DNA of 36,094 nt, taken from contig PEAB01000032.1 in the NCBI GenBank assembly GCA_002753395.1, positions 1-36,094 on the forward strand, in the 5' to 3' direction. The notes under the pieces were generated by a model. That model was given only the letters and a program-made list of their open reading frames with translations, was not told where the DNA came from and did no database searches. Of the stretch, positions 1 to 36,094 are shown one piece after another; positions within the stretch are counted from its first letter, which is position 1; the number at the start of each line of letters is the position of its first letter. This DNA comes from Nitrospirae bacterium MYbinv3 (lineage in GTDB: Bacteria; Nitrospirota; Thermodesulfovibrionia; Thermodesulfovibrionales; Magnetobacteriaceae). Position numbers and translations under genes: made by a program.

Positions 1-225
1 AAGGTCTGTCTGAAACCTGTCTTTTAGCGCCTTATTATCGGCTGCACTGTCGTATATAATTGTATCTATCCAAGACTTAACCTCTGGATAATCGTTAAAC
101 AGCTTCTCTACATGAGGATACAATGTCTCTCCGTCATGGGTGGCTGCATCTGAGATCGCTACAGCATCTAACGGTATTCCTTGTTGTGGAAGCCCTATAA
201 CACTGGCTTTATGTCCCCAGTGCAT
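1..225 (-). pseudogene. Transposase fragment (DDE, IS4/IS5-like), partial
   Basis: The minus strand is open from 225 to the window edge and encodes about 75 residues beginning MHWGHKASVIGLPQQGIPL and containing SDAATHDG. The G-H/Y-K-A-x-V-x-x-x-x-x-G-I-P-L then H-D pattern is that of the central part of DDE transposases of the IS4/IS5 superfamily. The reading frame meets a 137-bp inverted-repeat element at 226, so its N-terminal part is missing here; the rest lies outside the window. The family assignment is approximate. Confidence 0.55.
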
Positions 226-362
226 CAGCAATTCTCACTGAATTTGCCGAATGGCTTTTTACAACAGTTTTGCTGTGGGTATAAAATGTTTTTTTCGTAA
301 TGATCTTACAATAGATTGCTTAGATATCAATAGGTTATATGTGTTTTCAGTGAGAACCGCTG
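226..362. mobile_element. 137-bp miniature inverted-repeat element, copy 1
   Basis: The element begins CAGCAATTCTCACTGA and ends with the near-complement TCAGTGAGAACCGCTG. A second copy of identical length lies in opposite orientation at 17944-18080; the ends (GAATGGCTTTTTA) and an internal block (TATTGATATNTAAGCAAT) are shared. There is no ORF of note inside. It abuts a truncated transposase on the left and ends 17 bp before the -35 box of the next gene. No clear target duplication is seen. Confidence 0.75.
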
Positions 363-379
363 CTTCAGAAATACAGTGA

Positions 380-409
380 TTGACAGAAGATGTGTGGCAA
401 TGATATAAT
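380..409 (+). promoter_or_regulatory. Sigma-70-type promoter at the start of the cupin gene
   Basis: TTGACA at 380-385 and TATAAT at 404-409, both perfect consensus, are separated by 18 bp. Transcription would begin near 416, almost exactly at the TTG (418) used as the start of the next gene, so the message would be nearly leaderless. Confidence 0.65.
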
Positions 410-417
410 TAATAGCG

Positions 418-879
418 TTGTTTAAAACAGGCAAAATAGACGGGGTTATAATAAAAGAGCTAAGATTCTTTGAGGACAAAAGAGGGTGGCTTACAGAACT
501 GTTTAGAGCGGACGAGTTGCCGGAAGGTTTTAACCCACAGATGTCATACGTTTCCATGACACTGCCAAACCAGATCAGGGGGCCGCACGAGCATGTTGAA
601 CAGACAGATTACTTCTGCTTCTTAAGCGACTTCACCTTGTATCTTTGGGACACCAGACAAGACAGCAGGACGTTTGGAAATCGATTGACTATCAACGACG
701 CACGTAATAAAATAGTGATAGTCCCCCCTGGTGTTGTACACGCCTATAAGAATGACACACACGAGCCAGGGCTTGTAATAAATATACCAGACAGACTGTA
801 TGCAGGCAGGCAGAGGACAGAAGAGGTCGACGAGATCAGACACGAAAACTCCCCTGATTCCCCTTACATCATTGATTAA
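418..879 (+). CDS. Cupin, dTDP-4-dehydrorhamnose 3,5-epimerase-like (RfbC family)
   Basis: This 153-residue protein has the fold signature of RfbC/WxcM-type sugar epimerase cupins: IDGVIIKELRFFEDKRGWLTELFR at the N terminus matches the beginning of RfbC, followed by GPHEHVEQTDYF (His-rich strand), a central beta-barrel and VPPGVVHAYKN. True RmlC enzymes are about 180 residues, so this is a short homologue whose sugar substrate cannot be named. It is followed after 24 bp by manC, which suggests a role in nucleotide-sugar or surface-polysaccharide synthesis. The only start that retains the conserved N terminus is TTG 418; an upstream in-frame ATG at 400 is closed at once by TAA. No Shine-Dalgarno sequence is seen, and a consensus promoter ends 8 bp upstream. 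Confidence 0.8.
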   Translation: MFKTGKIDGVIIKELRFFEDKRGWLTELFRADELPEGFNPQMSYVSMTLPNQIRGPHEHVEQTDYFCFLSDFTLYLWDTRQDSRTFGNRLTINDARNKIVIVPPGVVHAYKNDTHEPGLVINIPDRLYAGRQRTEEVDEIRHENSPDSPYIID

Positions 880-903
880 ACTACTGACAGATAGGACAGA
901 GGT

Positions 904-2316
904 TTGAAGGCCTTACTGCTTGCAGGTGGAAGCGGTACCAGGTTGTGGCCGTTGAGCAGACGGGAGTTCCCAAAGCAGTTCCTAAAATTAAACGGAGACG
1001 ATTCCCTTCTACAGCAAACCATAAAGAGGCTTCTTTTGGTTGTTTCCCCACAGGACTTAATCATACTTACAAATAAAGAATACAAGTTTCATGTAAGATC
1101 AGATATCCGTTCAATGGATCAAAATATGGCCGAGCAGATGCACATAGTCCTCGAACCTGAGATCAAGAATACGGCTGCTGCCATTGCCCTAGGGATAAAT
1201 TATTGCAAAGACGTGCTTGGCTGCGGACCTGACGAGACGGTCTTTGTTTGTCCATCCGACCACATAATAAGGCCGGCGGATAGGTTTGCCCACTACCTTA
1301 GGCAGGCTGTTGAGATAACGGCAGAGGGTTTCATTGTAACCTTTGGCGTAAAACCAACCAGACCTGAGACAGGCTATGGGTATATACAAAGAGGCAGCAG
1401 ACTTGAAAAGCAGCTTGAAGGGATTGAGGGCTACAAGGTTGAGATGTTTACCGAGAAGCCTGACGTAGAGACGGCAACGACCTACATCGAGGGTGGTAAA
1501 CACTATTGGAATGCTGGGATAATCGCTTTTCGCATCGGCTCTATGGTCAAAGAACTCAAGAAACACGTCCCTGAGATAGGGCAGATGCTTGATAAGAGCT
1601 ATAAGGAAATGTTGGCATCATTTAGTGAGATGCCGAATAAATCTATAGATTATGCGGTAATGGAACGCTCAGACAGGATTGCGACTCTTGTTCTGGACCT
1701 TTTCTGGAATGACGTAGGTTCATGGGATTCCCTATTTGAGGTCATCGAGCGAGACGCCGACGGTAATGCCAAAAAGGGGGACGTATCTACCTTTGACACA
1801 AAAGATACCATGATAATCAGTAACAAGAGACTTATTGTGACTATAGGGATTGAAAACTGTCTTGTACTTGAGACCGATGACGTGGTGCTTGTTTCCAAGA
1901 GTGGACATGCACAGAAGGTCAAGGACGTTGTAAACGAGCTAAGGGAGGCTGGACGGCATGAGGTCAACGAACACGTTACCACATACAGACCGTGGGGTAG
2001 TTACACCATCTTGGAAAACGGAGACAGATACAAGATAAAACGCCTGATTGTTAATCCAAAGGCCTCTATAAGCCTGCAGATGCACCACCACAGGTCGGAA
2101 CACTGGGTGGTAGTCAATGGTACGGCCAAGGTTACCGTTGGCGAAAATGTGATATACATACATACGAACGAGTCTGCATTTGTGCCAAAGTCTACAAAGC
2201 ACAGGCTTGAAAATCCAGGGATTATCCCCTTAGAGGTGATAGAGGTCCAAAATGGAGAGTATCTAAAGGAAGACGATATTATAAGATATGAGGATATCTA
2301 CGATAGGTATGAGTGA
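904..2316 (+). CDS. manC: Mannose-1-phosphate guanylyltransferase / mannose-6-phosphate isomerase
   Basis: This 470-residue protein is a full-length type II bifunctional enzyme that makes GDP-mannose from GTP and mannose-1-phosphate and also interconverts fructose-6-P and mannose-6-P. The N-terminal nucleotidyltransferase has the signature LLAGGSGTRLWPLSRREFPK (residues 5-24), then CPSDHII, ETGYGYIQRG, FTEKPD and WNAGIIAF. The C-terminal cupin isomerase domain starts at RPWGSYTIL and contains MHHHRSEHWVVVNGTAKV. The start is TTG 904, with AGAGG 3-7 bases upstream. It forms a likely two-gene operon with the cupin gene before it and would supply GDP-mannose for cell-surface glycans; the other pathway genes are not in the window. 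The assignment is firm by motif content and length. Confidence 0.93.
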   Translation: MKALLLAGGSGTRLWPLSRREFPKQFLKLNGDDSLLQQTIKRLLLVVSPQDLIILTNKEYKFHVRSDIRSMDQNMAEQMHIVLEPEIKNTAAAIALGINYCKDVLGCGPDETVFVCPSDHIIRPADRFAHYLRQAVEITAEGFIVTFGVKPTRPETGYGYIQRGSRLEKQLEGIEGYKVEMFTEKPDVETATTYIEGGKHYWNAGIIAFRIGSMVKELKKHVPEIGQMLDKSYKEMLASFSEMPNKSIDYAVMERSDRIATLVLDLFWNDVGSWDSLFEVIERDADGNAKKGDVSTFDTKDTMIISNKRLIVTIGIENCLVLETDDVVLVSKSGHAQKVKDVVNELREAGRHEVNEHVTTYRPWGSYTILENGDRYKIKRLIVNPKASISLQMHHHRSEHWVVVNGTAKVTVGENVIYIHTNESAFVPKSTKHRLENPGIIPLEVIEVQNGEYLKEDDIIRYEDIYDRYE

Positions 2317-2580
2317 CTACAACGCTGACTGTTTTTTGACAATAAAAGGGGTTGACAAAACTGGTGTCACGGCTGCCAAGAATTGTCAAGACGCTAATAT
2401 TGTTACATATTGTTTTTCAATGATGTAGAAGGAGTTGTTTTTGGAGAACTTGTTTCCCATTAGTGGCAACACTTTCTTTTTTGCGCAGTGGTTATCAACT
2501 CCTTTTGCGTGGTTATGACTTGTCAGATAGTCGATTATACACTCTCTTAATGTTGGAGGTGATGAGAAATAAGACGTGGT
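2317..2580. other. Intergenic region without a recognised gene
   Basis: There is no convincing coding frame here. It holds an inverted repeat AAGGAGTTG (about 2429) / CAACTCCTT (about 2496) and a weak possible promoter TTATGA-17-TATACA (2513-2541) in front of the small ORF at 2581. No T-run terminator is obvious after manC. Confidence 0.4.
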
Positions 2581-2757
2581 ATGATAGTTGCAAATAAAGA
2601 TAGTATGAATAATCATAAAGAGATAAAGCGTCAAATGCAGCATTATTTGAATGCCTTACATGTATACTGTTTTCTTATGCGTATTGGGTTTAGAAAGGAT
2701 CATGCCCTTGCATTTGCCAGGAAGTGGGAGAAGTTTGTGCATTGGATGATATACTAA
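2581..2757 (+). CDS. Small hypothetical protein (58 aa)
   Basis: The reading frame encodes 58 residues, basic and aromatic-rich, with MQHYLNALHVYCFLMRIG followed by FRKDHALAFARKWEKFVH and ending WMIY. I do not recognise a family. The composition (few rare residues, amphipathic helical pattern, many Arg/Lys/His) looks protein-like rather than random. The start may be ATG 2581 or ATG 2605 (MNNHKEIK); a GGAGG lies at 2555-2559, too far from either for an ordinary Shine-Dalgarno, so the start is uncertain. It precedes the MinD-like gene by 85 bp on the same strand, so co-transcription is possible. Confidence 0.4.
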   Translation: MIVANKDSMNNHKEIKRQMQHYLNALHVYCFLMRIGFRKDHALAFARKWEKFVHWMIY

Positions 2758-2845
2758 AATAGAGCCAACTCCAGAGAAATTTCAGTTGAGATTGTATCTG
2801 AAACCCATGTGCCTTTGCAATGGTTAGTTTACGCATGAATCAGTG

Positions 2846-4000
2846 ATGAATAGACCCGAAAAGCGCTCAAATCACATCCTTGCAGTGGCTGGAGGCAAAG
2901 GGGGGGTTGGCAAGAGCATATTTTCTATAGCTCTCTCCACAACCTTGGCCTTAATGGGTTACAGGGTCATAATCGTTGACTTTGATCTCGGAGGCGCTAA
3001 TCTACACACCTATCTTGGCGCTATGGACAAAACGTTGTCCCTGTTTCACTTCATACACAAGGAGGTACGAACCCTCAATGAGATAGTCATAAAAACTCCA
3101 ATACAGAATTTGAGCTTCATAAGTGGTGCCCATTACTCACCCGTAATGTCTAATCCGGCTGCAAATCTAAAGGTAAAGCTGATAAAGCACCTCTATACAC
3201 TTGATGCAGATTTTGTAGTTATAGACCTTGGCGCCGGTATGGATTTAAGTACGCTTGACTTCTTTATATTCACCGACAGGGGATTTTTGGTAACCGTCCC
3301 AGAACCAGGGGCAATTATGAATGCGTACAGGTTTATTAAGGGCGCTCTTTTTAGAAAGATGGTTACTGTATTTGGAAAACATGCAGAGATCGGGGTAATT
3401 CTTCAAGAAATGGGGCAAACATGCGCCTATGATGAGTCTGTAATGCTTCATTGGCTTATTAATAAGGTTAAGGAGATTGATCCTGAGGTGTACCCTCTTA
3501 TTCAAGAGCTAAGTTCAAATTATCAACCGTTTTTGGTGTTAAACAGGATTGCCAGTGAGCAGGCACAGCGGCTGGCAGACACTCTCACCAGACATTGCAG
3601 TGATAAGTATTCTGTAGATCTCAAGTATCTTGGCAGTCTGCCTGATGTTAAGCAGCTTACTTATTTTCTTTTAGACGTGCCTGGTTTTCTTAAGTCTGAC
3701 TCGGGGAAGTCCTATTTTTCGTCTTTGAAATCTATAGCCAGAAGGTTTCTTATAGACCTGCATGATGCAAGCGTGTTGGCACAGAAGTTAAGCATAAGAA
3801 GGGAGTTTAGTGAAACAACCCTTGATGTCTTGTCAGTGATTATTGACGGTCTTGATGAGGTCATCCTTAACGACTCAGGCAAGAAGTTGTGGAAGCTGCG
3901 GTTGTTTTTTAAACCAATCGAGGTAGTAAAATTTCTCCTGAGCAAGGGTGTTAAAGATGACGTATTTTTTGAACGTGACAGCTTACTGTTAAAAAAATAA
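2846..4000 (+). CDS. MinD/ParA-family ATPase, FlhG-like
   Basis: The protein begins NHILAVAGGKGGVGKSIFSI: the deviant Walker A motif KGGVGKS of the MinD/ParA/FlhG branch, followed by VIIVDFDLGGANLHTYLG (switch I region) and FVVIDLGAGMDLSTLDFF (switch II / Walker B). The first ~260 residues form the P-loop domain; LNRIASEQAQRLADTL resembles the FlhG region after it. About 110 further residues form a C-terminal extension, with no amphipathic MinD membrane helix that I can identify. FlhG proteins control flagellar or polar machine number, but no flagellar gene is nearby, so the partner is unknown. ATG 2846 is preferred over the overlapping GTG 2843; neither has a clear ribosome binding site. Confidence 0.82.
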   Translation: MNRPEKRSNHILAVAGGKGGVGKSIFSIALSTTLALMGYRVIIVDFDLGGANLHTYLGAMDKTLSLFHFIHKEVRTLNEIVIKTPIQNLSFISGAHYSPVMSNPAANLKVKLIKHLYTLDADFVVIDLGAGMDLSTLDFFIFTDRGFLVTVPEPGAIMNAYRFIKGALFRKMVTVFGKHAEIGVILQEMGQTCAYDESVMLHWLINKVKEIDPEVYPLIQELSSNYQPFLVLNRIASEQAQRLADTLTRHCSDKYSVDLKYLGSLPDVKQLTYFLLDVPGFLKSDSGKSYFSSLKSIARRFLIDLHDASVLAQKLSIRREFSETTLDVLSVIIDGLDEVILNDSGKKLWKLRLFFKPIEVVKFLLSKGVKDDVFFERDSLLLKK

Positions 4001-4067
4001 GTCTTGTTTCCTTTTGAGTTAACTCCGTTTATGTCGTACCTGCGCAAACAGGAATTTCACTCTTACA

Positions 4068-4185
4068 GGGCGCTAAAAAAGTCGTGGGTTTTGTCAAAGA
4101 AGGTGAAGCTCTACCTACTGAAGCAGGGGTTCGCAACCACTCCGCAAGGGGATTAGTCCCATAGACCCCCATTAAAATATATCTT
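4068..4185 (+). repeat. Degenerate copy of the GGGYGCATAAGAAA element (GC-rich payload)
   Basis: This stretch aligns with the element at 34419-34576 over its left half: GGGCGC at 4068, then the shared GTCGTGGGTTTTGTCAAAG, the TCTACCTACTGA hairpin arm and CAGGGGTTCGCAACC. The left end has lost the CATAAG core and the right terminal repeat is absent, so this is an old decayed copy. Confidence 0.6.
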
Positions 4186-4205
4186 TGTTCCCCTTAATTT
4201 TATAT

Positions 4206-4353
4206 CTATACTTTTGCACTTTTTTATAAACCAGTATTTTATGCAGCTCTTGAAAATAGATTCCCGCTTTCGCGGGAATGACAGCAAATGGTGTCTTTAG
4301 CTGTTCCATGTCATTCCTGCGTAAGCAGGAATCCAGAAAGTGCAACACTATAG
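4206..4353. repeat. REP-like double-palindrome element, copy 1
   Basis: Two palindromes lie in tandem: ATTCCCGCTTTCGCGGGAAT and CATTCCTGCGTAAGCAGGAA. They are framed by weak terminal inverted repeats (CTATACTTTTGCACTTT on the left; AAAGTGCAACACTATAG on the right). The same layout recurs at 24991-25131 and 29551-29712. The palindromes resemble the ATTCCC-N8-GGGAAT (dRS3-type) repeats known from Neisseria and other bacteria. Confidence 0.75.
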
Positions 4354-4443
4354 TTATATGAAACACCTCTTGGCACGTCCATCGATTTCCTTGGTTTTTC
4401 GTATAGCAGGGACAAGGGCTGTACGTCTGTCCCATAAACAATT

Positions 4444-5469
4444 TCAGATGAGTTTCTTGCTTATCAATTCGTCCTTGAAATAGGCATAGTAGATTGGGGC
4501 GGCTATAACCCCTGACATGCCAAAAGCTGCCTCCATTATAATCATTGCAAGAAGCATCTCCCACGCCTTAGATTTTATCCGTGTGCCAACAATCTTGGCG
4601 TTTAAGAAATACTCGAGCTTGTGTATAACCACCAAGAAAATTAATGACGATACCGCTATTTTAAACGAATGGTTCAGACTCACGATGATAATTACAGTGT
4701 TTGATATAAGATTGCCAACAACCGGCAGCAGACCTGCAATAAATGTAACCGCTATCAATGTCTTGACAAGATTCAATTGGACTCCAAATAACGGCAAAAC
4801 CACGGCAAGATAAATAGCTGCAAAAACCGTATTTATGGCCGAGATACGCACCTGTGCAAAGACAATGCGGCGGAAGGACAACCCCAGCCTCGAAACACTG
4901 CTTATCATAGCCTGCGCAAGAGGGCCATAACGATGTGTTTCACTAACCTTGTCCAAGGCTATCAGAGCGCCCATAACCATACCAACGAGGATATGAGCTG
5001 TGGTTCGCAGAGCCTCCTGCCCAACGATCTGAAGATCGCTTGCATGATTGCGCAGCCATGTGGCAGCAGCGCTCTTGAATTCCTCGGTATCTGCAGGCAA
5101 GAGCTGTACAATCCAGGATGGCAGCGAGTTAAGGGAATTCTCTACTGTGTCAGCCATCCTCTGAAGCAAGAAAGGCAGATTGCCAGCGCTGCCTCTAAAA
5201 AAACTTATAGTGCCAAACGTCATAAGACACACTATCAGGATGATCACAACAGCAAGCAACGCGACAATTATTACCTTGGAACCGTGTCCGCTGATGCCTT
5301 TAACCCTGATCTTCTGAGAGAGGATGTGGACAAGCTCAAAGACGAGCAGTCCGCTCAACAACGCTGACAACAGGTTAATCTTTATGATTAATATAAGCAA
5401 TACCGTTGCAATTAACCACGCAACAAAATCATACGTTGAGATAATAGGTCTGGCCTCTCCATTGTTCAT
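4444..5469 (-). CDS. AI-2E family transporter (PerM/UPF0118)
   Basis: This 341-residue integral membrane protein has paired hydrophobic segments at the N terminus (about residues 14-45), one at about 65-90 and a block of four or more in the C-terminal half, separated by a long soluble region (about 95-150, FLLQRMADTVENSLNSLPSWI). That topology, and motifs such as LLPVVGNLISN and VGTRIKSKAWEMLLAMI, match the AI-2E/PerM permease family, whose members have been tied to AI-2 export or Na+/H+ antiport; the substrate here cannot be told. The length is slightly below the usual 350-380. It stands alone on the minus strand between repeat-rich gaps. Confidence 0.82.
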   Translation of the reverse strand: MNNGEARPIISTYDFVAWLIATVLLILIIKINLLSALLSGLLVFELVHILSQKIRVKGISGHGSKVIIVALLAVVIILIVCLMTFGTISFFRGSAGNLPFLLQRMADTVENSLNSLPSWIVQLLPADTEEFKSAAATWLRNHASDLQIVGQEALRTTAHILVGMVMGALIALDKVSETHRYGPLAQAMISSVSRLGLSFRRIVFAQVRISAINTVFAAIYLAVVLPLFGVQLNLVKTLIAVTFIAGLLPVVGNLISNTVIIIVSLNHSFKIAVSSLIFLVVIHKLEYFLNAKIVGTRIKSKAWEMLLAMIIMEAAFGMSGVIAAPIYYAYFKDELISKKLI

Positions 5470-5531
5470 ATCGTATGGAGTTTAACATAAAGGTCGAAAT
5501 ATAAAGAAGAGGGAACTCTGCTCCCCCTCAG

Positions 5532-5641
5532 ACCTAATGCTGTTAATTTTAAAGATGTAAAGATACAAAAAAATAGAGAGGGCTTTGCCCTCCCTAGACC
5601 CTCCCACAAGGGGACTCGTCCCCTTGACCCCGTAAATATCA
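5532..5641. repeat. GC-rich hairpin repeat (inverted copy at 15259-15364)
   Basis: About 110 bp are shared in opposite orientation with 15259-15364. It contains the palindromes GAGGGCTTTGCCCTCCC and AAGGGGACTCGTCCCCTT. Similar hairpin wording (GGGGAGGCTCTGCC, AACCAGTCCCCTTT) forms the payload of the GGGYGCATAAGAAA elements, so the two repeat types are probably related. Confidence 0.7.
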
Positions 5642-5666
5642 GCAGTTGAGACCCGTAATTAAATCC

Positions 5667-5720
5667 TTGACAAAAATGTAACGTATGTTGCATATTTAGT
5701 ATATGTTACACAAATATAAT
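5667..5720 (+). promoter_or_regulatory. Promoter with operator upstream of the Usp gene
   Basis: TTGACA lies at 5667-5672. It is followed directly by the near-palindrome TGTAAC-GTAT-GTTGCA (5677-5692), a TGTTACA half-site at 5704-5710 and TATAAT at 5715-5720. The arrangement is almost repeated upstream of the minus-strand operon at 29429. The 6-4-6 symmetry resembles sites of CRP/FNR-superfamily regulators; which -10 is used is uncertain. The leader to the Usp start would be roughly 130-170 nt. Confidence 0.55.
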
Positions 5721-5860
5721 CAAAAGGAGAACTTAAGGTAGGAAGTTAATGTTATGATAGAGTGTCATATCAACAAGTGTTGCTTTGTGCATACATCTGA
5801 TAAAAATTTATAGCAACGAACTAATGGAGGGCTATGCCCCCTATCTAAGGAGGAATAAGA

Positions 5861-6709
5861 ATGAATAATATACCAATGTGCCCATTAAAGACAGAAAGAA
5901 TCCTATTAGTAACAGATAAGTCACAATACAGTGAAGGCGCTATACGAGAGGGTATTAAATTTGCCAAACTATGTTCTAGCAGATTATACGCCATATCAGT
6001 GGTAGAATCAAACCCAGAATATGAAGCAATCTCACCAATTGAATTTGCTAAAATGGAAACAGAAGTCCTGTCTCACCTTGAGGAAATTAAATTGAGTGCA
6101 TCAAAAGAAGACGTTTACTGTGAGACCGTACTTGCACACGCTGACGAGGAATATCAAGGTATAGTGGATGAGGCTAAAAACAGGCGGATTAATATGATAA
6201 TCATAGGAAGACACGGGTTTACAGGGGTGAAGAAGCTACTAACCAGCGAGGTGGCAGCAAAGGTTATAGGACATGCCCCATGCAAGGTTCTTGTTGTTCC
6301 TATAGCTGCAAAGTTTGAGTGCAAGAGCATAATAATCGGCGCCGATGGTTCTCATCATAGTAAGGCCGCCGTGCTACAGGGTATAGATATAGCAAAACGC
6401 TGTGGTGGCACCATCATTGCCCTCTGTTCGTACCGCAGTGATGACGAACTCGCTCAGGCAAAAATAAATGTAAATGAGGTTGTTGAAATGGCCAGTAAGG
6501 AGGATGTTTCTGTAGAGACATTAACACCTAAGGGGAAGTCTTTTGAGATCATTATTGACTTGGCAAACAGCCGTGCTGCCGATCTCATAGTCGTTGGAAG
6601 TTATGGGATAACGGGGATCAAGAAGCTGCTGATGGGGAGTTCTACAGAGAAGGTTATTGCGCAAGCCCCATGTGCAGTGTTAGTAGTCAATGCAGACAAC
6701 ACCCAGTAA
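5861..6709 (+). CDS. Tandem universal stress protein (two UspA domains)
   Basis: The 282-residue protein contains two UspA domains, about residues 12-147 and 152-278. Usp proteins bind ATP or act as stress-signal binding proteins in the cytoplasm. The second domain carries the complete nucleotide-binding motif G-X2-G-X9-G-S (GSYGITGIKKLLMGS). The first has GRHGFTGVKKLLTSE, lacking the final G-S, so perhaps only the second site binds ATP well. A strong ribosome binding site (AAGGAGGAATAAG) precedes ATG 5861. The gene is monocistronic, with a promoter/operator at 5667-5720 shared in form with the operon at 29.4 kb, which suggests control by the same stress or redox regulator. Confidence 0.9.
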   Translation: MNNIPMCPLKTERILLVTDKSQYSEGAIREGIKFAKLCSSRLYAISVVESNPEYEAISPIEFAKMETEVLSHLEEIKLSASKEDVYCETVLAHADEEYQGIVDEAKNRRINMIIIGRHGFTGVKKLLTSEVAAKVIGHAPCKVLVVPIAAKFECKSIIIGADGSHHSKAAVLQGIDIAKRCGGTIIALCSYRSDDELAQAKINVNEVVEMASKEDVSVETLTPKGKSFEIIIDLANSRAADLIVVGSYGITGIKKLLMGSSTEKVIAQAPCAVLVVNADNTQ

Positions 6710-6721
6710 GGCTGTGAAAAT

Positions 6722-6795
6722 TAATAGGGAGGGTTTTGCCTCTGCCGCAGGGGTACGCAACTCACTCCCTAGACCCACCCACAAGCGCTACGCTC
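6722..6795. repeat. Degenerate GC-rich repeat
   Basis: This short stretch repeats the wording of the GC-rich hairpin family (AGGGAGGGTTTTGCCTC, CCGCAGGGGTACGCAAC, CCCTAGACCCACCCACAAG). It lies between the Usp gene and the iscR promoter and lacks recognisable ends. Confidence 0.5.
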
Positions 6796-6830
6796 ATTGA
6801 TCAGTCAGCTTCCTGAATTTTTAGCAAATA

Positions 6831-6855
6831 ATACTTGACAATATTAGTATGGTAT
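6831..6855 (+). promoter_or_regulatory. IscR type-1-like operator
   Basis: The 25 bases 6831-6855 match the Escherichia coli IscR type 1 consensus as I recall it (ATASYYGACTRWWWYAGTCRRSTAT) at 22 positions. The left half is ATACTTGACA and the right half AGTATGGTAT. It covers the -35 box of the iscR promoter, the position expected for feedback repression by [2Fe-2S]-IscR. Confidence 0.65.
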
Positions 6856-6863
6856 TATATACT
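6835..6863 (+). promoter_or_regulatory. iscR operon promoter
   Basis: TTGACA (6835-6840), 17 bp spacer, TATACT (6858-6863). Predicted transcription start falls at about 6869-6871, on the ATG of iscR (6870), so the transcript is probably leaderless; no Shine-Dalgarno sequence is present. Confidence 0.7.
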
Positions 6864-6869
6864 TAGATC

Positions 6870-7364
6870 ATGCTGAGATTATACGCAAAATGCCAATACG
6901 GCGTACGTGCAATGTATGAGATAGCAAAGGGCTATCCCAACGACCCTATAACCATAAGGGAGATAGCGCAGAAGCAGGATGTATCTATCCCATATCTGGA
7001 GCAGATATTGGGAAGACTAAGAAAGACAGGGCTGATAAAGAGCGTAAAGGGTCCTGGCGGGGGATATCTGTTGACCTCAAGTCCTGATAAGGTGACCATC
7101 GGTGCTATCGTGATGGACCTTGAGGGACCTGTGGCTATCACATCATGCCTGGATCCCGAGGAAGGATGCGTAAAGATTGACGGGTGCGTGGTTCATCTTC
7201 TATGGAGGGCCCTTGGCAGACAGATTGAGGAGTTTCTTAACACCATAACCCTTGTTGATCTCCTTGAGGGTAAACATTTTGAGGCACAGGTGCTTTTGGC
7301 TGCTTCAACTTCAGCATCTACGTTGATTAATGACGAAAAGAGAGATAAGACTGTTAGCGTATGA
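6870..7364 (+). CDS. iscR: IscR-like Rrf2-family Fe-S regulator
   Basis: The 164-residue protein has an Rrf2 winged helix (residues 1-85: YGVRAMYEIAK, VSIPYLEQILGRLRKTGLIKS, GPGGGYLL) and the three-cysteine cluster loop C93-X6-C100-X5-C106 followed by His109 (CVVHLLW), the ligand set of [2Fe-2S] IscR (C92, C98, C104, H107 in E. coli). The tail of about 25 residues is Ser/Thr/Ala-rich. It is first in an operon with tusA-like, iscS-like and iscU genes, and an IscR type-1-like site covers its own promoter, so it most likely represses this operon when clusters are plentiful. The ATG lies at the predicted transcription start. The stop overlaps the next start by 4 bp. Confidence 0.88.
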   Translation: MLRLYAKCQYGVRAMYEIAKGYPNDPITIREIAQKQDVSIPYLEQILGRLRKTGLIKSVKGPGGGYLLTSSPDKVTIGAIVMDLEGPVAITSCLDPEEGCVKIDGCVVHLLWRALGRQIEEFLNTITLVDLLEGKHFEAQVLLAASTSASTLINDEKRDKTVSV

Positions 7365-7627
7365 ATCTAAAATTTGTAGAAAATGTAAAGGCTGATATTA
7401 CCTCAGATATAGTATACATGATGTGTCCGATGCACTTATTGAAGTTAGAGGAACATATGAAGGAGTTGGATAGCGGGCAGGTCTTAGAGCTGTTGACCGA
7501 TTACGACGGTGCGTTAGAGGATATACCGGCTTGGTGGTTAAAGACCGGTAACGAATTCATAGGCATAGATGAGGCTGAGGATTATTATAAAATCTATATA
7601 AAAAAAGCGCGTAAAACTGTGAGTTAG
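7361..7627 (+). CDS. TusA/SirA-family sulfur carrier-like protein
   Basis: This 88-residue protein matches the TusA fold and length: the active-cysteine region CPMHLLKLEEHMKELDSGQVLELLTD (Cys22), then DIPAWWLKTGNEFIGI and a final strand YYKIYIKK. TusA passes persulfide sulfur between proteins. The usual CPxP motif is CPMH here: the second proline is replaced by His25 while the cysteine is kept. ATG overlaps the iscR stop (ATGA), and iscS follows after 17 bp, so translational coupling is likely. A TusA-like gene directly between iscR and iscS suggests it donates or receives sulfur for Fe-S assembly in this operon; that role is inferred. Confidence 0.8.
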   Translation: MNLKFVENVKADITSDIVYMMCPMHLLKLEEHMKELDSGQVLELLTDYDGALEDIPAWWLKTGNEFIGIDEAEDYYKIYIKKARKTVS

Positions 7628-7644
7628 CACGTGGAGGTATTGTT

Positions 7645-8829
7645 ATGAGATATTTCGATCATGTGGCGACCAATCCCCTTCTACCGGAGGTGCTGGATGC
7701 TATGATGCCGTATTTCAAGGAGCAATTTGGTAATCCCTTAAGCCCTTATGATTTGGGCATTGCTGCAAAAATGGCCATTGATGACGCAAGACAGAGGGTT
7801 GCGGAACTTATCAACGCAAAGGCTGGCGAGATCGCATTTACATCCAGTGGCGCTGAGGCAAACAATTTCGCCTTAAAGGGCGTGGCCCTGGCAAAACAAC
7901 AGTCCGGTAATCATATTATAACGTCAAAGGCCGAACACCACTCCATACTTAACACAGCAAGGTCGTTGGAAAAACTTGGTTTTGTTGTAACCTACATCCC
8001 TGTGGATAAGGAGGGCCTGGTAGACCCAAAAGACGTTGAAAAAGCTATAACGAAAGACACAACCATTATCTCCTGTGCACATGCCTCAAGCGAGGTTGGT
8101 ACTATAGAGCCGATCAAGGAGATAGCTGCAATTGCAAAAGCGCACAAGGTGACGTTTCACGTCGACAGCGTTGCAGCTGTGGGTGCAATCCCTGTCGATG
8201 TGGCTGAGCTTGGTGTTGACCTCTTGAGCATGGCTGCACACCAGTTTTATGGCCCCAAGGGTGCAGGTGCATTGTACATCAGAGGTGGTCAACGGATAGT
8301 GCCGCTTATCTACGGAGGAATTCAGGAAAACGGCCGGCGGGCCGGTACGGAGAACGTCCCCGCCATAGTTGGTATGGGTAAGGCGGCAGAGCTCGCCAAG
8401 CGAGATCTGACTAGCCGCATGGAACACGTCAGGAAGCTCAGGGACAAGATTATAGATGGCATTGGAAGGGTTGAGAACGTGCATCTGACTGGACATCCGC
8501 AGAACAGGCTCCCCGGTCATGCCAGCTTTGTCGTTGAGTACATAGAGGGTGAGGGAATGCTCTTGATGCTTCAGGCACAGGAGATAGTTGCGGCAAGTGG
8601 GTCAGCGTGTACGTCAAAGGCGCTTAAGGCCTCGCCGGTGCTGACCGCTATGGGTGTTCCATCGAGCATGGCGCACGGTTCGATAGTCTTTTCGTTGGGA
8701 ATTGCCAACACGGAAGAGGACGTTGATGCGTTAATCGAGGAGCTGCCTAAGATAATAAGGAGATTGAGAGAGATATCACCTTTTGGAAAAGGCGGTTGGG
8801 GAAAGTTAGAGCCGGAGGTAGAACATTAA
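7645..8829 (+). CDS. iscS: IscS/NifS-like protein lacking the PLP lysine
   Basis: The 394-residue protein aligns along its whole length with group I cysteine desulfurases: FGNPLSPYDLG, FTSSGAEANN, EHHSIL (His98), FHVDS (Asp174), FYGPKGAGALYIR, GRRAGTENVPAIVG (Arg232) and the catalytic loop SGSACTSKALKAS (Cys322). However, the residue before FYGPKG, the Lys that normally forms the PLP Schiff base, is Gln200 (codon CAG). The usual NNE is SSE (148-150), and the Gln that follows the PLP Asp by three is Ala177. Three PLP contacts are therefore gone while the mobile cysteine remains. Archaeoglobus fulgidus IscS similarly lacks the Lys (an Asp) and is reported not to work as a normal PLP desulfurase. 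An extra 14-residue tail follows SPF. It may be a scaffold, a cysteine ligand donor or a persulfide relay for IscU rather than a desulfurase. RBS GGAGG precedes ATG. Confidence 0.88.
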   Translation: MRYFDHVATNPLLPEVLDAMMPYFKEQFGNPLSPYDLGIAAKMAIDDARQRVAELINAKAGEIAFTSSGAEANNFALKGVALAKQQSGNHIITSKAEHHSILNTARSLEKLGFVVTYIPVDKEGLVDPKDVEKAITKDTTIISCAHASSEVGTIEPIKEIAAIAKAHKVTFHVDSVAAVGAIPVDVAELGVDLLSMAAHQFYGPKGAGALYIRGGQRIVPLIYGGIQENGRRAGTENVPAIVGMGKAAELAKRDLTSRMEHVRKLRDKIIDGIGRVENVHLTGHPQNRLPGHASFVVEYIEGEGMLLMLQAQEIVAASGSACTSKALKASPVLTAMGVPSSMAHGSIVFSLGIANTEEDVDALIEELPKIIRRLREISPFGKGGWGKLEPEVEH

Positions 8830-8885
8830 ACGGCGACTTTTTCCTGTATAGTAAGATTAAGATAAAGTTTCAGTGGAGGTGAATT

Positions 8886-9299
8886 ATGTATAGCAAGAAG
8901 TTGATGGATCATTTTACTAATCCACGTAATGTTGGTGAGATACCTGACGCCGATGGTGTAGGCATGGAGGGCAATCCCACGTGCGGGGATGCTATGAAGT
9001 TGTTTATTAAGGTGGAAAACGACAAGATTGTGGATGCCAAGTTTCAGACGTTTGGATGCGGCGCGGCCATAGCGGTATCAAGCATGATAACGGAGATGGC
9101 CAAGGGCAAGACGCTTGCCGAGGCCCTGTCAATAACGAAGGAGTCTGTGGCTGATGCCTTGGATGGTCTGCCCCCACAGAAGATGCACTGTTCAAACCTT
9201 GGTGCAGATGCGCTTAGGAAGGCCATCGAGGACTACAGGAGCAAGCACTCTGGCGTTGCTGGTGAAGCAGGTGGAAATAGTTGTTATTGTGGGGCTTGA
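8886..9299 (+). CDS. iscU: Fe-S cluster scaffold protein IscU
   Basis: The 137-residue protein is a complete IscU. Cluster ligands are present: Cys33 with Asp35 (NPTCGD), Cys58 (FQTFGCGAA), His101-Cys102 (QKMHCSNLGADALR). The wording resembles A. fulgidus IscU. The C-terminal tail SCYCGA adds two cysteines (133, 135) that classical IscU lacks. The start ATG has the strong RBS GGAGGTG. It lies 56 bp after iscS and is the last gene of the operon; the tRNA-Ser promoter overlaps its stop codon. It assembles [2Fe-2S]/[4Fe-4S] clusters for transfer to apoproteins. Confidence 0.92.
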   Translation: MYSKKLMDHFTNPRNVGEIPDADGVGMEGNPTCGDAMKLFIKVENDKIVDAKFQTFGCGAAIAVSSMITEMAKGKTLAEALSITKESVADALDGLPPQKMHCSNLGADALRKAIEDYRSKHSGVAGEAGGNSCYCGA

Positions 9300-9325
9300 C
9301 CTTTCTCTATGACCTTTGCTAATAT
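9296..9325 (+). promoter_or_regulatory. tRNA-Ser promoter
   Basis: TTGACC (9296-9301), 18 bp spacer, TAATAT (9320-9325). The -35 box overlaps the iscU stop codon and the predicted start lies about 12 bp before the mature tRNA. Confidence 0.55.
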
Positions 9326-9343
9326 ACATAGTCAACAAATAGT

Positions 9344-9432
9344 GGAGAGGTGGCCGAGAGGTCGAAGGCAGCCGCCTGCTAAGCGGTTGAGGGGGTCAAA
9401 CCCCTCCCAGGGTTCGAATCCCTGCCTCTCCG
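9344..9432 (+). tRNA. tRNA-Ser (anticodon GCU)
   Basis: The acceptor arm GGAGAGG pairs with CCTCTCC and is followed by discriminator G. The D-arm region is TGGCCGAGAGGTCGAAGGC, the anticodon loop is CTGCTAA (anticodon GCT), the long variable arm (TTGAGGGGGTCAAACCCCTCC) marks a class II tRNA and the T-arm is AGGGTTCGAATCCCT. CCA is not encoded. It reads AGC/AGU codons. Confidence 0.96.
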
Positions 9433-9469
9433 CTCTAACCCCTTAGCAATAAATAAGGCGATAAAGAAA

Positions 9470-9493
9470 GAAGGGGGGCGCCCGGCACCCCTT
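9470..9493 (+). terminator. Possible hairpin between tRNA-Ser and priA
   Basis: GAAGGGG and CCCCTTC arms enclose a short GC-rich loop immediately before the priA ATG (9497). There is no T-run, so this may be a weak terminator or a structure covering the priA start, which has no other clear ribosome binding site. Confidence 0.35.
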
Positions 9494-9496
9494 CAG

Positions 9497-11458
9497 ATGT
9501 TTTTGATAGAAGTTCTATTTCCACAGTACCTCATGCCTCTTACGTACATATGTCCTGAGCACCTGCGTCAAAGGGCGCTCAAGGGTATGGTTGTCACAGC
9601 GCCAATCAGGGGCAATACGAAGGAAGGTATTATCCTTGATTACAGTCAGCCTGATGTTGAAAGAGCTTACAAGTTAAGAGAAATAACGGATGTGTACGAC
9701 GATACACCACTTATGTCTGAGGTACACCTTAAGCTGCTTGAATGGATCGGACAGTACTACCATGCACGCCCCGGCCTTGTCCTAAAGTCGATGATCCCCG
9801 ACCTGCAAACCGTAATCAACGCTGACGCTCCGAAACGGGCTGCAAGGTCTACAAAGCCCATCGCTGCAGTCGATAGACAAGCTGCATCAAACGCTGGGCA
9901 CTGTCTTCCTCCTCTGGATGAAATAGAGGTAACACAGGAGACCTTAAAACCTGTCGAGGACGCCATGAAAAAAAATGTATTCTCGGTGCACCTCCTGCAC
10001 ACACCGTCATACGCTTATGGCATAAAGTATATGTTAGAGGCTGTTAGATTGACCGGCAGCGCCATAGTGCTATGCCCTGAGATAGATGGGTTAAAGGCCA
10101 TTACTGAAAGCCTTTCCGATGCAGTTGGAGGCGATATTTGCCTCATTCACAGTTCACTGCCACATGGCAGACGCAATAATAACTACAGGGCAATAGTGGA
10201 TGGTTCAATCAAGTTTGTGGCAGGCACTATGTCTGCGATACTTGCACCTTTAAAAAGACCATCTCTCATAGTGGTCTTAGAGGAACACAGCTCGCACTAT
10301 AAGGCTGAGAGGTCACCCCGATATCATGCTCGCGACGTGGCCGTCAAGCGGGGGCTTTTGGAGGAAACTACCGTATTGCTCATCTCAACCTGCCCATCGG
10401 TGTCCTCCTACTACAACGCATTGACCGGTAGGTACAAATTAATACATCCTCCTGTTACGTATCCAAGGCCATCCATAAGACTGATAAAGACGCGGCAACC
10501 GGTATCTTACAGGGTGCTCAAGCACCTCAGAAAGGGTACAAACCTCGTATACGTAAACAAAAAGGGCTACTCTACGCCTGTCTGCTCGGACTGCGGCTAT
10601 TTTTACACGTGTCCCAGATGCAAACCCATAGCGGCAACTGTACCCCCACACCCCCTCGTCCTTTACAACGAGGACAACGTTGCCGGCGGTGCAAACAGGT
10701 TTTTGTTCTGCAACAGGTGCGGTTATCGAACCTCGCCGTCCGTCTCTTGTCCAGAATGCGATGGATATAACTTTACATTGATAGGCAGCGGCACACAACG
10801 TATAGAAGAACTCCTGAGTCAAAAACTAAACACAACGGCAGTGCGTATAGACAGCGATATCATAAAAGGACAGCAAAAGACGGCTAAGGCGCTTGCCAAA
10901 ATGGCGGATGCTACCGTTGTTGTTGCAACCAGTGTATTGTTAAAACCACTGCATCTGCACAAGCGCTTCAAGAGCATAACCCTCGTCAATCCCGACGTGT
11001 TCCTAACCATGCCTCATTATCAGGCGATGGAGAGACTGTTCCAAGACGTCTTTAGCCTCTCTGAGATGGCCAGGGAGTTTATCTTTATACAAACCGCAAT
11101 GCCAGATAATCCAATCTATGAATTTATGAAAAACTACAACTACGAGGGGTTTGTCATACACGAACTAAAGAATAGAAAGGAGCTGTCCTATCCTCCATTT
11201 TCAAGGATGGCTATTGTCAACGTTATATGTAGCGTTAAATCATCACTCAACGCAATCCGCCCTGTGGTAGAGCCCTTTGGATACGTTGAGTTTAAGCCCT
11301 CAATAAGTGGATATGATAGTGGCATACATGTGAGTCTGAGAGCAAGAGGCAAAGTGGAGCTAAACCTCACAATCAGTAGACTTCAGAAGATGATAAATGA
11401 CACCGGTATAAAGGACGTTAGGTTAGATGTTGACGTTGACCCTGTTGCGTTTTTTTAA
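9497..11458 (+). CDS. priA: PriA-like primosomal protein N' with degenerate helicase motifs
   Basis: The 653-residue protein follows the PriA layout: an N-terminal 3'-DNA-binding domain (1-105), helicase core (about 145-520), zinc region with eight cysteines (C363, C366, C372, C375, C405, C408, C418, C421) and C-terminal domain. Key ATPase motifs are destroyed. The Walker A segment normally GVTGSGKTE reads HTPSYAYGI after the conserved LL (167). The DEEH box is LEEH (261). GTRSA is GTMSA. The region corresponding to QVAGRAGR reads DVFSLSEMAR. Conserved shells around them (PRYHARDVAV, GSGTQRIEELL, SYPPFSRMA) remain. Loss of helicase residues while keeping DNA and zinc domains is known for actinobacterial PriA, thought to be non-helicase. 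It may still load the replication restart machinery. The 3' end overlaps convergent ribF by 36 bp. Confidence 0.85.
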   Translation: MFLIEVLFPQYLMPLTYICPEHLRQRALKGMVVTAPIRGNTKEGIILDYSQPDVERAYKLREITDVYDDTPLMSEVHLKLLEWIGQYYHARPGLVLKSMIPDLQTVINADAPKRAARSTKPIAAVDRQAASNAGHCLPPLDEIEVTQETLKPVEDAMKKNVFSVHLLHTPSYAYGIKYMLEAVRLTGSAIVLCPEIDGLKAITESLSDAVGGDICLIHSSLPHGRRNNNYRAIVDGSIKFVAGTMSAILAPLKRPSLIVVLEEHSSHYKAERSPRYHARDVAVKRGLLEETTVLLISTCPSVSSYYNALTGRYKLIHPPVTYPRPSIRLIKTRQPVSYRVLKHLRKGTNLVYVNKKGYSTPVCSDCGYFYTCPRCKPIAATVPPHPLVLYNEDNVAGGANRFLFCNRCGYRTSPSVSCPECDGYNFTLIGSGTQRIEELLSQKLNTTAVRIDSDIIKGQQKTAKALAKMADATVVVATSVLLKPLHLHKRFKSITLVNPDVFLTMPHYQAMERLFQDVFSLSEMAREFIFIQTAMPDNPIYEFMKNYNYEGFVIHELKNRKELSYPPFSRMAIVNVICSVKSSLNAIRPVVEPFGYVEFKPSISGYDSGIHVSLRARGKVELNLTISRLQKMINDTGIKDVRLDVDVDPVAFF

Positions 11459-12433
11459 GAACTCTTTGGTTTGAAGGATGTCGCTGTTTATCTGGGCTTT
11501 GAGCGTCTCCACCGATGGAAATGCCATCTCATCCCTCAACCGCTTGATGAAGTACGTTCTGAGAACGCTGCCAAGGAGGTCGCCGCTGTAGTCAAACAGG
11601 TGTACCTCGCAAGAAAGCTCGTTGTTGCCAAAGGTTGGATTTAGGCCAACGTTTGCCACACCCTCAAATTTATTTGTAAGACCTTCCACTCCCACTTGTT
11701 TCAAGTGGTGAGGATCCTCTACTGAACTGCCCCCCCCATCTATCTCGACCCTGACGACGTAGACACCAGTGCTTGGTAGAAACTCATCGGCGCAGCAGAG
11801 GTTTGCAGTTGGGATGCCGAGGTGTTTGCTACCCCTGCCCTTTCCTTTGACTACAATACCCTCTATAAAGTATGGTCTGTCCAAGAGTCTGTTTGTATCT
11901 GCTATATCGCCCTTAAGCAGGAGTTCCCTGATCCGGCTGCTGCTAACAACAAGACCGTCTCTTCTGACACTGCGCACTACATTAAACGCAAAACCGAAGC
12001 GTTTACTCAGCTTGCGAAAGTTGTCAGTAGTGCCCTCCTTCCCCTTGCCGAAGCGAAACCCGTGGCCAACTATTACGTGAGCAACTCCGATCCTGTCAAC
12101 GAGTATCTGTTTTACAAATTCTTCCGGTGACAGGGAAGCAAACTCCTTGTTAAATGCAATACAAATGAGAACATCAACGCCTGAGTTTTCAATCAGTCTG
12201 GACTTGATATCAAACGGGGTAAGGAACTTCATCTGTATGTGCGGGTTGGTGATTACCGCCGGATGCGGGTCGAAGGTCATTACGATTGCCGTACCCCTTA
12301 CGCCATGCGCCGCTTGTACAACCTCAGAGAATATCTTCTGGTGTCCCAAGTGTACTCCATCGAAGTTACCAAGCGTTATCACCGGTCTTTCGTACTTCCT
12401 TATTATGTAATCTAAACCTCTAACGAGTTCCAA
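11423..12433 (-). CDS. ribF: Bifunctional riboflavin kinase / FAD synthetase
   Basis: The 336-residue protein makes FMN and then FAD from riboflavin. The N-terminal adenylyltransferase has ITLGNFDGVHLGHQKIF (GxFDGxHxGH), FDPHPAV and the SSSRIRELL motif. The C-terminal riboflavin kinase has KGKGRGSKHLGIPTANL and the NPTFG motif. Typical lengths are 305-330; the slight excess lies in an insert after VEIDGGGSS. The start appears to be TTG 12433 with AAGG a few bases upstream. It is convergent with priA. Confidence 0.92.
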   Translation of the reverse strand: MELVRGLDYIIRKYERPVITLGNFDGVHLGHQKIFSEVVQAAHGVRGTAIVMTFDPHPAVITNPHIQMKFLTPFDIKSRLIENSGVDVLICIAFNKEFASLSPEEFVKQILVDRIGVAHVIVGHGFRFGKGKEGTTDNFRKLSKRFGFAFNVVRSVRRDGLVVSSSRIRELLLKGDIADTNRLLDRPYFIEGIVVKGKGRGSKHLGIPTANLCCADEFLPSTGVYVVRVEIDGGGSSVEDPHHLKQVGVEGLTNKFEGVANVGLNPTFGNNELSCEVHLFDYSGDLLGSVLRTYFIKRLRDEMAFPSVETLKAQINSDILQTKEFLKKRNRVNVNI

Positions 12434-12484
12434 ACCGTATACCTTAACTTATATATTAACATGCAAGGGTAATTATTAAAAGGG

Positions 12485-12498
12485 GGGTGCATAAGAAA
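12485..12498 (+). repeat. Solo terminal repeat of the GGGTGCATAAGAAA element
   Basis: A perfect 14-base GGGTGCATAAGAAA lies at 12485-12498, immediately before the truncated 3' end of the IS110 remnant. No partner end is found nearby, so the element body was lost or was replaced by the IS110 sequence. Confidence 0.6.
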
Positions 12499-12499
12499 T

Positions 12500-12860
12500 T
12501 CATCTGAACTTGCCGCTATCTTGATTATATGGCGCTACTCTGATAAGAGCGGCAATCTCTTTGCGGTTGAGAACTCCTAGCTCTGGCAGATCACATAAGA
12601 TTGTAGCTGAAAGCACAGGACCTACTCCAGGAACATTTCGCAAAAGCTCATATTTTGGCTTCCAGACAGAACTGCTTTCTATAAGAGTTTTCATATCCTT
12701 ATCGTTTTCACTAAGCCTCTTTTTAAGCCATTCTATATGCTCTATAATACTGTTTTTAACTCGTTGGTTAGCTTTATTTAGACGATTCTTTTCCTCTGTC
12801 ATCATTCCAACAATCTGCAACATCCTTCGATACATCGATACCTACAAAACATCTTTCCAT
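12500..12860 (-). pseudogene. IS110-family transposase remnant with internal deletion
   Basis: The minus strand encodes MERCFVGIDVSKD (from ATG 12860), the N terminus of the DEDD domain of IS110-family recombinases. It is then joined out of frame, near 12825, to LQIVGMMTEEKNRLNKA and the C-terminal domain LLRNVPGVGPVLSATILCDLPELG...NRKEIAALIRVAPYNQDSGKFR. Roughly 100 middle residues, and the end after the Ser of the catalytic Tnp_IS116 segment, are missing. The right truncation coincides with the solo repeat end at 12485-12498. It is non-functional. Confidence 0.85.
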
Positions 12861-13010
12861 TTCTATAATCTTCCATCCTCGCAGATACGGATTTAAAAAA
12901 TCCAGACAACCGTTCGGGTTGCTTATAGTTATGGTTACAACGCACCTTGCTTGACCACGGGCTACTCTAAAGCCCCAGGGGAAGACGGGCTATTGTATCC
13001 TATTCATTTA
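12861..13010 (-). other. 5' flank of the IS110 remnant, possible former bridge-RNA region
   Basis: The 150 bp upstream of the transposase remnant have no coding frame but contain short inverted repeats (for example GCAACCCGAACGGTTG, read on the minus strand, and GGGGCTTTAGAG near CTCTAAAGCCCC). In IS110-group elements this left end encodes the structured bridge RNA. Whether this decayed copy still carries one cannot be judged without folding and alignment. Confidence 0.3.
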
Positions 13011-13056
13011 TAGAGCCTACGCATAAATTAAATTTGGTTCTGCTGGTCTTGAACTT

Positions 13057-13158
13057 ATGGACAGAGTTAGAGATATCAAAAGCACAGAAAAACTTGAGGA
13101 GTTTAAGAAGCTGATTAAGAAGGTTGATAACATTGATGAGTTGAAGGCGATGCGCTAA
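13057..13158 (+). pseudogene. C-terminal remnant of an Rpn-family nuclease/transposase
   Basis: The 33-residue frame MDRVRDIKSTEKLEEFKKLI followed by KKVDNIDELKAMR resembles the helical C terminus of Rpn (PD-(D/E)XK, formerly transposase_31) proteins. The upstream coding part is absent, so this is a fragment. The assignment rests on a short helical segment and is tentative. Confidence 0.4.
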
Positions 13159-13173
13159 CTCAAGAGTTATCAT

Positions 13174-15048
13174 CTACAATTCAATCCTGAACTGGCAACC
13201 ATCAACGGTATTTGATACCGATATTGCACCTTGCATGTTTTTCTCTATTATAACCTTGGCAATGTATAACCCAAGGCCGGTACCTCTGGTTTTGTCCTTG
13301 GTAGTAAAATATGGATCAAAGATCTTCCCCATTATGTCATTGCTTATACCACCGCCATTATCAGAAATGGTTAACACAACCCTGCCTGTGTTAGTCTCCC
13401 TGTATGATGCTATCTTTACAATTCCATTGTTAACCCGTCGCTCTTCAAAAATATCCCTTATGTTAGTTAAAAGATTTAGAATCACCTGTGAAAGCTCATT
13501 GGTGTAACCATAGACATTAATCATGCCATCAATATTTATATCTACAGTTACACCTCTGCTTTTAAAATAATCAGCCATAAGCAGCAATGTTCTGTTTACA
13601 ACATGTAGAATATTTAAGTGATTCTTTACCTTATCCCTTTCGTAGAATATCTTAAAATCGTCTATAGTATCAGACAAGTACAGAAGTTCCTTCATAATGC
13701 ATTTTGCTGATTTCTCTATATATTGCTCGTCCAACTCATTAAAAATGTAGGCATCCAAAATGTCCTGAACCATTACTCCTATTGCGCACAGAGGCTGCCT
13801 CCACTGGTGGGCAATATTGACTAAAAGCTCGCCCATCGCTATATGACGCGCCTGCTCATACATTAACTGATCTCGGCGTCTGCTCTTTTCAACCTCCTCA
13901 TCTATTCTTTTCTGCAGGTTTACATTTAACTCCCTCAACTCATCCTTATATCGTTTCTTTAAGGTGACATCCTTTAACGTGAATAGAAAATATTCTACCT
14001 CGTTGTCTTTATCTAAAATAGGTACCAGCCCTAAATCCCAGTATGTTGTACCCCACTCAGGGTGATCCGGAAATACAAAAGACCGCTCACTCTTACTGTA
14101 GATATGTTTTCTCCGTTTAACCTCCTCAGCTTCCTCTTTAAAATCGGATGGATACAACTCAAAATGATTACGGCCGATAAACTCAGTAACATCTCTCTGA
14201 CATACCCGTGCGTATGTATCACTTACCCTTATAAAATTAAAATCCTTATCAAGAAGCACAATGCTGTCCAACGTATACTTGAATATTGAGTCCAACAGCC
14301 TTGAATTTCTCATATTTTGTTCGTTTATCTTTACCGCCGCTGCTAATTGTTGTGCAGCGAGTCGATGACGCATCTCATTCTCTATCAATGTCTTACAATA
14401 CTTATCCCTTTCCAGACGTATTCTGCACTCGTTTATCCCAAAAGATAATAGCTCATTCATGTTGATCAACAGATTCTTTTCATCATCATCAAAGGCGTCC
14501 GGCTCTGCTGCATATATATTTAATGCGCCATACACCACCCCATCCTTAATTAAAGGCAAAGCCATGGAAGATGCAAAGCCCCGTTTTAAAGCCTCATCAC
14601 GCCATGGGGTATACTGAGGATCCCTTAGCATGTCTCTACATATAGCCGGTTTGCCTGTACGTATAGCAGTGCCAGTAGGACCGTACCCATAGACATCATT
14701 AGCCCACGATATACGAAGTGATTTTAGGTAACCGTCTTCATATCCAAAATGAGCCTCTGGTTTTACAAGTTTGTCTTCTTCTTGTACAGAATAACCAATC
14801 CATGCTAATCTATAGCCAGCTTTTTCAACAATCACTCGGCATGTTTCTTTAAGCAGCGTCATCTCATCTGTAGACTCAAACAAGACCGTCTGACATTCCC
14901 TAACGGCCGTTAAGGCACGTCTGGCACGATGCAGGGCATATTCTTGACCCCTCGCAATGGCACAGGAGGCTTCTAACTCAGTAATCTGCCTCTTACTCTG
15001 TTGCAATTCATTGTTGAGCTGTTCTATCAGCTTGTCTTTATCATCCAT
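13174..15048 (-). CDS. Cytosolic sensor histidine kinase (GAF-PAS-HisKA-HATPase)
   Basis: The 624-residue protein has an N-terminal coiled coil (1-45), a GAF domain (about 55-215: GYRLAWIGY, GPTGTAIRTGKPAICRDM, SSMALPLIKDG, YGALNIYA), a PAS domain (about 250-365: DSIVLLDKDFNFIRVSDTY), a second coiled coil and the kinase. The phospho-acceptor is His414 in NIAHQWRQPLCAIG, the H-Q-W-R-Q-P type. The HATPase has an N box (ILNLLTNIRDIF), DNGGGI, FTTK and GTGLGLYIAK, all intact. No membrane segment or signal peptide is visible, so it probably senses an intracellular signal. No response regulator gene is adjacent, so it is an orphan kinase. Flanking sequence on both sides is mobile-element debris. 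Confidence 0.88.
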   Translation of the reverse strand: MDDKDKLIEQLNNELQQSKRQITELEASCAIARGQEYALHRARRALTAVRECQTVLFESTDEMTLLKETCRVIVEKAGYRLAWIGYSVQEEDKLVKPEAHFGYEDGYLKSLRISWANDVYGYGPTGTAIRTGKPAICRDMLRDPQYTPWRDEALKRGFASSMALPLIKDGVVYGALNIYAAEPDAFDDDEKNLLINMNELLSFGINECRIRLERDKYCKTLIENEMRHRLAAQQLAAAVKINEQNMRNSRLLDSIFKYTLDSIVLLDKDFNFIRVSDTYARVCQRDVTEFIGRNHFELYPSDFKEEAEEVKRRKHIYSKSERSFVFPDHPEWGTTYWDLGLVPILDKDNEVEYFLFTLKDVTLKKRYKDELRELNVNLQKRIDEEVEKSRRRDQLMYEQARHIAMGELLVNIAHQWRQPLCAIGVMVQDILDAYIFNELDEQYIEKSAKCIMKELLYLSDTIDDFKIFYERDKVKNHLNILHVVNRTLLLMADYFKSRGVTVDINIDGMINVYGYTNELSQVILNLLTNIRDIFEERRVNNGIVKIASYRETNTGRVVLTISDNGGGISNDIMGKIFDPYFTTKDKTRGTGLGLYIAKVIIEKNMQGAISVSNTVDGCQFRIEL

Positions 15049-15147
15049 TGTATTTGATTGTCTATTACGATCTTTATGGTATCAATAAAAATGTCTGAAC
15101 CACGATTTAAAGGATTAGCAGGATTAATTAAAATCTTTGGTAGTCCT

Positions 15148-15205
15148 GCAGAGGTAGTGATATTCAATCCCCCTCCCTTGATGGGAGGGGTTAGGGGTAA
15201 TGCTG
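15148..15205. repeat. Short dispersed repeat shared with 20330-20385
   Basis: The text GCAGAGGTAGTGATATTCAA then CCCCCTCCCTTGAT is nearly repeated at 20330-20375 (CAGAGGTAGTAATATTTAAT, CCCCCTCACTTGAT). It lies downstream of short genes on both occasions. No terminal repeats are evident. Confidence 0.5.
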
Positions 15206-15258
15206 TTGACTTAAGCATTATTGATGTATAGCAAGTAACATCTTTAGCAGCCACGCCT

Positions 15259-15364
15259 GACATTTACGGGGTCAAGGGGACGAGTCCCCTTGTGGGAGGG
15301 TTAGGGAGGGCAAAGCCCTCTCTATTTTTTTGCATCCTTATATCCTTAAGTCAACAGCATTAGG
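15259..15364. repeat. GC-rich hairpin repeat, inverted copy of 5532-5641
   Basis: The reverse complement of this stretch matches 5532-5641 over about 105 bp, including both palindromes and the A-run next to TAGAGAGGGCTTTGCCC. It sits in the repeat-filled 540-bp gap between the histidine kinase and the IS66 remnant. Confidence 0.7.
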
Positions 15365-15423
15365 GGTTAGGGGAGGGTGTTAAGTTTACTGTCACCACTA
15401 CTTGTGCAGGACTACCAAATCTT

Positions 15424-15571
15424 TTTGTATCCTCTTAAAAAAACATGGCAAATTTATTTTCATGGTTTCAAGACATGGATTCCCACTTTCGTGGGAATAA
15501 CAGTAATAGGTGTTTTCCAAGTATGTCATTCCTGCGTAAGCAGGAATCCAGAAATCTTAAAAGCATAATTG
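15424..15571. repeat. REP-like double-palindrome element, subtype b
   Basis: It starts TTTGTATCCTCTTAAAAAAA and ends AAAAGCATAATTG. Inside are GATTCCCACTTTCGTGGGAA and CATTCCTGCGTAAGCAGGAA. The same subtype recurs at 35764-35935, where the second palindrome is interrupted by a further hairpin. Confidence 0.7.
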
Positions 15572-15591
15572 TAATAGTTCACCGACTACAG

Positions 15592-16911
15592 TCAATGTGT
15601 TAAATCTATGCGATATATAGAAGGAGCAATTGTACCTGACCTCAAAGCAATAATAGCTTGAACAAGAAACTCAAGTGGATTGCGATTTTGTAGCCGGCAA
15701 GTCATTGTTGCGGTAAGTATCCGGCCAGTCAAATTAGCTCCATCATCGCTTCTGTTACCAAAACAAACCTTTCTCCATTGGACAGCATTCCTTAATCCTC
15801 GTTCAGAAGAGTTGCTTGTAGGTTCAACCCCTTCATAAAAAATAAAGGTAAAGAGATGCTCTTGACGTTTTAACAGCTTGCGGCACAGAGAACGTACAGC
15901 TTTCGTGTCTGAATTTTTGTACTTCTCAAGCAGCTTCACTACAGCGTTTCTAAATCGCTTTGACCTGTCCACCAAGTTTTCTCGGGATATCTCACCTTTC
16001 TTAAATCTATGCCATAAGGCCATTAGGCTTCCCATCAGCTTTTTCATCTGTCGAGCAAATAATATAGCATCTATATCCTTGTTCTCATATCCTATATCTA
16101 ATATCCACCGAAAATCTCTCTTTAGATGAGCCCAACACATCTGCATTAAACCCTTGTGATATGCTCCCCACCTATCCACACATAGCCAGTATAAGCAGCC
16201 CCCAAAACATCAACTAATACTTGAGAACCACGACTTAAGGCTACTCTAAAGTATATAAAGCTGGAGGTAACAAATACCCATAACCACCTGTCCCGCCAGC
16301 CTGTCTCATCAACATTAAGCACTGGTTCATCGGGCAGCTCTCGCTGTAACTCTTTATCCATAGACTCCAACGCAAGCGACGTCTCTTCCAATAATCCCTG
16401 GATTGACCCAAGACATATCTCTACTCCTAAAAGTGTATGACAAAACAGCTCTGCACCACGACGACTTGTGTGGTGTACTGACACAAGATACGCAATGATA
16501 GATGCTAATCTCGGTCCAAATTCTGACAATGCAACATCAGAAGACAATTCTGCTTTGTTGATATGACCACAACTACATCTTACTGTATGACAGCGATATT
16601 CTGTCACCTCTGGCTCTATCGGGGGTATTTCAAATACTTGCCATCTCCTATCTGGAACTAACTATCTCGCTGTACCCCTTATGTCCTGGCTGACCACCTG
16701 CTTTACGTCTTTTACTCTTACCACTCTTCTCTTTTTCCTTGTTACCTTTGAAATGATCCGTAGAGGGAGGCTTGGACGAGTTTTGGGAGTTCTTATCCAA
16801 ACCAGCTAATTTCTCCTTTAACTGTATATTCTCAAGGTGATACTCAAGCAGCTTTGCTACTGCCGGCTCCTTGCCTGAATAATATAATGTCTCTGCTGCT
16901 ATTCTATCCAC
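15592..16911 (-). pseudogene. IS66-family transposase with two frameshifts
   Basis: Three successive minus-strand frames make up one IS66 transposase. 16911-16648 has the N-terminal coiled coil with SQNSSKPPSTDHF and GGQPGHKG. 16607-16146 has the zinc-like CHTVRCSCGH, TSRRGAELF and VLNVDETGWR (a catalytic Asp). 16179-15592 has DRWGAYHKGLMQMCWAHLKR, the catalytic-domain SNSSERGLRNAVQWRKVCFG and the C terminus. Frame changes occur near 16665 and 16165 and cancel, so the first and last segments share a frame. The element is inactive as read. No IS66 orfB-type accessory genes are beside it. Confidence 0.88.
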
Positions 16912-16997
16912 TTCTTATCTCTTATTGTATTATTGACAAAACAATTGTAACTTAATTTGTATTTACTGTCAAGTTAATTTTGCACTCTCTATAGGAG

Positions 16998-17267
16998 GTG
17001 AACTATTACAATAAATGGTATTTTTGGGCAACTCATAGTCGCTTAAAGCCGATATATGAAGTAGCCAAAACAATAAAGAGGCATTGGTCAGGGGTAACAA
17101 GATGGTATGAAAGCAAAATAAACAATGGGATATTAGAAGGGCTTAATAGTCTAGTACAGGCAGCTAAAGCAAAAGCAAGGGGTTATAAAACTTTCAAAAA
17201 TATAAAGACTATTATCTACATGCTCACAGGTAAGCTGGATTATACTAAGATTGGGCTACCCACTTGA
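16998..17267 (+). pseudogene. ISL3-family transposase C-terminal fragment
   Basis: The 89-residue frame reads NKWYFWATHSRLKPIYEVAK, then TIKRHWSGVTRWYESKINNG, ILEGLNSLVQAAKAKARGYK and a YMLTGKL end. This is the conserved C terminus of ISL3 transposases (WATHSRLEPI, NGxxEGxNSLIQxAKxxARGY). The first two-thirds of the transposase are missing. The GTG at 16998 with GGAGG before it is probably fortuitous. Confidence 0.85.
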
Positions 17268-17512
17268 AGTTAGAAAGAACCATTTTATCTTGCCCTTTTG
17301 TCTATACTCCTGGAGCTTTTCCAGGATAGTGGAAAAGACTGTCACCAAATCTTCATGTATAAACGTAGCATAATGATATATAAAAAGTATAGTGACAAGT
17401 TTTGTCACTCATGTGTCTTTTTTGCAACAACAAACATTGGCTGTACTCAGGAGGAACATCGCGAAAAATTTCTTTTACGCTCTTTGAATAACCTCATATA
17501 AAGCCGAACAAT
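17268..17512. other. Gap of mobile-element debris
   Basis: No gene is seen. Two small perfect hairpins are present: CTTTTCCA/TGGAAAAG at 17316-17337 and GTGACA/TGTCAC at 17392-17408. Neither is followed by a T-run. Confidence 0.35.
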
Positions 17513-17532
17513 GTTTTCACTGAGAATCGCTG
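17513..17532. repeat. Solo terminal repeat related to the 137-bp element
   Basis: GTTTTCACTGAGAATCGCTG matches the right end of the 137-bp element at 343-362 with few changes. It directly truncates the Rpn fragment that follows, marking the end of a partly deleted element. Confidence 0.5.
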
Positions 17533-17777
17533 GCGCCATTTGTAGTCTGAACCTCTGTGTGTATAATGAAGGCACTGTCGCCATCGTTTTGCACCCTGAG
17601 GACAAAATCTGCTTCTCTTTCATCTGTTAGTTGCATCACAACGTTAAATATGCTAACTTTATCGGCCTTAATCCCCAAGACCTTCTCTATCAGAGGCTGC
17701 TCTATATCCCCGATTAACTCCTTGATGATCTTATCGTAACTTCCTGCCTTACTCCCTGATCCTATAGATGTATCCAT
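17533..17777 (-). pseudogene. Rpn-family nuclease/transposase N-terminal fragment
   Basis: From ATG 17777 the frame reads SYDKIIKELIGDIEQPLIEK, VLGIKADKVS, EREADFVLRVQNDGDSAFII and HTEVQTTN. This is the N-terminal PD-(D/E)XK segment of Rpn proteins (normally D-F-x-x-K/R-V ... H-I-E-x-Q). The frame is cut after QTTNG by the repeat end at 17532, so only about 80 of roughly 300 residues remain. Confidence 0.75.
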
Positions 17778-17784
17778 AGTTTAT

Positions 17785-17899
17785 CCCTACAACGTCACTT
17801 CCAGTCTAAACGGTTGATTTCTACGGTAACTTCAAATAACACCAAAGCATGTAAACCGTTTATTTTGCCATGTTCTATTTCTAAACTGTCGTTGTAGGG
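17785..17899. repeat. 115-bp nested inverted-repeat element
   Basis: The outer arms CCCTACAACG (17785-17794) and CGTTGTAGGG (17890-17899) and the inner arms TAAACGGTT (17807-17815) and AACCGTTTA (17854-17862) are perfect complements. It lies just upstream of the Rpn fragment start. It may be a miniature element or the remnant end of an IS. Confidence 0.5.
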
Positions 17900-17943
17900 T
17901 TATACAATACGCGGCCAAAAGAACGCTAAATAAACAAAATACC

Positions 17944-18080
17944 CAGCGATTCTCACTGATAATGAATGTAATTTATTGATATATAAGCAATATACTATAA
18001 AAACACAGTGAAAAATATTTTTCATATACACAGTAAAATCCTTATAAAAAGCCATTCTGCAAATTCAGTGAGAATTGCTG
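17944..18080. mobile_element. 137-bp miniature inverted-repeat element, copy 2
   Basis: The ends are CAGCGATTCTCACTGA and TCAGTGAGAATTGCTG. The copy is inverted relative to 226-362 and has the same length. It ends 13 bp before the trmFO ATG, so its AT-rich interior may provide the trmFO promoter. No clear target duplication is seen. Confidence 0.75.
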
Positions 18081-18093
18081 GACAATTTATGTT

Positions 18094-19425
18094 ATGATAG
18101 ACAACGTTATGTCAGAGTTGATAATCATAGGTGGAGGTTTGGCTGGGGCTGAGGCGGCGTATCAGGCAGCACGATATGGCGTGGACGTTACCCTTTATGA
18201 GATGAGGCCCATCAGGCAGACGCCAGCTCATAAAACAGGGCTCTTAGGAGAACTTGTATGCTCCAACTCCCTGCGATCTGTCTTTCCTGACACTGCCCAC
18301 GGGCTCTTAAAGACTGAGCTAACCATCGCCAACTCACTTATCATGCAGGCTGCAAGGGCAACTTCGATACCGGCCGGCAGCGCTCTAGCTGTAAACAGGG
18401 ATGAGTTTGCCTCCTTCATAACCCAAAAGATTGGAGACCACCCACGTATAAAGGTTATCAGAGAGGAGGTCACCCTGCTTCCCGATCAACCGGCCATCAT
18501 AGCAACCGGCCCGTTGACGTCAGATGCCCTTACTGCTGCCATCATTGAGGTCACTGCAGAGGGGTCTTTGTACTTTTATGACGCCATTGCCCCCATTGTA
18601 GATGCGGACACGATAGATCACAACCTTGTATACTACGCCTCGCGCTACGGCAAGGGAACTGACGACTACCTAAATTGCCCAATGGATGAGGAGACCTATA
18701 ACAGGTTTTATGATGCCCTGATAGAGGCCGACAGGGTCGTCAAAAGAGACTTTGAAGACGAAAAGTTCTTTGAAAGCTGTATGCCCATAGAGGTGATGGC
18801 CCACAGGGGTAAGGAAACGCTTCGATTTGGTCCGCTGCGCCCTGTGGGTCTACCCCATCCTAAAACAGGTGAGGTAGCTAACGCTGTTGTGCAGCTTAGG
18901 GCTGAAAATGCTCAACGCTCGGCCTTTAACTTGGTTGGTTTTCAGACCCGTCTGAAGCAGCCGCAACAACAGAAGGTCTTCCGGTTAATACCCGGCCTGC
19001 AGGAGGCTGAGTTTCTTAGATACGGATCCATACACAGAAACACGTTTATAAACTCCCCCCAGCATCTGGACAGGTTTCTGCGGCTTAAGTTGTCCAGACC
19101 CAACGGTTATATCTACTTTGCGGGCCAGTTGACTGGTGTTGAGGGTTACCTGGAGTCCACTGCTATGGGGTTATTGGCTGGTATCTTTGCTGCCAGGGAT
19201 GTCCTTGCGCTACCACAGTTCAGGCCATCCAATGAGTCAGCCTGCGGGGCCCTCCTTGATTACATAACGAGTCCCAAGGTTGATAAGTTTCAGCCATCAA
19301 ACATAAACTTCGGCCTCCTGCCACCTCTGGAAAAAAACATAAGAGATAAGAAACTTAAAAAACAGGCCATTGTGCAGCGTGCCATAGAGGCTTGGCAGGT
19401 GTTTATTGCTCAAGCACATAGATGA
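18094..19425 (+). CDS. trmFO: tRNA uracil-54 C5-methyltransferase, folate/FAD-dependent (TrmFO)
   Basis: The 443-residue protein forms ribothymidine at U54 of tRNA using methylene-THF and FAD. The N-terminal FAD motif is IIGGGLAGAEAAYQAARYG. Family signatures follow: YEMRP, LVCSNSLRS, YYASRYGKGTDDYLNCPM, CMPIEVMAHRG, FAGQLTGVEGYLES and a C-terminal FGLLPPL. Either ATG 18094 or ATG 18109 (MSELIIIGGG) could start it; no ribosome binding site is clear for either, and the second better fits typical N termini. It overlaps xerC by 20 bp, the same gene order as in Firmicutes (trmFO-xerC). Confidence 0.95.
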   Translation: MIDNVMSELIIIGGGLAGAEAAYQAARYGVDVTLYEMRPIRQTPAHKTGLLGELVCSNSLRSVFPDTAHGLLKTELTIANSLIMQAARATSIPAGSALAVNRDEFASFITQKIGDHPRIKVIREEVTLLPDQPAIIATGPLTSDALTAAIIEVTAEGSLYFYDAIAPIVDADTIDHNLVYYASRYGKGTDDYLNCPMDEETYNRFYDALIEADRVVKRDFEDEKFFESCMPIEVMAHRGKETLRFGPLRPVGLPHPKTGEVANAVVQLRAENAQRSAFNLVGFQTRLKQPQQQKVFRLIPGLQEAEFLRYGSIHRNTFINSPQHLDRFLRLKLSRPNGYIYFAGQLTGVEGYLESTAMGLLAGIFAARDVLALPQFRPSNESACGALLDYITSPKVDKFQPSNINFGLLPPLEKNIRDKKLKKQAIVQRAIEAWQVFIAQAHR

Positions 19426-20308
19426 GTTCTTAAGATACTTAGAGGTTGAGGTAGACGCCTCACCCCACACGCTTCGGGCATATAGAAAAGATCTAGAGGG
19501 GTTTGCCGCCTTTTCAGAAAACAGAGAACCTCAAGAGGTCGACCTATACGACATCAGAGGTTACATCGCCGATCAAACCAGTAAAGGCCTAAACAAGAAC
19601 ACCATTAACAGGAGATTTGCCACTATTTGCGCATTCTTTAAATATCTGTATGCCGAGGGCATTATAGAGATAAACCCTGCAAGACTGGTAAGCGCACCGA
19701 AGTCGTCAAGGCCGCTGCCACAGTTTTTTACCGAATCTGAAGTGCGTCAACTTATAGAAAATGCAAGCGGTCAGGGTTTCTCCATTATCAGGGACAGGGC
19801 TATCCTGGAGCTTCTGTATTGTAGCGGGCTGAGGGTAAGCGAACTTGTTGGGGCAGACGTCGAAGATGTAGGCGTTAGGGAGAGCCTTATAAGGGTACAC
19901 GGCAAGGGTAAGAAAGAGAGGATTGTACCCATTGGCTCTCACGCCATTAGCGCCATCAAGTCTTATCTCATAGAACGGCTCATACTCATAAAGAAACTAA
20001 ATGCTGGACAGACCAATGCCCTTTTTTTAAACAGGAGGGGAGGCAGGCTCACAGACAGAAGTGTACACAGGATAGTTGTAAAGTTTGCCAAGCTCATTGG
20101 AATAGAGGGCAATCGAGGTCCGCATACCCTAAGACACACCTTTGCTACTCATCTGTTAGAAAATGGTGCTGGTCTTATGACTATACTTGAATTGCTCGGT
20201 CACACCTCCCTGTCTACAACTCAAAAGTACACCCACCTTAACATCGAACACCTCATCGACGTCTATGATAAGAGTCACCCGCTTGCTGCCATGAAGGTTG
20301 AGACGTGA
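19406..20308 (+). CDS. xerC: Tyrosine recombinase XerC/XerD
   Basis: The 300-residue recombinase resolves chromosome dimers at dif with a partner Xer protein. The N-terminal SAM-like core-binding domain (1-90) includes FLRYLEVEVDASPHTLRAYR. The catalytic domain has Arg in SGLRVSELVG, Lys in VHGKGKKERIVP, H-x-x-R in HTLRHTFATHLL, His in LLGHTSLSTTQ and the nucleophile Tyr in KYTHL. It starts at TTG 19406 inside the trmFO end. The trmFO linkage favours xerC over xerD. It is a housekeeping recombinase, not part of the surrounding repeats. Confidence 0.9.
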   Translation: MLKHIDEFLRYLEVEVDASPHTLRAYRKDLEGFAAFSENREPQEVDLYDIRGYIADQTSKGLNKNTINRRFATICAFFKYLYAEGIIEINPARLVSAPKSSRPLPQFFTESEVRQLIENASGQGFSIIRDRAILELLYCSGLRVSELVGADVEDVGVRESLIRVHGKGKKERIVPIGSHAISAIKSYLIERLILIKKLNAGQTNALFLNRRGGRLTDRSVHRIVVKFAKLIGIEGNRGPHTLRHTFATHLLENGAGLMTILELLGHTSLSTTQKYTHLNIEHLIDVYDKSHPLAAMKVET

Positions 20309-20394
20309 TGCCTTGCATTTAAATGCCGGTAATTCTTCAGAGGTAGTAATATTTAATCCCCCTCACTTGATAGGATGTGTTAATGGGGGTTAAT

Positions 20395-20515
20395 GGGTGC
20401 ATAAGAAAGTCGTGGGAAATTATGTCATTCCTGCGAAAGCAGGAATCTATAAGTTCGTGGATTGCCATGTCTTGCACGGCAATGACAAGACACCCCAAGA
20501 ATTTCTTATGCACCC
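20395..20515. mobile_element. 121-bp GGGTGCATAAGAAA element with 9-bp target duplication
   Basis: Perfect 14-bp terminal inverted repeats: GGGTGCATAAGAAA (20395-20408) and TTTCTTATGCACCC (20502-20515). The element is flanked by the direct repeat GGGGTTAAT at 20386-20394 and 20516-20524, a target-site duplication. The payload contains CATTCCTGCGAAAGCAGGAA and a second hairpin ATTGCCATGTCTTGCACGGCAAT. A copy of identical length lies at 27206-27326. Confidence 0.88.
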
Positions 20516-20531
20516 GGGGTTAATTTCCTAA

Positions 20532-20561
20532 TTGCAAAAGATCATACGCATATGCTAATAT
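20532..20561 (+). promoter_or_regulatory. rpsB operon promoter
   Basis: TTGCAA (20532-20537), 18 bp, TAATAT (20556-20561). The -35 box begins 8 bp beyond the target duplication of the inserted element. Transcription would start near 20568. Confidence 0.55.
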
Positions 20562-20567
20562 ATGTGC

Positions 20568-20686
20568 AAATACGCACGCTTAAGACAGAGCCAGTTCTTG
20601 AAGCAAGTAGATATGGCTACTGTATTCGGTCCCTTCGCAAGGGGGGCACGCAAAGCGGAGGCTAAACCGAAAGGAGGACATTTACA
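20568..20686 (+). promoter_or_regulatory. rpsB leader
   Basis: About 119 nt of untranslated leader precede rpsB. TTCGGT (near 20628) can pair with ACCGAA (near 20667) just before the AGGAGG ribosome binding site, enclosing a GC-rich stretch. S2 regulates its own leader in several bacteria; this leader is only a candidate for that. Confidence 0.35.
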
Positions 20687-21466
20687 ATGGTAGTTTCGAT
20701 GAAGGAATTGCTCGAATCTGGAGTGCACTTCGGGCACCAGATTAAGAGGTGGAACCCGAAGATGAAAAAGTATATCTTCGGCGAAAGAAATGGTATATAC
20801 ATAATTGACCTGCAAAAGACGGTAAAGGGTATAGAGGACGCCTATATGTACATAAAAGAGGTGGCAAATACCGGAGCAGAGATCCTGTTTGTAGGGACAA
20901 AAAAACAAGCGCAAGATGCAATATCAGAGGAGGCGCAGCGCTCTGGTGCCTTTTTTGTCAATCAACGCTGGCTTGGTGGCATGTTGACAAACTTTACTAC
21001 TATCAAAAAAAGCATCGAGAAATTAAAAAAGATAGAGACAATGAAGGCCGATGGCACTTATGAGAAGTTGACCAAAAAAGAGGTGTCGGCCCTCGAAAAG
21101 GAACGTATAAAGCTGCAAAAAAACCTTGGTGGTATAAAAGACATGAGGATGCTTCCGGCTGCCCTTTTTGTCATAGATCCAAGGCGTGAAAACATTGCTA
21201 TTATGGAGGCAAAGAAGCTCTCAATCCCCATCGTAGCCATTGTCGATACCAACTGTGACCCAGACAATATAGATTACGTTATACCAGGCAACGATGACGC
21301 CATCAGGGCAGTAAAACTCGTCACCTCCAAGATAGCAGACGCTATTATGGAAGGTAAGGCAATGCTCAACAAAAAGATGGACGAAGACTCTCAAGACGTA
21401 CAGATTGAAGAGAAAAAAGCCATGGAAAACATGGAAGAAACACAAGTGGAGGTAGTAGAGAAATGA
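20687..21466 (+). CDS. rpsB: 30S ribosomal protein S2
   Basis: The 259-residue protein matches S2 throughout: [58 protein letters not shown]-like [15 protein letters not shown], and [28 protein letters not shown]. The acidic C-terminal tail is usual for the family. The start ATG has a strong AGGAGG. It is the first gene of the translation operon and overlaps tsf by 4 bp. Confidence 0.97.
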
Positions 21467-22122
21467 CAATTTCTGCCAATATGGTAAAGGAACTAAGGGA
21501 GCAAACAGGCGTTGGTATGATGGAATGCAAGAAGGCGCTGACTGAGACCGGAGGCGATTTCGCTAAGGCGGTAGACCTGCTGCGGAAAAAGGGGCTTGCC
21601 ACAGCAGCCAAACGCTCTGGCAAGAAGGCCTCTCAGGGTGTTATCTTTTCTTACATCCACATGGATAAGATCGGCGTTATGCTTGAGCTCAACTGTGAAA
21701 CAGACTTTGTCGCCAAAACAGACGATTTTAGGGGGTTGGCTAAAGACATAGCCATGCACATAGCTGCTGCTAGCCCGCAATACTTAAGCCCCTAAAATGT
21801 ACCTCCTCTGGTCATAGAGAGGGAAAAGAACATATACAGGGCACAGGTTGTAGGAAAACCTGCTAACATAGTTGAAAAGATCGTTGAGGGTAAGTTAGAT
21901 AAATTCTACTCCGACACATGCCTGTTAAAACAGGTGTTTGTAAAGGACGCTGAGGGTAAGTTAACGATACAGGACATAATATCTGAAAAGATTGCAAAGA
22001 TAGGAGAGAACATCCTTGTAAGACGTTTTGCACGTTATCAGGTAGGTGAGACTTTACAGGGAGAAACGACTGCCGACGCTGTAGAGAGTGAATCAGACAT
22101 TGCCGATACAAAGGCGGAGTGA
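21463..22122 (+). CDS. tsf: Elongation factor Ts, interrupted by an in-frame TAA
   Basis: EF-Ts recharges EF-Tu with GTP. Residues 1-110 are the UBA-like domain and first core part ([55 protein letters not shown]). A TAA follows at 21793-21795, where the family normally has Glu in a Y-V-S-x-E-E-V-P stretch. The same frame then continues [39 protein letters not shown] up to TGA 22120. Without the TAA it would be a normal 219-residue protein. No in-frame start lies soon after the stop. The rest is well conserved, which argues for a sequencing error, a recent mutation or readthrough rather than old decay. Confidence 0.85.
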
Positions 22123-22163
22123 ACGGATTGCTTAATCCGCTTCCAACGGACGCTGGAGAATTA

Positions 22164-22889
22164 ATGGATATACCGAAATACAGGCGAATACTTATTAAAC
22201 TTAGCGGAGAGGCCCTGATGGGCAAGGAAAGCTATGGGATATCACCCGAGGTTGTGCTCTATACAGCTGAGGAGATCAGGGCAGTGTATGGGCTAGGAAT
22301 CAACATAGCCATAGTAATTGGCGGTGGCAATATATTCAGAGGGGTGGGCGCATCTCTCAAGGGTATAGACAGAGCAACCGCCGATTACATGGGGATGCTT
22401 GCCACAGTGATAAACGCACTAGCTTTACAAAATTCCCTTGAAAAGATAGATATACCTACAAGGGTTCAATCAGCCATAGAGATGAGAGAGTTAGCCGAAC
22501 CTTATATTAGACGTAAGGCCATCAGACACCTAGAAAAGGATCGTGTGGTTATCTTTGCCGCTGGCACTGGTAATCCCTATTTTACAACAGACACGGCTGC
22601 GGCACTGCGCGCTATGGAGATAAATGCCGACGTCATATTTAAGGCAACAAAGGTTGATGGAGTCTATAACGATGACCCTATGAAAAACCCTGACGCCAAG
22701 CGATATGACTTTATCACCTATAGGGAGGTATTAAATCAGGGACTCACCGTCATGGACTCTACTGCTATTACCCTGTGCATGGATAATAACCTGCCTATAA
22801 TGATCTTTGATTTAAAGAAGAAGGGGTCAATCAAAGACGCAGTGCTAGGGAAAAAGATAGGTTCTTTAGTAGGAGGGCATGTAGAATGA
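22164..22889 (+). CDS. pyrH: Uridylate kinase (UMP kinase)
   Basis: The protein phosphorylates UMP to UDP. From ATG 22164 it has 241 residues with [69 protein letters not shown] and VDGVYNDDP, all family hallmarks. ATG 22164 (GGAG 5 bases upstream) is preferred over GTG 22119, which overlaps the tsf stop but adds 15 non-conserved residues. It overlaps frr by 4 bp. Confidence 0.96.
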
Positions 22890-23443
22890 ATAGTGAGATA
22901 AACAAGAAGCTCAACTCCAAGATGAATGGGGCCATAGAGTTTCTTAAGAAAGAATTTGCATCAATACGCACAGGGAGGGCATCCCTTGGACTGCTTGATT
23001 CAATCACAGTAGATTATTACGGAAGCCAAATGCCAATTAACCAAATAGCAACATTAGGGCTGCCTGACCCGCAGACTATCACTATCCAGCCTTGGGAACA
23101 GAAGGTCATCCAACTTATAGAAAAGGCAATACAAAAATCAGACCTCGGTTTAACTCCAATGAACGACGGTAAGATAGTCCGAATCCCTATCCCACCCCTA
23201 ACTGAGGAGCGAAGGAAGCAACTCACCAAGGTTACTAAGAAAAAAGCAGAGGAAGCAAAGATCGCAATAAGAGGGATTAGACGTGAGATAAACGATGAAC
23301 TCAAGAAACTCGAAAAAGAGGAACATGTCAGTGAAGATGACACAAAAAAGGCACAGGCCGATGTACAAAAGATCACGGACTCTTTTATAAAAATGGTGGA
23401 TGACTTACTTCTACATAAGGACAAAGAGATAATGGAGGTATGA
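22886..23443 (+). CDS. frr: Ribosome recycling factor
   Basis: The 185-residue protein splits post-termination ribosomes together with EF-G. Signatures: [88 protein letters not shown] overlaps the pyrH stop (ATGA), and its own stop overlaps the next small ORF in the same way. Confidence 0.97.
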
Positions 23444-23622
23444 CGTTGCAGATAAATTTTATGCTTAAGGTTGAAGATGCCAAGCTACCAGATATCCAGA
23501 AGGCTCTCAAGGGGGCTGGCATCAAAGTCAAGAGTATTGTAGAGCTGCACAAAGAGGGGATCCCAGAGGGTGGACCCGGTACGGCTCAAGATGGGGGGGG
23601 CGATAATGTCAATAAACAGTAG
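23440..23622 (+). CDS. Small hypothetical protein downstream of frr (60 aa)
   Basis: The 60-residue frame begins with an ATGA overlap to frr, indicating translational coupling. The N-terminal ~40 residues (INFMLKVEDAKLPDIQKALK, GAGIKVKSIVELHKEG) look like a compact beta-alpha-beta piece; the tail is Gly/Asn-rich. I recognise no family. Its end overlaps the start of the DksA-like gene in another frame, across a run of eight G (23593-23600). Position in an operon with tight overlaps supports real translation. Confidence 0.55.
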   Translation: MTLQINFMLKVEDAKLPDIQKALKGAGIKVKSIVELHKEGIPEGGPGTAQDGGGDNVNKQ

Positions 23623-24076
23623 ACAAGACGATATCAACGACGACGATTATGATAGAGAAGAGGGAGGGGGAAGTAGGGAAGTAAGCCAAGAAGAGACCAG
23701 ACTAAGAGGTGTAAAAAAGATCCTCTTAGAAGAGAGGCAGTTGATACTGAAAGAGGCAAAGGTCGAGATATCTAACTTTACCAGGGGGGAGGAAAAGCAG
23801 CTTGTAGAGGCAGCCCTGGATGATGGCGACTGGTCAGTAGTAGATGCATCGGAGGAAATTATACTGCAAAAACTGCATCACCATAAGCTCAAACTCAATA
23901 AAATAGACGAGGCGCTCAGAAAGATCAATAACGGCTCCTATGGCATATGCGAGGACTGTGGGGGATTCATTAACGAGGCAAGGTTAAAGGTGCTGCCTTA
24001 TGCAACAATGTGTGTAGAGTGTAAGGAAAAACGAGAAAAACTTGAAGAGATAGAGAAAGAACATCCATTTCAGTAA
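23606..24076 (+). CDS. DksA/TraR-family zinc-finger protein
   Basis: From ATG 23606 the protein has 156 residues: an acidic N terminus, a coiled-coil-like hairpin (about 45-115) and the C4 zinc finger GICEDCGGFINEARLKVLPY ... CVECKEKRE (C-X2-C-X17-C-X2-C). DksA-type proteins act at the RNA polymerase secondary channel, often with ppGpp. The start could also be GTG 23570 or ATG 23591, adding 12 or 5 residues. It is the last gene of the rpsB-tsf-pyrH-frr-orf60 string and runs convergently into truA with a 7-bp overlap. Being in a ribosome operon suggests growth-rate coupling. Confidence 0.88.
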   Translation: MSINSRQDDINDDDYDREEGGGSREVSQEETRLRGVKKILLEERQLILKEAKVEISNFTRGEEKQLVEAALDDGDWSVVDASEEIILQKLHHHKLKLNKIDEALRKINNGSYGICEDCGGFINEARLKVLPYATMCVECKEKREKLEEIEKEHPFQ

Positions 24077-24837
24077 TATATCTGCTCCAAGAACAATCCC
24101 TTGGCAGGGGCATTCTGACCGGCACGGCGGCGATCTTTTGCCGCTACGATGCCAACCATCTCTTGAGAGCTTATCCTGCCTTTGCCGACGTCTACCAAGG
24201 TGCCAACTATGTTTCTTACCATATGACGTAAAAAACCATCTGCCTCTATTGACACCTTTATAAAATTCCCCGATATACTAAAACCAATAAACTCTAAGCT
24301 GGTCAACCGCTGCACCCTTAAATCAAACACCTCTCTTACGGTTGTCTTAACATCAGTATCTGTGGCACAGAAGGATTTAAAGTCAACCCTGCCAATTAGC
24401 ATAGCTGAGGCGGCTTTTATCTGAACTACATCCAAAGGCTGTTTAAGATGCCATGTGTAGCGATAAAAGAATGGATTGATGAGGTCACCCAATGATATTA
24501 CATAGGCGTAACGTTTGGCTTTGGCACTAAAACGCGGGTTGAAGTCTTCAGAGACGTAATCAGCGGAGATGATGCGTATGTCTACAGGCAGTGTTGCGTT
24601 AAGCGCCCTTTTGATAGTGTTAGGCTCTAAGTGTGTATCGGTACTAAAGGCGGCTACCTGATGTAAGGCATGTACGCCAGCGTCGGTTCTGCCAGCCCCA
24701 ACAAGGGTAACCTCCTGCGCCGTGATTGTCTTGAGCGCACTCTCTATCCGCCCTTGTATGGTTATCATATCAGGCTGTACCTGCCAACCATGATAGTGCG
24801 TGCCATCGTATGCCAATGTCAAACGAATCTTTTTCAA
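24070..24837 (-). CDS. truA: tRNA pseudouridine(38-40) synthase TruA
   Basis: The 255-residue enzyme makes pseudouridine in the tRNA anticodon stem-loop. Signatures: LTLAYDGTHYHGWQVQP, the catalytic Asp in GAGRTDAGVHALHQVAAF, NATLPVDIRI, NPRFSAKAKRYAY, FIKVSIEADGFLRHMVRNIVG. Its length is typical. It converges with the DksA-like gene and has a repeat-rich gap upstream. Confidence 0.95.
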   Translation of the reverse strand: MKKIRLTLAYDGTHYHGWQVQPDMITIQGRIESALKTITAQEVTLVGAGRTDAGVHALHQVAAFSTDTHLEPNTIKRALNATLPVDIRIISADYVSEDFNPRFSAKAKRYAYVISLGDLINPFFYRYTWHLKQPLDVVQIKAASAMLIGRVDFKSFCATDTDVKTTVREVFDLRVQRLTSLEFIGFSISGNFIKVSIEADGFLRHMVRNIVGTLVDVGKGRISSQEMVGIVAAKDRRRAGQNAPAKGLFLEQIYY

Positions 24838-24857
24838 GTTATCGAAATAATCTTATA

Positions 24858-24991
24858 ACTATAGAGCCTCTTGCAAAAGTACATGTTATGTAAAATATAG
24901 CAAAAAGCTAATTATGTAAGTGATTAATATTAAACGATATTTTTTGGGCGTAATAATTGCCTGATTTGAGATTTGCAAGAGGCTCTATAGT
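24858..24991. mobile_element. 134-bp miniature element with 20-bp perfect ends
   Basis: ACTATAGAGCCTCTTGCAAA (24858-24877) and its exact complement (24972-24991) flank an AT-rich, non-coding interior. The outer TATA on both sides may be a duplicated target, leaving GAGCCTCTTGCAAA as the true end. The right end abuts directly a REP-like element. Confidence 0.7.
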
Positions 24992-25131
24992 TTTGCAGTT
25001 TCTGGATTCCTGCTTTCGCAGGAATGACACAGAGGGGCTAAATGCGCCATTTCCTGTCATTCCCGCGTAAGCGGGAATCACTTTTCAAGAGCTGCATAAA
25101 ATGCTGGTTTATAAAAAGTGCAAAAGTATAG
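24991..25131. repeat. REP-like double-palindrome element (inverted copy)
   Basis: The reverse complement matches 4206-4353: CTATACTTTTGCACTTTT, then AACCAGCATTTTATGCAGC, GATTCCCGCTTACGCGGGAA and CATTCCTGCGAAAGCAGGAA. Its end touches the stop codon of the downstream-read UDP-glucuronate decarboxylase. Confidence 0.75.
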
Positions 25132-26076
25132 TTATAATATCTCTTCAAAGTAATCTATAGTTTTTTTCAGGCCATCTTCAAGCGGTACATGGGGCTGCCA
25201 CTTCAGAACGTTATGGGCAAGTGTGATGTTGGGCTGCCTCTGAGCAGGGTCGTCAGGGGGAAGCGGCTCGTATCTTATCTGAGACTTAGAGCCAGTTATG
25301 GCCAGTACCTTTTCCGCAAGCTCAAGGATAGTAAACTCACCTGGATTGCCCAGGTTTACTGGCCCTGTAAAGTCATCATGGCTCTGCATGAGTCTGACTA
25401 AGCCATCTACAAGGTCATCGACATAGCAGAAGCTGCGAGTCTGCTGTCCTTTACCGTAAACGGTTAAATCCTCACCCCTCAAGGCCTGAACAATGAAGTT
25501 GCTGACGACACGGCCATCGTTTTGAAGCATACGCGGTCCATATGTGTTGAAGATCCTGGCTACCTTTATCCTCATCTTATGCTGTCTGTGGTAATCGAAA
25601 AACAGCGTCTCTGCACAGCGCTTTCCCTCATCATAACATGCCCTTAGACCGATAGGGTTAACGTTACCCCAGTAACTTTCCACTTGTGGATGTACCGTTG
25701 GGTCGCCATATACCTCTGATGTTGAGGCCTGCAGGATCTTTATCTTAAGCCTCTTTGCCAGTCCCAACATATTGATGGCCCCGTGGACTGATGTCTTAGT
25801 CGTCTGCACGGGGTCAAACTGGTAGTGTACAGGTGAGGCAGGACAGGCTAGATTATAAATCTCATCTACCTCTATGTACAGCGGGAAACATATATCATGG
25901 CGTAGGATCTCAAAGTACTTGTTAGACATAAGATGTACAATATTATCCTTTCGCCCTGTGTAGAAGTTATCTAGACAAACAACCTCGTTACCATCTGCCA
26001 AGAGCCTTTCACAGATGTGCGAGCCTAAAAATCCAGCCCCGCCTGTTACTAATATCCGCTTTTTTGTCTTATCCAT
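25132..26076 (-). CDS. UDP-glucuronate decarboxylase (UDP-xylose synthase), SDR family
   Basis: The 314-residue cytosolic protein has the Rossmann motif [43 protein letters not shown], the catalytic STSEVYGDP ... YDEGKR (Tyr-X3-Lys) and [37 protein letters not shown] and the RTRSF-like [11 protein letters not shown] are typical of UXS, which makes UDP-xylose from UDP-glucuronate. The usual Arg in the substrate motif NPIGxRxCYDEGKR is present. UXS yields surface or lipopolysaccharide pentoses; no other sugar gene is adjacent. It is monocistronic on the minus strand. Confidence 0.9.
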
Positions 26077-26264
26077 CGCAGTTTAACTCCATATATAAAA
26101 TGTAAGAAATAGAAAGCATCACGCCATTCATTATAGCAGATTTCAATTACGAGTGATACAAAGAAAGAATAGGGGGTACAGAAAAACAGTATGGGCTACT
26201 TAGTCAGATAAATGAGAGCGTTTCTCCCATTGATCCCAAACAGCACTCAACATCATCATATTGA

Positions 26265-27068
26265 CTACCACTCTTTCGGTTTAAAGCCGTGGGAGTTCAT
26301 TATCTCCATAAGGGCATCACCAACGGCAAGGACCAAGAAGCCTTGCCTTTCCAAGTATGTGAGGATACCCTTATCAACATGTAGACTTGCAAGGACTCCT
26401 ATCAGCTTACACTCTGCATATTCTGGGAAATATAACCTGAACACTCCTAAATCTTGTTCAAACTTACCTGCATCGGTATCTCTAAGGGTGCTCTTTGTGC
26501 TGTTTACAAACACGTATTGTCCAGATCTAGCTACAGCGTCATACTCCTTGATACTGCCATCAGCAAGCTCCATCTTCCTGCGAATAGCAAAATCGGTTAC
26601 ATGCAGCCCAAAACGCTCCTCTATTATCCTTGGGAGGCTCGGATGAATGAGATCCTCAACCATCGTACCCTGTTTTCTGGATATCTCACCTATCGTACTG
26701 TTCAGTTTTCTATTGGACTCTTTCATTTCTCTGCTAAACTCTCTCATTTCGCTGTTAGACTCTTTCATCTCATGCACTACCTCATCTATCCTTTTGCCTA
26801 ACCGTTCATCAGAGTCTTCTAATCTCCTACCTAACTGATTGATCTCAATCATCGCATGTACATGTCTTTCATCCATTTCTTTACCTAACTGATTGATCTC
26901 AATCATCGTATGTGCATGTCTTTCATCCATCTTTTTACTCAACTGCCGGATTTCAAGTTCCGTCTGGCTTTGTACAGTTTTTATCTCTTCTACCGCACTC
27001 TTGCTTAACTCAACGAACTCTGCTAACAATCTTTCAAGTAGAGAAACTCTCTCTTCTGTTTCAAGCAT
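26265..27068 (-). CDS. Coiled-coil protein with degenerate PD-(D/E)XK-like domain
   Basis: The 267-residue protein has an N-terminal coiled coil (about 1-135) with heptads and an exact-like tandem repeat MDERHAHTMIEINQLGKE / MDERHVHAMIEINQLGRR, mirrored at DNA level by two ~54-bp units (26829-26936). The C-terminal part (about 140-267) resembles the DUF3782-type nuclease-like family: EDLIHPSLPRIIEERFG, GSIKEYDAVARSGQYVFVNS, TKSTL, FPEYAECKLIGVLA, NSHGFKPKEW. In that family the last strand usually carries E-x-K; here it reads VNSTKS, so the Glu is missing. The gene stands alone. Function is unknown; such genes are often scattered in multiple copies in mobile-rich genomes. Confidence 0.7.
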   Translation of the reverse strand: MLETEERVSLLERLLAEFVELSKSAVEEIKTVQSQTELEIRQLSKKMDERHAHTMIEINQLGKEMDERHVHAMIEINQLGRRLEDSDERLGKRIDEVVHEMKESNSEMREFSREMKESNRKLNSTIGEISRKQGTMVEDLIHPSLPRIIEERFGLHVTDFAIRRKMELADGSIKEYDAVARSGQYVFVNSTKSTLRDTDAGKFEQDLGVFRLYFPEYAECKLIGVLASLHVDKGILTYLERQGFLVLAVGDALMEIMNSHGFKPKEW

Positions 27069-27205
27069 TTTTACCTCCAGCTTTGCCTAACAACATTGAT
27101 GACAAAGTATTACACTGCCTTGCTAATCCAAGTTGTAGTATAAGTTTACTTTCTCAATCTAGTTTACCCTTTTAAACACCAAAGGATCAATATGGGTGCA
27201 ATGCA

Positions 27206-27326
27206 GGGTGCATAAGAAAGTCGAGGGCAATTATGTCATTCCTCCGAAAGCAGGAATCTATTAGCTTGTGGATTGCCCTGTCTTGCACGGCGATGATAAG
27301 ACGACCCATAAGTTTCTTATGCGCCA
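27206..27326. mobile_element. 121-bp GGGTGCATAAGAAA element, copy with 8-9 bp duplication
   Basis: The left end GGGTGCATAAGAAA (27206-27219) faces TTTCTTATGCGCC. It is flanked by GCAATGCA at 27198-27205 and 27327-27334. The payload (CATTCCTCCGAAAGCAGGAA, ATTGCCCTGTCTTGCACGGC) is the same REP-type interior as the 20395 copy. It occupies the 350-bp gap between the coiled-coil gene and the MFS gene. Confidence 0.85.
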
Positions 27327-27418
27327 GCAATGCATGATTCCTCTTTCGTGGGTATAGTAGATGACATTTTGATCCTGATATTTCATTCTCTTATTCAGGG
27401 GGTCAGGTAGCTGTTAAT

Positions 27419-28591
27419 CTACGGTACATCAATCGTTGCAAGTTTAAATGCAAGGGCACAAGAGAGCAGCACTATGGCTGCAAAGACAAATACGCTATTG
27501 TAGGAGAGATACGTGGCAATAACCCCAGAGACCAGGGGACCTGTAGTATGTCCGATGTCCATCACGGAGGCCAAGATGCCCATTGCGGATGCCAGGCTCT
27601 CTCTCTTGCTCAGATCTGCTATCAACGCTGATGTGGCCGATGTCACCACCGATATGCTCAGGCCAAATAACACGCTCAACACAAGCAATGGTATAAACTT
27701 GCCAGTGAGTGAAAACCCATAGACACAGATTGCTCCGAGGATGACCCCTGCAAGTATCTGTGGAACCCTCCCATGTTTATCGGAAAACCTCCCCATAAAC
27801 GGCTTCGTCAGCGCAATTGAGATTACCTGGATCGAGAGTATCGTCCCGATCTCATAAGGCGAAAGTCCAACACTGATAGCATACAGAGGTAGAAACGTCT
27901 CAAACACACCATAGGAAAACAGCACTGCCCCCTCGACGATACTCGTTATAATGACCCCCTTTACGGTAAGCAGCTTTCTAAGGCGACAAAGGATATCCTT
28001 CCATGACACCGTGTTGCTGGCATCCCTGACTTCCCCAGGAATTGAGAAAAGCGTAACTAACGACAATATCCCCACAAAGGCACACAAGAGATAGACAACT
28101 TTGTAACCCATCCTGGGATTAAAGGACATCAAACCGATAATACCTCCTCCGGCCATGGGGGCGATGAATCGCCCCAACAGGGTTGAGGTCGAAAACCAGC
28201 CGATCTTCTCGCCCCGCTCCTTGTTAAAGGTGGCGGAGACCATAGACAAGGCAACCGGCATAAAAATAGCCGTCGCCAAACCATGATATAACCTAACCAT
28301 CACAAGCTGCCAGACGTTACTGACAAGGAGATAGAGAAATGGGGCTGTAGAGAATATCAACGTGGCAACGGTGAGCATCCGTTTCTTGCCTATCCGCTCG
28401 GCCATCATTCCCGATGGGACACTAGCAACAATTCCCGTAAAGGATGATACAGCGCTCACAACACCAATGCCAGCAACACTGATGCCTAACGATAGAGAAT
28501 ACAGCGGCAGCACAGGGCTCTTTGCTATCGTAGAACTAAAAATAGCAAAAAACCCCGTTACACACAAAATCACAAAGTAAGTTGCGTTCAC
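27419..28591 (-). CDS. MFS transporter
   Basis: The 390-residue protein has 12 predicted hydrophobic segments in two six-helix halves. The loop 2-3 motif GMMAERIGKKRML and the equivalent in the second half, GRFSDKHGRVPQIL, are the classic MFS motif G-x-x-x-D/E-R-x-G-R/K-R/K. The resemblance is to drug/efflux-type MFS proteins, but the substrate cannot be told. GTG 28591 overlaps the HD-domain gene stop by 4 bp, so it is the last gene of a three-gene operon behind the shared operator at 29.47 kb. Confidence 0.88.
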   Translation of the reverse strand: MNATYFVILCVTGFFAIFSSTIAKSPVLPLYSLSLGISVAGIGVVSAVSSFTGIVASVPSGMMAERIGKKRMLTVATLIFSTAPFLYLLVSNVWQLVMVRLYHGLATAIFMPVALSMVSATFNKERGEKIGWFSTSTLLGRFIAPMAGGGIIGLMSFNPRMGYKVVYLLCAFVGILSLVTLFSIPGEVRDASNTVSWKDILCRLRKLLTVKGVIITSIVEGAVLFSYGVFETFLPLYAISVGLSPYEIGTILSIQVISIALTKPFMGRFSDKHGRVPQILAGVILGAICVYGFSLTGKFIPLLVLSVLFGLSISVVTSATSALIADLSKRESLASAMGILASVMDIGHTTGPLVSGVIATYLSYNSVFVFAAIVLLSCALAFKLATIDVP

Positions 28592-29130
28592 TTACCGTGC
28601 ATTAGAGACTGGATTTCCTTATGGTAGCCGATGTAACGCTCAGTGGTGATCTCGTTCTTGCCATACTTGACGTGTTGCATTAGTATTTCCTCAAAGCGTG
28701 TCTCTGCCTCAGACTCATCCTTGATATCCACAACGTCTTCCGTGATGATATCTACGAGTCTGTCAGCGTAGATCACTACCTTTTCCTCAAGGGTTTTAAG
28801 CGAGTAGTCCTTGTCTGGTAGTCCAAGCTCTCTTGCCTCCTCCGGTGTAAGACCTCCCCTGATGTGTTTTTCCATAATGTTAGTTATAGCAGCAGGCAGT
28901 CCCAGTTCTCTTCCCATCTGAGCACCGATCTTGCCATGCTCTATCTCATGGGTCTTGGCCTTTCCCAGGTCGTGCAGCAGGGCTCCACGTGTGACGATGT
29001 CCATATCCACCTTAGCCCCCGTCCTGAGTGCTATCTCAATTGCTTTCTCAGCCACCTTGATACAGTGAGTCAGATCATCTGCACTTAATCCGGCCTTTTT
29101 AAGCAGCTCTATATCAGAGTCTTTTATCAT
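28588..29130 (-). CDS. HD-domain (HDIG-type) phosphohydrolase
   Basis: The 180-residue protein carries the HD metal motif: HCIKVAEKAIEIA (His), GALLHDLGKAKTHEIEHG (HD), a second helix with EKHIRGG and the distal Asp in VIYADRLVDII. The HD family comprises metal-dependent phosphohydrolases acting on nucleotides or RNA. It overlaps the genes on both sides by 4 bp (ATGA junctions), implying tight co-translation with the 100-aa protein and the MFS transporter. Confidence 0.87.
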   Translation of the reverse strand: MIKDSDIELLKKAGLSADDLTHCIKVAEKAIEIALRTGAKVDMDIVTRGALLHDLGKAKTHEIEHGKIGAQMGRELGLPAAITNIMEKHIRGGLTPEEARELGLPDKDYSLKTLEEKVVIYADRLVDIITEDVVDIKDESEAETRFEEILMQHVKYGKNEITTERYIGYHKEIQSLMHGK

Positions 29131-29429
29131 GGTGTCTGATTCCTCTTGATGCCAAAGTAGATAAAGGCATCCGCAATTGCTTTATCGAAGTCGTGCATTA
29201 TGTGGGTGAACTTCATCTGTATGTCATCATGGATGTGAAAGATATACTCTTGCAAACCCTCCTTGCCATACTTTTCCTCCATCATCTTACCGTATTCGTA
29301 TATCTTGGTGATATCGTGCCTTTGCGCCTTTATCTCCATATCTTCGGCGTCTATCCATTCGTGTACTTCCTTGTAGTCCTTTCCTGTCCTGTCGATACTG
29401 GTCTTTAGATGTTTTGGTACTGGTGGCAT
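29127..29429 (-). CDS. Conserved-looking hypothetical protein (100 aa)
   Basis: The 100-residue soluble protein begins MPPVPKHLKTSIDRTGKDYK and is highly charged and helical, with several His (HDITKIYEY, YIFHIHDDIQ, FTHIMHDFDKAI). I do not recognise a named family. It is first in the operon with the HD hydrolase and MFS transporter, with GGAGAAGGAG just upstream of ATG 29429. Its promoter shares an operator with the Usp gene at 5.7 kb, suggesting induction under the same stress. Confidence 0.75.
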   Translation of the reverse strand: MPPVPKHLKTSIDRTGKDYKEVHEWIDAEDMEIKAQRHDITKIYEYGKMMEEKYGKEGLQEYIFHIHDDIQMKFTHIMHDFDKAIADAFIYFGIKRNQTP

Positions 29430-29457
29430 AAATTATTCTCCTTCTCCTTTTTATTTA

Positions 29458-29501
29458 TGTAACAAGTATTAATTTTATAACGTAAGTTACATTACTGTCA
29501 A
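29458..29501 (-). promoter_or_regulatory. Promoter with operator of the 100aa-HD-MFS operon
   Basis: On the minus strand: TTGACA (29501-29496), TGTAAC-TTAC-GTTATA (29491-29476), TATAAA as -10 (29479-29474) and TGTTACA (29464-29458). The order and spacing of TTGACA, TGTAAC, GTT and TGTTACA match 5667-5710 base for base at most positions. The palindrome sits between -35 and -10, a position typical of repression. Confidence 0.6.
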
Positions 29502-29550
29502 GAGGATATCGCTAGAAGAAATGAAGAGAAAATTGCTTAGTGAGTAATAC

Positions 29551-29712
29551 CTTTGCACTTTTTTGTAAACCAGCATTTTATACAGCTCTTGAAAACAGAT
29601 TCCCGCTTTCGCAGGAATAACAGCAAATAGTGTTTTTGGCTGTTCTATGCCTGCCCCTGACCTGAGCAGGGGGCATTCGTGCGTAAGCAGGAATCCAGAA
29701 AGTGCAAAACTA
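29551..29712. repeat. REP-like double-palindrome element with nested hairpin
   Basis: It matches 4206-4353 from CTTTGCACTTTTTTGTAAAC to AAAGTGCAAAAC. The second palindrome is interrupted at 29649-29672 by GCCTGCCCCTGACCTGAG then CAGGGGG, itself a hairpin. The first palindrome GATTCCCGCTTTCGCAGGAA is intact. Confidence 0.7.
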
Positions 29713-29772
29713 AAGCTAAAGAGTAAGTTTGTTTTATGTATACCAAGATAAGTCAGGTTTGCAAAAATCTTG

Positions 29773-29850
29773 TCATTCCCGCGTAAGCGAGAATCCATTT
29801 CGTAATACCATCAATACGCATAGATTCCTGCTTTCGCAGGAATGACATTT
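29773..29850. repeat. Pair of REP-like palindromes
   Basis: GTCATTCCCGCGTAAGCGAG (29772-) and GATTCCTGCTTTCGCAGGAA (29823-) lie about 50 bp apart in the gap between the 29.4-kb operon promoter and the PilB-type gene, without the outer ends of the larger elements. Confidence 0.6.
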
Positions 29851-29944
29851 TCGTGTTATTGGATGTCAAGGTCAAAATCTTTTTGCAAACTCCATTTAGT
29901 TTAGTATACCTTCGATTTTAATGTCATTTGATGGTGCTTTTCTA

Positions 29945-30030
29945 GGGCGCATAAGAAAATCGTGGGTTTTTTCAAAGAAGGGGAGGCTCTGCCTACTGAC
30001 GCAGGGGTTCGCAACCCCTCCCCTCAGACA
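29945..30030 (+). repeat. Truncated GGGCGCATAAGAAA element (GC-rich payload)
   Basis: The left end GGGCGCATAAGAAA (29945-29958) and payload up to CCCTCAGACACC match 34419-34510. The right half and right end are missing. The break coincides with the 3' end of the PilB-type gene (stop at 30033-30035), so the join may have replaced the original tail of the gene or its terminator. Confidence 0.65.
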
Positions 30031-30032
30031 CC

Positions 30033-33000
30033 TCATCCTGCCTTATTTGCTACTTGGGCAAAACTCTTCATGCAATATGGACAGTAATTCCAGTCTGGCA
30101 GTCTCTGTTTACCACAGCCAGTGCATTTATCTTCTCTTAGGCTCCCACACGTAGGACAGAGCATGTAATCAGGGTAGATAGTGCCGCTGCATTTCTTACA
30201 GGGACGTCCTTTGACGTCACTTTCCTCGTCGTAGTCGCCTATATGTATACATCTAGCGACCTCATCGATGGTTGTCAAGCCGCTGGTAACCTTAGCAACG
30301 GCGTCCTCATACATAAAAGACATGCTTGCCTCTACGGCCGCCTTTTCTAACTCATATTCTGGCGCCTCACTGACAATGAGGTTACGTAGTTTTTGATTGA
30401 TTGTCATAATCTCAAAAATACCCATACGTCCCTTATACCCTGTCTTTGAACAGTGGGAGCACCCGTTGCCTTTATAAAAGCTCTTTGATTTTGCATTACC
30501 ATTGAGTCCTATCTTTAAAAGTTCTTCACTTGAGGGGGTATAAGACTTGCTGCATTTATCGCATATCTTTCTTACAAGTCTCTGGGCAATAATGCCTCTA
30601 AGTGATGAGGCTATCATAAAGGGTTTAATACCCATATTCTTCATACGGGCTATGGCCCCAATGGCAGAGTTGGTGTGCAGCGTTGATAAGACTAAATGGC
30701 CGGTGATAGAGGCCTGCACAGCTATGTTAGCCGTATCAGAGTCCCTCATCTCTCCAACAAGTATGACGTCAGGGTCCTGTCTCAGGGCAGCCCGCAGACC
30801 CTGCACAAATGTAAGACGTTCGGTGATGGCTATCTGATTGATACCCTCCACGTTGTATTCGATGGGGTCTTCAAGGGTCATTATGTTGATAGTTGGCTGC
30901 TTTATAGCGTTGATCATGGCATACAGTGTTGAACTCTTCCCACTGCCAGTAGGACCTGTCACTAATACAATCCCATTGGGTACGGAGAGCATCCCCTTTA
31001 ATCTTGCTGAGTCATTTTCTCTAAGCCCTATGTCCTTTAGATTCAGGATGGCGGAGCTTGAGTCTAAAAGCCGCATAACCACCTTTTCACCGTACTGACT
31101 GGGAAGCGTATTAACCCTCAGATCGACCTCTTTCTTGTCAATCTTTATCTTTATCCTGCCGTCTTGTGGAACACGTTTCTCTGCTATATCCAATAACGAC
31201 ATGATCTTAAGCCGCGAGATGACCGCTCCTTGTACATAGTAGGGAAGCTGGGCGACGTTTCTCAATAGACCATCTATCCTGTATCTGATATCGAGTGCGT
31301 TCTGTTTTGGTTCTACGTGGATATCACTGGCCTTTAACCTTACGGCCTGAAGTAGTATGTTGTCCACTATGCGTACTATTGGAGGAGAACCGCTGTCTTT
31401 TACAGAATCGGCGCTTGCTTGATATATCTCTGCCTCAGTTTTTAGAACTTCTACGTTTTGACTTAACTCTGCAAGAGGGGTGTTGTACTGATAAAAACGC
31501 TGGATAGTCTCTTTTATCATAGATTGGGTTGATACCTTAACCATGATCTGCTTGCCAGTTGTGCGCGCCAGGGTGCTTATTGCAACAAGGTCCAACGGGT
31601 TAGACATAACAACAGTTAGATCACGGCTATCAGCAGCTAAAGGTATTAACTGATAGCTCAGCGCCATGTTTTCAGAGACAAATTCCAGAGCCTTTGTGTC
31701 AGGTTTTGTAACGTTTAAGTCTATGAAGGGTATACCCAACTGAGTGGAGTATGCCTTACATATATCCGTTTCATTAACTATATTATGTTCTATGAACACA
31801 TCGCCTATTTTCTTCGCTGTGCCCTTTTGAAGCTCAAGTGCCTCATTTAATTGTCTTTCATTTATTAGCCCTGCACTTAAGAGAATGTCGCCAAGTCTTA
31901 GTATTGATTTATCCTGATAATAATGGATAATACCTTTTCGTATCTCTAAGGCAGTGGACACCTTTAACCTAATAGTCTTACTGGAGGCGAAGGTAAGGGC
32001 ATCAATAACCTCTCTATTGAGGGGGTCGCTTACGGCCACATGCAAGATGTTACCCTCAACGCTTAATGGGATTACCAGGTGCTTAACAGCCAATTTCTCA
32101 GGTATGAGTTTTAGCGCCTCAGGATGGCAATTATAGGCCTTCATTTCAATATATTGTATTCCAAGCTGCGTAGATAACGCCTTGGCTATATCCACATCCT
32201 TGATTAGACATTCCTCAATCAATATGTCTCCGAGCTTTTTCTTGGTCAACTTTTGATTCTCAAGGGCATACTCAAGCTGGTTGGGTTTGAGCATGCCAGT
32301 GGATAGCAATATATCTCCAAGCATCATTTTTTTTCCTGGAGGAGACTGCTTTGCATCTTTGCTGCCTACCAGCTCTGGAGCTACAGGTATTTCACCTAGC
32401 TTTTGAGACTTCCCTCCATTGTAGAACCTCTTGATTGCATCCTTTATCTCGGTTGGAGTTGAGATCATAATCTTCATAAGCATGCCGGTTGCAATAGCAA
32501 TAGCGTTGATTGCATTAATATCTAGAGGATAGGCCATTGAGATAATCAGCACCCTTCTGATAATCGCTATAGGTACGATAAGATGCAGCTCTGCCAACCC
32601 TTTTGGTATTAATCGCAAGGCCTCATCGGTTGGCTCAATTATCGACAGTTCTTTGTAAGGAATCCCAAGTTGTGTAGAGAAAGCTCGTACGATGTCTTTC
32701 TCCGTAGCTGCTTTATTGGCAACGAGTATCTCGCCTAACTTTCTGTTGTCAGTCTTCTGTTGTTGAAGCGCCTGGACAAGCTGTTGTTTGGTTACTACCT
32801 TTGCCTTTAAAAGGAGGGAGCCAAGCTGATCTACCTGGATCCCACTGTAAAACCGGATTATGGCCTTTCTAATATCAGTCGCAGTGGCTACATTTGCTTT
32901 GATCTCTTTGCCAGTGGCAAACTTGATAGCCCCCTTGAGGTGGTCATCCGTAGGGTCAGCCATAACAACGCTTAATATATTATTATCATAGCTCAAGGGC

Positions 33001-33275
33001 AGCGTTAGATACCTCTTGGCAAGGCTTTGCGGTATAATCCTCAAGGCCACGTGGTCAGGCTCATAGGTGCTTAAATCAACGTAGGGTACACCAAGCTGAT
33101 TAGAAAAGGCCTTTACGATGTCTTCTTCTTTGAGCAACCCCTTTTGACATATAAGGATACCCAGACGCTTCTTGGTCTTTTTTTGTTCCTCCAATACCTC
33201 ACTAAGCTGTCCTGATGTGATCAGACCAGAGCTTACTAAGATGTCTCCGAGCTTGTCCGTCTTATTTAAAACCAC
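30033..33275 (-). CDS. PilB/GspE-type assembly ATPase with four MshEN modules and a double zinc ribbon
   Basis: The 1080-residue protein is far longer than usual PilB/GspE (about 560). Four MshEN (GspE_N) modules lie at about 7-145, 149-288, 318-455 and 459-598, each with paired L-G-x-x-L ... Q motifs. Modules 1 and 4 keep R-L-G and the following G (RLGILICQKGLL, RLGDILLSAGLI), while module 2 has lost glycines (LLLKAKVV, ILVANKAA). MshEN modules bind c-di-GMP in characterised cases. The T2SSE core (about 630-1010) has Walker A GPTGSGKS (774-781), Asp box, Walker B LVGEMRD, His box TGHLVLSTLHTN and the zinc cysteines C905, C908, C939, C942. The C terminus adds two zinc ribbons: CKKC..CPTC (1026-1043) and CTGC..CPYC (1051-1068). 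The start is GTG 33275 with AAGGA upstream. It would power a type IV pilus or type II secretion-like machine; partner genes are absent here. Confidence 0.92.
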   Translation of the reverse strand: MVLNKTDKLGDILVSSGLITSGQLSEVLEEQKKTKKRLGILICQKGLLKEEDIVKAFSNQLGVPYVDLSTYEPDHVALRIIPQSLAKRYLTLPLSYDNNILSVVMADPTDDHLKGAIKFATGKEIKANVATATDIRKAIIRFYSGIQVDQLGSLLLKAKVVTKQQLVQALQQQKTDNRKLGEILVANKAATEKDIVRAFSTQLGIPYKELSIIEPTDEALRLIPKGLAELHLIVPIAIIRRVLIISMAYPLDINAINAIAIATGMLMKIMISTPTEIKDAIKRFYNGGKSQKLGEIPVAPELVGSKDAKQSPPGKKMMLGDILLSTGMLKPNQLEYALENQKLTKKKLGDILIEECLIKDVDIAKALSTQLGIQYIEMKAYNCHPEALKLIPEKLAVKHLVIPLSVEGNILHVAVSDPLNREVIDALTFASSKTIRLKVSTALEIRKGIIHYYQDKSILRLGDILLSAGLINERQLNEALELQKGTAKKIGDVFIEHNIVNETDICKAYSTQLGIPFIDLNVTKPDTKALEFVSENMALSYQLIPLAADSRDLTVVMSNPLDLVAISTLARTTGKQIMVKVSTQSMIKETIQRFYQYNTPLAELSQNVEVLKTEAEIYQASADSVKDSGSPPIVRIVDNILLQAVRLKASDIHVEPKQNALDIRYRIDGLLRNVAQLPYYVQGAVISRLKIMSLLDIAEKRVPQDGRIKIKIDKKEVDLRVNTLPSQYGEKVVMRLLDSSSAILNLKDIGLRENDSARLKGMLSVPNGIVLVTGPTGSGKSSTLYAMINAIKQPTINIMTLEDPIEYNVEGINQIAITERLTFVQGLRAALRQDPDVILVGEMRDSDTANIAVQASITGHLVLSTLHTNSAIGAIARMKNMGIKPFMIASSLRGIIAQRLVRKICDKCSKSYTPSSEELLKIGLNGNAKSKSFYKGNGCSHCSKTGYKGRMGIFEIMTINQKLRNLIVSEAPEYELEKAAVEASMSFMYEDAVAKVTSGLTTIDEVARCIHIGDYDEESDVKGRPCKKCSGTIYPDYMLCPTCGSLREDKCTGCGKQRLPDWNYCPYCMKSFAQVANKAG

Positions 33276-33412
33276 ATATCTTCCTTATTGAATATGTATC
33301 CTTCGGCCTTGTCGAACGCCTTCATGGATATCATTATCGGTTAATACTTAGCAATACTTAAAAGAATACATTACATATTGTATCCTATGTATACGAATTT
33401 ATTATGGTTTTG

Positions 33413-34342
33413 TTACGAGCAGCCTGAAGAGAGTTTACATTCCTTTCCTTGATATGCCTTATTTTGTCTAAATGAGTGTTCTATATCCCTTATTATCTGT
33501 TGTCTTGATTTATGCCACCTGGGGGCGATAAGGATGTCATCGGGAGTCAGGGCAAAGAGCCTCTGTAAGACGATCTCTGGATTGAGTCTCTCTACGAACT
33601 CAACGAGGAAGTCCAGATACTGTTGGTAGGAAAAGACGTAGAACGGGTTATCATTGTAGATATCTGCCATCTTGGTGTTCTTTATAACTTGAAGCTGGTG
33701 TATCTTTAAAAAGCCAATAGGTAACGTGGATATCTCCTCAGCCATATCAAGCATCTCCTCCTTGGTCTCTGTGGGCAAACCAACGATCAGGTGAGCGCCA
33801 ATTGAAATCCCACGGCCCTTGGTGATGTCAATGGCGTTGAGAAAACATTTGTAGTCGTGTCCCCTGTTAATATACAGCAGGCTCTTATCATATATCGATT
33901 GCAGGCCGTACTCCACAAGCACAAAATGGTTTTTCGAGATATCGGATAGAAGCTCGATTTTTTCCTCATCTATGGTATCGGGCCTGGTGCCTATGGCTAA
34001 GCCGATTACGTCTGGGTGGGACAGGGCCTCAAGGTACATTGTCTTAAGTACACCTACGTCGGCGTAAGTGTTTGTGTACGGCTGGAAGTAGACTATGAAC
34101 CTCCGTGCCTTGTATCTCTTTGACAGATAAACGACGCCTCTATTGACCTGCTCCCTTATGCTTATATCCGGCTTGCAGGCTGAGGGTCTGAAGCTGTCAT
34201 TGTTACAGTAGATGCAGCCGCCATAAGCGACCTTGCCATCCCTATTTGGACATGTAAAGCCAGCGTCTACGTTTACCTTATAGACGATCTCTCCAAACCT
34301 CCTTCGCATATATCCGCCAAAAGAATTGCACCACTCTTGCAT
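33413..34342 (-). CDS. Radical SAM protein, YhcC/TIGR01212-like
   Basis: The 309-residue protein has the extended cluster motif CPNRDG ... GGCIYCNN (C-X11-C-X2-C) of the YhcC family, then the conserved FQPYTNTYA, GLAIGTRPDTI, LVEYGLQS, NRGHDYKCF and GAHLIVGLPTET segments and a C-terminal HxxxR region. YhcC-type proteins are uncharacterised radical SAM enzymes. It lies 137 bp upstream of the PilB-type gene on the same strand; co-transcription is possible. The C terminus ends CSSGCS-like with extra cysteines (GKECKLSSGCS). Confidence 0.88.
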   Translation of the reverse strand: MQEWCNSFGGYMRRRFGEIVYKVNVDAGFTCPNRDGKVAYGGCIYCNNDSFRPSACKPDISIREQVNRGVVYLSKRYKARRFIVYFQPYTNTYADVGVLKTMYLEALSHPDVIGLAIGTRPDTIDEEKIELLSDISKNHFVLVEYGLQSIYDKSLLYINRGHDYKCFLNAIDITKGRGISIGAHLIVGLPTETKEEMLDMAEEISTLPIGFLKIHQLQVIKNTKMADIYNDNPFYVFSYQQYLDFLVEFVERLNPEIVLQRLFALTPDDILIAPRWHKSRQQIIRDIEHSFRQNKAYQGKECKLSSGCS

Positions 34343-34418
34343 ACTTTAATTATTTCTTTTTACCTACGAATATGTCAAACACATAACAATCTTATTTGGA
34401 TTAGAAGGGGGGCATGGG

Positions 34419-34576
34419 GGGCGCATAAGAAAATCGTGGGTTTTGTCAAAGAAGGGGAGGCTCTGCCTACTGACGCAGGGGTTAGCAACCCCTCCCCTCA
34501 GACACATCCGCAAGGGAACCAGTCCCCTTTACCCCATTAAAGTATGTTTTGGTTCTCATAAGTTTCTTATGCACCC
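34419..34576. mobile_element. 158-bp GGGCGCATAAGAAA element (GC-rich payload)
   Basis: The ends are GGGCGCATAAGAAA (34419-34432) and TTTCTTATGCACCC (34563-34576). The payload carries GGGGAGGCTCTGCCTACTGA, CAGGGGTTAGCAACCCCTCC and AGGGAACCAGTCCCCTTT hairpins. Flanks GGGCATGGG and GTGCATGGC agree at 7 of 9 positions, a decayed target duplication. It lies just upstream of the PAS-GGDEF promoter. Confidence 0.82.
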
Positions 34577-34591
34577 GTGCATGGCAGACCG

Positions 34592-34621
34592 TTGCAATAA
34601 TTAAACTTATTATTATATAAT
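34592..34621 (+). promoter_or_regulatory. Promoter of the PAS-GGDEF gene
   Basis: TTGCAA (34592-34597), 18 bp, TATAAT (34616-34621). The predicted start near 34628 leaves about 5 nt before ATG 34633 and no ribosome binding site, so the message would be leaderless or nearly so. Confidence 0.5.
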
Positions 34622-34632
34622 TTTATATTCTT

Positions 34633-35547
34633 ATGGTTGAAGACCCCTACATTGTGCATGATACCAATATATTACAGGATGACGACATCCTGGAGGAGTT
34701 GTTTGACGGGGTATATATAGTCGATCGAAATCTACGTATCATCTTTTGGAACCGGGCCGCCGAGATGATAACGTCGTTCACCAGGAAGGACTTACTCGGA
34801 AGGACATTTACCAACAACATCCTTAGCCCTATCAACTACCAAGGGGAATATTTTGATGAAAACAGGTGTCTGATAGCCAGAACCCTTACGGACGGGATCA
34901 AACGTACTGAGAACCTGTTCTTTCAACACAAAAAGGGTTATCGTATACCTATCTCCCAGCACATAACTACCTTGAAGGATGACGCGGGTGAGATCGTAGC
35001 AGTTGCGGTTATCTTTAAGGATAGTTCATCAAAGCTCATCTTTATGCAAAGAAATGCAGACGTTGCCAACATAGACCCAGTAACGGAGGTTGCAAACAGG
35101 TCTTACATTGATATGTGTCTTCATACTAAGTTTAGTGAGCTGCGTTGTTATGGCGAGCCTTTTGCCGTTGTCCTTATAGACATCGATCATTATAAAAACA
35201 TCAAGGCCATTTTTGGCAGCACGGTTGCTGAGGCAGTTTTAAAAATGGTATCGAGGACCATGCTAAAATGCTCCAGAAGCACTGATATAATAGGCCGTTG
35301 GGGTGAGGTAGAACTGATAGCGATTATACCAAACGTAAACGAGTATCAGCTTGTTGTTGTTGCAAACAGGTTCCGTATGTTGATAGAAAAAACGACGTTA
35401 ATGGTTGACTCTCGTGTTGTGCCAATAACGATCTCTCAGGGTGCAGCTATAGCTCAGCCAGTAGATAACGAGGCAACAATTATTAAACGGACAGACACGC
35501 TTCTTGAAGAAAGCAGGCAACTAGGTGGAAACACCTTATCCGTCTAA
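34633..35547 (+). CDS. PAS-GGDEF protein with degenerate active site
   Basis: The 304-residue cytosolic protein has a PAS domain (about 18-130: LFDGVYIVDRNLRIIFWNRAAE) and a GGDEF domain (about 143-300: NIDPVTEVANRSYID, VLIDIDHYKNI, ISQGAAIAQP). The signature GG(D/E)EF reads GEVEL (224-228), and the usual LTGLPNR is VTEVANR, so diguanylate cyclase activity is very unlikely; the metal-binding Asp183 of DIDHYK remains. Such proteins can act as receptors for GTP or c-di-GMP, or as partners. The gene is separate from, but near, the c-di-GMP-type PilB ATPase. No transmembrane segment. Confidence 0.88.
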   Translation: MVEDPYIVHDTNILQDDDILEELFDGVYIVDRNLRIIFWNRAAEMITSFTRKDLLGRTFTNNILSPINYQGEYFDENRCLIARTLTDGIKRTENLFFQHKKGYRIPISQHITTLKDDAGEIVAVAVIFKDSSSKLIFMQRNADVANIDPVTEVANRSYIDMCLHTKFSELRCYGEPFAVVLIDIDHYKNIKAIFGSTVAEAVLKMVSRTMLKCSRSTDIIGRWGEVELIAIIPNVNEYQLVVVANRFRMLIEKTTLMVDSRVVPITISQGAAIAQPVDNEATIIKRTDTLLEESRQLGGNTLSV

Positions 35548-35591
35548 CAATTACATAACAGGATAAATACTGCCATGTATGATCTATGTAA

Positions 35592-35750
35592 GGGTGCATA
35601 AGCAAGTCGTGGAGTCGTGGGTTTTTTCAAGAAAGGGGAGGCTCTGCCTACTGACGCAGGGGTTCGCAACCCCTCCTCTCAGACACCTCCGGAAGGGGAC
35701 CAGTCCACTTCCGGAAATATTCTTACTCCCCGTGAAATTCTTATGCACCC
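35592..35750. mobile_element. 159-bp GGGTGCATAAG element (GC-rich payload)
   Basis: The ends are GGGTGCATAAG (35592-) and ATTCTTATGCACCC (35737-35750). The payload matches 34419-34576 with a duplicated GTCGTGG near the left end and the hairpin ACTTCCGGAAATATT region replaced. Flanking sequences share only TATG(T/C)AA, so any duplication is decayed. Confidence 0.78.
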
Positions 35751-35763
35751 AATTATGCAACTA

Positions 35764-35935
35764 TTTGTATCCTCTTAAAAAAAACATGGTAATTTTATTT
35801 TTATGGTTTCAAGATATGGATTGCCACTTTCGTGGAAATGACAGTAATAGGTGATTAACAAGTATGTCATTCCACAGCCTGCCCCTGGCTTGAACAGGGG
35901 TAAGCAGGAATCCAGAAAGCGTAAAAGCATAGTTG
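35764..35935. repeat. REP-like element, subtype b, with nested hairpin
   Basis: It is the second copy of 15424-15571. In place of TGCG at the centre of the second palindrome there is a 27-nt insert carrying GCCTGCCCCTGGCTTGAA then CAGGGG (35877-35900), a CCCCTG/CAGGGG hairpin also seen at 29649-29672. Confidence 0.7.
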
Positions 35936-35982
35936 CCATGAAACATACATGATTAGATACCCTAATCATGTATGTTTCATGG
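35936..35982. repeat. 20-bp perfect hairpin at the ISKra4-like transposase end
   Basis: CCATGAAACATACATGATTA (35936-35955) and its exact complement (35963-35982) flank a 7-base loop. It begins 4 bp after the transposase stop (35987) in the minus direction. No T-run follows, so it may be an IS end or a protective structure rather than a standard terminator. Confidence 0.65.
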
Positions 35983-35986
35983 GGAA

Positions 35987-36094
35987 TTATGCAGCCTTTT
36001 TTAGATGGTCGACAATATTGTTCCATTGACCAGACAGATATAATGCTCTTAGTGATACAATAGGTTGCACGTTTTTCTTATTCCAGTGCATACC
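35987..36094 (-). CDS. ISKra4-like transposase, C-terminal end (partial)
   Basis: The minus-strand frame entering from the right edge reads GMHWNKKNVQPIVSLRAL, YLSGQWNNIVDHLKKAA and stops at TAA (35987-35989). The G-M-x-W-x-x-x-x-x-x-x-x-x-L-R-A-x-x-x-S-G-x-W pattern is the usual C terminus of ISKra4-group transposases. The rest lies outside the window, so integrity is unknown. Confidence 0.6.
   Translation of the reverse strand, partial: GMHWNKKNVQPIVSLRALYLSGQWNNIVDHLKKAA

Follow-up and report, generated by a model that had tools for sequence, protein, structure and literature searches.

Textbooks name cysteine as the source of the sulfur in Fe-S clusters, and in established structures Arg356 of E. 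coli IscS binds the carboxylate of the cysteine substrate. IscS homologues without the catalytic Lys are already known: one comes from A. fulgidus, and M. acetivorans IscS1 (MA0808), which is paired with IscU, has been noted as another (PMC7585200). Inclusion-body formation of the protein kept the M. acetivorans IscS1-IscU1 pair from being characterised (PMC7585200). The A. fulgidus IscS (PDB 4eb5, 4eb7 and 4hvk, with the D199K mutant in 4r5f) has lost the PLP Lys, the PLP-ring Gln and the substrate Arg (motifs SSND, DATAS and GTLLLT), and it keeps the loop Cys and has IscU as its partner. In E. coli, TusA and IscU dock on IscS beside the loop Cys (3lvj, 3lvl; PMC11302665), with IscS making a persulfide from cysteine and passing it to TusA. 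With the MIS system (MisS-MisU), which occurs in archaea and bacteria, the locus described here shares a minimal IscS-IscU pair that stands apart from the rest of the ISC genes, by the definition cited in PMC12442378. MisS is described as a cysteine desulfurase, whereas the protein described here is without the residues for that chemistry.

The window, a 36,094-nucleotide stretch of contig PEAB01000032.1 from Nitrospirae bacterium MYbinv3, contains the operon rrf2-tusA-iscS-iscU (Table 1). The tusA start codon overlaps the rrf2 stop codon (ATGA), IscU has its three conserved Cys residues (in NPTCGD, FGCG and KMHC), and a tRNA-Ser gene lies downstream of iscU. All four genes were found again in 61 to 65 of the 65 larger near-relative loci, nearly all near-relative loci have rrf2 upstream of tusA, and the outer neighbours vary. 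Codon 59 of the window tusA (7535-7537) encodes Trp at a position where 103 of 117 relatives, congeners included, have a second conserved Cys; the residue may be one that TusA can do without, or its loss may be recent. By eye, transposase-like fragments are also visible near the operon, one IS110-like at 12500-12835 (-) and one IS66-like at 15592-16179 (-). A further ORF at 4172-4564 (-) holds 'VIPAKAGI', a peptide known from chance translation of a dispersed DNA repeat.

Table 1 Positions of the operon genes and of the key codons of the IscS homologue in the window.
Feature	Position	Strand	Basis
Rrf2-family regulator (IscR-like)	6870..7364	+	Pfam Rrf2, E 2e-35; TIGR02010 (IscR) 128 bits, below the cut-off of 207.55
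TusA-like sulfur carrier	7361..7627	+	Pfam TusA PF01206, E 1e-18; Cys22 in CPMH (TGT, 7424-7426)
Lys-less IscS/NifS homologue, PLP and substrate sites degenerate, catalytic-loop Cys322 kept	7645..8829	+	394-aa ORF
Codon 200 (CAG), Gln at the PLP-lysine position (E. coli Lys206)	8242..8244	+	DNA reading and alignments
Codon 322 (TGT), loop Cys (E. coli Cys328)	8608..8610	+	Invariant across 256 homologues
Codon 348 (GTC), Val at the substrate-carboxylate Arg position (E. coli Arg356)	8686..8688	+	DNA reading and alignments
IscU/NifU_N scaffold	8886..9299	+	NCBIfam TIGR03419, E 2.9e-61, above the cut-off; Pfam NifU_N

The IscS homologue has the class V aminotransferase fold (Pfam Aminotran_5, E 2e-81) and scores below the NCBIfam cut-offs for both NifS (TIGR03402, 492 vs 530.75 bits) and IscS (TIGR02006, 388 vs 643.2 bits). 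Structure prediction gives it a complete IscS fold (pLDDT 86, pTM 0.86), with low confidence in loop 321-326, the Cys loop, and in loop 223-235. The best PDB matches of the predicted model include Nfs1, A. fulgidus IscS from the IscS-IscU complex, and E. coli IscS from the IscS-TusA complex. The DNA around codon 200 reads CAC CAG TTT TAT GGC CCC AAG, giving Gln200 in place of the PLP Lys. The alignment indicates that the ring Gln is replaced by Ala177, the NNE motif by SSE148-150, and the phosphate-binding Thr by Ala70. Val348 lies in the sequence GSIVFS, in which canonical enzymes have Arg replacing the first Val. Cys322 in the SGSAC loop, His98, Asp174 and Arg232 are retained. With the PLP Lys, ring Gln, NNE and Thr lost along with the substrate Arg, the cofactor and substrate sites are both degraded, and judged by these residues normal PLP/cysteine desulfurase chemistry has likely been lost.

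The original prediction for this gene had given Gln200 (CAG), SSE148-150, Ala177, Asp174, His98, Arg232 and Cys322, all of which agree with the DNA and the alignment; the losses it listed are correct, but the list overlooked Val348 at the Arg356 site and Ala70 at the Thr site. It had also proposed kinship with A. fulgidus IscS, which is supported by 46% identity and the same pattern of loss. The two proteins share one fold (TM-score 0.91-0.92, 4eb5 vs the model), and in the window protein, as in that of A. fulgidus, the Lys, ring Gln and substrate Arg are replaced together, the loop Cys is kept, and iscU is adjacent. They differ in that A. fulgidus IscS has Asp where the Lys would be, preceded by Asn instead of His, and keeps both NNE and the phosphate Thr. 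Finally, the prediction had held that a single sequencing error was an insufficient explanation, a view borne out by the relatives of the gene. Scanning genome contigs yielded 80 relatives, 72 of them near (66-88% identical, nearly all in records titled Nitrospirae). The PLP Lys is absent from 72/72 near relatives, with Gln in 71 and Met in one, and Cys322 is kept in every one. Against two congeners, dN/dS for iscS is 0.070/1.07 (~0.065) and 0.088/1.44 (~0.061), and thus the Lys-less gene is under purifying selection with dN/dS of ~0.06. Homologues from Nitrospirota, Chloroflexota and archaea have the Lys-less pattern in common, A. fulgidus IscS (PDB 4eb5) among them. Since homologues across phyla carry the same loss and the gene is under purifying selection, the loss is not a sequencing error. 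Sequencing or assembly error, chance, and a decaying pseudogene are together ruled out, to near certainty, by the 72 near relatives, the dN/dS and the intact operon.

For a wider comparison, we collected 256 distinct IscS-family proteins from whole genomes of Nitrospirota and two other phyla. Both the Lys and the substrate Arg are present in 121 of these (canonical); 120 have neither, five have only the Lys, and 10, all archaeal, have only the Arg. The altered set, lacking Lys and/or substrate Arg, therefore comprises 135 proteins. All 256 have Cys322. Gln occupies position 177 in 121/121 canonical proteins vs 1/135 altered ones, and Arg occupies position 348 in 121/121 vs 10/135, though the classes are partly defined by this residue. 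The residues flanking Cys322 also differ, with basic K/R325 and K328 in the altered group and mostly G/A and E in canonical proteins. PDB entries 9wep-9wfy form a series of solved structures in which one cysteine desulfurase of 406 aa carries substitutions at these same positions of the pocket, one entry having Lys->Leu, Arg->Val and Gln->Pro.

These residues bear on whether the altered proteins could still be PLP enzymes with another reaction or substrate, holding PLP non-covalently through Asp174, His98 and Arg232. All three are retained in 120/120 proteins of the group without Lys and Arg, which speaks for this reading. However, the Lys is not lost alone but together with the ring Gln and substrate Arg, the clade of the window protein has Ala for the phosphate Thr, and one archaeal group has Asp in place of the stacking His. 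Position 200 is also variable; it is mostly Gln in the group without Lys and Arg, or Asp in the A. fulgidus type, and over all altered proteins it can be Q, D, T, M, R, P, N, I, S or A. We consider a repurposed PLP enzyme very improbable.

The altered proteins fall in two places in a quick tree, from which several independent origins could be read. This was not upheld, as a tree holding them as one clade fits at least equally well and is the more likely (AU p 0.75). Five proteins (L120, L122, L124, L131 and L133) retain the PLP Lys although their substrate Arg and ring Gln are gone; TusA accompanies 4/5 of them, and they are possible intermediates in the loss of function. The quick tree places the Lys-bearing, Arg-less proteins inside the bacterial altered clade, a weak indication that loss of substrate binding preceded loss of the Lys. 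In a second archaeal type (L271-L278, L280 and L283), the Lys is replaced by Thr, the stacking His by Asp and the ring Gln by His, with the Arg kept, tusA present in 8/10 and iscU adjoining. We take the Lys-less loci L271 and others to be of the M. acetivorans IscS1 type, with gene order tusA-dsrE-iscS-iscU; the window protein differs from this type at the Lys, stacking His and ring Gln positions and in having lost the Arg.

Neighbouring TusA genes were sought with a profile built from these loci, on the same strand and within 2.5 kb. Counting distinct proteins, a TusA gene lies near 125/135 altered IscS homologues vs 0/121 canonical ones, 13 of the canonical loci having less than 1.1 kb on a side. 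Thus, in the sampled set, TusA accompanies altered homologues and never canonical ones, which is a new observation. The Fisher p of 8e-62 overstates this association, since the sequences are related and the data do not reject a single clade uniting the altered proteins; for the same reason the 125 cases may not be independent events. TusA lies upstream of the altered IscS in 101 cases and downstream in 24, and the association is seen in Nitrospirota, Chloroflexota (sampled around a genome titled Dehalococcoidales) and a phylum of Methanoculleus-like archaea, which argues that it outlived rearrangement. Among the TusA proteins adjoining an altered IscS, Cys22, the persulfide Cys of a CPxP-like motif, is invariant (117/117), with the fourth motif position being His in 81 and Pro in 36. 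In archaeal loci a DsrE-family gene (Pfam DsrE/DrsE_2) is often found between tusA and iscS, giving the order tusA-dsrE-iscS-iscU. No paper describing a TusA-linked Lys-less IscS was found in the open-access literature, and on that basis the TusA link and the loss of the Arg across the group appear undescribed.

A. fulgidus has two copies, one in the arrangement tusA-dsrE-iscS(Asp)-iscU-dsrE-like and one as iscS(Asp)-iscU without TusA, the latter matching structure 4eb5. The L286 protein matches 4eb5 almost letter for letter over the stretch compared, and we take its genome to be that of A. fulgidus. In the A. fulgidus-type genome, a protein that by eye resembles Sep-tRNA:Cys-tRNA synthase, an enzyme that needs a sulfur donor itself, lies in the tusA-dsrE-iscS-iscU cluster (L285:1-681, -). 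The copy without TusA nearby would fit the main rival to the reading we favour, in which, following the proposal made for A. fulgidus IscS, the protein is a platform that holds IscU, Cys322 is a ligand of the cluster being formed, free sulfide is the sulfur source, and TusA has another purpose, such as tRNA or cofactor thiolation or regulation. The A. fulgidus protein of 4eb5, which has these losses too, was observed in a [2Fe-2S] complex with IscU in which an IscS Cys is a ligand, and had no desulfurase activity, as summarised in PMC7585200. E. coli without IscS uses H2S anaerobically in an IscU-dependent manner (PMC13015791), which makes a sulfide-fed platform feasible. Such a platform leaves unexplained why TusA stands beside altered and never canonical homologues, and we regard it as rather unlikely.

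In the genome of the window (96.6% complete), a whole-genome search turned up the operon IscU as the sole NifU_N protein and detected no SufB/D domain; all 14 control genomes (14/14) gave SufB/D matches. Across 80 related genomes surveyed for Lys-less IscS, NifU_N and SufB/D, Lys-less IscS occurs in 60, with NifU_N within 1 kb in 57. In 33 of these the adjoining NifU_N is the only one in the genome, and 23 of the 33, consisting of the window's genome and 22 relatives (a single-contig genome among them), are also without SufB/D. Within the family of the window organism, SufB/D is absent from 12/12 genomes, 11 of which, including the single-contig genome, have exactly one NifU_N adjoining the Lys-less IscS. 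The opposite holds in a different genus of the order (g12), in which six genomes without the Lys-less IscS have a SufB/D match but no NifU_N. The sole NifU_N beside the Lys-less IscS, the missing SufB/D and the reverse pattern in g12 together indicate that the operon very probably makes Fe-S clusters. No paper on genomes with this pair as the only NifU_N or SUF-type scaffold was found in the open-access literature.

The window's genome also encodes four TusA proteins and a second IscS on another contig (G000:C62, L002), which is 44% identical, has the Lys, NNE, ring Gln and Arg intact, and is not near iscU. A third class V aminotransferase match resembles an alanine-glyoxylate-type enzyme. The second IscS rules out the idea that the genome has no other desulfurase; the cell still has a cysteine desulfurase, and independence from cysteine is not implied. 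The original prediction had proposed looking for just such a Lys-bearing copy elsewhere, and its view that the protein works with IscU gains support from the adjacent iscU being the only NifU_N in the genome. The second copy could also mean that the Lys-less protein is a non-catalytic acceptor or regulatory pseudo-enzyme, binding canonical IscS, IscU or TusA to tune flux, while IscU receives sulfur from the Lys-bearing IscS. All second copies of the family that we inspected have the Lys, NNE and ring Gln intact, in keeping with this reading. However, in the window's genome the Lys-bearing gene lies away from iscU, and a protein that did no more than bind partners would have no need of the invariant Cys322, making a pseudo-enzyme improbable.

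We favour a relay from TusA to IscU, with the platform as its main rival and the pseudo-enzyme and repurposed PLP enzyme less likely. In the proposed relay, the IscS-fold homologue would no longer take sulfur from cysteine and would serve as a dimeric docking hub. The TusA-like neighbour would bring sulfane sulfur as a persulfide to Cys322, and the Cys322 loop would hand the sulfur on to IscU, which would build the cluster. This flow would be the reverse of the E. coli transfer from IscS to TusA. The joint loss of Lys, ring Gln and substrate Arg, with Cys322 invariant across the 256 homologues, is consistent with such a role. The E. coli IscS sites for TusA and IscU are adjacent and overlap, both giving access to Cys328, and TusA Cys19 is 4 Å from that residue (PMC11302665). 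By analogy, a Lys-less IscS with its Cys loop appears pre-adapted to accept TusA-borne persulfide and hand it on to IscU. Against the relay, the Arg patch that docks TusA in E. coli (R220/223/225) is only partly matched by G214, R217 and V219, though R217 is commoner in the altered group.

TusA could be loaded by the Lys-bearing IscS encoded elsewhere, with cysteine as the source, or from sulfide or polysulfide via DsrE- or rhodanese-like proteins; the intact second IscS and the four TusA proteins of the genome leave room for both routes. A. vinosum DsrE can carry a persulfide loaded from sulfide in vitro (PMC3397948). TusA might instead act as an acceptor, since gene association gives no direction. 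The inactivity of the protein, the docking, and the direction and chemistry of transfer are all inferred, and for the relay as a whole, with desulfurase function lost and TusA sulfur passing via Cys322 to IscU, we see about an even chance. The original prediction had suggested either a persulfide relay or a cluster ligand, and the relay half is strengthened by the TusA association, to which it had no access. A more far-reaching version is doubtful, though worth stating: cysteine desulfuration at the scaffold would be abolished altogether, and TusA, with DsrE in archaea, would load sulfane sulfur derived from sulfide or polysulfide onto a PLP-free hub supplying the sole IscU of the cell, as a widespread and cysteine-independent form of assembly.

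In these whole genomes, the one NifU_N scaffold detected is paired with an IscS for which cysteine chemistry is not plausible. The arrangement of TusA and IscU around it suggests that sulfur reaches Fe-S clusters by a hand-over route rather than by the usual IscS chemistry, and the TusA association gives the A. fulgidus-type IscS a candidate sulfur donor. M. acetivorans with SufBC deleted still makes clusters (PMC10500019), and the TusA-linked Lys-less IscS is a testable candidate for cluster building in sulfide-using archaea. The main value of the finding is that the source of sulfur in such cells becomes directly testable.
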